NCBI GenBank assembly: GCA_019694875.1
Contig: JAIBBC010000002.1
Location: 1,141,887 to 1,205,886, forward strand
Reading direction: 5' to 3'
DNA from: Cyclobacteriaceae bacterium
Lineage (GTDB): Bacteria; Bacteroidota; Bacteroidia; Cytophagales; Cyclobacteriaceae
Length of the DNA: 64,000 bases
Shown: piece after piece, positions 1-64,000 of the stretch
Layout: each line of letters begins with the position of its first letter
Numbering within the stretch: the stretch's first letter is position 1
Notes under the pieces: generated by a model
Database searches by the model: none
Told to the model about the DNA's origin: nothing
Seen by the model: the letters and a program-made list of their open reading frames with translations, nothing else
Position numbers and translations under genes: made by a program

Positions 1-486
1 CAATGACTCTGCTCTTACGAAATACGGATAGGATTGTGTGAGCATTCCCTGCTCAGAGAACAGCCTGCCAATGTTGTTTTGCGAATAGGCCAGTTCGGTT
101 GAGTCACCAGACGACCGCGCCTGCCTGCCGGCTTGTTCATAATATTCGTAGGCCCGAACGAGATTGCCTTTATAATAATGTGCGAGCCCTAGATAGTTCA
201 GTGTTTTGCTGTTGCTCTGGCCGAGGTGGTCGGAAAGGTCTAATGCAAGCTGTGCATAGCGGATCGTAGAATCGGGAAAGGCAGAGCGACATTCCCAGGC
301 AAGTTCATTGAGAAGGACGAGTTTCTTTTCGCCCTGGGTGGATGCAAGCAGTGTTCGGAGGGAGTCAATCTTCGAGATGTTCTGGGCTCCGGCAGGGAAA
401 GCAACAAGCACGGCAAGAATAAAAGATACTCTCACAGTAACGAGGCGTAAGCCGCTTCGACAGCACAGTGGTTGTAGCAGAGTCAT
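1..486 (-). CDS. TPR-repeat protein, 5' part only
   Basis: The first 162 codons of a gene that runs off the left edge. The start chosen is the ATG at 486. A hydrophobic stretch (VSFILAVLVAFPAGA) reads as a signal peptide or anchor. It is followed by a SKIDSLRTLL segment and helical repeats with the TPR pattern (LNYLGLAHYYKGN, AYEYYEQA, YSQNNIGRLFSEQG). In Bacteroidota such N-termini usually belong to TPR sensor histidine kinases or TPR-LuxR regulators, but the effector domain lies outside the window, so the function stays open. A TATCTTTG -7 element lies 17 nt upstream of the start. Confidence 0.75.
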   Translation of the reverse strand, partial: MTLLQPLCCRSGLRLVTVRVSFILAVLVAFPAGAQNISKIDSLRTLLASTQGEKKLVLLNELAWECRSAFPDSTIRYAQLALDLSDHLGQSNSKTLNYLGLAHYYKGNLVRAYEYYEQAGRQARSSGDSTELAYSQNNIGRLFSEQGMLTQSYPYFVRAESL

Positions 487-502
487 TAGAACGGGAGTCT
501 AC

Positions 503-510
503 CAAAGATA
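503..510 (-). promoter_or_regulatory. -7 promoter element of the TPR gene
   Basis: Reads TATCTTTG on the minus strand, an exact match to the Bacteroidota TAnnTTTG -7 element. It lies 17 nt before the ATG at 486, implying a very short leader. No clear -33 TTG is seen at the usual distance. The rest of 487-695 holds no gene or other structure that I can support. Confidence 0.45.
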
Positions 511-695
511 ATGAAGATACGATCTTTACCGGTTTTTACGTAGGTTAAATTGAACCGGTGAGTGAAAAATCATCATTATGATAGGAGTAACTCCCATACA
601 GATGCCACTGGCAGGCTAAAAGAGCAGGCTCCGCACTTTATTTGGCGCGTACCTTTTTGCGAATTAACCCGGGTAAAGGGTGACTGGAGTGGTTT

Positions 696-1151
696 TCAGG
701 ATAGTAATGTTACGGTTGCGTTCATCGTCACCTTCGATTTAACCGAGTTCGAGATCAGGCAATTAAGTTCTGATTTTTGGAGCACCCTCATGGCGCGGTC
801 GCGGTCCTTTTCATCGCGGATGGTGACAACAGGCTCCAGCACAACTTCCGACATCAGGAATTTTCCTTCGATCTGTTCGAGCTTGCCTTTCGCTCCGCAT
901 TCAAACGAAACAAAATCGAGTTTTGAATTTTCGGCTACCGCCAGAAAGGTTGTCATCAGGCAGCTGCTTACGGCCGCGGTGAACAAATGCTCGGGCGACC
1001 AAATACCCGGCATACCTTTCGGGAATTCCGGGGGAGTGGCCACTTCAATGCATCCGTCACCCGCCTTAACATTCTTTAGCTCAGGCGAACACATAATGCC
1101 CTTGCGGTCATTCCGCCAGGAAATGTTAACGGTATAAAAATGTGAGTCCAT
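696..1151 (-). CDS. OsmC family peroxiredoxin-like protein
   Basis: 151 aa, the usual length of OsmC/Ohr proteins, which reduce organic hydroperoxides and in some members act on persulfides with a reactive Cys pair. Both expected cysteines are visible: C64 in AAVSSCLMTTF and C131 in ELNCLISNS, the positions of the peroxidatic and resolving residues. The WSPEHLFTAA segment before C64 is the family's NPE(E/H)L(L/F) region. No signal peptide, so cytoplasmic. It is the last gene of a three-gene unit (DUF2892, rhodanese, osmC) with 4-nt gaps, driven from the Crp/Fnr-type promoter at 1711-1754. Substrate is not deducible; the rhodanese neighbour makes sulfane sulfur plausible. Confidence 0.9.
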   Translation of the reverse strand: MDSHFYTVNISWRNDRKGIMCSPELKNVKAGDGCIEVATPPEFPKGMPGIWSPEHLFTAAVSSCLMTTFLAVAENSKLDFVSFECGAKGKLEQIEGKFLMSEVVLEPVVTIRDEKDRDRAMRVLQKSELNCLISNSVKSKVTMNATVTLLS

Positions 1152-1155
1152 GGTA

Positions 1156-1467
1156 TTAGATTTTGTTTGTGAGGCTCATCCAGCCGCCACCGTTGTATAC
1201 CGATTGATATCCATTTCCGGTCAGCAGAGTTTTAGCCATTCCGCTGCGCATGCCCGATGCACAGCAGGTGATGATCGTTTTATTTTTATCAGGCAATCTG
1301 CCCAGGTTGTTCTTAAGCTGGTCGAGCGGAATGTTAACCGACCCTTTAATGTGCCCACCGCTATATTCTCCCTTTGAACGCACATCAAGAATAAGAGCAC
1401 CTTCTTTTACAAGCTGTGCGTAGTCCACCGACTTGATGCCAAGCATTCGTTTTATTACATCCACCAT
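1156..1467 (-). CDS. Single-domain rhodanese (sulfurtransferase)
   Basis: 103 aa single rhodanese domain. It has the LILDVRSKGEYSGGHIKG segment (DVR at 28-30) and an active loop CASGMR with catalytic C69 and R74; a second cysteine, C68, precedes it. Rhodaneses move sulfane sulfur from thiosulfate or persulfide donors to thiols. No signal peptide, so cytoplasmic. Sits 4 nt from both neighbours (DUF2892 upstream, OsmC downstream). A second rhodanese of the same size class lies at 8693-9025 under an equivalent promoter, which argues for a shared sulfur-related job. Confidence 0.9.
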   Translation of the reverse strand: MVDVIKRMLGIKSVDYAQLVKEGALILDVRSKGEYSGGHIKGSVNIPLDQLKNNLGRLPDKNKTIITCCASGMRSGMAKTLLTGNGYQSVYNGGGWMSLTNKI

Positions 1468-1471
1468 GTTG

Positions 1472-1690
1472 TTATTTTTTATCGTTCAGTTTTTTCCTCA
1501 GCGTGCTTAAGCCGAACGGAAGGTAAATAGGGCAGAAGCTGATGAGGCTGGTTAGCAAGAATGCAACCGAAGCTACGATCAGGATAATTCCCAGTGTGCC
1601 GGTCACTGTTCCTGTCGCATACAGGGCAATCATTACAACAGCCAGTATTGTGCGGATGATACGGTCGGCATTTCCCATGTTCTTTTTCAT
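1472..1690 (-). CDS. DUF2892 family inner-membrane protein
   Basis: 72 aa with two predicted membrane helices (IIRTILAVVMIALYATG and GIILIVASVAFLLTSLISF) and the CPIYLPFGLST tail of the DUF2892 (YgaP-like) family. In some proteins this domain is fused to rhodanese; here rhodanese is the next gene, 4 nt downstream, which is split-gene support for a joint function. I start at the ATG at 1690; a TTG two codons upstream (1696) is possible but less likely. First gene of the unit that follows the operator at 1741-1754, 50 nt upstream. Confidence 0.85.
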   Translation of the reverse strand: MKKNMGNADRIIRTILAVVMIALYATGTVTGTLGIILIVASVAFLLTSLISFCPIYLPFGLSTLRKKLNDKK

Positions 1691-1710
1691 AATCAATTGG
1701 TTTTGTTGTG

Positions 1711-1754
1711 TAAAGGTGCGCCCGGTGACGTTTTAATTCTGTAACCAAAGTCAC
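1711..1754 (-). promoter_or_regulatory. Crp/Fnr-type operator and -7 box before DUF2892-rhodanese-osmC
   Basis: On the minus strand the operator reads GTGACTTTGGTTAC (1754-1741), a GTGAC-N4-GTCAC palindrome with one mismatch. Exactly 22 bp downstream comes CACCTTTA (1718-1711), a TAnnTTTG-like -7 box. The same spacing occurs at 8011-8054 and 9043-9086. The operator centre falls near -41, as in class II Crp/Fnr activation. The likely regulator is the protein encoded at 9087-9740; that link is inferred. Confidence 0.75.
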
Positions 1755-1839
1755 CAAGGTGTTTTTGTTTGTGAAAACAAATGTAGAATGCCGCGTCAGC
1801 GGTTATTCCTGATGAAAATCAGTGGATACCGTGACTTTT

Positions 1840-2037
1840 TCAGCAGGTTTCACCCTTTTCCACACCTGCTTTTTCCAGGATTGATTCCAGCGGACAGAAT
1901 CTTGTGAAAGCCGATTGAAGCAGGTTCAATGCAACAAAGCCCGCAAGTATCAGCCATGCGGTATCGATAAAGTAGGCGAGCGAAACGCTCACGAGCACAA
2001 GCGTTCCTGCCACGCCTCTGATTATTCGTTCTCTCAT
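1840..2037 (-). CDS. Second DUF2892 family membrane protein
   Basis: 65 aa with two membrane helices (VAGTLVLVSVSLAYFI, AWLILAGFVALNLLQ) and a FTRFCPLESILEKAG tail, the classic DUF2892 ending with its single conserved Cys. Last gene of the long efflux unit, 21 nt after the small protein at 2059-2373. A paralogue in fold of the protein at 1472-1690 but of different sequence. Ends with GETC. Function unknown; the family recurs beside rhodaneses and sulfur or metal stress genes. Confidence 0.85.
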   Translation of the reverse strand: MRERIIRGVAGTLVLVSVSLAYFIDTAWLILAGFVALNLLQSAFTRFCPLESILEKAGVEKGETC

Positions 2038-2058
2038 ATTGATAATTTTAAACAGCGT

Positions 2059-2373
2059 TTATATTTCATGCGTAGACTTTTCAACCGGCATCATGAAGGC
2101 ACGCACGGGAAATCGCGTTTTGTGCGAATCATTATAGTCACGGATTAGTTGCAATGCGCGTGTTGCACTTGATTCGGTGGTAAAGCTGAACATAAACACC
2201 GAGTTGTACTGGTCGCGCGACCGCGCAAACCAGTTTCCGAGTAAGTTTTCATCTGCGGAATTTTTGAATCCGGTAGTTTCAGTTGCACTGAAAACGGTAA
2301 TGCCTGCCCGCTCAAGTATTTTGGCGACATCGGGCTGGTGTTCTTTCAGGCTGGTAACAAATAATAGTTTCAT
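2059..2373 (-). CDS. Small soluble protein of the efflux operon, family not recognised
   Basis: 104 aa, no signal peptide or membrane helix. Begins MKLLFVTSLKEHQPDVAKIL, then an AGITVFSATETTGFK segment and FMFSFTTESSATRALQLI. This beta-alpha-beta / alpha-beta pattern looks like a compact ferredoxin-like (PII- or DUF3240-like) fold, which is a guess from pattern only. It follows the RND permease gene by 4 nt, so the two are translated together; small ferredoxin-like regulators beside RND permeases are known for heavy-metal pumps. It could bind a ligand or modulate the pump. No closer assignment possible from the sequence. Confidence 0.7.
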   Translation of the reverse strand: MKLLFVTSLKEHQPDVAKILERAGITVFSATETTGFKNSADENLLGNWFARSRDQYNSVFMFSFTTESSATRALQLIRDYNDSHKTRFPVRAFMMPVEKSTHEI

Positions 2374-2377
2374 GACG

Positions 2378-5300
2378 TTATGCTTTTTTTGAGTTGCGCA
2401 TCATGCGGAAATAGATCAATGGCACAACCAGCAAGGTTAGAAATGTGGATGTGATGGTGCCGCCCATAAGTGAAATGGCAAGGCCTTGAAAAATCGGATC
2501 GAAGAGGATGATGACAGCGCCCAGCACCACGGCACCTGCTGTTAATAAAATAGGAGTGGTGCGTACTGCGCCAGCTTCGATGATGGCTTGTTTAAGCGGA
2601 ATGCCTTCGTTAAGCCGGATGTTGATGAAGTCGATCAGCAAAACCGAATTGCGAACCATGACTCCGGCAAGCGCAATAAAACCGATCATGGAAGTCGCTG
2701 TAAAGTAAGCTCCGAGCATCCAGTGACCGAATACAATACCAATGAGTGAAAGGGGGATCGCAGCCAGCATGACGAGCGGAACGCTGAAGTTCTGGAACCA
2801 GCCTACGATCAGGATGTAGATCAATACAATCACCACTGCGAATGCAATTCCCAGGTCGCGGAAAACCTCCAGCGTAATCTGCCATTCACCGTCCCACTTT
2901 AAGGTAAAGTTGTCTTCAAACTCGGGTTGATGATTGAACGATTCTTCCAGCACGTACCCTGGCGGCACTTCAATGTTTTTCAACTTGTCGGATATATCAA
3001 AAATGGCGTAGGCCGGGCTTTCCAAATCTCCCGCCAGATCAGCTGTGACAAAAACAACCCGCTTTTGATTTTTACGATAAATGCTTTTTTCTTTTAAGGC
3101 TTTGCGGATGGTTACGAGATTGCCCAGCGTCACAGATTCTCCCCGTTGGTTAACTACCGTCAGGCTACGTAAGTCCGACAGGCTTGATTTCTCATCGTCA
3201 CCAACCTGAAGTACGATCATGACTGGGTTGAACGTTACCGGGTTGTGCAATATACCCGCGGGCATGTCGGAGAGTGCAGCCTGAAGTACGGCATTTACCT
3301 GAGCGGGGGCCACACCCATACGCATGGCCCGGTCTTTATCTACCTCGAACAAATATTTAGTCTGGTCAGCTTCCACCATCCAGTCCACATCAACAACACC
3401 TTCCGTATGGGCGATCAATGTCTTCACCTGATCGGCTATTTTCAATTGCTGCTGGTAATCGGGCCCGTACACTTCGGCTACGAGCGTTGAAAGTACCGGG
3501 GGTCCGGGCGGAACTTCTACAAGCTTAACGTTGGCGTGATATTGGGCGGCAATTTGTTGAATACGTGGCCGCAGTTGTTTGGCGATGTCATGACTTTGAA
3601 TGCTTCGCTCGCCCTTGTGAACAAGGTTTACCTGAATATCAGCCACGTGTTCACCTGACCGCAGATCGTAGTGCCTGACCAGACCATTGAAACTGATGGG
3701 GCCTGATGTACCTACATAACCCTGGTAGTTTTTAATGAGTGGCTGTGCAGCGAGGTATTGCGTGATCTCTCGTGTAACCACCGCGGTGCGTTCGAGCGTA
3801 CTCCCTTCCGGCATATCAATCACAACCTGAAGCTCGTTCTTGTTGTCGAACGGAAGCATCTTAACGGCTACCCATTTTGTATAAAAGAATGAAACGGAAA
3901 TCAACAGGATAACCACCGTGCCGAGAATAAATGTCCATCGCTTCCAGCGTGTTTCGAGCATTGGGTTAATGAACGCCTTGTAGATTTTGTAAACTTTTGA
4001 TTCTTCCATGGCCGGGTGACTTTTGTCATCGTGCGATTCCTTCTCGCGCAAAAACAAGTACCCGAGGTAGGGGGTAAGCGTGAGCGCAACCACCAGCGAC
4101 AACAGCATAGCAATGCTGGCTCCGATTGGCATCGGACTCATATACGGCCCCATCATGCCCGAAACAAAAGCCATCGGTAACACGGCTGCGATTACCGTAA
4201 ACGTGGCGAGAATTGTTGGATTCCCAACTTCGTTGATGGCGAAAATAGCCGCTTGCAGGAATGGCAATCGTTTCATTTTGAAATGCCGGTGCATGTTCTC
4301 TGCGATGATGATGGAATCATCAACTACAATACCGGTTATAAACACCAGTGCGAAAAGCGTAATGCGGTTAAGCGTGTAGTCGAGAAAGTAATAGCTGAAA
4401 AGCGTGAGCGCGAACGTGACTGGCACAGAAAGGAAAACCACAAGCCCTCCGCGCCATCCCATAGCCAGCATTACGAATGCGGTAACGGCAATTATTGCAA
4501 CGAACAAGTGAAGCAGTAATTCCGACACTTTTTCAGAAGCGGTTTCTCCGTAGTTTCTTGTCTCCGTAACATGAACCTCGTCAGGAATTATTTCTTTTTT
4601 GAGATGATCAACTTTGGTGATGATGCGATGTGACAACTTCATGGCATCAGCGCCTTTTTTCTTGGCGATCGAAAGTGTAACCGCTGCATATTCGGAGGGA
4701 AAGTGATGTTTACTTGTGTCGCTCAGGCCGTATCCGAAATATGCATATTGAACAGGCTTTTCTGCGCCATCTTCAACCGTGGCTACCTGTTTCAGATAAA
4801 CCGGGTGCCCGTTGTTTGAACCGATAATCGCATTGCTTATATCTTCAGCAGAAATGAAGTAGCTACCGGCTTCTACTGAGAATGCGGTGTCGTGCGCGAT
4901 GAAGCGGCCGGCTGATAACTGCGCATTGTTCCCTTCTAGTTGATGACGGATGGTTAGGAAGTCGACATGATGTTGAGCCATTTTAGCTTTATCCAGTGTC
5001 ACCCGTATCTGGCGGCTTCGCCCGCCAATAATATTAACTGCAGCGACATCCGGAATTTTTTTGATCTCATGTGTGAGGGTCTGGCCCAACTGCTTCAGGT
5101 CATAGTCGGAGTAGGTTTCGCTCCAAAGCGTTAATCCCAAAACGGGCACGTCATCAATGGCGCGGGTCTTTACCAGCGGCAGCATAACACCGTCAGGCAT
5201 TTGATCCATATTCTTCATCAGCTCGTTGTAAAGTTTTACGAGCGAACGCTCAACATCTTCGCCTACATAGAATTGTACGATGATCATTGCCTGACCATCC

Positions 5301-5569
5301 ATGGATGTTGAGTACACATATTCAACACCTTTGATGTTTGAAATGATTTTTTCGAGGGGTTGTGCAACCCGGGCTTCAACCTCTCGGGGCGATGCGCCCG
5401 GGTATCGAAGAAATATATCCGCCATCGGAACATTGATCTGAGGTTCTTCTTCCCGGGGGATAAGCAGGGTGCTATAGGCTCCAATCAGCAAAAAGCCGAT
5501 CATCAACAAGATGGTGAGTTTCGAGTTGATAAATGCTTTCGCGATATTTCCTGACAAACCGTCTTTCAT
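2378..5569 (-). CDS. RND-family efflux permease (inner membrane)
   Basis: 1063 aa, the normal RND permease length, with the two-fold architecture of a helix, a large periplasmic loop, then a helix bundle. Visible landmarks: first helix LTILLMIGFLLIGAYSTL, IPREEEPQINVP at the porter start, the TM4 proton-relay pair in GIVVDDSIIIAE, and a second half starting near RWKRWTFILGTVVILL. Proton-driven export through the partner adaptor and TolC protein encoded just upstream. The EEEPQ motif and GIVVDDS place it among HAE/HME-type pumps that are hard to assign to a substrate. Third gene of the unit (gap 22 nt to the adaptor gene), under the operator at 8041-8054. Confidence 0.95.
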   Translation of the reverse strand: MKDGLSGNIAKAFINSKLTILLMIGFLLIGAYSTLLIPREEEPQINVPMADIFLRYPGASPREVEARVAQPLEKIISNIKGVEYVYSTSMDGQAMIIVQFYVGEDVERSLVKLYNELMKNMDQMPDGVMLPLVKTRAIDDVPVLGLTLWSETYSDYDLKQLGQTLTHEIKKIPDVAAVNIIGGRSRQIRVTLDKAKMAQHHVDFLTIRHQLEGNNAQLSAGRFIAHDTAFSVEAGSYFISAEDISNAIIGSNNGHPVYLKQVATVEDGAEKPVQYAYFGYGLSDTSKHHFPSEYAAVTLSIAKKKGADAMKLSHRIITKVDHLKKEIIPDEVHVTETRNYGETASEKVSELLLHLFVAIIAVTAFVMLAMGWRGGLVVFLSVPVTFALTLFSYYFLDYTLNRITLFALVFITGIVVDDSIIIAENMHRHFKMKRLPFLQAAIFAINEVGNPTILATFTVIAAVLPMAFVSGMMGPYMSPMPIGASIAMLLSLVVALTLTPYLGYLFLREKESHDDKSHPAMEESKVYKIYKAFINPMLETRWKRWTFILGTVVILLISVSFFYTKWVAVKMLPFDNKNELQVVIDMPEGSTLERTAVVTREITQYLAAQPLIKNYQGYVGTSGPISFNGLVRHYDLRSGEHVADIQVNLVHKGERSIQSHDIAKQLRPRIQQIAAQYHANVKLVEVPPGPPVLSTLVAEVYGPDYQQQLKIADQVKTLIAHTEGVVDVDWMVEADQTKYLFEVDKDRAMRMGVAPAQVNAVLQAALSDMPAGILHNPVTFNPVMIVLQVGDDEKSSLSDLRSLTVVNQRGESVTLGNLVTIRKALKEKSIYRKNQKRVVFVTADLAGDLESPAYAIFDISDKLKNIEVPPGYVLEESFNHQPEFEDNFTLKWDGEWQITLEVFRDLGIAFAVVIVLIYILIVGWFQNFSVPLVMLAAIPLSLIGIVFGHWMLGAYFTATSMIGFIALAGVMVRNSVLLIDFINIRLNEGIPLKQAIIEAGAVRTTPILLTAGAVVLGAVIILFDPIFQGLAISLMGGTITSTFLTLLVVPLIYFRMMRNSKKA

Positions 5570-5591
5570 ATTGATTTATCTATTAATAAGA

Positions 5592-6671
5592 TTAATTGGA
5601 CTTTACCTGTACGGGAATACCGTTATACAGTTTACTGCCGGCAGATGCAATGAACGGCTCAGTCGGATTCAGGCCGGATAACACTTCAACCTGATTATTA
5701 AATGTTCGCCCCAACCGGATCCAACGGATCATGGCGGTTTTACTTTCGCTGATGGTATACAATCCTGCCAATTGATCTTTGTAAATAATTGCTGAGGCTG
5801 GAACCAGTACGCTGGCAGCGCTTGATCCGGGCACGGAGAAAAATACCGTTGCCGACATTCCGGGATAAAGAACACCCTTCCCGGTTGAAAGACTGATGGT
5901 TACTGCATAATGTCCGCCACTGTTGCTGGAAGAAGGACTGATTTCGGATATGGTGCCGGTTATTTTTTTGGACATGGATTTCAGAAGAATCATGACTTCC
6001 ATGCCGGTTCTTAATTTTGCGATGTCGGTTTCTGTTACCGAAGTAGTTACCTCGTAGTTTCCATTTTTCTCGAGCACAAGCAAAGGCATTCCGGGATTGG
6101 CCATGCTGCCCTCATCTGCCAGTTTTTGAGTAACCACACCTGAGAAAGGTGCGGCAAGCTGAGTATAGCTGAGCATCGATTCCGTTTCACGTTGCAGTTG
6201 CCGGGCAGATTCTGTCTTGGCTGTCAGCGACTGAACACGCAGGGTCATGTTCTCAAGTTCTTTTTCAGAAGCGCTTTGCTGTTTATATAACGCCTTGTAT
6301 CGATCCAAATCCTTTTGCGCATCGGTTAATGCAGCCTCAGCTTCCGACACCATGGCTTTAGCTTGAGCTTTTTTAGCAAGAATGTCGGTGTTGCTTATAG
6401 ATATGAGAAGCTGACCTTTCGTTACGGCATCGCCCGGCTTCACATGAAATGCCTGAATAAATCCCATCACCCGGGTGCTGAGCATAGCGGTTTCACTTGC
6501 CACAACCTGTCCGCTGGCGGTTATAGTTTGTGTGATATTGACTTGTGGTAGTGCAATTTGTACGCTAACAGGCTGCTGTTCGTTCTGCCGGTCGGTTCGC
6601 TCGTTCGAACAGCCGGTGATCATCCCAAGCACAATAAGAATTGTAACTGTTTTTACAGAATATGATTTCAT
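5592..6671 (-). CDS. RND periplasmic adaptor (membrane fusion lipoprotein)
   Basis: 359 aa. Lipoprotein signal with lipobox IT-G-C (C21), so anchored to the inner membrane facing the periplasm. Then the HlyD-type layout: biotinyl-lipoyl half (ETAMLSTRVMGFIQAFHV), alpha-helical hairpin (about 95-160, AKAMVSEAEAALTDAQKDL onwards), second lipoyl half (LAAPFSGVVTQ), beta-barrel and membrane-proximal domain. Bridges the permease (2378-5569) and the TolC protein (6681-7988), which lies 9 nt upstream. Length and order fit an RND adaptor. Confidence 0.93.
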   Translation of the reverse strand: MKSYSVKTVTILIVLGMITGCSNERTDRQNEQQPVSVQIALPQVNITQTITASGQVVASETAMLSTRVMGFIQAFHVKPGDAVTKGQLLISISNTDILAKKAQAKAMVSEAEAALTDAQKDLDRYKALYKQQSASEKELENMTLRVQSLTAKTESARQLQRETESMLSYTQLAAPFSGVVTQKLADEGSMANPGMPLLVLEKNGNYEVTTSVTETDIAKLRTGMEVMILLKSMSKKITGTISEISPSSSNSGGHYAVTISLSTGKGVLYPGMSATVFFSVPGSSAASVLVPASAIIYKDQLAGLYTISESKTAMIRWIRLGRTFNNQVEVLSGLNPTEPFIASAGSKLYNGIPVQVKSN

Positions 6672-6680
6672 GGCAGGTAT

Positions 6681-7988
6681 TTACAGATTCGGGGTTGTTG
6701 TTAAAAAGCTCAGATAAGCTTGTGTTATGATGAGTTGTGCTTGTGCCTGAGCCTGGCCAAGCTCTTGCTGAGCCATCATTGTCTGGGCTTGCAGCAGTTC
6801 GGTGGTGGTTATCAGACCTTGTGCGTACCGGTTTTGCATCAGGCGAAATACTTCCTTCGCTTGTGCACTGGCAAGGGTTTGCTGGTTCACAAGATTTTGG
6901 GTATCCTGAAGTTGACGAGTTGTTTTCGAAAGCTCCAGTTGTGCCTGTGCCTTTTGAAATTCCAATTCACGTGCGGCTTTGTCCCTTTCGATGCGTTGAT
7001 TGGAAATTCTGTGATGTGTGGCCGTTCCATTGAAAACAGTCCACGAGAGTTGTGCGCCAATCAGGTAAGCATCCGATCCAAAACCAAACGCCCCGGAGTC
7101 GTTAAACATGAATTCTCCAAATGCATTCAGCTTGGGAGCATACGTCATTTTGTTCGACTTAAGTATGTTTTCCCGCGCCTGAACAGCGGCTTGCATGGCA
7201 GCAAAGTCCGCCCGGTTTTCCGGGATACTTTCCCTGCTTGAGCCCGGTTGGTTGTAAGCCAGCGTGTCCGTTTCATAAACTGTTCCCGGCTGCATGCCCA
7301 TCAGCAATCCGAGATAATCGGATGCATTCTGAACGTTGCTGTTTGCTTCAGCCAGTTTGCTTTCGAGGTTGGCAACCTGTACCTGTACTTGCAGAATGTC
7401 CGATTGCTGTAAATATCCCTGTTCGAAGCGATGTTGGGTTGAAAGGGCTACAGCTTTCGCTGAAATAACAGCTTGCTCCATCACCGCCACCGCGCGATGC
7501 GAAAGTTGCAGTTGCGCATAAGCCTTCTCCAGTTCGAACGCAACATACTGCCGGGTACGCTGATGTTTGAATAGCAAGGCTTCTGCCTGTTTGCCGGCTG
7601 CCTGCCGTTGGTAGATCAAATCTAAATTTATGATTGGCTGCTGTAGTTCAATTTTTGTCATAAAGTTTTGAGTGCCGGAAGGGTTATTAAGCAGCGCAGG
7701 ATTGAAGTCGGAAGCGGTAATGGCCTGTTGCTGAAGTTTTAACCCGAATGCGTTCAGCGGATTATTGGTGGTTATAGCTGTGTAACTAACATTAACCTGT
7801 GGAAGGAACACCGCCTGGGTTTGTTTGAACTGAGCGCGAGACGCATCTGCCTCCAGTTGAGATAATTTTATGGACTGGTTATTTTTCTGGGCTGCATCCA
7901 GTGCCTCTTGTAGCGTGAGATGAGTCGTCTGGCCATTTGCCCATACCGGTATGAGTAAAATGAGAATGCCTCGAAGTAAGTTATTCAT
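6681..7988 (-). CDS. TolC-family outer-membrane efflux channel
   Basis: 435 aa from the ATG at 7988, which places a clean signal peptide (LLRGILILLIPVWANG) at the N-terminus; an in-frame extension to 8090 has no merit, because it would swallow the promoter. Two repeated OEP halves are visible, each opening with a long coiled-coil helix (LTLQEALDAAQKNNQSIKLSQ; later AQLELSKTTRQLQDTQNL). Contains many Gln/Ala heptads. Forms the trimeric outer-membrane tunnel for the adaptor and permease encoded downstream. First gene of the efflux unit; the operator sits 52 nt before the start. Confidence 0.93.
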   Translation of the reverse strand: MNNLLRGILILLIPVWANGQTTHLTLQEALDAAQKNNQSIKLSQLEADASRAQFKQTQAVFLPQVNVSYTAITTNNPLNAFGLKLQQQAITASDFNPALLNNPSGTQNFMTKIELQQPIINLDLIYQRQAAGKQAEALLFKHQRTRQYVAFELEKAYAQLQLSHRAVAVMEQAVISAKAVALSTQHRFEQGYLQQSDILQVQVQVANLESKLAEANSNVQNASDYLGLLMGMQPGTVYETDTLAYNQPGSSRESIPENRADFAAMQAAVQARENILKSNKMTYAPKLNAFGEFMFNDSGAFGFGSDAYLIGAQLSWTVFNGTATHHRISNQRIERDKAARELEFQKAQAQLELSKTTRQLQDTQNLVNQQTLASAQAKEVFRLMQNRYAQGLITTTELLQAQTMMAQQELGQAQAQAQLIITQAYLSFLTTTPNL

Positions 7989-8010
7989 GTGCTGGAAAAA
8001 TAATATGCTG

Positions 8011-8054
8011 TAAAAGTATTGAGGGAGCGAACGATCAACTGTGACTACAGTCAC
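8011..8054 (-). promoter_or_regulatory. Crp/Fnr-type operator and -7 box before the efflux operon
   Basis: On the minus strand GTGACTGTAGTCAC (8054-8041) is a perfect GTGAC-N4-GTCAC palindrome. Then 22 bp downstream comes TACTTTTA (8018-8011), a TAnnTTTG-like -7 box; a TTG two bases past the operator sits at the -33 position. Same geometry as at 1711-1754 and 9043-9086. Confidence 0.78.
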
Positions 8055-8073
8055 GCTGATCAGGAATTGCAAG

Positions 8074-8098
8074 AAAAAGACAGAGTTCACGCTCTGCC
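8074..8098 (-). terminator. Rho-independent terminator after the DUF983 gene
   Basis: Minus-strand stem GGCAGAG / CTCTGTC with one mismatch, loop CGTGAA, followed by TTTTTC. It closes the unit 9025-8126 and separates it from the efflux promoter at 8011-8054. Confidence 0.6.
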
Positions 8099-8125
8099 TT
8101 GTATGATATCTGTATTCACCGGAGG

Positions 8126-8506
8126 TTACGCTTTATCGAACCGGGAATCGTACCGCACGAAGAAGTTCAAATAGATCGTTCGTGACAGACGCAATGTGAC
8201 CGGAAACAGTATGATTACGGCACCAATGATTGAATACATGTATACGAACATGTCAGGATTGAAAAGAACCCGTAAGGCTACATACACCGTTGTAAACAGT
8301 GCTACCTGCAACGCATAGCTCACGTACATGGCACCAGAGTAAAATGCCGGTTCAAGTTCGAACCGCTGACCGCAGTGTGAACACTTTTCAGGCATTTGAG
8401 TGAAGCGTTTTAAGTTGTACGCCCCGGCCTCAAACAAGTCTCCGTGCTGACATCGCGGGCATTTTTGATAAATAATGCTGTATAGTTTATTACCTCTTGG
8501 AAGCAT
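8126..8506 (-). CDS. DUF983 family zinc-ribbon membrane protein
   Basis: 126 aa from the ATG at 8506 (an upstream ATG at 8545 is possible but lies deeper in the previous gene). Starts with a CPRC...CSHC pair of CxxC motifs about 29 residues apart, the zinc ribbon typical of DUF983, then two membrane helices (YALQVALFTTVYVALRVL and YSIIGAVIILFPVTL). Family function is unknown; members occur beside cytochrome oxidase and metal or sulfur stress genes. Overlaps the previous gene by 17 nt, so translation is coupled. Last gene of the rhodanese-led unit. Confidence 0.85.
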   Translation of the reverse strand: MLPRGNKLYSIIYQKCPRCQHGDLFEAGAYNLKRFTQMPEKCSHCGQRFELEPAFYSGAMYVSYALQVALFTTVYVALRVLFNPDMFVYMYSIIGAVIILFPVTLRLSRTIYLNFFVRYDSRFDKA

Positions 8507-8696
8507 CGCGTTTCGAATGTGTAAAAAGATTTGCTGTAAGAACACCCATTAACGCACCGTAGAGTGTGCTGTTAACAGGAGATGAGGTAATCGAGCACGT
8601 ACCGGAGAGACATCCAACGTAATTCCAGTAAGCATACCCGGCAACAGCCCCGATGATTAATCCTCCACTCCACAAATACCACGTGCGTGCTTTCAT
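8490..8696 (-). CDS. DUF6132-type small membrane protein
   Basis: 68 aa with two short hydrophobic helices (LIIGAVAGYAYWNYVG and LYGALMGVLTANLF) around a GCLSGTCSITSSPVNST loop. The G-C-x-x-G-T-C-x-I-T/S pattern is the mark of the small family named DUF6132; I recall the pattern but could not search it. The two loop cysteines (CLSGTC) could be redox or sulfur carriers. Overlaps the rhodanese stop by 4 nt (ATGA) and DUF983 by 17 nt, so the three are tightly coupled. Confidence 0.75.
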   Translation of the reverse strand: MKARTWYLWSGGLIIGAVAGYAYWNYVGCLSGTCSITSSPVNSTLYGALMGVLTANLFTHSKRDASKR

Positions 8697-9025
8697 GAGC
8701 CGACAATTTTTCCGGACCAGCTGTTGATGCCGCCCGCGAGATTACACACCGTAAATCCCAGTTCAGCCATGCTCAGGCACGCCTGCATGCTCCGGCCGCC
8801 ACTGCGGCAGTACACGAAGTATGTCTTCGTCTTGTCGAGTGCTGCAATGTCATCGTAAAATGAATGGCCCATTACGTCAATGTTTATAGCGTCCGGTATA
8901 CGGCCCGAATTAAATTCGTGTTCCGTTCGAACGTCAAGTAATATGGCAAGCGGATCATTATTTAGTTGTGTCTGAAATTCGAATGCCGAGAGATTTTTAA
9001 CTATTCCGTCCTCTGTTTTGTCCAT
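8693..9025 (-). CDS. Rhodanese-like sulfurtransferase
   Basis: 110 aa single rhodanese domain: LLDVRTEHEFNSGRIPDAIN segment and active loop CRSGGR (C73 to R78). The AGGINSW ending is the normal rhodanese C-terminus. Cytoplasmic, no signal. Heads a three-gene unit with the DUF6132 and DUF983 genes and has its own operator 47 nt upstream. Together with the rhodanese at 1156-1467 it gives two sulfurtransferases in one putative regulon. Confidence 0.9.
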   Translation of the reverse strand: MDKTEDGIVKNLSAFEFQTQLNNDPLAILLDVRTEHEFNSGRIPDAINIDVMGHSFYDDIAALDKTKTYFVYCRSGGRSMQACLSMAELGFTVCNLAGGINSWSGKIVGS

Positions 9026-9042
9026 AACTCATAGAATTTGCA

Positions 9043-9086
9043 CAAAGGTGGAACAGGAGGCACAGGCCCACAGTGACTTTGGTCAC
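9043..9086 (-). promoter_or_regulatory. Crp/Fnr-type operator and -7 box before the second rhodanese
   Basis: On the minus strand GTGACCAAAGTCAC (9086-9073) is a perfect palindrome, directly abutting the crp/fnr stop codon at 9087-9089. CACCTTTG (9050-9043) follows after 22 bp. Identical spacing to the two other sites in this window. Confidence 0.78.
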
Positions 9087-9740
9087 TCACGAAGATTTCA
9101 GGCGCGTGATTTCATTGCGGGAGACTGAAATGATCTTTCGCATTTCCAGTTTTTTGAGCAACCGGGAGATAACCTCCCGCGAGGAGTTGAGATCATCTGC
9201 GATTTGCTGATGCGTGATCGACACCGTATTTGTTTTGAGTGCATCGAACTGGCGCTGTAGATAAAATTCAAGTTTTTCATCCATCGACCGGAAAGCAACC
9301 TGATCGATCACCTCCAGCAGTTCCTCAAATCTGCCGCGATAGGTTTCGAGCACGAAGTAATACCAGCTTTTATGATCTTTCATCAGGCTGTCCATGTAAT
9401 GGATCGGAATCGCTAAAGCCTTAACAGGTGTGACGGCTATGGCTTTAATCGCACTCGCTTCATTTTTGGCAGCACAGATCATGGAGAGTGCGCAGGCGTT
9501 TCCTTTTTCGAGGAAGTAAAGGAAGAATTCTTCACCGTCATTGCCCTCGCGGTACAGCTTCACGCGGCCATCCAGAATCAGTAGTGAATTCTTGAAATAC
9601 TGCCCCTGGCGCATCATGTTTTCGCCCTCATTAAATTCTACCACCTGACCGATTTTTTCCAGGTGATCAATCAGTTCAGGATTGAAGGTTGGAAAAAGCT
9701 GATGCAGAGACTCGATTTGATGCGTTTTTTCTGAAGACAT
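9087..9740 (-). CDS. Crp/Fnr family transcriptional regulator
   Basis: 217 aa. N-terminal cyclic-nucleotide-binding-like beta-roll (about 15-115), long dimer helix (about 120-145), C-terminal winged HTH (about 150-210). The recognition helix SSREVISRLLKKLE keeps the R-E-x-x-S-R contacts that read GTGA half-sites in this superfamily. It lacks the N-terminal Cys cluster of FNR but has a C83-x5-C89 pair in the beta-roll (NACALSMICA), a possible thiol switch. No cAMP-site motif is obvious. Three matching palindromes lie before nearby units; none is seen before this gene itself, so it is not evidently autoregulated. Confidence 0.92.
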   Translation of the reverse strand: MSSEKTHQIESLHQLFPTFNPELIDHLEKIGQVVEFNEGENMMRQGQYFKNSLLILDGRVKLYREGNDGEEFFLYFLEKGNACALSMICAAKNEASAIKAIAVTPVKALAIPIHYMDSLMKDHKSWYYFVLETYRGRFEELLEVIDQVAFRSMDEKLEFYLQRQFDALKTNTVSITHQQIADDLNSSREVISRLLKKLEMRKIISVSRNEITRLKSS

Positions 9741-9876
9741 GAGTGAAATTTAGGCAATTGATTCGAATTAGAGTTGCATAATCGGCTTAGTTTGGCGGAT
9801 TGTGATGATTTATACCGGGTAAATTCACTAACATTTACCTGTGTAAGGTTTTTACCGGTTTTTGCGTCCGAGCGCG

Positions 9877-9901
9877 TGTGATCGCAAGTATCTTGATCAC
9901 A
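9877..9901. promoter_or_regulatory. Inverted repeat before the gene at 9916
   Basis: TGTGATC (9877-9883) and GATCACA (9895-9901) are perfect 7-bp arms with an 11-bp spacer that contains TATCTTGA, a weak -7 look-alike. It sits 14 nt before the ATG at 9916. It may be an operator; the spacing differs from the GTGAC-N4-GTCAC sites, so a different regulator would be expected. Confidence 0.35.
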
Positions 9902-9915
9902 GCTTTAATTGATGC

Positions 9916-10218
9916 ATGATGAAAACTGCGACTTATAAGAAAGGTGTCCAGGAGATCGTTTCCCGGGCACAGGAAATCAACCCCCAGATTGGAAGTTACC
10001 AGGATCACAAGCCATCCGGACCGGATCATTTTCAGATCACGCTGTCGAACGGTACGTTGATCCTGCCCCGATTGGTTGCACAGAATCAACAGGAGTTTCC
10101 TGAGCAGGTCTCCCGCGAATGGGTAGCCGAAATTGCCAATACCTTTGCAAAAGGTGCTGCCGAGGCGCGCCAACCATCTGCACTGGAGCGGCTCTTTGGG
10201 CGGTTTAAGTCGAAGTAA
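9916..10218 (+). CDS. Small soluble protein, unknown
   Basis: 100 aa (start ATG 9916, or the adjacent ATG 9919). No signal or membrane segment. Mixed charge, with a central ITLSNGTLILPRLV strand pair and a helical C-terminus ending ALERLFGRFKSK. Family not recognised. The opposite-strand open frame at 9835-10173 is less convincing, because this one has a natural start, balanced composition and its own upstream region. Stands alone between the crp/fnr and AraC genes. Confidence 0.55.
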   Translation: MMKTATYKKGVQEIVSRAQEINPQIGSYQDHKPSGPDHFQITLSNGTLILPRLVAQNQQEFPEQVSREWVAEIANTFAKGAAEARQPSALERLFGRFKSK

Positions 10219-10305
10219 AAGTGGTACTGCCTGCGGGGTTAACCACCTGGTTCAAACCGGCTATTTACGGATTAAAATTCCGTACATTCGAAAGCCCCGC
10301 AATGC

Positions 10306-11169
10306 ATGAAAAATATTCCCATCCGTGAAATCACGCCAACGTCAGCCGAGCCTGAAATAGGGCAGACGTTCAGGATTCGAAAGGTGGAGTCAATCCTGAA
10401 TGGAAAAGATATGGTTCAGGATACACACCGCCATAACTTTTTTTTCATTCTTGCCTTGCAGCAGGGCAGTGGCAAACATGTAATTGATTTTGTTCCCTCT
10501 AAAGTTGGCAACCAGTGCATCTTCATCATGCGGCCTGGTCAGGTACATGAACTTTCGTTGAAAGCAAAATGCACGGGTTACCTGGTCGAATTCAGTATGG
10601 AGTTCTATCATCTGAACGACAGGGGTACCAGTCATGTGCTGCGAAAGGCTACTGCTACCAATTCATGCAAGGTACCGAAGGCTTCTTTCGAAAGACTGCA
10701 ATCGATACTGGAATATATTTTCAGGGAATACAGCGATGCAAATGTTGGGTATAACGAGGTTATCCGGGCGCAACTCGATATTTTCTTTATTGAGTTTCTT
10801 AGGAACCGTCAGCAGTCAGAGTCATCTGACACCAGAGGTAATTCGTATGAGCAGGAACGGCTGGATGAATTCCGGCAGCTAATTGAAACACATATCTCAA
10901 CAAAAAAACAGGTGTCAGAGTATGCTGATCTGTTGAACATGTCAGGCTATCAGCTTAGTGCAATAACCAAAGACATTTTGGGAAAGACTCCGTCTGATGT
11001 GATTAACGAGTATATTATCCTTGAGGCTAAGCGTTTCCTGCTTGCCACTACCGATCAGGTTAACCAGATCGCGTGGCGCTTGGGTTACGAAGATCCCTCG
11101 TATTTTATCCGATTCTTTAAAAAACATACCGGTTTTTCGCCAGACGCTTTCCGTGCGAATTTCAAGTAA
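10306..11169 (+). CDS. AraC family transcriptional regulator
   Basis: 287 aa. N-terminal cupin-like ligand domain (about 30-150; THRHNFFFILALQQGSG and MRPGQVHELS are the sugar/ligand-binding barrel pattern). C-terminal double HTH (about 190-287) ends with the AraC signature: INEYIILEAKRFLL, QIAWRLGYEDPSYFIRFFKKHTGFSPDAFR. Binds DNA in the cytoplasm. It likely controls the plus-strand genes that follow from 11254; this is inferred from position. Confidence 0.93.
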   Translation: MKNIPIREITPTSAEPEIGQTFRIRKVESILNGKDMVQDTHRHNFFFILALQQGSGKHVIDFVPSKVGNQCIFIMRPGQVHELSLKAKCTGYLVEFSMEFYHLNDRGTSHVLRKATATNSCKVPKASFERLQSILEYIFREYSDANVGYNEVIRAQLDIFFIEFLRNRQQSESSDTRGNSYEQERLDEFRQLIETHISTKKQVSEYADLLNMSGYQLSAITKDILGKTPSDVINEYIILEAKRFLLATTDQVNQIAWRLGYEDPSYFIRFFKKHTGFSPDAFRANFK

Positions 11170-11217
11170 ATACCATTCGATTTAATTTTTGTCCTATCCT
11201 TCCGGGCTTGGCAGGGA

Positions 11218-11225
11218 TACTTTTG
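11218..11225 (+). promoter_or_regulatory. -7 element before the small membrane protein gene
   Basis: TACTTTTG is an exact match to TAnnTTTG and lies 28 nt before the ATG at 11254. No convincing -33 TTG at the normal distance, which would fit a promoter that needs an activator such as the AraC protein upstream. Confidence 0.4.
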
Positions 11226-11253
11226 CTTCATAATTATTTCAACAAAATTTATT

Positions 11254-11484
11254 ATGAAAACAAAAATGAAGCTCATCGCATCCCTGAAAATATGGGCTGT
11301 GATTTACCCCTCAATTACGCTGTTTCTTTACCTGTTTGGTGACGTTCTGTCGCCCTTGCCGCTCTACCAGCGCACTCTCATTCTTACGCTCTCACTTGTT
11401 CCGTGGATCGTGTTTGTAGGTGTTCCATTTGTCGATTCTGTTATCCGGTTTGTTTCATCACCTAACAATAAGGAGACCCGATAA
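11254..11484 (+). CDS. Small two-helix membrane protein, unknown
   Basis: 76 aa with two membrane helices (IWAVIYPSITLFLYLFGDVL and LTLSLVPWIVFVGVPFVDSVI). The layout resembles small DUF2798-like membrane proteins, but I cannot place it. It leads the flavoprotein gene, which begins 2 nt after its stop, so the two are probably co-translated. Confidence 0.7.
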   Translation: MKTKMKLIASLKIWAVIYPSITLFLYLFGDVLSPLPLYQRTLILTLSLVPWIVFVGVPFVDSVIRFVSSPNNKETR

Positions 11485-11486
11485 GC

Positions 11487-12512
11487 ATGGAAAAGGTAAA
11501 GCCATCATCGAACGTCCAGTCAAGAAGGACTTTTCTTCAGCAAAGTGCGTCTTTGATGGCTGCCTTTACAATTCCGAATGTTTTTCAATCTAAAAAAAAG
11601 AAGAAGATGACCACCGAAAAATTTGACGTCATTATTATAGGAGGTAGTTATTCGGGACTCGCAGCGGGTATGGGACTGGGGCGAGCCTTGCGAAAGGTTT
11701 TGATTATTGATAGCGGCCGCCCTGCCAACCGTTACACCCCGCATTCACACAACTTCCTCACACACGATGGCCGCACCCCGGCAGAAATTGCCGCGATTGC
11801 CAAAGAACAGGTTGATGCCTATAAGACCGTAAAAAGAATCACCGGTCTTGTGGTGCACGCTACGCGATATGAAAATGACTTTCATGTTTCGTTGGCGAAT
11901 GGCACAGAATACAGTGCGATAAAATTGATTTTCGCCACGGGTATTATTGATCAATGGCCGGACATCCGTGGATTTTCAGAATGCTGGGGAAAATCAGTTC
12001 TGCATTGCCCGTACTGCCACGGTTATGAAGTACGTGATGCCCAAACCGGCATTCTTGGTAATGGAGACTATGCGTTTGAATTTGCAGGTTTGATTTCCAA
12101 TTGGACGCGTCAGCTAACAGTTTATACAAACGGGCCGTCAACACTTAGTTCGGAGCAAAACGCCAGACTTAAAAAACACAATATTTCAGTTATTGAGGAT
12201 CGCATTGATTTCTTAAGACATAGTAACGGATACCTGGACGGAATTTCATTTATGAACGGAAATTCCGTCAACGTCAACCCACTGTACGCGCGACCTCCCT
12301 TTAAACAAAGTAGTGAAGTGCCTGAATCACTCGGGTGTGAATTGACCGAGGATGGCTACCTAAAAATTGACGCTATGCACCATACCACGGTTCCCGGTGT
12401 GTATGCATGCGGAGATAATGTAACGCGGATGCGGACAGTTGCCAATGCTATTTCTATGGGAACCTCGGCCGCCATCGCTCTAAACAAAGATTTTGTCCTT
12501 GAATCATTTTAA
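11487..12512 (+). CDS. Thioredoxin-reductase-like FAD/NAD(P) oxidoreductase
   Basis: 341 aa. FAD Rossmann motif GGSYSGLAAG (about 52-61), redox pair C174-x-x-C177 (CPYCHGYE), and the ATG and GDN motifs of the C-terminal FAD part (YACGDN). Reduces a disulfide partner with NAD(P)H or acts on small thiols. Odd N-terminus: SRRTFLQQSASLMAAF resembles a twin-arginine signal and is followed by a lysine run and an internal Met (41) that begins a normal reductase. So either the protein is exported with its FAD, or translation starts at 11607 and the signal is a relic. Follows a small membrane protein gene by 2 nt. Confidence 0.9.
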   Translation: MEKVKPSSNVQSRRTFLQQSASLMAAFTIPNVFQSKKKKKMTTEKFDVIIIGGSYSGLAAGMGLGRALRKVLIIDSGRPANRYTPHSHNFLTHDGRTPAEIAAIAKEQVDAYKTVKRITGLVVHATRYENDFHVSLANGTEYSAIKLIFATGIIDQWPDIRGFSECWGKSVLHCPYCHGYEVRDAQTGILGNGDYAFEFAGLISNWTRQLTVYTNGPSTLSSEQNARLKKHNISVIEDRIDFLRHSNGYLDGISFMNGNSVNVNPLYARPPFKQSSEVPESLGCELTEDGYLKIDAMHHTTVPGVYACGDNVTRMRTVANAISMGTSAAIALNKDFVLESF

Positions 12513-12538
12513 AATAAGTAACCCTAAAACCAATAGAC

Positions 12539-13173
12539 ATGAAAAAATTAATCCAACGCAATTCGTAGCGGGTACGCTGCTTTTGCTGACTTCGTTCAAT
12601 TTGCATGCACAGGAATCTCATATAGCAGTATTGCTGAATATGGTTAATTCAAAATTAAACTATGGCACACTGAATAAATCTCTTAACGACTACCGAAAGG
12701 ATGTTCGCGGGCTGCAGGCTGGTCTGTCATGGCAGGCAAGTGTTTCAAACAGATTTTCAGTTGTAAGCGAAGCTTACTTTATAAGGAAAGGCGGAAGGTT
12801 GCAGTCAGGCAATCCGTTAACCGATGTGGGTTCTACTTTGAAGTTGTACAGTGTAGAAGTCCCTGTGCTGGCCAGAGTTCACGCGGGAAGGTGGTACTTC
12901 AATGCGGGCCCATATACCAGTTATATACTTTCGGGCAAGTCAATAACACCTGAAGCAACAAGGAAAATATCGTTTGCTGAAAACGGTAATGGATACAAAC
13001 GTTGGGAAGCCGGAGTGCAAGCGGGGGCGGGCTTTCAATTTAGGATAAAAAGGGCCAGGATGGCGGTAGATGTACGTTATTCACACGGACTTTCATCTAT
13101 ATCCAGATACACTGACATTTATAATCGTACATTAAACGTCAGCATTGTCGCCTTCAAGCCATTAAAGAAATAA
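12539..13173 (+). CDS. PorT-like outer-membrane beta-barrel protein, signal peptide split by a frame change
   Basis: Barrel protein of about 210 aa with the porin-family pattern (GLSWQASVSNRFSVVSEAYFIRKGG, GPYTSYILSG, FQFRIKRARMAVDVRYSHGL). The open frame reaches back to a TTG-like start at 12493 inside the previous gene, which is unnatural. A typical start, ATG 12539 (MKKLIQRNS), lies in another frame and hits TAG at 12566-12568. One extra base near 12561-12564 would join MKKLIQRN to VAGTLLLLTSFNLHAQ, a perfect signal peptide. So this is either a 1-nt deletion (gene inactive) or a sequencing error; the mature part is intact. Confidence 0.65.
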
Positions 13174-13202
13174 AAATCTAATTGAATTCCGAATCATCAT
13201 CT

Positions 13203-13889
13203 ATGAATACGATACAATCGTCTGCCGGCCCTGACTCAGCAAGTCGCAAAACAGCCCGTCTGGCCGGAATAATTTACCTGATAACATTCATCTCGATTCC
13301 AACACTATCCCTGTATGCACCGCTTCGCACAATGGATTATGTTACCGGAACAGGACATGACATATCGGTTGTGATTGGCTGCATCCTCGAGATGCTCGTA
13401 GGTTTGGGATGCATCGGCTCTGCCGTAGTGCTTTATCCGGTGCTTCGTAAGCAAAATGAGACACTTGCCATGGGCTTGATCAGTGCGCGGATTTTGGAAG
13501 CAGCTACCATCTTCGTTGGGGTTTCATTCGTACTGACAATCCTATCCTTGCGTCAGGCTGGTGTTGGCGGGGAAGCAGGAATTATTGCTTATACACTTGC
13601 TGCGTTGTATGACCGGATTTTTCTGATCGGACAGAGCTTCATGCCTGCTGTTAACGACTTGTTGTTGGGATTTCTCCTTTATCACTCACGACTTGTTCCG
13701 CGTAATCTGGCACGCATTGGTATTGCGGGCGGAGTTTCACTTATCGTGGGTGATGTGTTAATTCTTTTGGGCGTTCTGGAACAACGTGAGCCGTTGGCAG
13801 CTGTTTTTTCAATTGGTGTTGCTGTTTTTGAGTTTATACTTGGAATCTGGTTGGTGGTAAAGGGTTTTCAGAGCCCGCACGCAAAATGA
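13203..13889 (+). CDS. DUF4386 family membrane protein
   Basis: About 228 aa from the ATG at 13203 (a TTG at 13182 is also in frame). Multi-pass (about 6 helices); opens with RLAGIIYLITFISIPTLS, the DUF4386 signature, and has GVSFVLTILSLRQAG and ARILEAATIFVGV segments. Family function unknown. Overlaps the next gene by 4 nt (ATGA), so the pair is translationally coupled. Confidence 0.85.
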   Translation: MNTIQSSAGPDSASRKTARLAGIIYLITFISIPTLSLYAPLRTMDYVTGTGHDISVVIGCILEMLVGLGCIGSAVVLYPVLRKQNETLAMGLISARILEAATIFVGVSFVLTILSLRQAGVGGEAGIIAYTLAALYDRIFLIGQSFMPAVNDLLLGFLLYHSRLVPRNLARIGIAGGVSLIVGDVLILLGVLEQREPLAAVFSIGVAVFEFILGIWLVVKGFQSPHAK

Positions 13890-14719
13890 GAGTCTTTCGA
13901 AACGAATTCGGCAGCGTAAGAGTGATCTGGTCGATTGCGCTATTCTTTGCGCTGCTCAGTGTTTTTACTGCGCCTTTGATTGTGTTCTCAGTTGAACATA
14001 AGTTTGAAATTCCATTGATCGTGCAGGCTTTCCTGATCTTTATCGTAAGTGTACTATGTCAGAAGATCGTGGGTATACCGATCACTCAACTGATGGGAAA
14101 ATTTGATGTGAATTTTTTGCGGACGTTTTTGACAGGTTCATTGATGGGAAGTCTTTTGATGTTGCTTCCCGCGTTAATTCTGTTTGTTGGAGGATGGGTG
14201 ACGTGGCAGGCAAAGCCCGTTGGCGCAGGCGATCTGGAGACGGCAGCGTTTGTAATCTTTTCGGGAGCAATTGCGGAAGAGATTCTCTTTAGAGGATTTC
14301 TTTTTCAACGGATTTTGCATGGATGGGGCATTTGGCCAGCACAGTTGATTATGTCACTGTTGTTCTTGTTAACTCATTTAAACAATCCCGGGATGAATGG
14401 ATCAACTCAGGTGATTGCTTCGCTTAATATTTTCATTGCATCGCTGGTTTTTGGGATAGCATATATTCGAACACAAACACTGGGTATGGCGATTGGTTTG
14501 CACTTCATGGCAAACTTTACACAAGGAGTGATCCTGGGATTTAATGTAAGTGGTGAAAAGGACGCGAGCTTGTTCAAGCCTGTCTTTACTTCAACCGAGG
14601 TTTGGATAACGGGTGGCAATTTCGGACTGGAAGCAAGTATCTTTGGTCTTGCTGCAATTATCTGTTTGGCCTTTTTGATAACCCGCAAAGGTATTTTTCC
14701 AGCTCTATTCCGAGGTTGA
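13886..14719 (+). CDS. CPBP family intramembrane glutamic protease
   Basis: 277 aa, about 8 membrane helices. Carries the CPBP/Abi motifs: EEILFRG (EExxxR, about residue 131), the THLNN region (second motif His) and GLHFMANF (third motif His). These form the membrane-embedded active site of prenyl-protease-like enzymes. Overlaps the DUF4386 gene by 4 nt. Substrate unknown; some relatives process bacteriocins or act in immunity, but no bacteriocin gene is visible nearby. Confidence 0.88.
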   Translation: MRVFRNEFGSVRVIWSIALFFALLSVFTAPLIVFSVEHKFEIPLIVQAFLIFIVSVLCQKIVGIPITQLMGKFDVNFLRTFLTGSLMGSLLMLLPALILFVGGWVTWQAKPVGAGDLETAAFVIFSGAIAEEILFRGFLFQRILHGWGIWPAQLIMSLLFLLTHLNNPGMNGSTQVIASLNIFIASLVFGIAYIRTQTLGMAIGLHFMANFTQGVILGFNVSGEKDASLFKPVFTSTEVWITGGNFGLEASIFGLAAIICLAFLITRKGIFPALFRG

Positions 14720-14853
14720 CGCTTGATAGTGACTGGATTTGAAATCGTAGGATGCAACGTTCTAGGTGTCAAAAGGTATCGTCATATCCGTGCCGGTTGG
14801 TATTGTCTGCGCTAAGGCTTGGGTCTACTTTTACTCAGGTAAAAGTCATTCCC

Positions 14854-15840
14854 ATGAAAAAAATAGCAAACCTCACGTTTTGTCTGCTGCTTCTTACGAT
14901 TAGTCTGCAGGCACAGAAGTTAGAAATCATTGACACACCCGATGGTAAACACGGACTGAAGTTTGACAACGGAATTATTCTGATTCCGGCCCGGTACGAT
15001 GATTTTCATATGTTTCAGGAGAACATGGCAGCCGTCAAACTTAACAATCAGTGGGGGTTTGTTGATATTAGGAATGGCTTGGAAGTGATCCCTCTGAAAT
15101 ATGAAGATGTTGGTGATTTTAACGAAGGCCTTGCAGTGGTTGCGTTGAATGGCAAGTGGGGATTTGTCGATAAAACAGGTAAAGAACTTATTGTGCCGAA
15201 ATACGATCAGGCGGGCGATATTACAGGTGGCGCTGCACGGGTTATCTTAAATGGAAAGTGGGGCTATGTTGATACTATGGGCAAGGAAATAGTACAGCCG
15301 AAATATGAGCATGCCGATAATTTTTCGGAGGGTATGGGAACGGTGCAACTCAATGGAAAATGGGGCTTCGTAGATAAAACAGGTAAAGAAATTGTAGCGC
15401 CTAAATATGATAATGCCAGTAAATTCAGAGACGGCTTGATGCGCGTGCTGGCTAATGGTAAACATGTGTTCCTCGATAAATCCGGCAAGGAAGTTTTTGT
15501 TTCGAAATATGCAGCAGCTGAAGATTTTGTGGATGGATTTGCCCGTGTCAGTGAGAACGGTAAATACGGATTCCTTGATAAAACCGGAAAGGAACTTACA
15601 GCCTTGAAGTACGATTTTGCCGATGATTTTTCGGAAGGTTTAACGGTGGTTGGATTAGGTGGTAAATACGGATTTATTGATAAGACCGGACAGGAAGTTA
15701 TTCCGCTGCAATTCGACAGCGTTTACCCGATAGATGAAAACGCTCAACTCAAGCACTATGGCTTTTACGATGGTATGATAAAAGTCTGGCAGAACGGCAG
15801 AGGGTTTTATATCGATAAGACCGGGAAAGAGGTTAAGTAA
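14854..15840 (+). CDS. WG-repeat secreted protein
   Basis: 328 aa from the ATG at 14854, which gives a proper signal peptide (NLTFCLLLLTISLQA); the frame extends upstream to 14752 without one. The rest is about twelve WG/KXWGFVD-type repeats of about 23 residues (NGKWGFVDKTGKE, KYDQAGD...). Repeats alternate K-Y-D and F-x-D/E-G-L motifs. WG repeats form beta-rich surfaces that may bind partners or glycans; function is unknown. Repeat identity at DNA level is moderate. Stands alone and converges on mnmE. Confidence 0.88.
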   Translation: MKKIANLTFCLLLLTISLQAQKLEIIDTPDGKHGLKFDNGIILIPARYDDFHMFQENMAAVKLNNQWGFVDIRNGLEVIPLKYEDVGDFNEGLAVVALNGKWGFVDKTGKELIVPKYDQAGDITGGAARVILNGKWGYVDTMGKEIVQPKYEHADNFSEGMGTVQLNGKWGFVDKTGKEIVAPKYDNASKFRDGLMRVLANGKHVFLDKSGKEVFVSKYAAAEDFVDGFARVSENGKYGFLDKTGKELTALKYDFADDFSEGLTVVGLGGKYGFIDKTGQEVIPLQFDSVYPIDENAQLKHYGFYDGMIKVWQNGRGFYIDKTGKEVK

Positions 15841-15867
15841 GCTACCCGAGATTCCTGCGTAAACATA

Positions 15868-17259
15868 TCACTTCCCGATACAAAACTTACTGAAGATATT
15901 TTCCAGCAGGTCATCGGTTGTGATGGCACCCGTGATTTCACCCAGATAATGCAGCGATTGTCGAATATCCATGGCTAAGAAATCTCCGGTTATACCTTCG
16001 GTCATTCCATTGAGTACGCGGTCGAGCGACTGATGCGTCTGCAGCAGATTTTGATAGTGCCGCAAACTCGTAACCAATACGTCACCGGATTTAACAGTGT
16101 TAACATGGAAAAAGGAGAGAAGCTTATCTTTTAATTGTTGAATGTTTTCTTTGCGTGAGGCGGAAATCAACACAAAATCCTTGCCCTCAAGCGATTTCAA
16201 TAGTTCGGGATTTGACTTGTCAATCTTATTGCCTATTCGAATAAACGGTATCCCGAGTCGCTTGAGTTCCTCTGTTTCAAGTTGAATGTCCGCCTGGCTC
16301 GTGGCCGACAAATCAAACAGGTACAAAATAACGGATGCCTTCTTCATCCGCTCGCGGGTGCGTTCAACACCGATGGCCTCAATCACGTCCTGGGTTTCCC
16401 GCAATCCTGCAGTGTCGATAAACCGGAAATTGATTCCGCCTAATACAATCTCATCTTCGATCACGTCACGCGTAGTTCCGGCAATTTCAGATACAATTGC
16501 TTTTTCTTCGTTCAGTAAAAGGTTGAGCAACGTAGATTTTCCTGCGTTCGGCTTGCCAGCAATAACCGTAGGAACACCGTTCTTGATCACATTGCCCTGA
16601 TCGAACGATTGAATCAGTGAACTTAAATATGACTGAATCTTTAAAATAAGTTTTTTCAAGTCGTCACGCTTGGCAAACTCCACATCTTCTTCGCCAAAAT
16701 CCAGTTCCAGTTCGATGAGCGATGCAAAGTGTATCAACTCCTCACGCAAGTGGTTGATCTCTTTCGAGAACCCGCCCCGCATCTGATTCAATGCTGCCTG
16801 CCGTGCATTATCGGTTTCTGCGTTAATCAAATCAGCCACAGCCTCAGCCTGCGCAAGATCCATCCTTCCATTGAGGAAAGCACGCTTCGTAAATTCTCCC
16901 GGGCCTGCAAGTCTGGCACCTTCAGTCAAAAGCGATTTAACAATCTCTTTGATAATAATCGGAGAACCATGACACGAAATTTCCACTGAGTTTTCGCGGG
17001 TGAAGGAGTGAGGCTCTTTGAATACGGTAACCAGTACTTCGTCAATAAGCTTTCCCTGATGATGCAGCGTTCCGAAATGAACCGTATGTGAAGCTGCCTC
17101 AAGAAGATTTCTGCCTTTGAAAACGCGATGTGTTATAGCAATTGCGTCTCTGCCGGAAAGGCGAATAACCGCTATCGCGCTGATTCCCTGCGCTGTGGCA
17201 AGGGCAACTATGGTGTCGTGCTGAATCAAGGCTGCAAGGTAATCAATTACCCTGCGCAT
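15868..17259 (-). CDS. mnmE: tRNA modification GTPase MnmE
   Basis: About 463 aa. N-terminal tetrahydrofolate-binding domain (DTIVALATAQGISAIAVIRLSG), helical part, then the G domain: GKPNAGKST (G1), DTAGLRE (G3), NKID (G4). The C-terminal FCIGK supplies the Cys of the CxGK motif. With MnmG it makes the cmnm5U34 wobble modification. Start: ATG at 17259 directly abuts a terminator T-run. A TTG at 17229 gives a start that aligns with family N-termini (IQHDTIVA against SDNDTIVA) and may be the true one. No MnmG neighbour in the window. Confidence 0.95.
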   Translation of the reverse strand: MRRVIDYLAALIQHDTIVALATAQGISAIAVIRLSGRDAIAITHRVFKGRNLLEAASHTVHFGTLHHQGKLIDEVLVTVFKEPHSFTRENSVEISCHGSPIIIKEIVKSLLTEGARLAGPGEFTKRAFLNGRMDLAQAEAVADLINAETDNARQAALNQMRGGFSKEINHLREELIHFASLIELELDFGEEDVEFAKRDDLKKLILKIQSYLSSLIQSFDQGNVIKNGVPTVIAGKPNAGKSTLLNLLLNEEKAIVSEIAGTTRDVIEDEIVLGGINFRFIDTAGLRETQDVIEAIGVERTRERMKKASVILYLFDLSATSQADIQLETEELKRLGIPFIRIGNKIDKSNPELLKSLEGKDFVLISASRKENIQQLKDKLLSFFHVNTVKSGDVLVTSLRHYQNLLQTHQSLDRVLNGMTEGITGDFLAMDIRQSLHYLGEITGAITTDDLLENIFSKFCIGK

Positions 17260-17295
17260 AAAAAAAAGAACAGTGCCCGGGCACAGGCACTGTTC
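17260..17295 (-). terminator. Intrinsic terminator abutting the mnmE start
   Basis: Minus strand: GAACAGTGCC (17295-17286), loop TGTGCCCG, GGCACTGTTC (17277-17268), a perfect 10-bp stem followed by eight T (17267-17260). It closes the GH16 lipoprotein gene (stop at 17321). The T-run runs straight into the ATG at 17259, so it can also act as an attenuator for mnmE. Confidence 0.85.
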
Positions 17296-17320
17296 GAACG
17301 TTAACCCAAAATAAAAATCT

Positions 17321-18118
17321 TTATTCGTACACGCGTACGTAGTCAACGATCATTTGCTGAGGCCATATGGATTCATCCACGCCTTCTTTGCCACCCCAAT
17401 TACCACCCACTGCAATATTCATCAGTAAATGAAATTTTTGATCGAACGGCCAGCCTTTGTAATCATCTTTCGGATCGCGATCAACGCTGTGGTATAATTT
17501 ATCATCAACAAAAAAGTCCATCTTGTCCTTGCGCCATTCAATGGCATAGATGTGAAAATCATCCTGCGCACCGGCCACGGTAATCTTTCCTTCCTTTTGT
17601 GTTTGCTTAACGTGATTGTAAGCCTCTGTATGAATGGTTCCGTGGATAACACCGGGATCATACCCCACATGCTCCATGATATCAATCTCCCCGCTGGCAG
17701 GCCAGTCGCCATACTTCCAGTCAGTTGACAGCATCCAGATAGCAGGCCATGTTCCTTTTCCTTTTGGGAGCTTTGCCCGGACTTCGATGCGACCATACAG
17801 CCAGTCACCTTTATGCTTGGATATGATACGGCTTGACGTGTAGGCCTTGTTTTCAAACGAATCTTTTCTCGCTTCGATAACCAGACTTCCGTTTTCAACA
17901 CGAACGTTCTGTGAATCCTTCGTGTAGTACTGCAATTCATTATTACCCCAGCCATGACCGCCCAGATCATAATTCCACTTTGTGGTATCCGGTGTCCCGG
18001 TGTAATTAAATTCATCACTCCAAATCAACCGTGGTGCTGATTTGTGCATACAGCCCGGAAGGATAAGCAGCAAAATGACACCGATAAAAAGAATATTTTT
18101 CATGGTCATGTTATTCAA
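17321..18118 (-). CDS. GH16 beta-glucanase lipoprotein
   Basis: 265 aa. N-terminal lipobox LLPGC, so anchored in a membrane, probably the outer one. GH16 jelly-roll domain: NELQYYTKDSQNV, then catalytic EIDIME (GEIDIMEHVG), and FHLLMNIAVGGNWGG near the end. Family hydrolyses beta-1,3 or beta-1,3-1,4 glucans; the EIDxME version fits laminarinase. Its first Met overlaps the stop of the upstream GH16 gene by 8 nt, but an internal ATG at 18103 (MKN) avoids the overlap. Last gene of the SusCD-GH16-GH16 unit. Confidence 0.93.
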   Translation of the reverse strand: MNNMTMKNILFIGVILLLILPGCMHKSAPRLIWSDEFNYTGTPDTTKWNYDLGGHGWGNNELQYYTKDSQNVRVENGSLVIEARKDSFENKAYTSSRIISKHKGDWLYGRIEVRAKLPKGKGTWPAIWMLSTDWKYGDWPASGEIDIMEHVGYDPGVIHGTIHTEAYNHVKQTQKEGKITVAGAQDDFHIYAIEWRKDKMDFFVDDKLYHSVDRDPKDDYKGWPFDQKFHLLMNIAVGGNWGGKEGVDESIWPQQMIVDYVRVYE

Positions 18119-20135
18119 TCAGAACCTTGTACACTTTTGAATTATTCTTGCTTAGCAACCTCAGAAAGTATGTGCCCTTTATCGCACCATCAATCGAAAC
18201 AGTAATGGCCTGATCGGAAATGTCAGTTTTGAAATGCATCACACGGCCTTGCAGATCATAGAAGTCAACGCGCTCAATCCGCTGGTCGGGAGTAGCGATC
18301 GTAAACTTTCCCCGGGAAGGATTGGGGAAAATCGTTACACTGGCCAGCTCATTTTCGGTGGCCGTTACCACGGCTATGGCTTCCACCGCAGCACTCTGTG
18401 CTGATTCACCGGCTGAATTTACCCCGGTAACTTTGTAATAGTTGATGGAAGTTGTCGGGAAAATCAGATAGGGATTGTCATCTGCACGTACGTTGGATTC
18501 TAAACGTGTATAGGTTCCGTTTTCTGTTGAGCTTCGATAAATATGAAAGGATGTTGCATTGCTTAAGTCGCTCCAGGATAACGTAACCTCGCTGCCATTG
18601 ATTTCTGTCGCAAGACCCGTAGGGGTTGCCGGCACAGTTTGATTATTATAGAAGTACAGGTCACCCAATGAAAAAGCTGCTGTGCCTGGAAACATATAAA
18701 TCCGCACATATTTAATATAGTTCGGATTTACATCCGGATTGTTCAGATCCCACGTCCCGTCAAAGTTGTAAGAAAATAAACGGCTCAAGCCGTCTTTTTT
18801 ACTTGCATCCAATTCGTAGCGGGCGGCCGTAGTTTCATTTCCGTCACCATCCACAAACATCATGAGCAAATCCGGTACACTAACAGACGAAGCAGGGATA
18901 GTGATGGGAAGTTTAACGATGGAGTAATCCTGTAAATCAACCGCGCGGGGAAGTTCCAATTGAATATATCGCATTGCCGACAAACCATAGTTAACAGTAA
19001 GTTTATCTGAAACGTTTTGCATGGTTACCGATGCGCCACCGTTGGTCGTCCATCCTGTTAACTGACTCGTGCTGAAACTGTGCGCGAGATACTTGTCGCC
19101 TGTAGGTTCGATAATAGTAGTGACGTTAACCGATGTTGAGTTTGACGGGCAACCTGTATTTCCATCAATATCAAGTTGCAGCTCGCCATCGGCATTACCC
19201 CAGTCTACCGATATTTGACGGGTGCCTTGTCCGGAAACAAGGGTTGCGGTTTCCGGAAGAGTCCAGTTGTACGTTATACCTCCGCCATAATCCGGGGCCG
19301 TGTAGGAAATACTTGTTTGGTTTTCGAATACGAATTTAGGGCCGGTGATGGAAGGCTCGGATTTTTCTTCGTACACCCGTACATACTCAACCTCCATTCG
19401 TGCCGAGGTGAGATTCGGGTCGATGGTGGGTCCTCCAAAGTTACCCCCCATGGCAATGTTCATGATCAGAAACTGCGGTCCGGTAAAAGGCCAGGTGCTG
19501 GCATTTTTTGTTGATGGATTGTAGGTATAATACAGGATGTTGTCGACATAAAATGCAATGCGTTGTTCATTCCAGGATACTGCGTAATCGTGAAATTCAG
19601 TACTTACCGTGGGTACCGAAGTGGCCCCCTTGTTCACGGTATTGCCATTGCTGGAAGGAGTATGTAACGCGGCCTGCACAACACCCTGGTTTTTTCCCAC
19701 ATGTTCCATAACATCTATTTCCCCGCATGCGGGCCACGCAACCGAAGTAATATTCTGGCCGAGCATCCACAGTGCGGGCCATGTACCGACTCCGATCGGC
19801 AGTTTTGCGCGGAATACAATTTTGCCATACGTAAATGTCTTTAAACCCTGAGTTTTGATACGGCCGGAGGTCCAGTTGCTTCCGAATTTTAATGCGTCAA
19901 TAATCAACTTGCCGTTTTCCTGACGAACGTTGGATGTACTGGTTGTGTAGGTTTGAACTTCGTTGTTTCCCCAGCCGCCAGCGCCAGTGTCGTGAGTCCA
20001 GAAGGCTGGATTTGGTGCGCCCGTTCCTTCAAACTCATCACTCCACACCAGTACTTCACATTGACTGTAGCCATGTGAAACCAGAACAACTGCAAACAGT
20101 ATCGTTAGAAAGTATTTCGCGCGCATCATCTTCAC
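18111..20135 (-). CDS. Secreted GH16 beta-glucanase with T9SS sorting domain
   Basis: 674 aa. Signal peptide (YFLTILFAVVLVSHGYS), GH16 domain (about 28-260; catalytic GEIDVMEHVG), a PKD/Ig-like part (about 265-345), a carbohydrate-binding-like region (about 350-500), a fibronectin III module (VPATPTGLATEINGSEVTLSW, about 500-590) and a C-terminal type A T9SS sorting signal (about 595-674: ASVTIFPNPSRGKFTI ... KGTYFLRL). Exported through the T9SS and surface-attached or released to cut beta-glucan outside. Located after susD behind a strong hairpin (20152-20188). Confidence 0.95.
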   Translation of the reverse strand: MKMMRAKYFLTILFAVVLVSHGYSQCEVLVWSDEFEGTGAPNPAFWTHDTGAGGWGNNEVQTYTTSTSNVRQENGKLIIDALKFGSNWTSGRIKTQGLKTFTYGKIVFRAKLPIGVGTWPALWMLGQNITSVAWPACGEIDVMEHVGKNQGVVQAALHTPSSNGNTVNKGATSVPTVSTEFHDYAVSWNEQRIAFYVDNILYYTYNPSTKNASTWPFTGPQFLIMNIAMGGNFGGPTIDPNLTSARMEVEYVRVYEEKSEPSITGPKFVFENQTSISYTAPDYGGGITYNWTLPETATLVSGQGTRQISVDWGNADGELQLDIDGNTGCPSNSTSVNVTTIIEPTGDKYLAHSFSTSQLTGWTTNGGASVTMQNVSDKLTVNYGLSAMRYIQLELPRAVDLQDYSIVKLPITIPASSVSVPDLLMMFVDGDGNETTAARYELDASKKDGLSRLFSYNFDGTWDLNNPDVNPNYIKYVRIYMFPGTAAFSLGDLYFYNNQTVPATPTGLATEINGSEVTLSWSDLSNATSFHIYRSSTENGTYTRLESNVRADDNPYLIFPTTSINYYKVTGVNSAGESAQSAAVEAIAVVTATENELASVTIFPNPSRGKFTIATPDQRIERVDFYDLQGRVMHFKTDISDQAITVSIDGAIKGTYFLRLLSKNNSKVYKVLIE

Positions 20136-20151
20136 GGGTTTTTGTGTTATG

Positions 20152-20188
20152 GGCAGGACTTCCGCGAATTTCGCGGAGAAGTCCTGCC
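20152..20188 (-). promoter_or_regulatory. Strong hairpin between susD and the GH16 genes
   Basis: Outer arms GGCAGGACTT and AAGTCCTGCC pair perfectly; the inner arms TCCGCGAA and TTCGCGGA also pair, with a one-base loop and a small bulge. No T-run follows in the minus direction, so it is not a plain terminator. In the minus-strand transcript it lies 20 nt after the susD stop, a position suited to an mRNA stabiliser or partial terminator that would give more susCD than glycanase mRNA. Confidence 0.7.
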
Positions 20189-20207
20189 AATTTACTTGTC
20201 TTTGTAT

Positions 20208-21809
20208 TTACTCGAACAGAGAAGCGTCAGGATAAGGAGTAAGTTTTCCACCGGTCAAATCAACATCACGTTGAGGAATTGGCAGAAATAAATCATCCGT
20301 ACTGAAGTTTCCATTTCGCGGATTAGCAGGAGAGAAGACGTTTGCGTCAGCGCGACCTGATCGCACCAGGTCAAACCAACGATCACCTTCACCGGCCAGC
20401 TCCGCTCTTCTTTCATACCAGATAACCTCCAAAAGTGTCCACCCTTCATCAGTCATGAGTTCCGCAGCGGTTCTGAAGCTTCCGGTATTGTCGCCAGGGC
20501 CGGCTGCACGTTCACGAACCATATCGATGTAGGTCATAGCCTCAGACGCAGATCCGTTTCCGCGTTCAAGCGCCTCTGCGTACATCAGCAGCACGTCTGC
20601 GTAGCGTATTACAGGCTGATTAGCGTCTTTCAACACGTTAATTTCCCCGCCATTCGGAACGGTATAGCCCCGATAGTTAGCATACTTCTTTTGCCAATAA
20701 CCCTCGAAGTCGATTGGATTCTGAGCTGCAGCAGACACAGCACAACCTCCCAGTGTCAACTGAGTTTGCGAAATTATGGTAGCATTTCTCCGGATCAAAT
20801 CATCCGGTAAATACGAGTCGTAGAGATTGTCTGTCATCAGCATAAAGCCCCAGCCCTCAATATAATCAGGGTGACCTGCGCACAAACCTCTGATTCCGCA
20901 AAGCTGAACCATCATGTTTCCGTTGATATACTGATAAGGAGTTCCAAAATCGGCAGGAACTTCATTGGTGTATTGAATTTCAAAGACAGATTCGGAATCA
21001 TTAGCTTCTCCAAATGCGTAAAGTTGGTTATAGTCATCAAGCAACTGATATTGATTGGATGTTATTACATCCGACAATTGTTCGGCTGCTTTGTCGAATG
21101 TAGCCGCATCGTCATTGTTCAAATCGGCCCAATACAAATACGCTTTTCCAAGAAGCGCCTGTGCCGAGCCTTTGGTTGCCCGACCAGCGAATTCTGCTGA
21201 ATATGACAATGGTAAAAGCGGAATAGCTTCTAAAAGGTCTTTTTCAATTTGAGCAAATACATCTGACATTTTAGGTCGGCTAAAACTTCTATCTTCGGGA
21301 GAAGGTTGGACCAAAATAATTGGCATCGGTCCATAGGTTCTGAAAAGTTCGAACATATAGTACGCTCTTAAAAACTTCGCTTCTGCCTGATATTCTTTGA
21401 CAACTTCACTTTCAAGTTTTACGTTGTTTAAGACTTGGTTTGCTCGATTAATTCCAGCATAGTACTTCGTCCAAAAAGCTCTGGCTTCAGCAGTTAGTGT
21501 GGTTGCAGTTAAATCATCAATCTCTTGCCACCCAGGCTGGTCAAAGTTGGTTGGATCACCTCCTGCATTGGCATTGTCGCTCCAGATTTCCCCGAGCATA
21601 ACGGATGATGTCCATTTGCCATTTACAAACGTCCATTGAAGAGGTTCGTACGCAGCAATTAACCCACTAAATACTTGCGATTCCGTGAGATAAAAATTTA
21701 TTGATAAATACTTATTCTGAGGTTCTGTGTCAAGAAAGTCAGAGCATCCCGCTGCCAGGAAACCGGTCAACAATACGACTTTTATGAATTTTGAATTTTG
21801 AAATTTCAT
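20208..21809 (-). CDS. susD: SusD/RagB family surface glycan-binding lipoprotein
   Basis: 533 aa. Lipobox GFLAAGC followed by SDFLDTEPQNKY, the usual start of mature SusD. TPR-like helices (LRAYYMFELFRTYGPMPI) and the C-terminal SusD-fold segments (YADVLLMYAEALERG, VRERAAGPGD, WYERRAELAGEGDRWFDLVRSG) are clear. Forms a lid on the SusC barrel and binds oligosaccharide. Lies 15 nt after susC on the same strand; the GH16 pair suggests beta-glucan. Confidence 0.96.
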   Translation of the reverse strand: MKFQNSKFIKVVLLTGFLAAGCSDFLDTEPQNKYLSINFYLTESQVFSGLIAAYEPLQWTFVNGKWTSSVMLGEIWSDNANAGGDPTNFDQPGWQEIDDLTATTLTAEARAFWTKYYAGINRANQVLNNVKLESEVVKEYQAEAKFLRAYYMFELFRTYGPMPIILVQPSPEDRSFSRPKMSDVFAQIEKDLLEAIPLLPLSYSAEFAGRATKGSAQALLGKAYLYWADLNNDDAATFDKAAEQLSDVITSNQYQLLDDYNQLYAFGEANDSESVFEIQYTNEVPADFGTPYQYINGNMMVQLCGIRGLCAGHPDYIEGWGFMLMTDNLYDSYLPDDLIRRNATIISQTQLTLGGCAVSAAAQNPIDFEGYWQKKYANYRGYTVPNGGEINVLKDANQPVIRYADVLLMYAEALERGNGSASEAMTYIDMVRERAAGPGDNTGSFRTAAELMTDEGWTLLEVIWYERRAELAGEGDRWFDLVRSGRADANVFSPANPRNGNFSTDDLFLPIPQRDVDLTGGKLTPYPDASLFE

Positions 21810-21824
21810 AGGTGTAATGGTTTG

Positions 21825-24800
21825 TTACAGTTGAATATTGAGACCGAAGCCCATTGTTTTGAGTTGAGGATAGAAACCTTTGTCTATTCCTGTGTCTAGT
21901 ATCCAGCCGTTATTTCCTATTTCTGGATCAAAGCCAGAGTATCCGGTAATGGTGAGTAAATTATCAAAGGTTACATAAGCGCGCAGCCTGGTTAATCGAA
22001 TTTTGTCGAGTATGTTTTTAGGTACCGAGTAGCCAACCTGAAGAGTTTTTAGGCGCAAATAAGATCCGTTTTCTACATAAAAATCTGATGGACGAGAATT
22101 GTTATTTGGATCGTTAAGCGTAAGTCGTGGATATGACGCGTTTGGATTTTCTGGCGTCCAACGATCCAACCAATCAGTTGTGTAGTTATTGAGCGCAACG
22201 TCCTGGCGCTCATACGAACGATAGATGTCATTTCCAAGGCTGGCAGCGAAGAGTGCACGGATATCAAATCCTTTATAAGATGCCGATAGATTTAGGCCGA
22301 TCATAACTTTTGCCCATGGACTTCCTATTTCGGTAATGTCCTTGCTATCGATCACTCCATCCTTATTGACGTCTACAAATTTTATGTCACCGGCATGTGC
22401 GTTAGGCTGAAGGCGCTGGCCGCTGGAGTTAATGTGACTAAGCACTTCGTTTTCACTATTAAAAATGCCAGCAGTTTTGTAACCCCTGAAATAACCTATT
22501 GGCCTGCCAACCTCCATTCGTGTAATTACAGCGTTGCGAACCGGCCACGTGTAACCATCAATATATCCATTCTCGTTAACTTTGGTTACCTCATTATTCA
22601 ATGTGGTTAAATTCAGCCCTGCACCGAATGCAACCGCTCCAAAGTTCTGCTTATAATTTGCCTCCAGTTCGAAACCCTTATTTATTACTTCGCCAACATT
22701 CGCGACGGGTGGCCCGTTGAAACCATTCAGGTCCAACACTGTTGCATCCATCAATAGGTTATAGGTTTTTTTGCGATAGTAGTCCAGTTCAATTGTAAGA
22801 CGGTCATCCAGCAAGCCAACTTCGATTCCAGCATCGAACTGCCGGCTTTCTTCCCACTTTACATCTTTGTTATCTGCAAATGCGCTCGAAAGGCCATTGT
22901 ATATCGTTTGACTTCCGGGCTTACCGAAGGGATAAGAACCCGTATTGCCAATAACCGAGGCAAAGGCAAGGGATCTTATTCGGTCATTACCATTAACACC
23001 GTAGTTTGCTCTTACTTTTAAGAAGTCAATCGCGTCAAACGTCCAGAATGACTCCTCAGACACTACCCATCCTACTGCCACTGATGGGAATAGTCCAAAC
23101 CGGTAATTCGGTCCAAAATTTGTGCTGCCATCTCTTCTGAGAATCGCTGTAAATAGATACTTCTCATTATAACTGTATATAATCCGGCCAAATACACTTG
23201 CTAGTGATATCTTTTCCTGGCCGCTACTGTTTGATCTCCTGAGTGAGTCAGGGGTATTGTCGATGTACTGGAAATTGCGATTAAATTGCACTTCTTCTGG
23301 TATGCCTGAAGAAGATGCTCCAAAGGAACTTCCTGTGGTTTGCCGCATCGTAGTACCGAGTGTTGCCTGAATAGCATGCTTGCCAAAAGTTTTTGCGTAT
23401 TCTGCATAATTCTCCCATTGCCAAATAAACTGCTTAGAAGAGTATTCGTAAATGTCATTAAGCTCATTGGTGAGATTTAGTTGACTTCCCTCAGTGTCAT
23501 AAAACTTGTATGAAGGTGTGAATCCTTTGCCAGTGTAATTTTGATAGTCGATCCCAAAACTGCTGTTAACGGTAAGATTCTTTATTGGATTCACTTTGAT
23601 AAAAGCACTTCCAATAACTCCATTTTGCATTGTTGAATTATTGGTAATGAATATCTGACTTAACGGATTTAAGTATTCTTTCTGTACGTAAGGGGATTGT
23701 GCAAATCCAAATGTTCCATTTGGATCATAAAATGGTGTTAAAGGATCATATACAAGTGCTTCGCTTAAGGGCGAACCAAAGGCATTATTCTCGCCAATGC
23801 GCTCGTTTGTGGCATGAACAAATAGTGCATTTTGTCCATACGAGAAGAACTCATTAATTTTTTGCTCTGTGGAAAATCTGCCGGTAATACGCTTAGCATT
23901 CGACTTCTTGGGAGCAATAATTCCGTTCTGATCGAAATAGGAGAGAGAAGCGTTGATGTGGCCATTCTCTGTACCTTTTCGAAGCGATAATTGATAGGTT
24001 TGCGTTGAGGAAGGCTGAACTATTTTGTTGATCCAGTCTGAGTTATGCTGAATTGTCTCCTGAGTTGGAAAGCCGTCAGGAAGAGTTTGACTACTATTCG
24101 CATATTTTTCAGTCATAAGTTTCACATACTGAGAAGAATTCAAAACTTTTGGCATACTCCAGGGTTTTTGAATTCCGTAAAAAGAGTCAAAGGAGATTGA
24201 AGATTCTCCAGCTTTTGCCTTCTTCGTGGTTATTAAAATTACCCCGTTAGCCGCTCGCGCTCCATAAATAGCAGCGGATGCACCATCTTTTAGGACCTGC
24301 ACGGATTCTACGTCACTAGGACTTAACGCGGCTAATGCTCCATCGTTTGCGTTAATTCCATCGATAACAATTAATGGATTACTATTCCCGTTTGTTCCGA
24401 TGCCTCGAACATTAATGTTGATGATTGAGCCCGGTTGGCCGGATGAAGGTTTGATCATTACCCCCGGGGTTTGCCCCTGAAGTATTTGCTCCAGCCGCTG
24501 ATTGGTGAAGTTGCCAAGATTTTTTGAGTCAACCTTTGACACAGGAGAAGTTGCAACACTTTTTTTCTGTACACCGTATCCAATCACCACAACCTCATCA
24601 AGTGAGGTTAGAGACTCTTCCAACATAACATCAATCTTGGTCCGGCCATCAATAGTAGCTTCGGTATTTTTGAAGCCAACAAAACTGAAGATGAGCGTAC
24701 CGTCAGCCGGGGCATTGATCGAATACACGCCATCAGCATCACTAATAACTCCCGTTGACGTGCCTTTCAGGGCAACGCTAACACCGGGTAATGGGTCACC

Positions 24801-24893
24801 TTTGCTGTCGGTGACTTTTCCTGTTACAGTTGTCTGGGCAAACGCTGCGGTTCCCAACAACAGAAGCAGGACCAGGAAGTAAAATTTTCTCAT
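21825..24893 (-). CDS. susC: SusC/RagA TonB-dependent outer-membrane transporter
   Basis: 1022 aa. Signal peptide (FYFLVLLLLLGTAAFA), carboxypeptidase-regulatory-like beta-sandwich (about 20-100), TonB-box region and plug (EVVVIGYGVQKKSVATS, GVMIKPSSGQPGS, about 110-230), then the beta-barrel to the C-terminal aromatic strand (GFGLNIQL). TonB-driven import of oligosaccharide into the periplasm with SusD as the lid. First gene of the utilisation unit; a LacI/cre-like palindrome lies 49-62 nt before the start. Confidence 0.96.
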   Translation of the reverse strand: MRKFYFLVLLLLLGTAAFAQTTVTGKVTDSKGDPLPGVSVALKGTSTGVISDADGVYSINAPADGTLIFSFVGFKNTEATIDGRTKIDVMLEESLTSLDEVVVIGYGVQKKSVATSPVSKVDSKNLGNFTNQRLEQILQGQTPGVMIKPSSGQPGSIININVRGIGTNGNSNPLIVIDGINANDGALAALSPSDVESVQVLKDGASAAIYGARAANGVILITTKKAKAGESSISFDSFYGIQKPWSMPKVLNSSQYVKLMTEKYANSSQTLPDGFPTQETIQHNSDWINKIVQPSSTQTYQLSLRKGTENGHINASLSYFDQNGIIAPKKSNAKRITGRFSTEQKINEFFSYGQNALFVHATNERIGENNAFGSPLSEALVYDPLTPFYDPNGTFGFAQSPYVQKEYLNPLSQIFITNNSTMQNGVIGSAFIKVNPIKNLTVNSSFGIDYQNYTGKGFTPSYKFYDTEGSQLNLTNELNDIYEYSSKQFIWQWENYAEYAKTFGKHAIQATLGTTMRQTTGSSFGASSSGIPEEVQFNRNFQYIDNTPDSLRRSNSSGQEKISLASVFGRIIYSYNEKYLFTAILRRDGSTNFGPNYRFGLFPSVAVGWVVSEESFWTFDAIDFLKVRANYGVNGNDRIRSLAFASVIGNTGSYPFGKPGSQTIYNGLSSAFADNKDVKWEESRQFDAGIEVGLLDDRLTIELDYYRKKTYNLLMDATVLDLNGFNGPPVANVGEVINKGFELEANYKQNFGAVAFGAGLNLTTLNNEVTKVNENGYIDGYTWPVRNAVITRMEVGRPIGYFRGYKTAGIFNSENEVLSHINSSGQRLQPNAHAGDIKFVDVNKDGVIDSKDITEIGSPWAKVMIGLNLSASYKGFDIRALFAASLGNDIYRSYERQDVALNNYTTDWLDRWTPENPNASYPRLTLNDPNNNSRPSDFYVENGSYLRLKTLQVGYSVPKNILDKIRLTRLRAYVTFDNLLTITGYSGFDPEIGNNGWILDTGIDKGFYPQLKTMGFGLNIQL

Positions 24894-24941
24894 TCGAGCA
24901 GTGGGTTAAGGTTGTGCAATAGTTTGCAGATATACAGCTCA

Positions 24942-24955
24942 TGCAAACGTTTACA
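24942..24955. promoter_or_regulatory. LacI/cre-like operator upstream of susC
   Basis: TGCAAACGTTTACA is a 14-bp palindrome with one mismatch pair and a central CG, the shape of LacI-family operators (cre-like TGTAAACGTTTACA). It sits 49-62 nt upstream of the susC start, upstream of a possible TATCTGCA -7 box. No LacI gene is in the window; the regulator would be encoded elsewhere. Confidence 0.5.
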
Positions 24956-25138
24956 AATTTTCTGATTATGACTCGCTAACGCAAGCAAAACGGTGCATCA
25001 ATGCTACTTCAAAGCGAATATTTGAATACATCAAAAATACATCAATCCGGTAAAAAAGTGCTTTCTAAGCGATATTTTGCATGTTTTGTATTTTCGCATG
25101 GTGTATTAAATACTACATTGAAGAAATTTTAACTCATC

Positions 25139-28048
25139 ATGACTCCGGCCAGGATCGTTTTTCTCGTCCTCTTGCTGAATTTTTTCTGGAAATCTTATGC
25201 TCAGTCGAATCTGGCGGGTGTTCCGTTCGTTCGGAACTTCTCCACACAAGACTACGGTGCCGGTATTCAGAACTGGGATATCGTGCAAGACAAACGCGGG
25301 CTCATCTACATCGCCAACAACTTTGGGTTGCTCGAATTTGACGGAAACCGCTGGCAGATTTACCGGGTAAAGAACGGATCCAAAATGCGCAGTGTGGCTG
25401 TTGATGATTCCGGGAAAATCTTTGTCGGCTGTCAGGGAGATTTTGGATACTTCTTTCCAAACAACCAGGGCCAGCTTCAGTATACTTCCCTGGCCGACAG
25501 CCTCCCGGACCAGTACCGGAATTTTGATGAGACATGGAATGTGTTTATCGATGAAGGTCAGGTGTACTTCTGTACGTTCTCGAATATTTTCATTTACGAT
25601 CACGGTAAGTTCAATGTGGTTAAACCTGCTCATGCACTTGAGCTTTCATTTTTTGTAAACCGTGAATTGTACGTGGATGAGCGCGAACGGGGTATCACAC
25701 AATTAAGCGGTGAAAACCTGACGCCCATCGAAGGCAACGAATTCTTCAAGAACAAAGGCATCTCGTCAATCCTCCCGTATTCTGCCAACCGAATGATCAT
25801 CAGCACCTTTCAGCAAGGGGTGTTTGAGTTCAACAATGGGATGATCAAACCATGGCGCCCCGACTTACAAGCATATTTCAAAGAAGCCATTGTAAACATC
25901 ATGGTGAGGCTGAAGAACGGCAACTTTGCCGTGGGCACACAGAATCACGGACTGTTGATTATCAATGACGAAGGGGATGTACTGGTGCAACTTACAGCCG
26001 GCAAGGGCCTGCAGAACCGAACCGTGCTAAGTGTGTTTGAAGATGACCTTCAAAATCTTTGGGTTGGGCAGAATAATGGCCTCGCTTACGTTGAACTTGG
26101 TTCACCTTTTACCTTCATCAACGAACAAATGGGCCTGCCGGGAACCGGCTATTGCGCATACCTGGATGATCACAAGCTTTACCTGGGAACCAACACGGGC
26201 CTGTATGTTAAAGATCCTTCTGTTAAAGGTAGTTCCTTCAAATTAGTCGAGAACAGCCGGGGGCAGGTGTATCACATCGGCCGGTATGGAAATGATTTGT
26301 TGATGGGCCATCATAATGGTGCCTTTAGAATCGATGGCGACAAGAGTACACTCATTTCTTCAGAACCCGGTGCCTGGATATTTCTGCAACTTCGGCAAAA
26401 CCCGAATCTTTTGGTGGAAGGTTCATACAATGGTCTTCAACTTTTGCAAAAGAAGGCAGATGATCACTGGGTGGCGAAAACCCGTCTGGATGGCTTTCGC
26501 GAATCATCGCGTGTGATGGAGCAGGATCGTGATGGTGTATTGTGGATTACCCACGGGTACAAAGGGGTGTATAAGGTTGTGTTTAATGATTCCGCTAATC
26601 GCATCCAATCCATTGACTTTTACGGAGCAGAAAAAGGATTCCCGTCAAACGTGCTGATTAACGTGTTCAATATCCGCAATGAACTTGTTTTTACGTCCGA
26701 GAACGGAGTGTATAAGTATGATAAGCAAACGGATCGCTTTGTGCGGGAACCGTTCTTTACCAATCTGTTAGGCGAATACGCGCAACTCTGGCATCTCCGC
26801 GAAGACGCGTTCGGCAACATTTATTTTACCGGCCAGAACCAGATCGGTGTGCTCCGGAAGAATACAATCGGAACCTACTCGCTGGAGGCTAACACGTTTA
26901 ATAAGATTCGTGGATTTTTGAATGACGATCTTGAAAACATGACCATCCTTGAGAACAACGAGGTTATGTTCGGAGCAAAGGAGGGTTTTGTTCATTACAA
27001 TCCCAATACCCGGCTGTCGTCAGAGTCAAGATTTAAAACACATATCCGGAGATTTTCTACAACCATAGCCGGTGATTCACTTTTGTTTTACGGAAATCAT
27101 GTTGATAAAAATCAGATCACGGAAAGTCAGGCGGCAAGTGATGTCATCTCACTTCCATATAAAGCTAATTCAGTGAACTTCTCGTTCGCTGCCACGTCTT
27201 TCGAAGGCAATGGCGAAGTTATGCACCAGTATTATCTTGAGAAGTTCGAGAAAACATGGTCGGAGTGGACCACCAAAACGCAAAAAGAATATACGAACCT
27301 GCGCGAAGGCCAATATACCTTTCATGTGCGCTCCCGGAATGTGTATGGTGAAATCAGTAAAGAAATTACCTATCAATTTATCATATCGCCTCCCTGGTAC
27401 CGGACGGTTTGGGCGTACCTGATTTACGCCATTACCGTGATCGGATTGTTGTATACGGGATTCGGCCTGCTCGACCGGAAACACAAACATGAGAAGCGGT
27501 TGATGAATATTCAACAGCAGAAGGAACTGATCCGAAGAGATAATGAAATGGAATTGCTGGCACAAAAAACACAGGAAGAAATCACGCGATTGAAAAACGA
27601 AAAGCTGGAAGCCGAGCTGATGCACATGAACAAAGAATTAGGAACGTCAACTGTTCTTATTCTGAATAAAAACGAATTCATCACCGGGGTAAAAGATCAT
27701 CTGAAAAGCATTTCGAAAAAGAGCTCACAGGACGTGTCAAAAGAGCTTACGCAAATTGTTCACGACATTGAGGGAAACTTGTCGTCCGATCAGGACTGGG
27801 AACATTTCCAACAGCACTTCGATAACGTTCATGGTGATTTCTCCAGGCGGTTCCGGGCAGCGTATCCAACACTTAGTCCGCAAGACATGAAATTGAGCGC
27901 ATACCTGCGCATGAACCTTTCTACCAAAGAAATCGCGAACCTGTTGAATATCTCAGTCAGGGGAGTAGAGATCAGTCGTTACCGGCTTCGTAAAAAGTTA
28001 AAGCTCGACCGGAAGCTTAACTTACAGGAATTCATTTTGGGTTTTTGA
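25139..28048 (+). CDS. Propeller/Y_Y_Y membrane sensor with LuxR-type DNA-binding domain
   Basis: 969 aa. Signal or first helix (IVFLVLLLNFFWKSYA), then Reg_prop beta-propeller blades (about 25-640; NFGLLEFDGNRW, GNIYFTGQNQ), a Y_Y_Y domain (about 680-745), a membrane helix (about 760-785), a long coiled coil (about 790-850) and a C-terminal LuxR-type HTH (about 905-965; SPQDMKLSAYLRMNLSTKEIANLLNISVRG, cut short here). No histidine-kinase or receiver domain: a one-component membrane sensor that could bind glycan outside and DNA inside. Divergent from susC across 245 nt, so it probably regulates that operon. Confidence 0.9.
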   Translation: MTPARIVFLVLLLNFFWKSYAQSNLAGVPFVRNFSTQDYGAGIQNWDIVQDKRGLIYIANNFGLLEFDGNRWQIYRVKNGSKMRSVAVDDSGKIFVGCQGDFGYFFPNNQGQLQYTSLADSLPDQYRNFDETWNVFIDEGQVYFCTFSNIFIYDHGKFNVVKPAHALELSFFVNRELYVDERERGITQLSGENLTPIEGNEFFKNKGISSILPYSANRMIISTFQQGVFEFNNGMIKPWRPDLQAYFKEAIVNIMVRLKNGNFAVGTQNHGLLIINDEGDVLVQLTAGKGLQNRTVLSVFEDDLQNLWVGQNNGLAYVELGSPFTFINEQMGLPGTGYCAYLDDHKLYLGTNTGLYVKDPSVKGSSFKLVENSRGQVYHIGRYGNDLLMGHHNGAFRIDGDKSTLISSEPGAWIFLQLRQNPNLLVEGSYNGLQLLQKKADDHWVAKTRLDGFRESSRVMEQDRDGVLWITHGYKGVYKVVFNDSANRIQSIDFYGAEKGFPSNVLINVFNIRNELVFTSENGVYKYDKQTDRFVREPFFTNLLGEYAQLWHLREDAFGNIYFTGQNQIGVLRKNTIGTYSLEANTFNKIRGFLNDDLENMTILENNEVMFGAKEGFVHYNPNTRLSSESRFKTHIRRFSTTIAGDSLLFYGNHVDKNQITESQAASDVISLPYKANSVNFSFAATSFEGNGEVMHQYYLEKFEKTWSEWTTKTQKEYTNLREGQYTFHVRSRNVYGEISKEITYQFIISPPWYRTVWAYLIYAITVIGLLYTGFGLLDRKHKHEKRLMNIQQQKELIRRDNEMELLAQKTQEEITRLKNEKLEAELMHMNKELGTSTVLILNKNEFITGVKDHLKSISKKSSQDVSKELTQIVHDIEGNLSSDQDWEHFQQHFDNVHGDFSRRFRAAYPTLSPQDMKLSAYLRMNLSTKEIANLLNISVRGVEISRYRLRKKLKLDRKLNLQEFILGF

Positions 28049-28122
28049 TTAAATACGTGAGATCATTTATTTTAATAAAAGAACTTTGCTATAATTTACT
28101 TTACTGATTTTCAACTTGATAA

Positions 28123-28296
28123 CAAATAATTTTAAATCGCAGAGGTCAGGGCATTGATAACCCCGAACAGGCTCAGGCAATTTTGGAATTAAATGTTAAA
28201 GTTGTAAAAGAAGTTGTTAATGTGGTTGATGAGAATCTGAGAAAGAAAAAGTCCAATGGACAAACAAACCCTGCACCGCAGGAAAATGCATATTGA
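28123..28296 (+). pseudogene. C-terminal gene remnant, no start codon
   Basis: An open frame of 57 codons without a usable start codon, ending TGA at 28294-28296. It encodes a helical, coding-like tail (IDNPEQAQAILELN, VVKEVVNVVDENL, PAPQENAY). A stop at 28120-28122 and the lack of a start suggest the 3' end of a gene whose front was lost. Its parent family is not recognised. It directly precedes the membrane protein gene at 28300. Confidence 0.4.
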
Positions 28297-28299
28297 ATT

Positions 28300-28896
28300 A
28301 TGAAACAACTTATCTTTTATCTTGGGGTACTTATCTCAGTAAGTATCTTGGTGGGCTTTGTATGTTTTTTTTCTCTTAACCCAAGCGTATTTAAAGAAAT
28401 TAACAATCTACCTGTCGGGGTGTACAATGTTGATCAAATAGAGCTTAGCATCATCCCTAAATGCATTTATTTGATAACAGGTTTTTTAACGATAATATAT
28501 GCGAGCCTGGCATTGGTTCAGTATCGACATATTTTATTGAAACTAGGTGCACTAGCCATCCTTGTGACAGGATTGATTTGGATGAGCTTTGGGCTTATAT
28601 CGGTTGATCCTAATTCTGAATCTGATTATGGTAGCGTGATTTTAAGATCATACTTAATTGTACTTTTCATCTTAACGGCCAAAATAATTTTATTGGTTCA
28701 CGTTTATAATATTGGTAGAGGCTTAATATACAAGACTCTTACAGCTATTTTAATAGGAATTGATTTTCTTTTTTTGTTTATAACAATGTTTAGTCCGTCC
28801 ATAAGTTGGACATTCATTAATATCATTCTTTTGATATATTTTTTCTGGCTTGCTTTTGAGGGTTACTTTTTATCGAAACCGTTAACTGGCACGTAA
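28300..28896 (+). CDS. Multi-pass membrane protein, unknown
   Basis: 198 aa, six or so hydrophobic helices (LIFYLGVLISVSILVGFVCFF, CIYLITGFLTIIYASLALV, LGALAILVTGLIWMSFG, SYLIVLFILTAKIILLVHVY, ILIGIDFLFLFITMF, FINIILLIYFFWLAFEG). No motif recognised. The coding sequence is visibly more A+T-rich than its neighbours, which fits recent acquisition. Flanked by gene remnants on both sides. Confidence 0.65.
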   Translation: MKQLIFYLGVLISVSILVGFVCFFSLNPSVFKEINNLPVGVYNVDQIELSIIPKCIYLITGFLTIIYASLALVQYRHILLKLGALAILVTGLIWMSFGLISVDPNSESDYGSVILRSYLIVLFILTAKIILLVHVYNIGRGLIYKTLTAILIGIDFLFLFITMFSPSISWTFINIILLIYFFWLAFEGYFLSKPLTGT

Positions 28897-28907
28897 AAAG
28901 GAGAGCG

Positions 28908-29090
28908 TTATAGAATCGCCTTAAAAAACAAATAGAAACCAACTAGGATACAGAATACTCCTGTGAGTAAGGAGGATATTTTTGTTAGGTATTGATCTTT
29001 TTTATACGATTCAATATTGCGATGAAGCAGCAATGCGATTAATCCAATTAAGAGTAGTATAAGAGAGTAAAGTAGCTCGTCTCCAATCAT
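28908..29090 (-). CDS. Small two-helix membrane protein, unknown
   Basis: 60 aa from the ATG at 29090 (the frame also opens at 29135). Two hydrophobic helices (LLYSLILLLIGLIALLLH and LLTGVFCILVGFYLFFKAIL). No family recognised. Converges on the gene at 28300 with an 11-nt gap. A+T-rich like its neighbours. Confidence 0.5.
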   Translation of the reverse strand: MIGDELLYSLILLLIGLIALLLHRNIESYKKDQYLTKISSLLTGVFCILVGFYLFFKAIL

Positions 29091-29100
29091 ACACCTAACT

Positions 29101-29229
29101 TTACTTTGCGTACGCTTTTTTAGTTTTAAAGTCACAGAGTGCCATATCGATCATGTTATGAACAAACGTTTTGTTCTCGTCAGATAGGCTGTAGTATATC
29201 TTCCTGTTAATACACAATAAAATTGTCAA
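29101..29229 (-). pseudogene. Remnant of an XRE-type HTH regulator (C-terminus)
   Basis: About 42 open codons on the minus strand, without a start, preceded by a TAA and ending TAA at 29101-29103. The text (IYYSLSDENKTFVHN, MIDMALCDFKTKKAYAK) matches the usual ending of small Bacteroidota XRE proteins (L-x-x-x-D-K-x-x-x-x-x-x-ID-x-x-x-x-D-x-K-x-x-x-AYA). The HTH part is missing. A plus-strand frame at 29223-29477 next to it is A+T-rich and doubtful. Confidence 0.45.
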
Positions 29230-29525
29230 TTTCTTCTCTGATTTTTAGGTATAAGGTATGCCAAAGTTATATTTGTTTTTTACAAAGGCCAACTTCCCTG
29301 GGTATTGTTGTGAAGAATCAAGAACACAGCGAATTCTTATACTTCGATGAAGCGGTAAAGATCAATTCCATGTTATTCGATCATACCAACAGCAGCACAA
29401 CTAATTATGCCAAACGATTAACCGCTTTGCTACAGATGGTGCGGATTCGCCAAATCTTTAATTGTAATTCCGGTTGATACGTTAACTTTTCAGTATTTGC
29501 AAAGTGCCCCCATACGAACAACAGG

Positions 29526-29682
29526 CTCCTGTAACTTTATAACGCCCTTCCGCATAACCAATTCGGACATCAGCGAGAGAAATTCAAGCAATCAGGAAGG
29601 TTCAGAACTCACGACTCAAAGTATAAAACTCGCGACCCGATGCGTATGACTCGGGATCACGCGGAGAAATTCAGCGTTGCAC
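29526..29682. repeat. Dispersed repeat element, short copy (3-4 units of 21 bp)
   Basis: Begins with a 65-nt stretch (29526-29590) that is about 90% identical to 33456-33520, followed after a gap by three to four 21-bp units of the ACTCGCGAC type (29604-29680). A longer copy lies at 33456-33838. Both copies have the same orientation and bracket the genes at 29766-32940. The surrounding 29478-29765 holds no gene. Confidence 0.7.
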
Positions 29683-29765
29683 CTGTTGGTTAGTTACGCT
29701 GAAGAAAAAAAGGAAATCGAAATGACTTCCTCTTTTTACACGTACCGACAAATAACTACTGATCA

Positions 29766-30401
29766 CTACCGCTCAAAAATCAATACTCTAACGGCTCCCC
29801 AGGGATGATTCACATCACTTTTTTCAGCTGTCAGGTTGATTTGTAGTTCAGATCCATTATCGTATTTAGAGTACGAAGCCGAGCCGGTAGCAGAGCGGCC
29901 GGTGGCCATCGCCAGGGCGTTAGCTCTTGACTGGGCTTCATAGCGTGCCTGATTTCGCGCATTGCTTTTCTCAACCATGTTCATGATGTCGTCTACTTTG
30001 AACTCCAGTGCCTGATATTTATCAGAAACGGAAATCGGATTGCTGATAATCCATTTCTTCTGCTTAAAGCCTTTCCCCTCCGAAACAATTTTGCGCTGAC
30101 TCTTGTCTGCAGTTTCCCATTCCATCGAGTTACCTTTTATCGAAAATGTAACAGCTTTCGAACTGTAGGTGTCAGCGATCACATACACCACGTATTTACC
30201 TTTTGGCAGATAGAATTCAGTCGATGCCGTAGCGGATGCGCTGTCGAGATAAAGCGTTTCCTCCAGAACTTTATTCTTTGGTTTGTACATCTTGTTGACT
30301 TCGTCAGCCTGAGCTTGAAATGGATCACTCTGCGCTACAACGGCTGATGCCAGAAATAGCAATCCGGCCATGAGCCTGAATCCGGTGCTTAATGTTTTCA
30401 T
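29766..30401 (-). CDS. Secreted protein of unknown function
   Basis: 211 aa with a signal peptide (LMAGLLFLASAVVAQ). Predicted beta-rich middle (TEFYLPKGKYVVYVIADTYSS) and an Ala/Arg-rich helical segment (NARNQARYEAQSRANALAMATG), ending in VRVLIFER. Family not recognised. Lies 108 nt after the response regulator gene on the same strand and may share its unit. Confidence 0.7.
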   Translation of the reverse strand: MKTLSTGFRLMAGLLFLASAVVAQSDPFQAQADEVNKMYKPKNKVLEETLYLDSASATASTEFYLPKGKYVVYVIADTYSSKAVTFSIKGNSMEWETADKSQRKIVSEGKGFKQKKWIISNPISVSDKYQALEFKVDDIMNMVEKSNARNQARYEAQSRANALAMATGRSATGSASYSKYDNGSELQINLTAEKSDVNHPWGAVRVLIFER

Positions 30402-30509
30402 CGTAAAAATCTGGTTGGTTCGTACGGTAAAATTGACCGTATCCCTGAGGAGTTGAAATACCCTCTGTGTGGCATTTTAGGCAGTTCTTTCGCTTCAGCG
30501 ATAAAATCG

Positions 30510-31175
30510 CTAAATCCATTTGTTCTTCAGACTAATCTGAAGCGCTTCCACTTTGCTGCTTACATGCAGTTTGCGATAGATGTTCTTCATATGCTGCCGA
30601 ACCGTGTGCTTGCTTAAGAACAACTGCTCTGCAATTTGGGTGTACTCTTTTCCTTCCATACTGCACTTCAATACTTCCTTCTCCCGCTCCGACAACGGTT
30701 CAAACACGGGTTCCGTCTGCTGTTTTCCGGTAATGGCACTTTCCGGCATTGATGTAAGCCATTTCCACGCTTTTCTTGCGATACCCGGGCTCATGGGAGC
30801 TCCAGCGTCTTCGTGAACCTGGTGTATTGCGTCTATAATGTTTTGAGCCGTTGCCTCCTTTAACAAGTAGCCATGCGCGCCAGCTTTGATGGCGTTGAAA
30901 ATGCGCTCGTCATCGTCAAAAACGGTAAGCATTACAAATTTAACCGTAGGATAAACGGGAGCAGCCAATCGTATGGTTTCAATACCGTTAAGCTCGTTCA
31001 TCTCAATATCCATCAACACGACATCGGGTTTAACAGTATCCGTTTTCATCAGTTGCAAAAACTCATTTCCGTCACCGGCTTCAAGAACAACAGCAATATT
31101 GTTCTCAACGGAAGCAAGTTTTTCCCTGAGGGAAGTTCGTAAGTATGCCTTATCATCTACAATTCCGATTAACAT
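30510..31175 (-). CDS. NarL/FixJ-type response regulator
   Basis: 221 aa. Receiver domain (about 1-120) with the phosphoacceptor Asp in VVLMDIEMNEL, T/S in VMLTVFDDDE and the Lys in HGYLLKEATAQN. C-terminal LuxR HTH (about 150-215; LSEREKEVLKCSMEG, LFLSKHTVRQHMKNIYRKL). Partner of the histidine kinase upstream (31234-32940), separated by 58 nt. Targets unknown. Confidence 0.93.
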   Translation of the reverse strand: MLIGIVDDKAYLRTSLREKLASVENNIAVVLEAGDGNEFLQLMKTDTVKPDVVLMDIEMNELNGIETIRLAAPVYPTVKFVMLTVFDDDERIFNAIKAGAHGYLLKEATAQNIIDAIHQVHEDAGAPMSPGIARKAWKWLTSMPESAITGKQQTEPVFEPLSEREKEVLKCSMEGKEYTQIAEQLFLSKHTVRQHMKNIYRKLHVSSKVEALQISLKNKWI

Positions 31176-31233
31176 AATGCAAATCTATTTTTGCATAAGC
31201 AGTGAACAATACCCCGCATGCGGCATTTCTCGT

Positions 31234-32940
31234 TCAAAGGGATACCGTTACGGTTGTACCTTTATTGTATTCCGTTTCAAGTTTGAGTGTGATATTCGCC
31301 TGCAATGCCCGTTCCTGCATATTGTGCAATCCATAGTGTTCTCCTGTCGCAAGCCCTGTGCGGTCGAAACCCTTCCCGGTGTCCGAAATAGCAATGGTAA
31401 ACCCATTCTCAGTTGAACTTCCCCGAAGGTGTAATATAGAGCTGCCTGAATATTTACAGGAATTTGTAATTGCTTCTTGGCAAATTCTAAATAACTGAAG
31501 CGCCTCGTTTGTACCGATTGTTTTGTCGTGCGTAAAGTTTTCCTGAACTGCAAGACTAATCCCGCTATACGATTGCAGATAGCGCCTGGCATAATCCACC
31601 AATTTGTCGAAAAAATCCTGGGCAGTCACCTGTTCCTTGTTCAGAACCCAGATCGTCTCCCGTAAAATCTGAAGCAACTGACGGGAGCTGTCTTTCACTT
31701 TTTCCATACCGGCTTCAATCTGATTTTGCCTTTTATAGTTTGTATCAAGCGTTTCGATATGATTGCTCAAGAGGGCCATTTGCGAACCGAGATTATCGTG
31801 CAAGTCACGGCTCAAGCGTTCCTTTTCAGACTGGATTTGTTGCTGAATCTGCAATTTCTGACGCGAACTCTTTCGCTGATAGAAGGCATAAAAAGCAAGC
31901 CCGGCAATAATTAGAATTCCAATCAGTAGTTGGGTGTAAACCTGTTTTTCTTTATTGGCTTTGATGATGGCGAGTTTCTTTTCATGCTCAACTTCTGCGT
32001 TTTTAAACTTGGCCTCAGCTTCAGTTATTTTAGTATGCAAATCGTTGTTAAAACGTAACGTATTCACATTGGCTTCCTCAACCTTAAAATCGTAAGCTTC
32101 TTTGTATCGCCCGGCCGTGTATAAGTTTTTAGCGTGGAAGAAGTAGGAGGTAGGCAAAAGATCAAGCATTTTTACCCGCTTTGCGATTTCGACCGCCTCT
32201 GAGCTTACGGTGATAGCCTGATCAAATTTCTTTCGTTTCGTCAGAACATCCGAATAGAACATCAGTGATTCGGCCAGTCTCATGGTGTCGTTCATTAACC
32301 GGCTCTTTGCAATTACATCAAGGTACAGGGCTTCTGCTTTGTCTAATTGGTTAGAGCGTTCATACAGTGTAGCAAGCAACCGATTGTGCTGATTGTAGAG
32401 CGTGGTACCCTCTAATTGGTTCTGTCTCGCCAGCTGAAGTGATTTGAGCAGGTATTGCTCAGCTTCTGCCAGGTGTATCCCGGAGTCGATCGCAACTGCC
32501 GCTAAATTGTGGTAGCACTGCTCTAACAGCAGTGTATGATCGTTTACTTCCGCGATTGTAATGGTCTTTCGCCAATACTCCTGTGCTTTTGCTTTGTCGC
32601 GAATAGAATAATACGTGTTACCGATAAGTTTGTAGAAGCTGGCTTCCTCAAGTGTATTTCCCTGTCGGTGCGCAGCAGTAATTTGACGTTGGCAAAAATT
32701 AATGCATGAATCCCATTGCTGGAGTTCTATGTACTTGTTAACAAGAATTGTTTTAACAGCGATGCGATCCGGTGTTGATAGACTGTTACCGGTTACTGCG
32801 AGAATTTTCTGTACTTCGTTGATGACACTCTGATGATCATTTCTGGATTCAAACCGGCCGATAACCTGTTTAATAGAATCTGTTTGGGCATGGCCAACTA
32901 GGGCGCAAGCCATTAGAATAGAAAGCCAAATCAATCTCAT
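31234..32940 (-). CDS. TPR-containing sensor histidine kinase (HisKA_3/NarX type)
   Basis: 568 aa. Signal peptide (SILMACALVGHAQ), TPR-rich periplasmic part (about 30-340), one membrane helix (about 335-352; LLIGILIIAGLAFYAFYQ), HisKA_3 dimer domain with the phospho-His in SRDLHDNLGSQMALL, and an HATPase_c domain (about 460-568; N-box EAITNSCKYSG, G-boxes DTGKGF and GEHYGLHNM). Autophosphorylates and passes phosphate to the regulator encoded just downstream. Confidence 0.93.
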   Translation of the reverse strand: MRLIWLSILMACALVGHAQTDSIKQVIGRFESRNDHQSVINEVQKILAVTGNSLSTPDRIAVKTILVNKYIELQQWDSCINFCQRQITAAHRQGNTLEEASFYKLIGNTYYSIRDKAKAQEYWRKTITIAEVNDHTLLLEQCYHNLAAVAIDSGIHLAEAEQYLLKSLQLARQNQLEGTTLYNQHNRLLATLYERSNQLDKAEALYLDVIAKSRLMNDTMRLAESLMFYSDVLTKRKKFDQAITVSSEAVEIAKRVKMLDLLPTSYFFHAKNLYTAGRYKEAYDFKVEEANVNTLRFNNDLHTKITEAEAKFKNAEVEHEKKLAIIKANKEKQVYTQLLIGILIIAGLAFYAFYQRKSSRQKLQIQQQIQSEKERLSRDLHDNLGSQMALLSNHIETLDTNYKRQNQIEAGMEKVKDSSRQLLQILRETIWVLNKEQVTAQDFFDKLVDYARRYLQSYSGISLAVQENFTHDKTIGTNEALQLFRICQEAITNSCKYSGSSILHLRGSSTENGFTIAISDTGKGFDRTGLATGEHYGLHNMQERALQANITLKLETEYNKGTTVTVSL

Positions 32941-33070
32941 ACTGCGGAAGGCCTGGAGGAAACCTTCGAAGATTAAAGATAATGAACATGATAATTTGTT
33001 CCATGCCTGAAAATGACCTGCCGGATTTAATTTAATTCAGTTCTAAGTGGATATTGCAGAATTTCCGGAT

Positions 33071-33127
33071 TCAACCCTGTTGTTCCGAAACAGGCATTGT
33101 AAAATAGAAGGTCGAGCCTTTTCCCAA
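33071..33127 (-). pseudogene. Histidine kinase C-terminal remnant
   Basis: Nineteen codons reading LGKGSTFYFTMPVSEQQG then TGA on the minus strand. The GKGSTFYFT text is the end of an HATPase domain. A 26-nt stretch inside it is identical to the end of the kinase gene at 34882-36882. No upstream kinase sequence remains (a stop lies four codons before). Confidence 0.55.
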
Positions 33128-33455
33128 TGATCTGCCTCAAGTTTAGCGCAGCGCCTGCCTGCCGGTAGGCAGGTAACTTGTAGTGACTATGCGGTAAGTT
33201 TTTAGCTTAAAAACCTTGTCGTGCTGGAATGTAAATAGCAACTCTGCTCATGAGCTGTAACCTTGCGGATATCTTCAGCTACAAGCTGAACATCATTTCA
33301 GCCACAAGCTACAAACTTGCGGCAGGTTTGGGGTCTGAGTTTTCTTCTTTTGGGATGGTGTGGCTTGTAGCATCCATGTGATGAAAAGAAGCCCACCCGT
33401 GTTTGCTCTTCTGTTGCTAACGTGTAAAAACGAGTAAATTAAAGTATGAAACTGC

Positions 33456-33838
33456 CTCCTGTAACTTTATAACATCCCTCCGCATAGCGAATTGGGGCAT
33501 CAGCGAGAGAAATTCAAGCACCCCGGAAGAGAATTTGAGCATCCGCAACTGGAAAACTCGCAGTGTTGCAGAGAAAACAGGCAGCTTGATGTGTATAACT
33601 TGCGACTGCACGGAGAAATCCCGCGATACGAAGTATGGAACTCGCGGTACGAAGTATGAATCTCAAGACTCAAAGTATAAAACTCGCGACTCGATGTGTA
33701 TAACTCGCGACTCAATGTGTATAACTCGCGACTGTAAGTATAAAACTCGCGATACGAAGTATGAAACCCGCGACTGCAAGTATAAAACTCACGACTGCAC
33801 AGAGAAATCTCGCGATACGAAGAATAAGACTCGCAATC
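33456..33838. repeat. 21-bp tandem repeat array, long copy (about 14 units)
   Basis: A 65-nt leader shared with 29526-29590, then about 14 contiguous 21-bp units from about 33553 to 33838, each starting near AAACTCGCGAC and ending GTATA, GTGTA, GTATG or GGAGA. The centres vary in a mosaic way. Units left of 33553 are eroded and off period. Being 21 bp, the units also read as a 7-residue repeat (TRDxKYx) on the plus strand, but no plausible start or protein is present. Confidence 0.85.
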
Positions 33839-34003
33839 TTACCGCCCAAAAAACGCAGGTCACTGCCGGTTATAACGTTCTGAACCAGAAATTCTCCAAC
33901 CCGGTACTCTCATTTTACAGGGGTTGACAGATTTTAATGCATCCTCTGTTCGCTACCAGCTGCGCAAGAGATTAAGACCGGAACTCAACTGATCCGTGCG
34001 GGA

Positions 34004-34801
34004 TTAAAAGACTTCAATTACAAAACTAAAGCTGTCGTTGCCGCGGTTTCGCATCATGGGCATCGGCCGATCGAACTTAACCTCGGGCGTTACTTCAATC
34101 ACCGTAAAGGTTTGTCCACCGATGGGTGGATTCTTTGGATCGAATGAGAGCCCATCGGTATTGGCGATTACCTCTTGTGGGAAAAAATAGATTTTGCTTC
34201 CAACGGAAATTTTCCCGGATAACGATATCTGATCGGTGTAGCGTACAGATGCCTGCTCAATCTTGCCATTATGCTCGGGCGTGAACGCACTTGGGTTGTC
34301 GCCATTCCTGGCGGATACAGTTGTCGTTGCCGGAGCTTGCTGCACGACTCCGTCACGCGTCACACTCAGCGTAGCCCAGTGCGCGCTCCACCAACCCAGT
34401 TCAATGGCACTTGCCTCTAAACTTCCGTTCTGATTATGAAGTGCAACTTCAGGTTTCCACCGGTTACGAATGCGGTAGAAGGATGTTCCTGCCACGGGCT
34501 CAAGCGCCCATTGTGCGCTCCACCATCCGGATTCAACATTGCCACTTTCGATCGAACCATTCTGAATGTGAAGAAACTCATTTCTCCACCGGTTCTTAAT
34601 CCGGTAGTAGCCTTCAACTGGTTCCAGAATCCACTGTGCACTCCACCATCCGGGTTGAATGGTACCCACAGCCGGGCTTGGTTCTTGTACGTGGATAAAT
34701 TCACTCGGTTTCCAGCGGCTTTGCAATTGGTAGAATTCCTGCGCATCCGCGGAAATGATCCCCAGGATCAGCATAAAAATGATTGGAAATATGATTCGCA
34801 T
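34004..34801 (-). CDS. Secreted protein with a ricin-like beta-trefoil domain
   Basis: About 265 aa from the ATG at 34801, which gives a signal peptide (IIFPIIFMLILGIISADA); an in-frame start at 34861 has none. Three about 46-residue repeats, each ending GWWSAQW or GWWSAHW (lobes near YRIKNRWRNEFLHIQNG and YRIRNRWKPEVALHNQNG), match the QxW pattern of one ricin-type trefoil. The C-terminal part (about 170-265) is a separate unknown domain ending in SFSFVIEVF. Likely binds sugars at the surface or in the periplasm. Confidence 0.75.
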   Translation of the reverse strand: MRIIFPIIFMLILGIISADAQEFYQLQSRWKPSEFIHVQEPSPAVGTIQPGWWSAQWILEPVEGYYRIKNRWRNEFLHIQNGSIESGNVESGWWSAQWALEPVAGTSFYRIRNRWKPEVALHNQNGSLEASAIELGWWSAHWATLSVTRDGVVQQAPATTTVSARNGDNPSAFTPEHNGKIEQASVRYTDQISLSGKISVGSKIYFFPQEVIANTDGLSFDPKNPPIGGQTFTVIEVTPEVKFDRPMPMMRNRGNDSFSFVIEVF

Positions 34802-34881
34802 GGAACTGAGTGGTTTAGAGGACGGGACTAATGGTTTACGAAGGTATAGCTTTTCAGACAACTCTCACGCACGGGGTGTTG

Positions 34882-36882
34882 CTAAGCAACCGGTAGCGTA
34901 AAATAGAAGGTCGAGCCTTTTCCTTCTTCGCTGTGAACTCCGATGTTGCCACGGTTTTTTTCAACAAAATCTTTACAGAGCACCAGTCCTAAACCAGTAC
35001 CTTTTTCATCGGCTGTGCCTTTTGTAGAATGCTTGGCATCAATGCGGAAAATCTTGTCGATTACTTCTTTGCTCATTCCAACGCCAGTGTCGGCAATGGA
35101 AACCAGTGCTTCATCAGCACTTGATTTCACAGAAAGCGTTATCGTACCTCCGGCCGGTGTAAACTTGATCGCATTGCTGATCAGGTTGCGGATAACTGTT
35201 GTAACGGAATTCTTGTGAGCCATCACGTTAGCGGGCTGTGGATCTTCGTAGTGTAACGTAATGCTTTTTGCTGCTGCCTGTGCCGTGAGAAGATCAATGT
35301 TTTCCTGCACGAGTTCAGAAAGATCGAACGCTGCCGGCTTAAATTCAATCGCTCCGGTTTGTGAGCGCGACCATTCGAGTAAGTTTTCCAACAAGGCAAA
35401 GAGATTCTTCAGCGATTTGTCGAGGTCTTTGGCCAGCGTTTGGATTTCCTCTTTACTCAAACTGTCGAAGTAGTTAATCAGCAATCCCGAAAAGGAAGTT
35501 AGCGAGTTTAATGGCCCTTTTAAATCATGGCTGATGATCGAGAAAAACTTGTCTTTCGTTGCATTCAATTGCTGCAACTGCACGTTCTGCTGCATGATTT
35601 TCTCATTTGCCGCTTGCAACACCAGGTTCGATTTCTGTTTGCTTCGATAGAGTGAAAATACCAAGGCAGCTACAATCAGTGTTAAACCGACAAGCGCAAA
35701 AAGCAAATACCGGGTTTGCCTTTCTTCCTGCAGTTGTTTTTCGTGTGCCAGCCGTTTTGCTTCCAGCTTGTCAATCGCCTGCTCTTTGGCTTCCAGCACC
35801 GAACTGTTTTCCATATCTAAAAGCTTGCGTTCATCCTTTTCGCGTTGGATCATAGACTCTATCCCAAAACTTTGTTCGCGGTATTGCAGCGCACGCTGAA
35901 ACTCTCCAAGCTCTTTGTAGCACTGGCTCAGGAAGTCGGCACTGATTTTCATCTGCTCCGGATTCTTTGCCTGCTGGGCTTTTTGAAGGCCGAGATCAAA
36001 ATTGGAAATAGCACGCTGATAGTTTTTTTGATGAAAGTAAAGCTTGCCTGCATTGTTGTACGAAATGGCAATGGCATGGTCGTCTTTTAATGCCTGACTG
36101 ATCTCCAGTGCAGCTACGTAATTCGCAAGCGCCCGGTCATCGTTCTTCATGTCGAGATACAAATCACCGATGGTATTCAGCGAAACAACTTCACCCGCTT
36201 TATCCTGCAACTTCCGTTTGAGCCTGAGTGCATCTTTGTGCCGCATCAGTGCTGAATCATAAGAGTTTCTTCGTGTATTCAGCACACCCAGGTAAAACAA
36301 GGCATCCGCTTCACGTTTTTCCTGTTTCGAGTCGCGCGCCAGTTGCAGTAATCTGCCATAGATATTCTGGGCTTCATCGGTACTGTCGGCATCGGTATAG
36401 ACACGACCGAGTTCATTTAACACCAACAGGCTTAGCGGATCATCTGCTTTTCGATCAACGGTTTGCGCTTTTGTAAGCAGGTCGATGGCTTTCGCATGAT
36501 TGCCGGCTTCCTCAAACACCCGTGCCATCGAAAGATAAATGAGTACTTGTTCTGCCTTCAGGTTGAGGGTATCGGCTTGCGCTTTCGCGGAGATGAAATA
36601 TTCGAGCGCTAGTTCATACTTGGATTCTTCTTGTTCTTTGGGATGGGTGAGGGTTATTAAACCCATCTTGATTTTACTGCGAACCTGCGCGGCACGGTCT
36701 TCCTGTTCCTGTGCATCCTGCGTTTCATCGTTGAATTTTTCTTTCCATTCGCTGAGCGAACCAGACGGCTTGCGGGAGAAGAATCCTTCAAACCACTCAA
36801 CATCTTTCTGACTGGCATTGTCCTGTGCGATGAGAGGCTGCAACAGGCAAACGCAAACCATGCATGCAAAAAATACCTTCAA
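34882..36882 (-). CDS. TPR-containing sensor histidine kinase (HisKA type)
   Basis: 666 aa. Signal peptide, TPR repeats (about 60-340; AIDLLTKAQTVDRKADDP, ALANYVAALEISQAL, YNNAGKLYFHQ), a coiled segment, one membrane helix (about 393-412; YLLFALVGLTLIVAALVFSLY), HisKA with the phospho-His in SIISHDLKGPLNSL (about 455), and HATPase_c (N-box LISNAIKF, DTGVGM, GTGLGLVLCKDFV) ending GKGSTFYFTLPVA. No receiver domain and no response regulator gene adjacent, so its partner is unknown. Confidence 0.93.
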   Translation of the reverse strand: MKVFFACMVCVCLLQPLIAQDNASQKDVEWFEGFFSRKPSGSLSEWKEKFNDETQDAQEQEDRAAQVRSKIKMGLITLTHPKEQEESKYELALEYFISAKAQADTLNLKAEQVLIYLSMARVFEEAGNHAKAIDLLTKAQTVDRKADDPLSLLVLNELGRVYTDADSTDEAQNIYGRLLQLARDSKQEKREADALFYLGVLNTRRNSYDSALMRHKDALRLKRKLQDKAGEVVSLNTIGDLYLDMKNDDRALANYVAALEISQALKDDHAIAISYNNAGKLYFHQKNYQRAISNFDLGLQKAQQAKNPEQMKISADFLSQCYKELGEFQRALQYREQSFGIESMIQREKDERKLLDMENSSVLEAKEQAIDKLEAKRLAHEKQLQEERQTRYLLFALVGLTLIVAALVFSLYRSKQKSNLVLQAANEKIMQQNVQLQQLNATKDKFFSIISHDLKGPLNSLTSFSGLLINYFDSLSKEEIQTLAKDLDKSLKNLFALLENLLEWSRSQTGAIEFKPAAFDLSELVQENIDLLTAQAAAKSITLHYEDPQPANVMAHKNSVTTVIRNLISNAIKFTPAGGTITLSVKSSADEALVSIADTGVGMSKEVIDKIFRIDAKHSTKGTADEKGTGLGLVLCKDFVEKNRGNIGVHSEEGKGSTFYFTLPVA

Positions 36883-36975
36883 ATGAGTACAGTTATGGTT
36901 ATTGTTTCAAAAGTCCTGAAAAGAATCAGTACCTGAAAACGAATGTGATGAAAAATATTACCTCATCCAAAGAGT

Positions 36976-37848
36976 TTAATGGGCAACCTGCCGGAGTTTT
37001 TTGAAGAATAGTCCGTGGGTAGGAGAGAAGACCATCGCAAGTCCGAAAATTATCCCGCTCATTGCAGCGATGGCACCGGCAATCGAACCATCAAGCCAAA
37101 CCGCGAAATAGTAACCCGTGAGCGAAGCAAGAACACCGGCAGTGCAAGCCAATGCGAGCATCCATTTGAAATTATCGGTAAGCAAATACGCAGTCGCGGC
37201 AGGGGCGATGAGCAACGCCACCACTAAAATAGCCCCGACCGATTCAAACGAAGAAACAGTTGTTACCGACACCGCGCTCATCAGCAGGTAATGCCAAAGT
37301 GATGTAGAGATTCCGATGGCACTCGCATAAGCCGGATCGAACGTAGTAAGGAAGAGTTCTTTATATCCGGTTACGATAAAAATGATGATTACTGTAAGCA
37401 CAAAACCCATTACATAAATTGCCTTCGGGCCAAGATTCGCTCCCGCAGGGGAAATGATTACATCAAGCGGAACATACGCGATCTCACCATACAATACGCA
37501 GTCCTGATCGAGATCAACCTTGCCGGCAAAAATCGAGATCAGCACAACTCCTACCGCAAACAACCAGGTAAACGTAACTCCGATGGCGGCATCGGTTTGA
37601 AGCCTTGCTTTTTTGTGAAAGAACTCAATCAGAAACGTAGTAAACACGCCAATCAATCCGGCCCCGATCAGCATCGTGACGGAGTCGCGGGAGCCTGAGA
37701 ATAAAAACGCCAGAACAATTCCGGGCAGCACGGCATGAGAGATAGCATCGCCAACCATCGCCATCCTCCGCAGAATAAGGAAACAACCGAGCAATGCGCA
37801 ACTCGATGCCACTAAGGAAGCCGTCAGGATGATGTAAAAATCATTCAT
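36976..37848 (-). CDS. Metal ABC transporter permease (Mn/Zn type)
   Basis: 290 aa from the ATG at 37848 (the frame extends to 37920). ABC-3 family with about 8-9 helices; the signature segment LRRMAMVGDAISHAVLPGIVLAFL holds the family's conserved GDAxxHAxLPG. Second permease of the importer; overlaps the end of the fused permease gene by 8 nt. With that protein it forms the heterodimeric membrane channel. Last gene of the operon. Confidence 0.93.
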   Translation of the reverse strand: MNDFYIILTASLVASSCALLGCFLILRRMAMVGDAISHAVLPGIVLAFLFSGSRDSVTMLIGAGLIGVFTTFLIEFFHKKARLQTDAAIGVTFTWLFAVGVVLISIFAGKVDLDQDCVLYGEIAYVPLDVIISPAGANLGPKAIYVMGFVLTVIIIFIVTGYKELFLTTFDPAYASAIGISTSLWHYLLMSAVSVTTVSSFESVGAILVVALLIAPAATAYLLTDNFKWMLALACTAGVLASLTGYYFAVWLDGSIAGAIAAMSGIIFGLAMVFSPTHGLFFKKLRQVAH

Positions 37849-39136
37849 GTTGATACGGGATTTTAGTCTGGTGTGGATCAAGCTTGGCGTATCCAAGTTG
37901 TTTTTCGAGTTCTGCCTCAAGTTCAGGCGTTAGCAGGTGTTCGATAGTCTCTGCATCTTCGTGAACATGATCGGGTGCGATCTTCATGTATGTGGTCAGA
38001 TACAACTCCCACAAGCGGTGGATTTTTACTACGCGCTGAGCTTTATTTTTTCCTTCTTCGGTAAGACTCCAGAGATTGCCCGTTTGCTCTACGTATCCCT
38101 GGTTCAGCAATCTCCGCAGAATGGACTGCAGCGTACTCTTTTCATATTTTCTTCTGCGGATAATCTCGTCAAGATGCCTGTGAATGAAAAAGTTCTTATT
38201 CTCTTCACCCAGTTGATACAGTACTTTTAACACGTTCTCGTTGTTGATTGTTTGGCGGATGTTGTTCTGTCGGATTAACCGGTATACAACGCCTCGTTTT
38301 GGTGCAAGGAAAAATGAGATAAAGGCAATCATCGAAATAACAATCACGATCCACGGACCGGTAGGCATGGCTGGGGCCACGAATGAAATGTAGGCTCCGG
38401 TCAATCCGCTGAATGCTCCGAACGCGGAGGCAAGTAAAACCATTACAACAATTTTGTCGGTCCAGAACCGGGCAGCAGCAGCCGGGGTAATCAGAATTGC
38501 AGCCATCAGCACCACTCCAACCGCCTGAATACCAATCACTACGGCTAACACAATCAACGATGTGAGGATCAATTCAAGTGCCCGTACCGGATATCCGATT
38601 GATTTGGCGTAAGCTTTATCAAAGGCCATCAAGGCAAACTCTTTGAACAAGACGTAAACCACCACCAGTAAAATCAGTGCCACAATCAGAAATGCAAACA
38701 GGTCGCTTCCTACTAATGCCGCTGCCTTTCCAAATAAAAAGTGGTCAAGCCCCGACTGTGATGCATTCCCAGACTTTTGGATAACTGTAAGCATCAGAAT
38801 TCCAATGCCGAAAAACACCGACAGCACAAGGCCGATGGCAGTATCTTCTTTTATTCGCGTCTTGCGATTGATGTATTCAACCACAATTAATGAAAGCCAG
38901 CCCGTGATAAATGCACCGACAATCAATACAAGCGGATTTTTTGTTCCGGCAACGATGAAACCAAGACAAATGCCCGGCAATACAGCGTGTGCGATTGCAT
39001 CACCGATCAGCGACCGTTTATTTAAGAACGTGAACGTGCCGACAATGGCGGAGCTGGCCGTAAGCAGCACCGACCCAAGCACAACGTACCGGATGTTTGG
39101 ATCAGCAAACGAAAAAAATTCTGCCAGCGAGTTCAT
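37841..39136 (-). CDS. Metal ABC permease fused to a DtxR-like metalloregulator domain
   Basis: 431 aa. Residues 1-280: ABC-3 permease (GDAIAHAVLPGICLGF signature). Residues about 300-431: winged HTH (NNENVLKVLYQLGE, LQSILRRLLNQGYVEQ, WSLTEEGKNKAQRVV) followed by a DtxR dimerisation/metal domain (HRLWELYLTTYMKI, HEDAETIEH, DPHQTKIP). The H and E ligand positions typical of DtxR/MntR (HRLWE, HExxExIEH) are kept. A standalone DtxR (41521-42180) also exists in the operon. So the permease itself may sense metal in the cytoplasm; whether the domain binds DNA is unknown. Overlaps both neighbours. Confidence 0.92.
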   Translation of the reverse strand: MNSLAEFFSFADPNIRYVVLGSVLLTASSAIVGTFTFLNKRSLIGDAIAHAVLPGICLGFIVAGTKNPLVLIVGAFITGWLSLIVVEYINRKTRIKEDTAIGLVLSVFFGIGILMLTVIQKSGNASQSGLDHFLFGKAAALVGSDLFAFLIVALILLVVVYVLFKEFALMAFDKAYAKSIGYPVRALELILTSLIVLAVVIGIQAVGVVLMAAILITPAAAARFWTDKIVVMVLLASAFGAFSGLTGAYISFVAPAMPTGPWIVIVISMIAFISFFLAPKRGVVYRLIRQNNIRQTINNENVLKVLYQLGEENKNFFIHRHLDEIIRRRKYEKSTLQSILRRLLNQGYVEQTGNLWSLTEEGKNKAQRVVKIHRLWELYLTTYMKIAPDHVHEDAETIEHLLTPELEAELEKQLGYAKLDPHQTKIPYQHE

Positions 39137-39927
39137 ATTCTTTTTTCGCGTTGCGGGAAGTTCTCTCTTCGAATCAGGTCGCCTACATCGGCCAGCAATG
39201 TAAGTTTGCCGCCATAAGTTTCCTGAAGGTTCTCCTGCGTAAATGTTTCAGCCGTTGGCCCGCTTGCAATCAGTCGCGTGTTAAGCATGATCACCCAATC
39301 GAAATAATTTGTAACGGACTGGAGGTCGTGATGTACCACAATCACTGTCTTACCGGATTGTGCCATCGTCCGCAACAGCGTGATAATTGTTTTTTCAGTG
39401 GCAGCATCAACGCCTGCAAAAGGTTCATCCATGAAATAAACGTCTGCCTGTTGCGCAAGCGCGCGCGCCAGGAACGTCCGTTGCTGTTGCCCTCCGGAAA
39501 GCTGAGATATCTGCCGATTGGCAAACGCCTCCATGCCAACTTTACGTAAACAATCCAGTGCAACATCGCGATCGGCTTTCCGCGGGCGTTTGAACAGCCC
39601 GAGCCTGGAATAACGGCCCATCAACACAACGTCCATCACGGAAGCTGGGAAGTCCCAGTCGACCGATTCGCGTTGCGGAACATAACTGATCTTGTTCCTG
39701 ACATCATTAAGCGACTGGTCGAACAGTTTTGTATAGCCGCTGCTCAGCGGAAGCAGACCCATGATCGATTTGATGAGCGTTGACTTTCCGGCACCGTTCG
39801 GCCCGACAATGCCCACGATTTTTCCTTGCGGGATAACCAGATCGATATTCCACAACACCGGTTTGCGATCGAATGCAACCGTTAAGTCATGAACCTCCAG
39901 TGCGGGAACGTTAGTTTCAGGTGCCAT
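39133..39927 (-). CDS. Metal ABC transporter ATPase
   Basis: 264 aa. Walker A GPNGAGKSTLIKS, signature LSGGQQQR, Walker B VYFMDEPFAGVD, H-loop VVHHDLQ. ZnuC/MntA-like ABC ATPase driving metal import through the two permeases encoded downstream. Overlaps the next permease gene by 4 nt and the HAD gene by 11 nt. Confidence 0.95.
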   Translation of the reverse strand: MAPETNVPALEVHDLTVAFDRKPVLWNIDLVIPQGKIVGIVGPNGAGKSTLIKSIMGLLPLSSGYTKLFDQSLNDVRNKISYVPQRESVDWDFPASVMDVVLMGRYSRLGLFKRPRKADRDVALDCLRKVGMEAFANRQISQLSGGQQQRTFLARALAQQADVYFMDEPFAGVDAATEKTIITLLRTMAQSGKTVIVVHHDLQSVTNYFDWVIMLNTRLIASGPTAETFTQENLQETYGGKLTLLADVGDLIRRENFPQREKRI

Positions 39928-40591
39928 ATTTCATTGGCTTAAAAATGTTTGACAAGTCGTTCAGGGTTATCGTTGAAAAATCAGGCGCGGTAAAATCAGC
40001 TTTCGAAAGCTCGGCATCCGAGTGCGTTGTAGTAATGCCGATCACTTTGCAGCCTGCCCGTTTACCCGCTTCAACACCTGATAGTGAATCTTCAATCACA
40101 ATACATTCAGCAGGATCGAAATTCAGCGCTTTCGCAGCCTTGAGGTAAATTTCAGGATCAGGTTTTCCGATCGTAACAGCACGCTCGTCCAGCACGGCAT
40201 CGAAATACTTTTCAATACCGGTGTGCTCAAACACAAAGTCAACATTGGCGCGCGGTGCGGATGTGCCAATTGCCATCGGAATACCACTTGTCTTTAACAA
40301 ATCGAGGAAAGCAGAGAGACCCTTTAACAGTCGCACATCAGGTTTATAAATCGTACGGAACAAAAGCTCCTTTTCATCGGCATATACCCGCAATTGGTCA
40401 TCTGGTAAACCCTCACCGAATAAATGGCGAATCCATTCCCTGTTTGTGCGACCCCAGATGTAACGCTTCATTTCTTCATCCGAGAGGTGTTTATCGTATT
40501 TATTGCAAAACTGTACGATTGCTTTTTTGTGCGCAGGATTGCTGTCGATAATAACCCCGTCCATATCAAATAAAACTGCAAATTTCTTCAT
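39917..40591 (-). CDS. HAD-superfamily phosphatase (beta-PGM-like)
   Basis: 224 aa. HAD motif I FDMDGVIIDS (D9, D11 nucleophile and acid/base), motif II MAIGTSA, motif III/IV IGKPDPEIYLKAAKAL and VIEDSLSGVEAGKRAG. Cap domain of helical subclass I. Dephosphorylates or mutates a phosphosugar, with Mg2+ (often Mn2+) as cofactor. Placed between the ATPase and binding protein genes of the metal importer, which is unusual; it may use the imported metal. Starts right after the binding-protein stop. Confidence 0.93.
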   Translation of the reverse strand: MKKFAVLFDMDGVIIDSNPAHKKAIVQFCNKYDKHLSDEEMKRYIWGRTNREWIRHLFGEGLPDDQLRVYADEKELLFRTIYKPDVRLLKGLSAFLDLLKTSGIPMAIGTSAPRANVDFVFEHTGIEKYFDAVLDERAVTIGKPDPEIYLKAAKALNFDPAECIVIEDSLSGVEAGKRAGCKVIGITTTHSDAELSKADFTAPDFSTITLNDLSNIFKPMKYGT

Positions 40592-41524
40592 CTATTTCAG
40601 TGCGGTTACAATGGTGTTTACGTTGGCACTTACCATGCCCAAATAATTGCCGGACGGTGTTCCTTCTGCGCCCATGGCATCGGAATACAAACTGCCACCA
40701 ATCTTTACCTGCCAGCCTTTCTGGTTGCATCCTTCAACCACCGCGTTAATCGATTTCTGTGAAACCGATGTCTCTACGAAAATGGCTTTGATCTTTCGTG
40801 AGATAATGAAGTTTACCAGATCAGTAACGTCCTTCAAACCAAACTCCGATACGGTTGAAATACCCTGCAAACCCCGGACTTCAATTCCGTAAGCATCCCC
40901 AAAATATCCGAAGGCATCGTGGGCCGTAATCAAAACACGTTGTTCGGCTGGTATTTGCTGCAGCTGCTCGTTTACTGAGTTGTGAAGCGAATCCATCTGC
41001 TTCAGGTATGCGCTGGCATTCTGCGTGTATAAGTCCGCGGATGCTGAATCATATTCAATCATAAAACCTTTAACAGCTTTCACGGCTTCTTCCCAAAGGT
41101 TAACATTAAACCAGATATGAGGATCGTGTGTATCAGCAAAACCCGGAATAGTCCTTAACCGCGACTCCGGAATGTCTTTTGATACCGCAATTACAGGTTT
41201 CAATCGTCCGAGCTTTTCGAACACTTCACCCATTTTTCCTTCCAGGTGAAGCCCATTATAGAAGACTATGTCGGCAGACGTAAGTTTTTCAAGGTCGCCT
41301 TGAGTTGCTTTATACAAGTGCGGGTCTACACCCGGACCCATCAACGCGATTACTTCTGCTTTGTCGCCCGTTACATGCTCAACTGCATCTTTAATCATGC
41401 CGGTAGTAGTGACAATCCTGATTTTTTTGTTCCCGGTAAACGAGTCTTTTTTGCCGGAACATGATCCCAAAACGGTGGCCGTAATAAAACTGAGCAAGAA
41501 TATTTTATAAAACGATTTTGTCAT
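40592..41524 (-). CDS. Metal-binding lipoprotein of the ABC importer (TroA/ZnuA type)
   Basis: 310 aa. Lipobox TVLGSC, then two lobes joined by a long helix. Metal-ligand His are seen in GPGVDPHLYKAT, DTHDPHIWFNV and TAHDAFGYFG, with a C-terminal Asp in LYSDAMG. The ligand set (H, H, H, D) fits Mn/Zn/Fe binding. Overlaps the dtxR stop by 4 nt, so the two are coupled. Confidence 0.94.
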   Translation of the reverse strand: MTKSFYKIFLLSFITATVLGSCSGKKDSFTGNKKIRIVTTTGMIKDAVEHVTGDKAEVIALMGPGVDPHLYKATQGDLEKLTSADIVFYNGLHLEGKMGEVFEKLGRLKPVIAVSKDIPESRLRTIPGFADTHDPHIWFNVNLWEEAVKAVKGFMIEYDSASADLYTQNASAYLKQMDSLHNSVNEQLQQIPAEQRVLITAHDAFGYFGDAYGIEVRGLQGISTVSEFGLKDVTDLVNFIISRKIKAIFVETSVSQKSINAVVEGCNQKGWQVKIGGSLYSDAMGAEGTPSGNYLGMVSANVNTIVTALK

Positions 41525-42180
41525 GGAGTTACGAGGATATTTTGAGACGCTTCTTTCGATACAAATACTTTCTTCTTACCGTCAATCATAATTTCAATAG
41601 AGCCGTCAAACTCCGCTTTATCGAGAATTGAAAGTTTAGCCCCGATGTACACGCCAATCTTGCTCAGGTATTGAAGGAACGAAGAACTTTCTTTTACATT
41701 CACCGCCAATACGGTGACCGTTTTTTTTGCAGCGATGTCACCTAATGGAACTTGCTGACCGGTATGAATTTTTCCGTTTTTATCGGGAATAGGATGCCCA
41801 TGCGGATCAGCTATCGGAAAGTTTAAAAGTTCATCCAGCTTTTCAATCAGCAGGGGCGACTGAATATGTTCAAGCTGTTCAGCAACTTCGTGCACCTGAT
41901 CCCAATGGAAATTCAGCTTCTGCACTAAAAATGTCTCCCAAAGCCGGTGCTTGCGGATAATTGTAAGCGCATCGGTTTTACCTTGTTTGGTTATGGTTAC
42001 TCCATAATACTTCTCGTACGTAATGAGCTTTTTCGCAGAAAGCTTTTTCACCATGTCGGTTACAGAAGCCGGTTTGGTGCTCATCGCGTCAGCCACCTCG
42101 TTGGTTAACACCGATTTGGTTCCGCCATCGGACAGATGGTAGATGGCTTTCAGGTAGTTTTCTTCGGTCAGACTAAGCAT
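41521..42180 (-). CDS. DtxR/MntR family metal-dependent repressor
   Basis: 219 aa. N-terminal winged HTH (about 1-65; TEENYLKAIYHLSD, SVLTNEVADAM, ASVTDMVKKLSAKKLITYEK), dimerisation/metal domain (HRLWETFLVQKL, HEVAEQLEH, DPHGHPIP), and a C-terminal FeoA-like SH3 domain (about 150-219). Represses with bound Mn or Fe. It heads the importer operon; the palindrome 33-48 nt upstream is its likely operator, so it is autoregulated. Confidence 0.93.
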   Translation of the reverse strand: MLSLTEENYLKAIYHLSDGGTKSVLTNEVADAMSTKPASVTDMVKKLSAKKLITYEKYYGVTITKQGKTDALTIIRKHRLWETFLVQKLNFHWDQVHEVAEQLEHIQSPLLIEKLDELLNFPIADPHGHPIPDKNGKIHTGQQVPLGDIAAKKTVTVLAVNVKESSSFLQYLSKIGVYIGAKLSILDKAEFDGSIEIMIDGKKKVFVSKEASQNILVTP

Positions 42181-42212
42181 ACGAATTCTTAACGTCTGCC
42201 AAAGTTAAAAAA

Positions 42213-42228
42213 TTTAGACGAGTCTAAA
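42213..42228. promoter_or_regulatory. DtxR-type operator of the metal importer operon
   Basis: TTTAGAC-GA-GTCTAAA: perfect 7-bp arms with a 2-bp centre, the size and shape of DtxR/MntR boxes (TTAGGCTAGCCTAA type). Lies 33-48 nt before the dtxR start, within an A+T-rich promoter stretch. It can silence the whole unit 42180-36976. Confidence 0.8.
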
Positions 42229-42248
42229 AAATTATTTAAGCTAACATT

Positions 42249-43346
42249 TCAGCGCTTGAGCGCGGCAAGAAGCGCCCCGGTTTGCGAGTCCCAGTATATG
42301 CTGTCTTCGCAATCGAATGTAAACGTGTCACTGTTCAAAGCTTGATGAATGGCTGCAACATCCCGATTGAAGACAACACCTGCATGGTAGTTGTTAACCA
42401 ACTCGTGCGATGGTTCGTTGTGAGAAATCACGATGGGCAGGTGTAAGGCGAGATATTCGTAAAGTTTGGTCGGGATTGAACTTTCCGTTGCCGGATTTGA
42501 TGGATAGATAATAATTCCGGTACCCGCCCGACTAACCGCTTCAAGAATCTTACTGTGTGCTACCAGTTTATTACCGCCAATCAGCTTGATAAAGTCGAGT
42601 CCATCAATTTCCAACAGTATCCTTTGTTCAACCTCCGGTAAAGCCGCATAACCAATAATCGTTAGTGTGTATTGCGCATCAAATTTGTGAAGGTTTTTCG
42701 CCAGTTGGATTGCCTCAAACACGCCCGTAGTAGGCGCCAACGTTCCGCTGAAAAGCAGATTGTAGCGCGGGCCGTGCTTGGATGTTCCGTATTGTTCTGC
42801 AATTTTCCGCGGGAGTTTATTTTCAACAATCAAGGGCTGTCGTACGAATTTCAGCTCAGCCGCATAGCCTTTTTCGGCAAGCAGAAACTGGTTAACGAAG
42901 CGTGAGAAGATAACTTCTGTAAAACGTACAATACTGGCCAGGAAGGTCCGCATGAGCCGGGGATACGTGTTTGTAAAGCGGATGGTGCGGTAGTAATTTT
43001 CGAGTAGATCGTACACAACCTTGCGTCTGTATAGCAATGCATTGAGTACTGTAATAAATAGCAATTCCGGTGTGTTGATGATCACTGTTTCCGGCTTGAT
43101 CTGATTTATTTTCCGGAAGATGATCCAGGGGATCAGCAATCTTTTGAAGCTGATCCTGTTAAAACCGGGCAAAGGCAGGATGGTAATCCCGCGCGCAACT
43201 GCCTGATTGTTTGACGGATATCCGATAATGAAAACTTCATAACCTTCTTCAGCCAAAGTTGCCCCGATTTTCTCGAACATGCGCGTCTCATCCACGGGTT
43301 TGAGAACCGAGGCCAGAAGAACTCGTCTTTTTATTTCGTTCGACAA
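42249..43346 (-). CDS. Glycosyltransferase (GT4-like)
   Basis: 365 aa, GT-B fold. Acceptor-half helices near FKRLLIPWIIFRKINQIKPE and NTPELLFITVLNALL; the donor-half motif LLFSGTLAPTTGVFEAIQLAKNL and the nucleotide-sugar segment AGTGIIIYPSNPATESSIPTKLYEYLALHLPIV (E after P-A-T). No membrane helices of note. Acceptor and sugar unknown. Transcribed away from dapD across a 34-nt gap. Confidence 0.85.
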   Translation of the reverse strand: MSNEIKRRVLLASVLKPVDETRMFEKIGATLAEEGYEVFIIGYPSNNQAVARGITILPLPGFNRISFKRLLIPWIIFRKINQIKPETVIINTPELLFITVLNALLYRRKVVYDLLENYYRTIRFTNTYPRLMRTFLASIVRFTEVIFSRFVNQFLLAEKGYAAELKFVRQPLIVENKLPRKIAEQYGTSKHGPRYNLLFSGTLAPTTGVFEAIQLAKNLHKFDAQYTLTIIGYAALPEVEQRILLEIDGLDFIKLIGGNKLVAHSKILEAVSRAGTGIIIYPSNPATESSIPTKLYEYLALHLPIVISHNEPSHELVNNYHAGVVFNRDVAAIHQALNSDTFTFDCEDSIYWDSQTGALLAALKR

Positions 43347-43380
43347 ATGCGATTTTTACAGCCTTTAAGCTAAGCACTAA

Positions 43381-44193
43381 ATGGAATTAAAACTACTGAT
43401 TGAGAAGGCATGGGAAGATCGTTCCCTGCTTCAGCAAAAAGAAACGACCGAAGCAATTCGCGAGGTGGTTGATCAGCTCGACAAAGGCAAACTGCGGGTG
43501 GCGGAACCGGATGGAAATGGCTGGAAGGTAAACGAGTGGATAAAGAAAGCGGTGATCCTGTACTTCCCGATCCAGCAGATGGAAACCATCGAGGTAGGAC
43601 CGTTCGAATTCCATGATAAGATTGCTTTGAAAAAGAACTATAAGGCGCTGGGAGTGAGGGTTGTACCTCATGCTGTCGCACGTCACGGTTCGTACATCAG
43701 CAAAGGCGTTATCCTGATGCCATCATACGTAAACATTGGTGCGTATGTGGATGAAGGAACGATGGTTGATACGTGGGCAACGGTAGGAAGCTGCGCGCAG
43801 ATCGGTAAGAATGTGCACCTCAGTGGTGGCGTGGGAATTGGCGGAGTACTTGAGCCGGTACAGGCTGCACCGGTGATCATCGAAGACAATGCATTTATTG
43901 GATCGCGGTGCATCGTGGTGGAAGGAGTTCGTGTAGGTCGTGAAGCTGTGCTTGGCGCGAACGTTGTGCTTACGGCAAGTTCAAAAATCATTGATGTTAC
44001 GGGCGACAAGCCGGTTGAATACCAGGGATATGTTCCTGAAAGATCGGTTGTTATCCCGGGGTCATTCCCCAAAAAGTTTGCAGCGGGCGAATACTCAGTG
44101 TCATGCGCACTTATAATCGGTAAACGAAAGGAAAGTACGGATAAGAAGACTTCTCTCAATGATGCCTTGCGGGAAAACAGCGTATCTGTTTAA
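43381..44193 (+). CDS. dapD: Tetrahydrodipicolinate N-succinyltransferase
   Basis: 270 aa, the family length. Left-handed beta-helix of hexapeptide repeats (about 100-230: IGAYVDEGTMVDTWATVGSCAQIG, VHLSGGVGIGGVLEP, VIIEDNAFIGSRCIVVEGV). N-terminal helical part LIEKAWEDRSLLQ. Succinyl-CoA dependent step of the diaminopimelate/lysine route. The start at 43381 lies 34 nt from the divergent glycosyltransferase start. Confidence 0.96.
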   Translation: MELKLLIEKAWEDRSLLQQKETTEAIREVVDQLDKGKLRVAEPDGNGWKVNEWIKKAVILYFPIQQMETIEVGPFEFHDKIALKKNYKALGVRVVPHAVARHGSYISKGVILMPSYVNIGAYVDEGTMVDTWATVGSCAQIGKNVHLSGGVGIGGVLEPVQAAPVIIEDNAFIGSRCIVVEGVRVGREAVLGANVVLTASSKIIDVTGDKPVEYQGYVPERSVVIPGSFPKKFAAGEYSVSCALIIGKRKESTDKKTSLNDALRENSVSV

Positions 44194-44272
44194 ATTAGGG
44201 GCTTTTAGCACTTTGGCATTTGCTTTGACAAACTAGTTTTGGAAGGGTTATTTTCCCTTCACACTGTTGAAT

Positions 44273-45091
44273 ATGAAAAAATTGGCGTTTGGATTTTGTG
44301 TAGTGATCGGTTTGTCGGCCTTTACGGCCGATAGCAGGCAGGAGGTTTATCCGCGTGTGAAGAACGACAGTTTTACCAAAGGCGAGGTGCTCGAATACAA
44401 GATGAGCTATGGAATTTTCACTGTAGGTCGCGGAACAACCAAAATCGATGACAAGTATTTCAAAATCAATAGCAGAGATTGCTTTAAAGTAGAAGTAACC
44501 GGCAAGACGGTAGGTATGGTTGATTGGGTTGCCGATGTTGACGACCAGTGGGGAGCTTACATCGATACTGCGGCACTGGTTCCGCACATGACCTATCGCA
44601 AAATTCGTGAGGGCAAATACAAAAAAGACGAGGTAGTTAATTTCGATCATGTTCACGGAAAAATCGAAGCTAAAGTTTTCAGCCATAAGACCGGTAAGTT
44701 CAAAGCACCCGTTTATCACCAGGCACCCAAACATGTTCGTGACCTGATCTCAGGGTTCATGTACATGCGAACTCAGGATCTTAGCAAGGTTCATATCAAT
44801 GACACCGTTATTGTTTCCGGATTCTTTGAAGATTCTGTCTACAACCTTAAGGTTGTGTTCAAGGGCCGGCAGACGATCAAGACCAAGGCCGGTAAATTCC
44901 GCGCCCTGGTGTTCAAGCCGTCCATGCCGAAGAACTCGCTGTTCGATGGAAAAGATTCGATCACGGCATGGTTCTCGGACGACAAAAACCGGATCGTTTT
45001 GAAGGTTGAAGCCGATATGTTTATCGGTAGTGCAGGGGTGGAGCTCACCGGGTTTAAGGGTGTGAAAAATCCATTAAACATTGTCAAATAA
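44273..45091 (+). CDS. DUF3108 family secreted protein
   Basis: 272 aa from the ATG at 44273. Signal peptide (KLAFGFCVVIGLSAFTADS). Typical DUF3108 pattern: EYKMSYGIFTVGRGTTKI near the start, and YKLKVVFKGRQTIKTKAGKF-like text in the middle, ending with a beta-rich lipocalin-like fold (LKVEADMFIGSAGVELTGF). Often linked to outer-membrane lipid or polysaccharide biology, but no activity is known. Follows dapD by 79 nt. Confidence 0.85.
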   Translation: MKKLAFGFCVVIGLSAFTADSRQEVYPRVKNDSFTKGEVLEYKMSYGIFTVGRGTTKIDDKYFKINSRDCFKVEVTGKTVGMVDWVADVDDQWGAYIDTAALVPHMTYRKIREGKYKKDEVVNFDHVHGKIEAKVFSHKTGKFKAPVYHQAPKHVRDLISGFMYMRTQDLSKVHINDTVIVSGFFEDSVYNLKVVFKGRQTIKTKAGKFRALVFKPSMPKNSLFDGKDSITAWFSDDKNRIVLKVEADMFIGSAGVELTGFKGVKNPLNIVK

Positions 45092-45133
45092 CCCCGATAA
45101 TCATATATCTTTAGTCAGGTAAACCTAAAATCT

Positions 45134-45505
45134 ATGCTTAAAGAGTTCAAAGCCTTCATCCTTAGGGGGAATGTTGTCGATCTGGCTGTCGGTGTAATCA
45201 TCGGTGGTGCATTCGGTTCAATTGTTAACTCCCTCGTTGCTGACATCATTACACCCATCCTGCTTCAACCAGCCTTGAAAGCTGCGGGCGCAGAAGACAT
45301 CGCAGCCTGGAAGCCTGGTGGCCTGTTGGTTGGAAAATTCATAGCTGCGGTAATTTCTTTCATTGTTATCGCGTTCGTTCTTTTCCTGATCATCAAGGTT
45401 ATGAATTCGGCAAGGCGTAAAGAAGAAGCTGCACCGTCAACCCCGGCTCCGCCACCGGAAGACATCAAGCTATTAACGGAAATCAGAGACCTTCTGAAGA
45501 AATAA
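45134..45505 (+). CDS. mscL: Large-conductance mechanosensitive channel
   Basis: 123 aa. N-terminal FKAFILRGNVVDLAVGVIIGGAFG (M1 pore helix, a family-wide signature), M2 helix FIAAVISFIVIAFVLFLIIKVMN and a C-terminal bundle PPEDIKLLTEIRDLLKK. Homopentamer; releases solutes on hypo-osmotic shock. The periplasmic loop is short (LLQPALKAAGAEDIAAWKPGG). Followed by a bidirectional terminator. Confidence 0.97.
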   Translation: MLKEFKAFILRGNVVDLAVGVIIGGAFGSIVNSLVADIITPILLQPALKAAGAEDIAAWKPGGLLVGKFIAAVISFIVIAFVLFLIIKVMNSARRKEEAAPSTPAPPPEDIKLLTEIRDLLKK

Positions 45506-45507
45506 AT

Positions 45508-45538
45508 AAAAAACCCGGACTACTTATCCGGGTTTTTT
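45508..45538. terminator. Bidirectional terminator between mscL and the convergent gene
   Basis: AAAAAACCCGGA and TCCGGGTTTTTT with loop CTACTTA: perfect 12-bp arms with T-runs on both strands. It overlaps the last codons of the minus-strand gene (stop at 45520). Confidence 0.9.
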
Positions 45539-45807
45539 GTTGTAAGCTTTTTATAAGCCCGCTCGTTGAGCCACCACATCAGTAAACCGAATCCGAAAAA
45601 ACCGGTCACTGTCCATACGATAAAACCTGTAACAAGTCTGCCGGTCTCAAACTCATATTCTTCACGAAAGACGAGATGAAATACCTGAAGGATAACAAAT
45701 ACAGGTATTCCCCATAAAAGCGTTCCATTAACGAAGCAAAATCTCCACTTGCCGGCTTCCCGTTTTGTCTTCCAATAAACAACAAACTTCTTCTCGCGAT
45801 CAGTCAT
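45520..45807 (-). CDS. Two-helix membrane protein (2TM-domain-like)
   Basis: 95 aa from the ATG at 45807 (a frame extension to 45888 overlaps the dehydrogenase). Two membrane helices (FVNGTLLWGIPVFVILQVFHLVF and LVTGFIVWTVTGFFGFGLLMWWL). N-terminal charged TDREKKFVVYWKTKR. Resembles small 2TM-domain proteins; function unknown. Starts just after the dehydrogenase stop, so it shares its unit; the terminator is embedded in its 3' end. Confidence 0.75.
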   Translation of the reverse strand: MTDREKKFVVYWKTKREAGKWRFCFVNGTLLWGIPVFVILQVFHLVFREEYEFETGRLVTGFIVWTVTGFFGFGLLMWWLNERAYKKLTTKNPDK

Positions 45808-45808
45808 A

Positions 45809-46699
45809 TTACTTTTTAAATCGTGGCGCAACCACCAGTTCCTTATTTCCGGCCGTGTATTGGTAAAATCCGGATCCTGTTTTAACACCCTTATGACCGG
45901 CCTGAACCATGTTTACCAGCAATGGGCATGGCGCATATTTCGGGTTGCCGAAACCATCGTGTAAGACATTGAGAATGAACAGGCAAACGTCAAGACCGAT
46001 GAAATCCGCGAGCTGCAACGGCCCCATGGGGTGGGCCATGCCCAGTTTCATTACCGTATCGATCTCTTCCACACCGGCAACGCCTTCATGCAGGGAATGA
46101 ATGGCCTCATTGATCATCGGCATCAGGATGCGGTTTGCTACAAATCCGGGATAGTCGTTAACCTCTACGGGTGTTTTCTCCAACATCCGCGAAAGCTGCA
46201 TGATCGTAGCTGTAACCCCATCGCTTGTGTTATAGCCGCGTATAACCTCTACCAGCTTCATTACCGGAACCGGGTTCATAAAATGCATGCCGATCACTTT
46301 ATCGGGTCGTTTGGTTGCAGCTGCGATTTTAGTGATGGAAATGGACGATGTGTTTGAGGCGAGAATTGCCTCCGGTTTACAAAAACCATCCAGGTCTTTG
46401 AATATTTTAAGTTTCAGATCGGCATTTTCAGTAGCGGCCTCAATCACGAGGTCGGCATTTTTAACGCCTTGCTCGGTCGATGTAAACGTCTTGATATTTT
46501 CTAGGGAGGAACGTTTTGCATCTGCAGTAATCAATTGCTTGCCGACCTGCCGGTCAAGGTTTTTTTCAATCGTGGCAATTGCCTTTTTCAATGCTTCATC
46601 GGAGATATCGATAAGCGATACGGAGTATCCATATTGCGCAAATACGTGAGCAATTCCGTTGCCCATAGTACCCGAGCCGATTACGGCAATGTTCTTCAT
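45809..46699 (-). CDS. 3-hydroxyacyl-CoA (3-hydroxybutyryl-CoA) dehydrogenase
   Basis: 296 aa from the ATG at 46699. NAD-binding GSGTMGNGIAHVFAQYG, catalytic segment GMHFMNPVPVMKLVEVI (the His of HFMNP), LVEVIRG, and a C-terminal dimerisation domain (GPLQLADFIGLDVCL) of the 3HCDH family. Oxidises L-3-hydroxyacyl-CoA with NAD+ in fatty acid or butyrate metabolism. A stand-alone dehydrogenase (no fused hydratase). Confidence 0.95.
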   Translation of the reverse strand: MKNIAVIGSGTMGNGIAHVFAQYGYSVSLIDISDEALKKAIATIEKNLDRQVGKQLITADAKRSSLENIKTFTSTEQGVKNADLVIEAATENADLKLKIFKDLDGFCKPEAILASNTSSISITKIAAATKRPDKVIGMHFMNPVPVMKLVEVIRGYNTSDGVTATIMQLSRMLEKTPVEVNDYPGFVANRILMPMINEAIHSLHEGVAGVEEIDTVMKLGMAHPMGPLQLADFIGLDVCLFILNVLHDGFGNPKYAPCPLLVNMVQAGHKGVKTGSGFYQYTAGNKELVVAPRFKK

Positions 46700-46817
46700 A
46701 GGTCGTAATTTATCGGCCAAATATAACGCAGATTTCATGACCCTTGAAACGCTTTAGCACTTTATGAGGGTTGTTTGGTGATGGACGGCTCGGCTTGTAA
46801 AAACCTGAGTAAACAAA

Positions 46818-46845
46818 AAAAGCCGCACCTGATGGCGCGGCTTTT
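46818..46845 (-). terminator. Terminator after secG
   Basis: AAAAGCCGC and GCGGCTTTT with loop ACCTGATGGC; T-run on the minus strand reading out of secG (stop at 46864). It separates secG from the dehydrogenase gene. Confidence 0.85.
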
Positions 46846-46863
46846 AATAAAGTCTTTTAACGA

Positions 46864-47211
46864 TTACTTGCTTGTTGTATCGTTCGCAGGTTGTTGCTCG
46901 GAAGGGGTGGTAGGCACAGGACGTGAATTAGATGTCCCCGCATCTTCACCGGCACGCTCAAGAAGTTCGTTCGATGAGCCAGCGTTAGGTGTTACGAAGT
47001 TAGTCGAAAGCGACAGAACCATAATGGCTACGATAAATCCCCAGGTTAATTTCTCCAGCAAATCACCGGTTTTCTTTACACCAATAATGTTGCTTGCGCT
47101 TGATCCGCCTGCCAGGTTAGAAAGTCCGCCTCCTTTTGAATTCTGGGCTAACACAACCAAAACCAGTAAAACGGCAATAAAAATGATGGCTCCTACAATG
47201 AAAGTGAACAT
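46864..47211 (-). CDS. secG: Preprotein translocase subunit SecG
   Basis: 115 aa. Two helices (FTFIVGAIIFIAVLLVLVVLAQ and LLEKLTWGFIVAIMVLSLSTNF) around the conserved NSKGGGLSNLAG loop. C-terminal low-complexity tail (RAGEDAGTSNSRPVP). Inner-membrane part of SecYEG. Last gene of the unit, 2 nt after the TPR protein gene. Confidence 0.95.
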   Translation of the reverse strand: MFTFIVGAIIFIAVLLVLVVLAQNSKGGGLSNLAGGSSASNIIGVKKTGDLLEKLTWGFIVAIMVLSLSTNFVTPNAGSSNELLERAGEDAGTSNSRPVPTTPSEQQPANDTTSK

Positions 47212-47213
47212 AA

Positions 47214-48098
47214 CTACTTCTTCAGGTCTTCAATTTGAGCCGCAAAGTAAGTCTTTTTTTGTGGAAACTTCCAAATCAGCTTTTTAAGGACTTCGATAGC
47301 CTTTTCCTTTTTGCCTTGTCGGATCAGGATTTCGACCAGCGTTTCCGAGATAACATTGTCGGCAAATTCACCGTTTTTTATTTCGGTAAGGTCGCCCGCA
47401 ACACTCACTTCCGAACGTGATTTAGCGGTGATGGTAGGTTGTGCTTTTATGAACTGGTCAATGATTTCAATCTGCTCACGGGTCTTTTCATTTTCCGGAG
47501 CGATCTTCTTCTTGGTGGTCTTGATTTCTTCAATCAGCGGATCGGCTTTTACTTCCACTGTTTTTTTAGGACGTCCGATAGGTTTGCGGGCCGGCTTTTT
47601 TTCCTCTACATCCGGAATGCCCATCTCAAAAACACTAACCATTTTCTCGAAGTTGTGCTTGAGCTCGTGCAGACGCTTGAGATCCTTCAGTACCGCTTCT
47701 GCATAGTCAATTCCGTCTGCTTCCGGGATGGTAGTAGTAACGGCTGTTACGGCAATTTGGGGCTCAGGTCGGGCAACTACTGCTTCCGCAACTGTTGCTG
47801 GCTGCGCCTCTTCTGTCATGATGTGTTTCAGCACAGACCGATCGGTGCTGTACACTGCCGCAGCTTGTAAAATATCCTGCTGGTTCTGCAAATTATGGTC
47901 TTTGCTCACACGCGCTGCCAATACATGTAAAAGCTGGCTATAAGGATATTTATCACAGAGTGAGATGACCTCCGAAGCCTCTTCGGTAGAAGAAGCCGTG
48001 TAGTGGTTCAGCAAATCGGAAAGTTGTTGTTTGTCCACACCGGAGGAATTTGACCTTAGTAAAAATAAGGCTTTTTTACCAATTGGCAACCGATGCAT
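47214..48098 (-). CDS. TPR-like protein of the lptE-secG unit
   Basis: 294 aa as drawn; a GTG at 48038 (VDKQQLSDLLN) is a better start because it clears the lptE overlap. N-terminal helices (EVISLCDKYPYSQLLHVLAAR, ILQAAAVYSTDRSVLKH) and a single C-terminal TPR (LVEILIRQGKKEKAIEVLKKLIWKFPQ). Middle is charged and variable (KKPARKPIGRPKKTVEVK). The same protein type commonly sits between lptE and secG in Bacteroidota; function unknown. Confidence 0.85.
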   Translation of the reverse strand: MHRLPIGKKALFLLRSNSSGVDKQQLSDLLNHYTASSTEEASEVISLCDKYPYSQLLHVLAARVSKDHNLQNQQDILQAAAVYSTDRSVLKHIMTEEAQPATVAEAVVARPEPQIAVTAVTTTIPEADGIDYAEAVLKDLKRLHELKHNFEKMVSVFEMGIPDVEEKKPARKPIGRPKKTVEVKADPLIEEIKTTKKKIAPENEKTREQIEIIDQFIKAQPTITAKSRSEVSVAGDLTEIKNGEFADNVISETLVEILIRQGKKEKAIEVLKKLIWKFPQKKTYFAAQIEDLKK

Positions 48099-48606
48099 TG
48101 AAGATGTCGAGGCTGATCTGGTCGAAGATCTGCTTGATCAGCGACTCCTCAATATCCGCCAGGTTCTGGTCGTTGCCGAAGTCTTTAAAGAAGGAGAAGC
48201 TCTTATCTTTAAAACTCATCGTTTCATCGAGCGTGTTAATATAGTTCGCCTTTACAGTGATTGTCAGCCGCGTTGATGAGGCCGAATTGATCTGGCTGTC
48301 ACCGTTAGCCACGGGCGCAATAGGAGTAACGCGATAATCGGTAATTACTCCTTCCAGCGTGAGTTCACCGTTCGATTGAACGATGCTGATGTTGGTGTTC
48401 TGAATGAAATAGTCTTTCAAACGGTTTGTAAACGTTTGACCGATGTTCGCGGGACCCAAATCGGTGTTGTTGTAAAACTCCTCAATCACCAGCGTTTTCG
48501 CAGTGGTTGATGTCCCCTGAAAAGAATAGTTAACCTTGCATGAAGTGGTAATAAACAGCAACGCGATGGTAAGCGGAAAGAACAGTCTGCTACTCTTCAA
48601 GGTCAT
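48076..48606 (-). CDS. lptE: LptE-like LPS-assembly lipoprotein
   Basis: About 176 aa from the ATG at 48606. Lipobox FITTSC at residue 23, then the NYSFQGTSTTAKTLVIEEFYNNTDLGP pattern and beta-strand/helix layout of LptE. Outer-membrane partner of LptD in LPS insertion. Overlaps the sigma-54 activator gene by 17 nt. An alternative ATG at 48702 would add a stretch with no signal. Confidence 0.88.
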   Translation of the reverse strand: MTLKSSRLFFPLTIALLFITTSCKVNYSFQGTSTTAKTLVIEEFYNNTDLGPANIGQTFTNRLKDYFIQNTNISIVQSNGELTLEGVITDYRVTPIAPVANGDSQINSASSTRLTITVKANYINTLDETMSFKDKSFSFFKDFGNDQNLADIEESLIKQIFDQISLDIFNASVANW

Positions 48607-49843
48607 ATTGTTTGATTTTGCGGTACAGGGTGCGCTCCGAAATACCCAAATCACGTGCCGCGTTTTTACGCCTGTTATTATTTTTTTGAAGCGCGCGAAC
48701 AATAAGTTCTTTTTCTTTCTTTTCGATTAAGAGTGAATCGTCTTCCGTTTCATGGGTTATGTCGTGAACCTCTTCTTCGGCAGGAACTTCCTGTACTTTA
48801 GGAACAACCGTGTTATAATCCAGCAGCTGTGATTCCGTTGCCGGGATGCTGTCCAATCCTTCAAACAATTCCGGGTTCTCCTTGAGCATTTGTGTGGCGT
48901 TGCCGCCTTCGCTGAACGCACGAAGCACAAGTTTCTTCAGGTCAACCATGTCTTTTTTCATGTCGAACAGAACCTTGTACAAAATATCCCGCTCTGAAAA
49001 TGAGTCTGACCCGCTGCCGCTTCTATACAGCGCAGGCAAGCTGCTTTCCTGAGGCAGGTACTGCAACAAACGCTCGGAGTTGATCTCTTTATTGTCGGTC
49101 GACAGAACCGACATCTGCTCCACGAGGTTTTTTAACTGCCGAATGTTTCCGGGAAACCGGTATTTCAAAAGCGTTTCTTTTGCATCATCCGTTAATGCAA
49201 TGGGTTTGACTTTATACTTCTCAGCGAAGTCACCCGCGAATTTCCGGAACAATAACTCCGCATCTTTCCCACGTTCCCGCAAAGGCGGAACATAAATCGG
49301 AACAGTGCTTAACCGGTAATAAAGATCCTCGCGAAATTTACCTTCCTCAACCTTCAGCATGAGGTTCACATTGGTGGCAGCCACCACGCGAACATCGGTT
49401 TTGATCACCTTCGATGAACCCACTTTAATGAACTCACCGTTCTCCAGCACGCGAAGTAAACGGGCCTGTGTTCCGAGAGGCATCTCGCCAATCTCATCGA
49501 GGAAAATTGTACCGCCATTCGTTACTTCGAAATAACCCTTGCGAGCTTCGTGCGCTCCGGTAAAAGATCCTTTTTCATGACCAAATAATTCCGAATCAAT
49601 TGTTCCTTCGGGAATGGATCCGCAGTTGATGGCGATGAACTGTCCGTGTTTGCGCGAACTGAGGTTGTGAATGATTTTCGAGAATGATTCTTTGCCGCTT
49701 CCGCTTTCCCCGGTAATCAGCACCGACATATCCGTAGGGGCCACCTGCATGGCTACGCGCACGGCATTGTTCAATATGGGTGATGCCCCGATAATGCCGA
49801 ATCGTTGCTTGACACTTTGTATTTCTGAATCGCTAATGTTCAT
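48590..49843 (-). CDS. Sigma-54-dependent transcriptional activator without receiver
   Basis: 417 aa from the ATG at 49843. AAA+ domain (about 13-240): Walker A GESGSGKES, GSFTGA loop (in place of the common GAFTGA), Walker B GTIFLDEIGEM, sensor I VRVVAATN. A C-terminal Fis-type HTH (about 380-417; NNRRKNAARDLGISERTLYRKIKQY). No N-terminal receiver or GAF domain: activity must be set by level or a partner. The S for A change in the sigma-54 contact loop is worth noting. Adjacent to miaB (stop 49845, 2 nt) and lptE. Confidence 0.93.
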   Translation of the reverse strand: MNISDSEIQSVKQRFGIIGASPILNNAVRVAMQVAPTDMSVLITGESGSGKESFSKIIHNLSSRKHGQFIAINCGSIPEGTIDSELFGHEKGSFTGAHEARKGYFEVTNGGTIFLDEIGEMPLGTQARLLRVLENGEFIKVGSSKVIKTDVRVVAATNVNLMLKVEEGKFREDLYYRLSTVPIYVPPLRERGKDAELLFRKFAGDFAEKYKVKPIALTDDAKETLLKYRFPGNIRQLKNLVEQMSVLSTDNKEINSERLLQYLPQESSLPALYRSGSGSDSFSERDILYKVLFDMKKDMVDLKKLVLRAFSEGGNATQMLKENPELFEGLDSIPATESQLLDYNTVVPKVQEVPAEEEVHDITHETEDDSLLIEKKEKELIVRALQKNNNRRKNAARDLGISERTLYRKIKQYDLEE

Positions 49844-49844
49844 G

Positions 49845-51296
49845 TTATTCAACAGCTTTACCAATCAATGTTCCGCGGGTGGAACGCTCTATCAAAACAT
49901 TTACGTATTGTCCTTTTTTAAAGTTCTCCTTCGGGAACACCACCACTTTGTTGTCGGTGTTACGTCCCTGCAAAAACTCGTCCGAACGCCTGGAGAAACC
50001 TTCAGCCAGCACACGCTGAACTTTTCCGACCATCCGTTCATTGCGAAACGTGGAGTGTTCATTCTGCAGGGCAATGATTTCCTCAAGCCTGCGCTTCTTC
50101 ACTTCTTCTGTGATATCATCTTTGTACTTTTTTGCTGCCAGCGTTCCGGGTCGTTCAGAATAAAAGAACATGTAGGCATAGTCGTATACAATCTCCCTCA
50201 TCATGGAGAGTGTTTCCTGGTGCTCTTCTTCCGTTTCGGTACAGAAACCAGCAATCATGTCGGATGATATCCCACAATCTTCTCCTAATATTTCCCGAAC
50301 ACGTTTCGCTTTGGCTATGTACCACTCGCGCGAGTATCCGCGGTTCATCAGGTCAAGCACACGCGAGTTTCCGCTTTGCATGGGCAGATGAATATTTTTG
50401 CAGATGTTCTCATACTTCGCCATCGTGAACAACACCTCATCAGTGATGTCTTTCGGATGGGATGTTGAAAATCTGATCCGCAGATCGGGATGAATTCGTG
50501 CAACCCGCTCAAGCAGGTTGGCAAAGTTTATAACTTCCGAAACACTGCTTTTCTCAAGCCGTGCTTTGTTGTTCTCTTCTTCACTCCACTTGTATGAATC
50601 AACGTTCTGCCCCAACAATGTCACCTCGCGGTAACCCTGGTCGAACAGAGCCTTCGCTTCGGCAACAATGGAATGAGGGTCACGGCTACGCTCACGTCCG
50701 CGGGTAAACGGCACAACACAAAACGAGCACATGTTATCGCATCCGCGCATGATCGATACAAAAGCAGTAACGCCATTCGAGTTTAAACGAACGGGATTGA
50801 TATCAGCATACGTTTCTTCGCGCGACAGAAATGTGTTGATGGCTTTATCGCCTTCGTCAACCTGCGCGATAAGCTTCGGTAAATCGCGATAGGCATCCGG
50901 GCCGGCAACCAGGTCTACGATTTTTTCTTCTTCCAGTAATTTGGTTTTGAGGCGTTCGGCCATACAGCCTAAAACACCAACCAGTAGCTCTGGTTTTTTC
51001 TTCTTGAAACCGTTGATGTGGTTGAGCCTGTTGCGAACGGTCTGTTCTGCTTTCTCACGGATCGAACATGTGTTCAGAAACACAACATCCGCTTCGTTAA
51101 TATCAGAGGTCGTATCAAAGCCATCATTTTGTAAAACCGAAGCTACGATCTCGCTGTCGGAGAAATTCATCTGGCATCCGTAGCTCTCAATGTAAAGCTT
51201 GCGGCTCTTGCCGGTATTTGAATCTTTTGAGGTTTGGTACGTCTCACACCCCTCGGCTCCATCCAGAATACTCAAATCGTCAATTAATTCCTTCAT
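49845..51296 (-). CDS. miaB: tRNA-2-methylthio-N6-isopentenyladenosine synthase
   Basis: 483 aa from the ATG at 51296. N-terminal UPF0004 domain ([34 protein letters not shown]), radical-SAM domain with CDNMCSFC (CxxxCxxC) and [10 protein letters not shown]-terminal TRAM domain ([23 protein letters not shown]). Adds the methylthio group to i6A37 in tRNA. Divergent from the gamma carbonic anhydrase gene. Confidence 0.96.
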
Positions 51297-51370
51297 TATT
51301 CCTGATAAGGACGCAAAAATACAAATTTTAGTGTTTTTTTGTGACATCTTGTCAGTACGAATTTCGCCAC

Positions 51371-51889
51371 ATGCCAGCCATAATTAAGTCAGTAAGAGGG
51401 TTTACCCCTGAATTCGGAGCCAACTGTTTTTTTGCAGACAATGCCGTGATTGTAGGCGAGGTTCGCATGGGCGATAACTGCACGGTTTGGTTTAATGCGG
51501 TTGTCAGGGGTGATGTTCATTCGATCACGATTGGCAACAACACCAACATCCAGGATTGTGCGGTAATTCACTGCACATACCAAAAGGCGAAAACGGTTAT
51601 CGGCAGCAACGTGTCAATCGCGCATCATGCAATCGTCCATGGTTGTACTGTTCATGACAACGTGCTGATCGGCATGGGAGCCATCGTAATGGACGGTGCC
51701 GAAATAGGGGAGAATTCGGTGATCGCAGCCGGGGCCGTTGTACTTCCCGGAACAAAAGTCGAACCGGGTAGCATTTATGCTGGCATGCCTGCAAAAAAGG
51801 TAAAGGATATTGGTGACGATATGCGCGAAGTTATTCAGCGCACGGCACGTAATTATCCGATGTATGCCGAGTGGTTCAAAAACCCCTGA
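51371..51889 (+). CDS. Gamma-class carbonic anhydrase family protein
   Basis: 172 aa from the ATG at 51371. Left-handed beta-helix hexapeptide repeats; the zinc-binding His triad region is seen in DCAVIHC and [10 protein letters not shown]. Trimeric; reversible CO2 hydration or an acetyltransferase-like binding role. C-terminal helix ([21 protein letters not shown]). Transcribed from the miaB side. Confidence 0.92.
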
Positions 51890-52011
51890 ATTAATCATTA
51901 GCCACTGAGGGAAGAATGCGGTCTTCCATAGAATGAATTCGCATTTTATCTGCATCAAGACAGTACTTTTTAATCACAATTCGTTAAATTCAGGATCAAT
52001 CAGTAACAGGT

Positions 52012-52584
52012 ATGGAAAAACAGATTAACAAAGGTTTTGATTCGCAGGTTATAGCAGAGTATAGGAAGAAGATACAGGCCGGTGGTCAGCGTTACCTGGT
52101 TGAAGAAAGTGACGATGATAACAATGACGAGTATCAGCACTTCTACTTTATCGGCAAAGATGATGACGGTAAAGAATTGGTTTACGATGCCGTGATGTAT
52201 ACGCTGCGAATGCAACACGAAAGCGAGTTGTTTGAAATTGCCGAACACAAAGCAGCGCAGCACTTTCCGGATTACAAGAAGATTGCATACGAGGAGGATG
52301 AAAATGGCGATCTTTCAACGCTTGACAGCCGCCAGGAGGAGATCGGATTATACATGGCTGAAGTCATTCTCGAACTTGAGGAAGAAGAGGCCGTGAAAGT
52401 TTCCGAGCATGTTGACATGGATAAGCATGTCGACTTCGGTATCGCGCTTGACATCGGCTTGCATGTGGAGGCAATCACGCCCGAAGTAATTGAAAAATTC
52501 ATCGAAGACTTCAACAACGACAATCTGCAACTTGACGATACACTTTATTCATTCCAAACTACGGAGGAAGAGGCGGATCATTAA
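52012..52584 (+). CDS. Acidic cytoplasmic protein, unknown
   Basis: 190 aa, strongly acidic, no signal. Starts MEKQINKGFDSQVI and has a beta/alpha pattern with QHFYFIGKDDDGKELVYDAVMYTLRMQHESELFEIAEHKAA, cut here for length. Looks like a small regulatory or adaptor protein common in Cytophagales, but I do not recognise the family. Stands alone between the carbonic anhydrase and the Skp-like gene; 51890-52011 shows nothing else. Confidence 0.7.
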   Translation: MEKQINKGFDSQVIAEYRKKIQAGGQRYLVEESDDDNNDEYQHFYFIGKDDDGKELVYDAVMYTLRMQHESELFEIAEHKAAQHFPDYKKIAYEEDENGDLSTLDSRQEEIGLYMAEVILELEEEEAVKVSEHVDMDKHVDFGIALDIGLHVEAITPEVIEKFIEDFNNDNLQLDDTLYSFQTTEEEADH

Positions 52585-52691
52585 ATCCCTTTAGAATGGT
52601 ATGGAAGTGAGCAACACCCCAATCCGGGGCATGGTGCACTATTGAGGCTTATCATTATATTTGTGGCCTTAAATTACAATACACCCTCGAA

Positions 52692-53309
52692 ATGAAGAAT
52701 TTGTCGCTCATCCTCAACGCTGTACTGCTTGTAGCAGTGGGCGTTTTATTCTACCTCCATTTTTCATCTGCAAAACCAGGCACTGCTCATACGTCTGCTC
52801 CGGTGGGTGATGTAGCCATTGCCTATATCAATTCCGACAGCATTGTAAAGCACTATGCATTCATGGACGATACAAAAGCAGTTCTGGAGGCCAAGGCTAA
52901 AAAACTGGATGCTGATCTTAACAACCGGGCAAACAGCCTGCGCGGAGAAATTGCTGCCTACCAGCGCAATCAATCTAGCATGACTATCGGTCAGGCTCAG
53001 GCACTGGAAGCAGATCTTGGTAAGAAGCAACAGAATTTGCAATTGTATCAGCAGAGCTTGGGTCAGCAGCTTGCAGAGGAAGAAGCGAAGCTTAACAAAG
53101 AACTTTATGATCGCATTACAGCATTCCTGAAAACGTATAGCGAAGCAAACAACATTCAGGTGGTGGTGAAGTTCGATACAAGCAGCGATGTGTTGTACGG
53201 TCAGTCAGCACTTGATATAACTGCGCCTGTGCTTGAAGGATTGAACGCCCAATACAAGGATGAGAAGAGCGGCAAGAAAACTCCTGCCGACACAACGGCT
53301 ACGAAATAA
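52692..53309 (+). CDS. OmpH/Skp-like periplasmic chaperone
   Basis: 205 aa. N-terminal membrane or signal segment (LSLILNAVLLVAVGVLFYLHF), then VAIAYINSDSIVKHYAFMDDTKAVLEAKAKKLDADLNNRANSLRGE (long coiled coil about 55-150, cut at 20 in places) and a C-terminal strand pair (QVVVKFDTSSDVLYGQSALDIT). Matches the Skp/OmpH family, which holds unfolded outer-membrane proteins. Ends before a strong terminator. Confidence 0.9.
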   Translation: MKNLSLILNAVLLVAVGVLFYLHFSSAKPGTAHTSAPVGDVAIAYINSDSIVKHYAFMDDTKAVLEAKAKKLDADLNNRANSLRGEIAAYQRNQSSMTIGQAQALEADLGKKQQNLQLYQQSLGQQLAEEEAKLNKELYDRITAFLKTYSEANNIQVVVKFDTSSDVLYGQSALDITAPVLEGLNAQYKDEKSGKKTPADTTATK

Positions 53310-53330
53310 AGTCAGCAAAGCCTGACGGTG

Positions 53331-53362
53331 AAAGCGGCTTTCCATAGGGGAGCCGCTTTTTT
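53331..53362 (+). terminator. Terminator after the Skp-like gene
   Basis: AAAGCGGCT (53331-53339) and AGCCGCTTT (53351-53359) with loop TTCCATAGGGG, followed by more T. A good intrinsic terminator on the plus strand. Confidence 0.88.
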
Positions 53363-53382
53363 ATTTTTATATTTGCTATGCT

Positions 53383-56300
53383 ATGGCTGGCGTCCCCGAG
53401 TTTCTAAAAATCAAAACTACCCAGCAGCGCCAGGTCGCGCTCATGCTGGCCATAGGTTTTTTCATGGGGGTGTTTATCGCGACCTATCAGGTAACTGCGG
53501 ACTCAATCTTCCTCAACAAACTTGGGCAATACCTTGATAAAGCCTTCCTGGTGGCAGGTATTTTAGGTATAGTTTCCACGGGCTTATTCTCTTATTTTCA
53601 GTCAGTTATACGTTTTTCAACGCTTACGCAAATAAGTGTTGCGATCATTCTGATGTTCACCGTGGCAGTGCATTTCCTGCTGCATTTCGGTGACCCCGCC
53701 TGGCATAACGTTGTCATTTTTACCATGTACTGCGGCACGGGCCCGATGATTGCCGTTTTGCTGCTTTCGTACTGGGGTACATTCGGGCGTTTGTTCAACT
53801 TCCGGCAAACCAAGAGCATTATCGGGTGGATCGATACAGGGCAGCTTGTGGCGGCTATCCTCGCCTCATTTGTGATCCCGCTTACCGCGACACTGGTTCC
53901 GGATACGACCGACTACCTGCTGCTGTGTGCGGTGAGTATGTTTATTGTGGGAGGGTTACTGTTCATTATTGCAAAGTCTTTTTCGTTATCTAAAAACGAC
54001 CCATCCGAGTTTGACGAGAATGTAAAAAAGGAAACCAGCATTAACCGGATGTTCTCCGATAAGTACATCATCATCATGTCGCTGATGCTGCTCGTATCCA
54101 TGACAGCGTTTGTGCTCAATCAATATCAGTTCCAGCAAATGGTTCAGATTCAGTATCCGGATCAGCGCGAGCTCACAAACTTCAACGCGTTTTTCATGGG
54201 CGCGGTATACGTGTTGAGCCTTGTCATGCAGACATTCATCAACAACCGGATTATCGGTACGTACGGTCTTCGCATTTCATTGCTGATTCTGCCGTTCGTG
54301 TTAGCTGTATTCTCGGTGGGAGGTATCATTACCGGGTTTGCATTTGGGTTCGACAAAGCTGCGTCACCGGCCGGATTCATTTACTTCTTCCTGTTTGTAG
54401 CGATGAGCAGGCTTTTCAATTGGACGCTTCGTGATTCACTGGAGAACCCGGTGTTCAAACTGTTCTTTATTCCGCTTGACGGTCGGCTGCGATTCAATAT
54501 TCAGGCAAGGGTAGAAGGTGTCGTAAACGAGAGCGCCCGGTTCGTAGGGGGTCTGATAATTTTCGCACTTGCGTTCATTCCGTTCTTCAAGATCATTCAT
54601 ATTTCAATTTTCCTGGTCGGACTTGTTATAGCCTACTATTTCGTGGTGAACCGCCTGTATGGAGGTTACAGAAATAAGATCAGATTGAAGCTTGAAAATG
54701 CTGATTATCAGCAAGATAAGCTTGAAAAAGGATTTACGCAGGTAACTCGTAAACTCGAAACCATGCTGATGGAGCCTGACCCGCGTAAAGCAGTGTTTTC
54801 TTTCAAACTTTTGGAAAAAATCAACGCGAGCCAGATATCGGTTTGGGTAAACAACCTGATCCGAAATCAGGACGATTCAGTTAACTCATACGCTCAGGAG
54901 AGACTGAATGAAATCAAGGGGCTTTCAGTATCTGACAAGTACGTTATCCGGATGGATTCTGATCGGGTTGAAACGGGTTCCAAGAACATCCTGAGTAAAA
55001 TGGATCTGGAATTGATTATTCAGAATGGCGGTGATATTACCAAGACCAGGATTCAGCGTCTGACACGTTCCACTGATCCGGACGACCGACAGTATGCAGC
55101 AGAGCTATTACTTCACACGTCTGCTGAAGAGTGTGTATCGTTTTTGATTGAATTACTGAACGACTCCGAACCCAAAGTCCGGAACACAGCAATCCGCTCA
55201 TCCGTTAAAAAGTGGAACACAGAAGTCATCTATTCACTCATTGAAAACCTTGGCAATCCGGTGTACAGCAATCAGGCGATGAATACGCTGATCCTGATCG
55301 GAAACAAAACATTGCCCATGCTTGACAGTGCCTTTTACCGAAGCAATCAAAGTACGCAGGTAATGTTGCGCCTCGTTCAGGTTATGGGGAGGATCGGAGG
55401 GCAGCGGGCGAAAGACATACTGTGGAACAAGATCGACTATCCGAGCAAGGTAATTGTATCGCAGGTTCTGTTATCGCTGGGTGAATGCGGTTTCAAAGCC
55501 GGTGTGTCGCAGATCACGCGTATCAAATACGCGATTGAAACCGATATTGCCGATATCCGGTGGAATTTAAGTGCGATACAGGAGGTTGGTGAAGATGGTT
55601 TTAATAGCCAGATAGTCAATTCTTTACGTGGCGAAATCAAGAATGATATCGAGCATATTTATATGCTGCTTGCCATGCTTTACGATACCCGGTCAATCCA
55701 GCTCGTGAAAGAGAATATCGATAGCGGTACATCAGAAGGTATCACATACGCGGTAGAGCTTTTGGACGTTTTCCTTTCGGATCAGTTAAAGCAGCGGGTA
55801 ATTCCAATTCTCGATGATATTCCGGATTCAGACCGCATTAATAAGCTTGACATTTTCTTCCCGCGTGTTAAGCTTGATTCGAGGCTTGCACTCAAGTTCA
55901 TGATTAACCGCGATTTTACGCAATCGAATCGGTGGACGAAGGCGTGTATTCTTTATCAAATCGGTCTGTCGAAACAATCCGAATTCAAACTTGATCTCAT
56001 CGCTCAGATGTTTAATCCCGACAATCTTGTTCGCGAAGTGGCGGGGTGGGCCCTCTATCAGATTAGCGAAAAGGAGTACCTGAAAAACGTTACGCGCCTC
56101 CCGGAAGATCAGCGTAAGCGACTAAATGAAATTGTCATTGAAAAACGAAGACTGAGCAACCTGGAAGAGGTGTTATTCTTTCAGCAGATTGATCTTCTGG
56201 AAGGCATTCCAGGCATCACGCTTTCCTATCTGGCCGATATCAGCGAGGAGATTCAGCTCAGGGAAGGTGAGAGCATGATTCTGGACGAAAACGTTAACAA

Positions 56301-56535
56301 CGACTTTTATGTGATGATTAACGGATCGGTAGACTTCTATCAAAAAGGCGTTTACGTGTCCGAATTCCACAGAGGGCAATTCATCGGAGAGATGCTTTCT
56401 AAAGCTAACTACCTGAATACCAATCTTATAATTGCGAAAACCAACGCCAACATCATCAAGTTCAACAAAGACAAGTTCTACGAGCTCCTTGCCGACAATG
56501 TAAAACTGGCCGATAAGGTGCTTCAGTACGCCTAG
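53383..56535 (+). CDS. ATP/ADP-translocase-like membrane protein with HEAT repeats and a cNMP domain
   Basis: 1050 aa in three parts. Residues about 15-425: 12-helix MFS-like bundle of the nucleotide transporter (NTT) type (LMLAIGFFMGVFIATYQVTAD, LFFIAKSFSL-like, LRDSLENPVFKLFFIPLDGRLR, cut). Residues about 440-880: HEAT-like repeats (SFLIELLNDSEPKVRNTAIRSSVKKW, cut; IDYPSKVIVSQVLLSLGECG). Residues about 905-1050: cyclic-nucleotide-binding-like domain (LREGESMILDENVNNDFYVMINGSVDFYQKGVY, cut; FHRGQFIGEMLSK). A conserved Bacteroidota protein of unknown substrate. Cytoplasmic HEAT and cNMP parts may gate transport. Starts 21 nt after the terminator. Confidence 0.88.
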   Translation: MAGVPEFLKIKTTQQRQVALMLAIGFFMGVFIATYQVTADSIFLNKLGQYLDKAFLVAGILGIVSTGLFSYFQSVIRFSTLTQISVAIILMFTVAVHFLLHFGDPAWHNVVIFTMYCGTGPMIAVLLLSYWGTFGRLFNFRQTKSIIGWIDTGQLVAAILASFVIPLTATLVPDTTDYLLLCAVSMFIVGGLLFIIAKSFSLSKNDPSEFDENVKKETSINRMFSDKYIIIMSLMLLVSMTAFVLNQYQFQQMVQIQYPDQRELTNFNAFFMGAVYVLSLVMQTFINNRIIGTYGLRISLLILPFVLAVFSVGGIITGFAFGFDKAASPAGFIYFFLFVAMSRLFNWTLRDSLENPVFKLFFIPLDGRLRFNIQARVEGVVNESARFVGGLIIFALAFIPFFKIIHISIFLVGLVIAYYFVVNRLYGGYRNKIRLKLENADYQQDKLEKGFTQVTRKLETMLMEPDPRKAVFSFKLLEKINASQISVWVNNLIRNQDDSVNSYAQERLNEIKGLSVSDKYVIRMDSDRVETGSKNILSKMDLELIIQNGGDITKTRIQRLTRSTDPDDRQYAAELLLHTSAEECVSFLIELLNDSEPKVRNTAIRSSVKKWNTEVIYSLIENLGNPVYSNQAMNTLILIGNKTLPMLDSAFYRSNQSTQVMLRLVQVMGRIGGQRAKDILWNKIDYPSKVIVSQVLLSLGECGFKAGVSQITRIKYAIETDIADIRWNLSAIQEVGEDGFNSQIVNSLRGEIKNDIEHIYMLLAMLYDTRSIQLVKENIDSGTSEGITYAVELLDVFLSDQLKQRVIPILDDIPDSDRINKLDIFFPRVKLDSRLALKFMINRDFTQSNRWTKACILYQIGLSKQSEFKLDLIAQMFNPDNLVREVAGWALYQISEKEYLKNVTRLPEDQRKRLNEIVIEKRRLSNLEEVLFFQQIDLLEGIPGITLSYLADISEEIQLREGESMILDENVNNDFYVMINGSVDFYQKGVYVSEFHRGQFIGEMLSKANYLNTNLIIAKTNANIIKFNKDKFYELLADNVKLADKVLQYA

Positions 56536-56633
56536 ATATTTGGTTTTCAGCCAGTTTTTGCCTTATTTGAGTTCACATTTTTTTAAACTGACTGATTATT
56601 TTGACTTTTTAACCTAAACCCGAAGTTAACAGG

Positions 56634-56656
56634 AAGCATTTCAGTGCTAAATGCTT
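56634..56656 (+). promoter_or_regulatory. Hairpin in the leader of the STAND NTPase gene
   Basis: AAGCATTT (56634-56641) and AAATGCTT (56649-56656), loop CAGTGCT: perfect 8-bp stem, 24 nt before the ATG at 56680, no T-run. It may tune translation of the operon. The 56536-56633 part is A+T-rich and shows no gene. Confidence 0.4.
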
Positions 56657-56679
56657 AACTTTCAGGTTGTCTGTGGTCT

Positions 56680-59600
56680 ATGCTAACGAATCCTTCGCAA
56701 TCTGAGGAAATAGCCGTTCATCTTGAGGATCAAACTACGTTTGCTCCCGGGACAACGAACCCATTCCCGGGGCTCAGGCCGTTCACCGTAGACGAGTGTC
56801 ATCTTTTCTTCGGGCGCGAAGGTCAGGTGGATGATATCCTGCTCAAGCTTTCCCAGAATCGTTTCGTTTGTGTGATGGGGTATTCCGGAAGCGGTAAATC
56901 CTCCCTGATGTATTGCGGGCTTGTTCCCGTTTTATATGGCGGATTTGTTACGCACTCGGGTCCTAACTGGCACATTGTTGTAACCCGTCCGGGAACATCT
57001 CCGATCCAAAATTTAGCAGGGTCTATCGTAGATTATCTGATCTCCCAAAACAGGATCGTTTCCGCAGACCGGGCTATTCATAAAGCAATTATCTTGTCAG
57101 TGTTGCGCAGCGGATCGCACGGGCTTGTGGAAGTGTCGCGCTATCTGCAGAAGCAGCACGATGAAAACGTGTTTTTCATGATCGATCAGTTTGAAGAACT
57201 GTTCCGGTTGCACGAAGAAATTGTTGAAGAAGACGCGATTAACGAATCGCAGCAATATGTAAATCTGTTACTCACGGCAGTTGAGCAGCGCGATGTTCCG
57301 ATTTATTCGGCCATCACCATGCGTTCCGATTTTATTGCCAGTTGTTCGGTATTCCCGCATCTTACTGACGAAATTAATAAAAGCAATTACCTCGTTCCGC
57401 AGATGTCGCGTGAACAGCGCAAAATGGTAATTGAAGGTCCGATTGCCGTAGGCGGAGGAAAGATATCCCAGCGTTTGGTTAAGCGCTTGCTGACCGACAT
57501 GGGCAAGAATCAGGATCAGTTACCAATCCTTCAGCACGCCATGATGCGTACGTGGGATTATTGGCTCGAGAACCGCGAGGAAGGGGAGCCGATGGATTTA
57601 CGGCATTACAATGCCATTGGTAAAGTATCGCAGGCACTTTCGCAACACGCCAACGAATTATACGAATCGCTTGCTACCCGTGAGAAGGAGATAGCCGAGG
57701 TAATGTTTAAAAGCATTACCGAGAGAACGGCTGATAACAAGGGAATGCGCAGACCGATTAAGCTAAGCTTGCTGTGTGAACTTGCGGATGCAAGTGAAGA
57801 AGAGGTTATCCGCGTAGTAGAGCATTTCCGAAAGCCGGGTCGTTCATTCCTGATGCCGGCCCACTACATTCCGCTAACGGGTGATTCCGTAATTGAACTT
57901 TCACACGAAAGTTTGATGCGTATCTGGAACAAACTCAACGAATGGGTAGAGGAGGAATTTGAATCAGCGCAGATGTACAAGCGCTTGTCGGATGCTGCGG
58001 CCATGTATCAAATCGGTAAAACCGGTTTGTGGCGACCGCCCGATCTGCAGCTTGCATTAAACTGGCAAAAGAAACAGCGCCCTACACGCGAATGGGCGCA
58101 ACGTTACGATGAGGCATTTGAGCGTGCTGTGGTGTTCCTGGACACCAGCCGCATTACATACGAAGCGGAATTAAAGAACCAGGAGATGCTGCAGAAGCGC
58201 GTACTTCGCAGAGCCCGCGTTACCGCGATCGTATTAGGTATAGCTGCCTTGATTGCGATCGCGTTATTCTTGTTTGCGCAGATTCAGACGATCGCTGCGA
58301 ACAAAAACTATGAGGAGGCCAATGAGGCAAAGGATATTGCCACCCGGGAGAGAGCTGAAGCGATTAAACAGACCGAAATCGCGACCCGTGAGAAAAATGC
58401 CGCGCGTGAAGCCCAATCATTTGCTGAAAAGGCAAACATTGATCTCCAAAAAGCACTTGCGGAGCTTGAAGTAGAAAAGCAAAACGCGTTGAATCAGTTT
58501 CGTGAAGCGAAACGTCAGGAGCTTATTGCAATTACCGCAAGTAAATCAGATTCGGTTCAGAGAATTATTGCTCAGAAGGCCACAGAAAAAGCTGAGCGAA
58601 ATTATCAGGACGCGTTACGACAGTTAATGCTTAATAAAGCACAAGCGTTAGCGGGTAAGTCAGTCCAGGAAGAAGATGATGGTAACCTGGCTGGTCTTCA
58701 GGCGATGCAGGCTTATCACTATCATAAGCGTGCTGAAGGAAAGTATTACGATCCGTACATCTACAATGGATTGTACCACGCCTTAGAGAAATTATCGGGT
58801 AAAACATATAACGCTATAAAAGTTAAGGGCCCTGCCCGCAACCGAATGAACTCGGTTGCAGTTTCTTCAAAAACAGCACAATTCTATGCAGCTGCTGCAG
58901 ATGGACGCATATTCTCCGGTAACTACGAAACATTAAAAGGGAACCCAACAAATTTTGAGAATCCTTACCCAAACCGTGTAGTCGCGTTAAGTCCGGATGA
59001 GAATTATTTGGCTAATGGAACTGACTCCGCTTCTGTTCAGATCTTCAGTCTGACCAATCCAAAGTCTAAACCTGTTACAGTAACAACTCTTACCGGAGGT
59101 ACAAACGATATTGAGTTTTTGCCTGATAATTCGGGTTTAGCTGTTAGTAAGACTGATAAGTCTATTGCGTTGATTAATTACCTTACGGGAAAGGTTACAT
59201 CCAAGAAAGTACTTCCCTTTGAGTTGAAGGCACTGTCCGCTAGCCCGGACGGAAAGCAGATCGCTGGCGGTACGTGGTCAGGGGAGCTTGTTCTTATTGA
59301 CGTTCAAACCCTGTCGCATAAAGTGGTACTTCGCGATACAGGAGCACAGATTCTTACGGTGAGATTTAGTCCCGATGGAAAGAAAATTGCTTACGGCACA
59401 TTCGAAATTAAGTCCAAGCGTGGCTTGGTAAAAATGTACGATATAGACCGGCAACGTAAGGATGATCGTCAGTTTGCTGGACACAAAGCTGGTGTATATG
59501 ATGTGGAGTTTAGTCCAGACGGCAAACTGTTGGCCAGCGCGGGCTCTGACAAACGACTTCAAATGTGGGTTCTTGAAAATCCTGGTGATCTTCCAATTGT

Positions 59601-59844
59601 GATGGATAATAATAACGGGTTCATTTGGGATATCGCCTTTGCAAAGGGATCTGACTACCTGATTGCTGCATGCCACGAATCTGAAATTCGTGTGTGGCCA
59701 ACAAGCCCTGAGTTGCTTGCGAATCAGGTTTGCCCTAAGCTGACCAGAAACATGACTCGGGATGAGTGGGATAAATATGTTGGTACAGAAGAGAGCTTCC
59801 CATACGAGACAACTTGTGCAAATCTTTTAGTAAAGCCGTATTAA
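56680..59844 (+). CDS. STAND-type NTPase (nSTAND1) with membrane helix, coiled coil and WD40
   Basis: 1054 aa. Residues about 25-60 carry NPFPGLRPFTVDECHLFFGREGQ (the nSTAND1 entry motif, cut), Walker A GYSGSGKSS (about 67-75), Walker B FFMIDQFEELF (about 165-175), an arginine-finger-like RSDF, then a winged-helix segment to about 430. Single membrane helix about 514-535 (TAIVLGIAALIAIALFLFAQI). Long charged coiled coil about 540-680. C-terminal WD40-like propeller about 720-1050 (VRFSPDGKKIAYGTFE, VEFSPDGKLLASAGSDK). If the NTPase is cytoplasmic the propeller lies in the periplasm. First gene of the four-gene unit; 4 nt before the barrel gene. Confidence 0.9.
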   Translation: MLTNPSQSEEIAVHLEDQTTFAPGTTNPFPGLRPFTVDECHLFFGREGQVDDILLKLSQNRFVCVMGYSGSGKSSLMYCGLVPVLYGGFVTHSGPNWHIVVTRPGTSPIQNLAGSIVDYLISQNRIVSADRAIHKAIILSVLRSGSHGLVEVSRYLQKQHDENVFFMIDQFEELFRLHEEIVEEDAINESQQYVNLLLTAVEQRDVPIYSAITMRSDFIASCSVFPHLTDEINKSNYLVPQMSREQRKMVIEGPIAVGGGKISQRLVKRLLTDMGKNQDQLPILQHAMMRTWDYWLENREEGEPMDLRHYNAIGKVSQALSQHANELYESLATREKEIAEVMFKSITERTADNKGMRRPIKLSLLCELADASEEEVIRVVEHFRKPGRSFLMPAHYIPLTGDSVIELSHESLMRIWNKLNEWVEEEFESAQMYKRLSDAAAMYQIGKTGLWRPPDLQLALNWQKKQRPTREWAQRYDEAFERAVVFLDTSRITYEAELKNQEMLQKRVLRRARVTAIVLGIAALIAIALFLFAQIQTIAANKNYEEANEAKDIATRERAEAIKQTEIATREKNAAREAQSFAEKANIDLQKALAELEVEKQNALNQFREAKRQELIAITASKSDSVQRIIAQKATEKAERNYQDALRQLMLNKAQALAGKSVQEEDDGNLAGLQAMQAYHYHKRAEGKYYDPYIYNGLYHALEKLSGKTYNAIKVKGPARNRMNSVAVSSKTAQFYAAAADGRIFSGNYETLKGNPTNFENPYPNRVVALSPDENYLANGTDSASVQIFSLTNPKSKPVTVTTLTGGTNDIEFLPDNSGLAVSKTDKSIALINYLTGKVTSKKVLPFELKALSASPDGKQIAGGTWSGELVLIDVQTLSHKVVLRDTGAQILTVRFSPDGKKIAYGTFEIKSKRGLVKMYDIDRQRKDDRQFAGHKAGVYDVEFSPDGKLLASAGSDKRLQMWVLENPGDLPIVMDNNNGFIWDIAFAKGSDYLIAACHESEIRVWPTSPELLANQVCPKLTRNMTRDEWDKYVGTEESFPYETTCANLLVKPY

Positions 59845-59848
59845 TTTG

Positions 59849-60943
59849 ATGAGATTCTACAAATCACTTCTTAGCGGCCTTCTCCTGATTTCTGTGATTC
59901 ACACAGGCAGTTTTGCCCAAACAACTTCATGCGAAGCGCAACTCAGCGCAGCTACTGCGGAGTTTGAAGCCGGGAGATTCTATGGTATTCCGAGTATGCT
60001 GAAACCTTGCATCGACAACGGGTTCACCCGCGAACAGCGTCAGCGTGCTTTTTTATTGCTCACGCAGGCGTACTTGTTGCTGGATGATCCGATTGGTGCC
60101 GACAATAGTTATCTGGAAGTACTTCGCGCAAATCCTGAGTTTCTGGCTGATACCGCCCGCGATCAGATCGATGTAGTATACCTCAGCAAACGTTTCACAG
60201 CGTCACCGATCTTCTCCTTATCGGGAAGAATTGGCGGCAATTTTTCTCCCATTTCAGTAATCAGTACAATTAATTCATCCGGTGAACAGGGTGTGGATAA
60301 TAAATACAAGCTGCGCTTCGGGTGGCAGGCCGCAGTTGGAGTTGACTGGCATCTTTCAGAAAGGATAGCGGTTACTGCAGAATTAAATTATGCATTCACA
60401 TCCTATAGAAAGGATCAGGTGAAATTTAATAATGACCTTGAGCAGTTTACCGACAAGCAAAACTGGATTTCCGTGCCGTTGGGTGTAAAATATTCTTTTT
60501 TTGTGCGCGAACGCATTCGTCCATATGTTTTCGGCGGATATGCGTTCAACTTTTTGTTTAGCGACAAAGGGCAGATTAAAATATTCAAGCGCGATGCAGG
60601 AGAGGGGTCCCTTGATGAGTCATCACCGGAGTTTAGTTTTAATTCATATCGGACAAAACTTAATACATCTCTTTTTTTAGGAATAGGCGCAAAGTATAAG
60701 GTCGGAATTGACTTTCTGTTTGCCGAGATACGTTACAATGCCGGCTTAACAAATGTTGTAAAGCCCACCACAACCTACGGCTCAACAAGCCCGGCTATTG
60801 AATATGGGCACGTAGATGACTATTTCAGAATTAACAATTTTTCAATTTCAGTGGGCTATGTGAAGCCATTGTACAAACCGAGAAAATTGAAGCATATAAG
60901 AACGAAGTCAGTGTTGAAGGGAATCAAAAAGCAGGGGACATGA
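59849..60943 (+). CDS. Outer-membrane beta-barrel protein with helical N-domain
   Basis: 364 aa from the ATG at 59849. Signal peptide (LLSGLLLISVIHTGSFA). Residues about 25-110 are a helical, TPR-like piece with Cys pair (SCEAQLSAATAEFEAGRFYGIPSMLKPC, cut). Then an outer-membrane barrel (about 120-340; FSLSGRIGGNFSP, WQAAVGVDWHLSERIAVTAELNY, cut; RPYVFGGYAFNFLF, ISVGYVKPLYK). Starts 4 nt after the NTPase stop and overlaps the lipoprotein by 4 nt, so it is translated with both. Could be the OM port or anchor of the adhesin. Confidence 0.85.
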   Translation: MRFYKSLLSGLLLISVIHTGSFAQTTSCEAQLSAATAEFEAGRFYGIPSMLKPCIDNGFTREQRQRAFLLLTQAYLLLDDPIGADNSYLEVLRANPEFLADTARDQIDVVYLSKRFTASPIFSLSGRIGGNFSPISVISTINSSGEQGVDNKYKLRFGWQAAVGVDWHLSERIAVTAELNYAFTSYRKDQVKFNNDLEQFTDKQNWISVPLGVKYSFFVRERIRPYVFGGYAFNFLFSDKGQIKIFKRDAGEGSLDESSPEFSFNSYRTKLNTSLFLGIGAKYKVGIDFLFAEIRYNAGLTNVVKPTTTYGSTSPAIEYGHVDDYFRINNFSISVGYVKPLYKPRKLKHIRTKSVLKGIKKQGT

Positions 60944-62181
60944 TGAGAAACAAATTACTCGGCTTGCTTCTGTTTGCACTTTCATTTTCGGCACTCTTGT
61001 CATGCGAGACTGACGGTCCTGATGATTATAAGGATCATTTTGTTAAATACTATGGTGGAGATGGGGATCAAGAATCAAAAGACTTATTGGTCAATGATGA
61101 TGGTACAGTCGTTATGCTGGGCACTTCGACTGAGACCACAGGTAAAAAGAATGTGTTAGTTGTGAAAGCTGATGTGGAGGGGAAACAACTTTGGTCATTA
61201 AAGCTTGTTGGTCCAACAGATGAGATGGCGCAAGATGTTGAGAAAATATCAACTGGACCGGATGCTGGCAACTACCTGATCGTTTCGAATGCGGAAAAGA
61301 GCGTGGCTGATTCACTGGCGATCAGGTTAACAATCGTTTCTGAAACAGGTGATAGCTTGAAAAGTTTTTTAATTGATCGATATGAAAGTCAGGAAGCAAA
61401 ATCAATAACTATATTGTCAACAGGTCAATATTACTTGACTGGGAAAGTTAAAAATGTCGATACTTTGAACGTAGAGTTACCAGGCGTGATCGATTTGGAA
61501 GATAGTTTTGATATGATCATTGGTAGTGACTTTAGTCTCGTTAGTTCTGATAGATTTGGTAAATCAACGGTGGCGTCAGGTGTAAAGATTCTTGACCGAA
61601 GTAATTCAATAAACTATGCCCTGTATACGGATGAATTCATAGGTGCGGACGGTGTTTATGAATCAAACTTTGTATTTCGGAGATATAATAAGGTAACGAA
61701 TGACAAAGAATCGTTTTATTCAGGTAGCCCCAGGATGAATGAGTACCTCGCAGATATCGATCAGTCGTTAACTGGTATTTTTCTGGCAGTAGGAACGCAG
61801 ATCGATCCAAATACTAAGTCAACCAAAGTGTATGTGACTAGTATTAATTCTTCCTTCATATCGGTTAACACCGAGGCTACTGTTGCCAGCCCCAATCAAG
61901 GTGAGGGAGTAGCAACCTGTGCTGCCATTGACGGTAACTTTTTTTGGGTGGTAGGAAATGAAATCCGCTCAGGTGGACTACGAAATATTTGGCTTGGTAA
62001 GTTGGACGGAACTGATTTAAGTACAGTTTTCTCAAGAACATTCGGGGGGCCTAGTAATGATGATACCGCTAGTAAAGTTCTCCAACTTGACAATGGTGAT
62101 GTCTTGATATTAGGCACGATGGAACTGGTCAATCAGAAGAAAATGGCCCTTATTAAAATCAAAGCAAATGGCAGTTTTTAA
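60940..62181 (+). CDS. Lipoprotein with beta-propeller-like repeats
   Basis: 413 aa. Lipobox LSALLSC, so a lipoprotein. Several copies of a D-N/D-G-x-V-x-x-L-G-T-x pattern (DDGTVVMLGTS, STGPDAGNYLIVSN, LDNGDVLILGTME) spaced like the blades of a propeller. A+T-richer than the NTPase gene. Overlaps the barrel gene by 4 nt. Probably sits at the outer-membrane surface or inner leaflet with the barrel. Confidence 0.75.
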   Translation: MMRNKLLGLLLFALSFSALLSCETDGPDDYKDHFVKYYGGDGDQESKDLLVNDDGTVVMLGTSTETTGKKNVLVVKADVEGKQLWSLKLVGPTDEMAQDVEKISTGPDAGNYLIVSNAEKSVADSLAIRLTIVSETGDSLKSFLIDRYESQEAKSITILSTGQYYLTGKVKNVDTLNVELPGVIDLEDSFDMIIGSDFSLVSSDRFGKSTVASGVKILDRSNSINYALYTDEFIGADGVYESNFVFRRYNKVTNDKESFYSGSPRMNEYLADIDQSLTGIFLAVGTQIDPNTKSTKVYVTSINSSFISVNTEATVASPNQGEGVATCAAIDGNFFWVVGNEIRSGGLRNIWLGKLDGTDLSTVFSRTFGGPSNDDTASKVLQLDNGDVLILGTMELVNQKKMALIKIKANGSF

Positions 62182-62259
62182 GGGTAAAAACCTTCTTTTG
62201 AGGTTACTTTTGCCTGATTAGAATTATTCATTATTTAAGAGTTGGCTCACGGATCGCTT

Positions 62260-64000
62260 ATGCATAGACTTTACAGGGTAAGTATTAAACTGCTGGTTTT
62301 AAGCGCATTACTCATTGCCCTTAGTGCCACTCTGCCCGTTGCCGCTCAAACAACCGTTACACCAGCTCCAGGTCCCGGATATACATATTGCACAGGTGGT
62401 AATAATGCTGCGATTGGAACCATCCTTATCCAGGAAAACACCGCTAATTCCTATCCCGTAACCGGTGCGCTTACCCGCTTCCGGTTGAGGCTGCCTGCGG
62501 GTTTTGTTTTCAATAACGCTGTTACACCTGTGATAACAGCTCCCGGGCCTGATGATTTTAACCCGAATCCTGCATTTGTTGGATACTTCAATGGCGATAC
62601 GGAAATTGAGATTAGCTATCAGGTTACAACCTCAGTAGCAGCCGATGTGATTTCCATTGCGGGTCTGCAGGTACGCGCAACAGGTGTAGGTTCAGGTAAT
62701 ATTATTCGCGTAGCATCCACTGGTCCGGAAGCTAATCAACCCGGTAATAATGTGGGTGATAACGTTTCTCACGGGACATTAACCAGTGCAAATTTTGGTG
62801 TGTCATTAAGCAGTTCCGATCCTGACAACCAGGTGTGTGCGGGTCAGCTTGTAACGTTTACAGCAACACCAACTATTGTAGCGGGAAGCAACACATATCA
62901 GTTTTTTAGAAATGGAGTTTCGGTGCAAGGACCCGGAACATTTGCACAATACACTTCTGCGTTAAATGACAATGATGAAATTACGGTTACAGCAACCTAT
63001 GCCTTGAATGGATGTTCACAAACCATTTTGCCTGGAAACGGAATCACCATCGATGTTTTGCCTTTGCCGTCTGTTACGGCTGCGGCTGGTCCGTTTAACA
63101 TTTGCGGAAATGGTTTTGCTGATTTAACGGGATCCGCGTTTTCAAATTCACCAGGTATTGTTTGGGCCTCTTCAGGAGATGGTAGTTTTCAACCAAATGC
63201 ACTTACCCTCAACGCAAAATATTATCCTGGCCCGAATGACATAATTAATGGTACGGCAACACTCACAATTACCACAACCGGATCGTCTTGCACGGCCGAT
63301 TCGGACAATGTAAACGTAACCATCAACCCGCTTCCGACGCCATCGATCACGGGTCTGAACGCAGTGTGTGAGAACCAGACAGGAGTAATTTACAGCACAC
63401 CGAACGTTGTGGGCAACACCTATGCATGGAGTATCACAGGTGGAACAATCACGGCAGGAGCAGGCACGAACAGCATCACGGTAACGTGGGGCACAGCGGG
63501 CACCGGTACGCTTCAACTTACTGAGACGATCACGGCCAGCACCTGTGCAGTTACTACCGCAGTTTATAATGTCACCAAGAATGCGAACCCGACTCCTGTC
63601 ATCAGTGGCCCGGCTACGGTATGTGCTGCGCAGGCAGCGAACGTTTACTCAACGACTAACGTAGTTGGCAACAGCTACAACTGGACGGTTACCGGGGGTA
63701 CGATTACAGCCGGAGCGGGAACCAACAGCATCACGGTCACGTGGGGCAGCGGAGCGAGCGGCACGGTACAGTTAACCGAAACCATCACGGCTACCGGCTG
63801 CGCAACCACGACCGCAAACTATAATGTAACAATCAACCCGCTTCCGACACCTGTGATCACGGGTCTGAATGCGGTATGTGAAAATCAAACCAACGTCACC
63901 TACAGCACACCGAACGTTGTGGGCAATACGTATGCATGGTCGATCACCGGCGGAACGATTACGGCAGGAGCCGGTACGAACAGCATCACGGTAACGTGGG
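62260..64000 (+). CDS. Giant PKD-like repeat surface protein, N-terminal part
   Basis: Starts ATG 62260 with a signal peptide (KLLVLSALLIALSATLPVAAQ) and stays open to the window end (580 codons seen). Residues about 28-190: an Ig-like domain (RFRLRLPAGFVFNNAV). From residue about 358 an 85-residue PKD_6-like unit (LPTPxITGLNAVCENQ ... YSTPNVVGNTY ... GGTITAGAGTNSITVTWG) repeats at exactly 255 bp (63331, 63586, 63841). Such proteins are usually long T9SS-exported adhesins. Starts 78 nt after the lipoprotein stop, as the fourth gene of the unit. The C-terminus is not visible. Confidence 0.9.
   Translation, partial: MHRLYRVSIKLLVLSALLIALSATLPVAAQTTVTPAPGPGYTYCTGGNNAAIGTILIQENTANSYPVTGALTRFRLRLPAGFVFNNAVTPVITAPGPDDFNPNPAFVGYFNGDTEIEISYQVTTSVAADVISIAGLQVRATGVGSGNIIRVASTGPEANQPGNNVGDNVSHGTLTSANFGVSLSSSDPDNQVCAGQLVTFTATPTIVAGSNTYQFFRNGVSVQGPGTFAQYTSALNDNDEITVTATYALNGCSQTILPGNGITIDVLPLPSVTAAAGPFNICGNGFADLTGSAFSNSPGIVWASSGDGSFQPNALTLNAKYYPGPNDIINGTATLTITTTGSSCTADSDNVNVTINPLPTPSITGLNAVCENQTGVIYSTPNVVGNTYAWSITGGTITAGAGTNSITVTWGTAGTGTLQLTETITASTCAVTTAVYNVTKNANPTPVISGPATVCAAQAANVYSTTNVVGNSYNWTVTGGTITAGAGTNSITVTWGSGASGTVQLTETITATGCATTTANYNVTINPLPTPVITGLNAVCENQTNVTYSTPNVVGNTYAWSITGGTITAGAGTNSITVTW

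Follow-up and report, generated by a model that had tools for sequence, protein, structure and literature searches.

A Crp/Fnr-family protein as a likely class II activator of sulfide and persulfide detoxification genes in Bacteroidota

The window analysed here, a 64,000-nucleotide stretch of a Cyclobacteriaceae genome, contains three promoters with the same operator and -7 box at the same spacing, and a gene for a Crp/Fnr-family protein (9087–9740) adjacent to one of them. This protein is likely to be a class II activator of sulfide and persulfide detoxification that responds to a reactive sulfur signal, most likely at Cys83. As a Crp/Fnr-family dimer it would bind GTGAC-N4-GTCAC centred at -41.5 and, once bound, activate sigma-A promoters whose -7 box, TAnnTTTG, starts 22 nt after the operator in a class II arrangement. 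The regulator and its Bacteroidota homologues would switch on genes with predicted roles in persulfide oxidation (MBL-rhodanese), sulfur transfer (rhodanese, YgaP/DUF2892, OsmC), sulfur-compound transport (TauE, YeeE) and thiosulfate oxidation, as well as peroxiredoxin and thioredoxin genes, a detoxification set that a TolC-RND pump would join in the lineage of the window.

Composite promoter elements in the window and its genome

Operators of the form GTGAC-N4-GTCAC are found at 1741–1754, with one mismatch, and in exact form at 8041–8054 and 9073–9086; read along the minus strand, all three have a YACYTTTR-type box placed after a spacer of exactly 22 nt. These positions and this spacing had been reported in a sequence-only reading of the window and were as stated when rechecked on the sequence, and the 47–52 nt that it gave from the operator to the first ATG of each unit were measured as 47 (9073 site), 52 (8041 site) and 50 nt (1741 site). 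Its proposed gene content for the three units was borne out at the level of families by Pfam and NCBIfam, with the RND permease and the OsmC-like protein falling below cut-offs. Unit 1, which begins at 9025, directly follows the regulator gene, and the regulator combines a cNMP-type beta-roll with a Crp helix-turn-helix, as expected of the Crp/Fnr superfamily. The features are listed here, with predicted +1 positions obtained by placing the box at -12 to -5 after PMC9723704:

9087–9740, minus strand: Crp/Fnr-family regulator, 217 aa (Pfam cNMP_binding and HTH_Crp_2)
9073–9086, minus strand: operator GTGACCAAAGTCAC, abutting the crp stop codon and kept in the related loci L028 and L029
9043–9050, minus strand: -7 box CACCTTTG after the 22-nt spacer; transcription predicted to start near 9038
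8693–9025, minus strand: rhodanese, first gene of unit 1 (Pfam PF00581)
8490–8696, minus strand: DUF6132 protein, unit 1 (Pfam PF19628)
8126–8545, minus strand: DUF983 protein, unit 1 (Pfam PF06170; frame from GTG 8545, first ATG 8506)
8041–8054, minus strand: operator GTGACTGTAGTCAC, kept before TolC in L029, L030 and L034
8011–8018, minus strand: -7 box TACTTTTA after the 22-nt spacer; transcription predicted to start near 8006
6681–7988, minus strand: TolC-type outer membrane efflux protein, first gene of unit 2 (Pfam PF02321)
5592–6671, minus strand: RND periplasmic adaptor, unit 2 (TIGR01730, above cut-off)
2378–5569, minus strand: RND permease, unit 2 (NCBIfam RND_permease_2, E 4.9e-140, below the curated cut-off)
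2059–2373, minus strand: 104-aa protein, unit 2 (no Pfam or NCBIfam match at 0.001)
1840–2037, minus strand: DUF2892 / YgaP-like membrane protein, unit 2 (Pfam PF11127)
1741–1754, minus strand: operator GTGACTTTGGTTAC with one mismatch, its 10-base core identical in L028 and L029
1711–1718, minus strand: -7 box CACCTTTA after the 22-nt spacer; transcription predicted to start near 1706
1472–1690, minus strand: DUF2892 / YgaP-like membrane protein, first gene of unit 3 (Pfam PF11127)
1156–1467, minus strand: rhodanese, unit 3 (Pfam PF00581)
696–1151, minus strand: OsmC-like protein, unit 3 (TIGR03563, perox_SACOL1771, E 7.3e-14, below cut-off)

For the 104-aa protein, a weak model built from 2 sequences (pLDDT 71.5) has a ferredoxin-like order of elements. 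An operator-like sequence at 4016–4029, within the RND gene, was set aside, being absent from the composites of both genome-wide composite scans.

The composite (GTGAC-N4-GTCAC, N22, YACYTTTR) was sought throughout the genome of origin, whose 5 contigs total 4,678,476 bases. It occurs at 12 places when as many as 3 mismatches are allowed; the window's three sites (0, 0 and 1 mismatches) are the sole ones at 0–1, and the other nine all have 3, a level that we regard as noise because the reversed control gives 12 + 10 places. Such a scan had been proposed along with the original observation, and its outcome, three sites not equalled elsewhere in the genome, went in that observation's favour: the three composites are confirmed as real and far from chance. 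By itself, the operator is not enriched in this genome (56 places at up to 1 mismatch versus 98 in the control), as would be expected of chance palindromes lying beside ordinary -7 boxes, and was therefore rejected as evidence; the signal resides in the pairing of operator and box and in their spacing. A third exact operator (G000:C4:870257), which falls within a 99-aa frame, was likewise discarded, as it has no [TC]AN[CT]TTTG box 8–38 nt away on either strand.

Although the YACYTTTR consensus was itself drawn up from the three window sites, it represents a variant of TAnnTTTG, the published -7 element used by the primary sigma factor of Bacteroidetes. Scored on TAnnTTTG, the boxes deviate at 1, 1 and 2 positions, and the whole composites, with the operator mismatch included, at 1, 1 and 3. 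A relaxed scan of the genome with TANNTTTG at up to 3 mismatches returned 23 places (9 + 14), which are mostly noise since the control returned 10 + 21. Twenty of them lie beyond the window's three sites, and among the ten around which frames were examined one precedes a sulfur-set gene, a degenerate site before an MBL-rhodanese. There are two MBL-rhodanese genes in this genome: one has GTGCGATAAGTCAC-N22-GATTTTTG upstream, degenerate (2+1 mismatches) and with the right spacing, and upstream of the other the composite scans found no site.

Operator spacing in relatives and the class II position

In Flavobacterium psychrophilum, the TAnnTTTG box is placed at -12 to -5 (PMC9723704), and the same consensus appears in PMC7366714. 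If the box begins at -12, a spacer of 22 nt places the operator at -48 to -35, with its centre at -41.5 from the predicted start. The earlier estimate of about -41, the class II activator position, thus becomes -41.5 through the placement of the -7 box and the conserved N22. At class II promoters, E. coli CRP has its operator at -41.5.

Composites with N22 or N23 recur in many of the 22 Crp-homologue loci retrieved by a search of genome contigs, the nearest of which, from a Cyclobacteriaceae MAG, is 92% identical; one tally over the fetched loci considered N22 and N23 spacers only. Sites are present in laboratory strains of Chitinophaga and Chryseolinea (L033 and L045–L047). A search of 146 genomes of the order that allowed any spacer between 8 and 38 yielded 29 matches, with 18 at N22, 6 at N23 and five singles, and the binomial chance of 24 of 29 falling in two of 31 spacings is 2e-24, a figure that ignores relatedness. 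Across 43 loci (718,528 bp, including the first 20 kb of the window), a rule allowing one mismatch in the operator and one in TAnnTTTG, which recovers two of the window's three sites, gave 47 composites versus 1–4 per shifted spacer in ten shifts. Spacers of 0–70 were scanned in 41 Crp-anchored loci (116 operator matches on both strands, each palindrome being counted about twice): exact TAnnTTTG occurs only at N21 (2), N22 (19) and N23 (3), and with one box mismatch N22 has 37, N23 has 6 and every other spacer at most 8. Because the distributions peak at N22/23, chance palindromes become a scarcely conceivable explanation, which the composite scan of the window's own genome and the covariation of residue 189 described below also contradict.

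The element is also conserved between the promoters of relatives. In seven comparisons of the window with L028, L029, L030 and L034, the operator core is identical at 10/10 positions and the box at 5–7/8, whereas the 22-nt spacer is identical at merely 6–10/22; the comparison of upstream regions that had been suggested for these units hence finds a kept core and a diverged spacer. In a phylum sample of 392 genomes, 20 matches were listed in 18 genomes, 13 of them at N22/23, one at N24 and six elsewhere; three were already in the order set, and the 11 new N22–24 sites include six before the sulfur set and five that are not. An N22/23 composite occurs in 16 of the 75 genomes that encode a Crp homologue (E < 1e-20) versus 1 of 71 without (Fisher 1.3e-4, the counts being made by hand from order-wide listings). 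The strict linked composite is absent in 17/41 Crp-anchored loci, and 40/101 homologue loci lack the composite even with a looser operator. The 'local regulon' of the sequence-only reading holds in that the three promoters share one operator geometry; as a description it was too narrow, the element recurring elsewhere in the order and the class.

That a Crp/Fnr protein would act from the class II position at the three promoters is supported at the level of sequence, and we infer binding, and activation over repression, from this arrangement. It is distinctly improbable that the 9087–9740 protein instead represses the promoters and that reactive sulfur releases the repression: the well-studied persulfide sensors CstR and SqrR/BigR are repressors, but the operator, in spacing scans of positions upstream of the box, is fixed at -41.5 or -42.5, as class II activation would lead one to expect but steric repression would not require.

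Genes downstream of the composite sites

The fetched loci contain 66 composites, 64 of which have a downstream frame of at least 60 aa; many of the loci are close kin, many were selected via the Crp gene, and at least 3 of the 64 first-gene frames look spurious by eye (L059:696, L064:1734 and L068). By Pfam, these first genes encode TauE (16), rhodanese (15), metallo-beta-lactamase (14), YgaP-like TM (10), outer membrane efflux (4), Sulf_transp (YeeE, 4), AhpC (3) and TPMT-like methyltransferase (2) proteins, with thioredoxin, YceI, a SoxA/TsdA cytochrome and a multihaem cytochrome once each. YceI, the multihaem cytochrome and the methyltransferase are not sulfur-specific. The MBL-rhodanese protein has 3tp9 and 3r2u as its nearest solved relatives, the target cytochrome matches thiosulfate dehydrogenases (nearest solved, 4wqc), and the TolC-RND pump carries the same element in four genomes (the window's and those of L029, L030 and L034). 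Among the pattern-found sites at N22–24, a sulfur-set frame starts within 260 nt in 23/35, versus 0/11 at other spacings (Fisher 2e-4, with four references matching themselves); the other 12/35 precede no sulfur-set gene. Sites before persulfide dioxygenase, rhodanese, TauE and YeeE genes, whose enzyme functions are assigned by similarity, are what a persulfide sensor would be expected to have, and the best reading of the target theme is probably sulfide and persulfide detoxification, which the sequence-only reading did not name.

The effector itself we infer from the targets only. With the same regulator, operators and class II geometry, the signal might be a general thiol oxidant, an electrophile or disulfide stress, the sulfur enzymes forming part of a thiol-repair set; an OsmC-like protein, peroxiredoxins, thioredoxin and the RND pump among the targets would fit, as would Cys83 being the sole cysteine in many homologues. 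This alternative appears unlikely, since the commonest first genes are TauE and persulfide-dioxygenase-like, YeeE and thiosulfate dehydrogenase also point to sulfur compounds, and no catalase family figures among the 24 Pfam families found in these 64 genes.

Operator recognition, sensor domain and known systems

The recognition residues of the 9087–9740 protein are R188, E189 and R193, which we take to correspond to Arg180, Glu181 and Arg185 of E. coli CRP. One homologue (L049) has Val189 and a GTAAC-N4-GTAAC site directly after its crp gene, and 60 more homologue loci were therefore fetched for a covariation test. In total, 103 loci were scanned, 101 of them with a homologue, leaving operator positions 3 and 12 free and allowing N22/23 and no more than one additional mismatch across operator and box together. 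Glu189 occurs in 73 loci, 44 with sites (position 3/12 G/C 39, A/C 26, G/T 5, A/T 2), and Val189 in 28 loci, 17 with sites (A/A 14, A/T 5, A/C 2, G/T 1, A/G 1). Base 12 is C in 65/72 sites of the Glu189 group versus 2/23 of the Val189 group (Fisher 4e-13, ignoring relatedness), while position 3 is looser, A being common in both. Counted by locus, 43 Glu189 loci have C and 1 does not, and 16 Val189 loci lack it, with 1 tied and counted as C; the Glu189 exception (L112) has its site before crp itself, and the genome of the Val189 exception (L188) also has a Glu-type homologue (L111). With the helix columns excluded from tree building, residue 189 switches 9 times and the operator class 8 times; the tree offers few independent pairs for the covariation, 3 when limited to supported branches and 6 when every branch is counted, with a mean of 2.7 concordant and none discordant. 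Spacing and kinds of target are similar in the two groups.

This covariation is the strongest evidence that the Crp/Fnr regulator family reads these predicted sites, and both the geometry and the match between regulator and operator are computationally well supported. What had at first been an inferred regulator assignment now draws support from conserved spacing, from promoter footprints between relatives and from the residue-189/operator covariation. It is highly improbable that these sites are read by a different Crp/Fnr paralogue, one that responds to cAMP, oxygen or NO (HcpR, for example). The GTGA-N6-TCAC arrangement is the general Crp half-site spacing and the genomes have several Crp/Fnr genes, both of which would suit such a paralogue; yet residue 189 of this very family covaries with the operator, 36/101 loci have a site on the strand of the crp match and no more than 120 nt beyond it, and the hybrid-cluster protein (hcp) family is absent from the Pfam families of the 64 first genes, on which ground an identity as HcpR was also rejected.

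In an AlphaFold2 model of the regulator (mean pLDDT 86.3), Cys83 immediately precedes helix 84–91, within the cyclic-nucleotide-binding domain according to fold comparison. An alignment of 32 homologues shows Cys83 and Cys89 as the sole cysteines of the window protein, and conservation across the homologues is 101/101 for Cys83, 66/101 for Cys89 and 37/101 for Cys90. FNR, a 4Fe-4S protein, has an N-terminal cysteine cluster, and the window protein, with these two cysteines only, does not qualify as FNR. Cyclic AMP-responsive CRP has a conserved Arg just before the Ser/Ala of its phosphate-binding cassette. Ser96 is kept in 98/101 homologues, Arg occupies column 95 in 4/101 (Ala in the window protein) and column 94 in 10/101 (Glu in the window protein); without the cassette Arg, an identity as cAMP-responsive CRP was rejected. 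Because Arg before Ser96 is so rare, thiol chemistry seems to have taken the place of nucleotide binding in the pocket, judging by sequence and model. Reactive sulfur species would most likely react with Cys83 in this former cyclic-nucleotide pocket, and Cys89 or Cys90 could serve as the resolving cysteine where present. A C83–C89 dithiol switch was rejected as a general mechanism, C89 being missing in 35/101; many homologues with clean sites have Cys83 alone, so we propose Cys83 as the reactive thiol and Cys89/90 as optional. One homologue (L040) has Ser89 with intact sites, its adjoining frames looking broken, and a sequence error is possible.

Compared with E. coli CRP at class II promoters, the window system shares the superfamily, the half-site spacing, the Arg-Glu-x3-Arg motif and the -41.5 operator. 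In structural alignments, E. coli CRP chains have 13–18% identity to the window regulator, which differs in having C83 in the pocket and in lacking the conserved phosphate-binding Arg, while its system differs in the Bacteroidetes -7 promoter type and in the sulfur-detoxification gene set. The constant 22-nt spacing makes the system well suited to studying how class II activation operates with the atypical sigma factor of Bacteroidetes, and the naturally occurring Glu/Val exchange provides a test of how operators are recognised.

Similar sulfide and persulfide enzymes are controlled by CstR, SqrR/BigR and FisR, reported from Firmicutes and Proteobacteria (PMC9774590 and PMC7315123); in Acinetobacter, FisR and BigR control PDO, SQR, TauE and yeeE-yedE-pdo2 (PMC7315123). 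These regulators belong to other protein families than the window's Crp/Fnr protein (CstR to CsoR, SqrR/BigR to ArsR) and act differently, CstR and SqrR/BigR as cysteine-based repressors and FisR as a sigma-54 activator, whereas the window protein is a proposed class II activator. In Acinetobacter, a Crp close to the E. coli type is also reported to undergo persulfidation (PMC7315123). HcpR, a Crp/Fnr regulator of nitrosative stress also present in Bacteroides (PMC545781, PMC13370916), resembles the window protein in family, and its predicted Desulfovibrio regulon includes sulfate-reduction and putative thiosulfate reductase genes (PMC545781); it differs in its core target, the hcp missing from the first genes here, and in its reported heme binding in B. 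thetaiotaomicron (PMC13370916).

A Crp-type sulfide/persulfide response in Bacteroidota seems undescribed so far: our literature search, with most subscription journals outside its scope, found no Crp/Fnr regulator of a persulfide regulon in this phylum and no persulfide sensor for it, the reviews consulted naming sensors of Firmicutes and Proteobacteria. By a modest measure, we lean towards the broader view that the phylum Bacteroidota, whose members are common in soil, sea and gut, relies on a Crp/Fnr-type activator as a main persulfide sensor, in which an invariant single cysteine would replace cyclic-nucleotide recognition in the pocket, a structural class separate from CstR, SqrR/BigR and FisR and with Glu/Val-swap paralogues whose operators have diverged (GTGAC-N4-GTCAC versus GTAAC-N4-GTAAC). 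The system supplies a testable regulator, an exact predicted binding site, a promoter rule and a recurrent gene set, and would tie little-studied families (DUF2892/YgaP-TM, DUF6132, DUF983 and the RND pump with its 104-aa protein) to sulfur stress. Among solved structures, the best sequence match is PDB 3dv8 (E 6.8e-31), whose molecule name, 'transcriptional regulator, Crp/Fnr family', gives no function; in alignments, its recognition helix reads R-E-x3-R and a C-x5-C pair lines up with C83/C89.

Operator sequence and an apparent partition of specificity

The operator GTGAC-N4-GTCAC is commonly accompanied by a G two bases past GTCAC, which occurs in 78% of 50 sites with an N22 spacer and in 73% of 11 sites with an N23 spacer, and keeps step with the operator rather than with the -7 box. 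Two Crp paralogues are encoded in a single genome, G004, at loci L108 and L186. The former carries Glu at residue 189 and has the site GTGACTCTTGTCAC preceding TauE, while the latter carries Val and has the site GTAACCATTGTTAC preceding a peroxiredoxin-like gene (named by eye), an arrangement that points to an apparent split of specificity between the two proteins.

An operator-like site also lies elsewhere in the window's own genome:
G000:C1:321111-321154 (L160), operator-like ATGATTCAGGTCAT, N22, then TATTTTTG
The gene that follows, as named by eye, resembles the iron-sulfur repair protein RIC/ScdA, and the site may belong to another Crp/Fnr regulator.

The composite upstream of crp

The composite of operator, spacer and box was found on the upstream side of the crp homologue itself at 3 of 101 loci (L112, L188 and L216, the last with a poor box and a 169-nt gap), suggesting autoregulation at those loci.

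Relatives of the regulator, and a small protein of the pump unit

The best solved relative of the regulator (9087-9740, minus strand) is PDB 3dv8, in which the alignment shows C-x5-C kept at the same place together with the R-E-x3-R helix; the cysteine pocket may therefore reach beyond Bacteroidota. A further match of the regulator, through its N-terminal domain, is to NF041163, the model for family 2B encapsulins, with E 4.9e-8 and well short of the cut-off. Family 2B encapsulins are linked to sulfur metabolism.

The TolC-adaptor-RND unit includes one further small protein:
2059-2373, 104 aa, flanked by the genes for the RND permease and a DUF2892 protein
Pfam and NCBIfam searches at 0.001 returned no match for it. 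A weak structure model gives a ferredoxin-like order of elements, and the protein is perhaps a PII-like partner of the RND pump.
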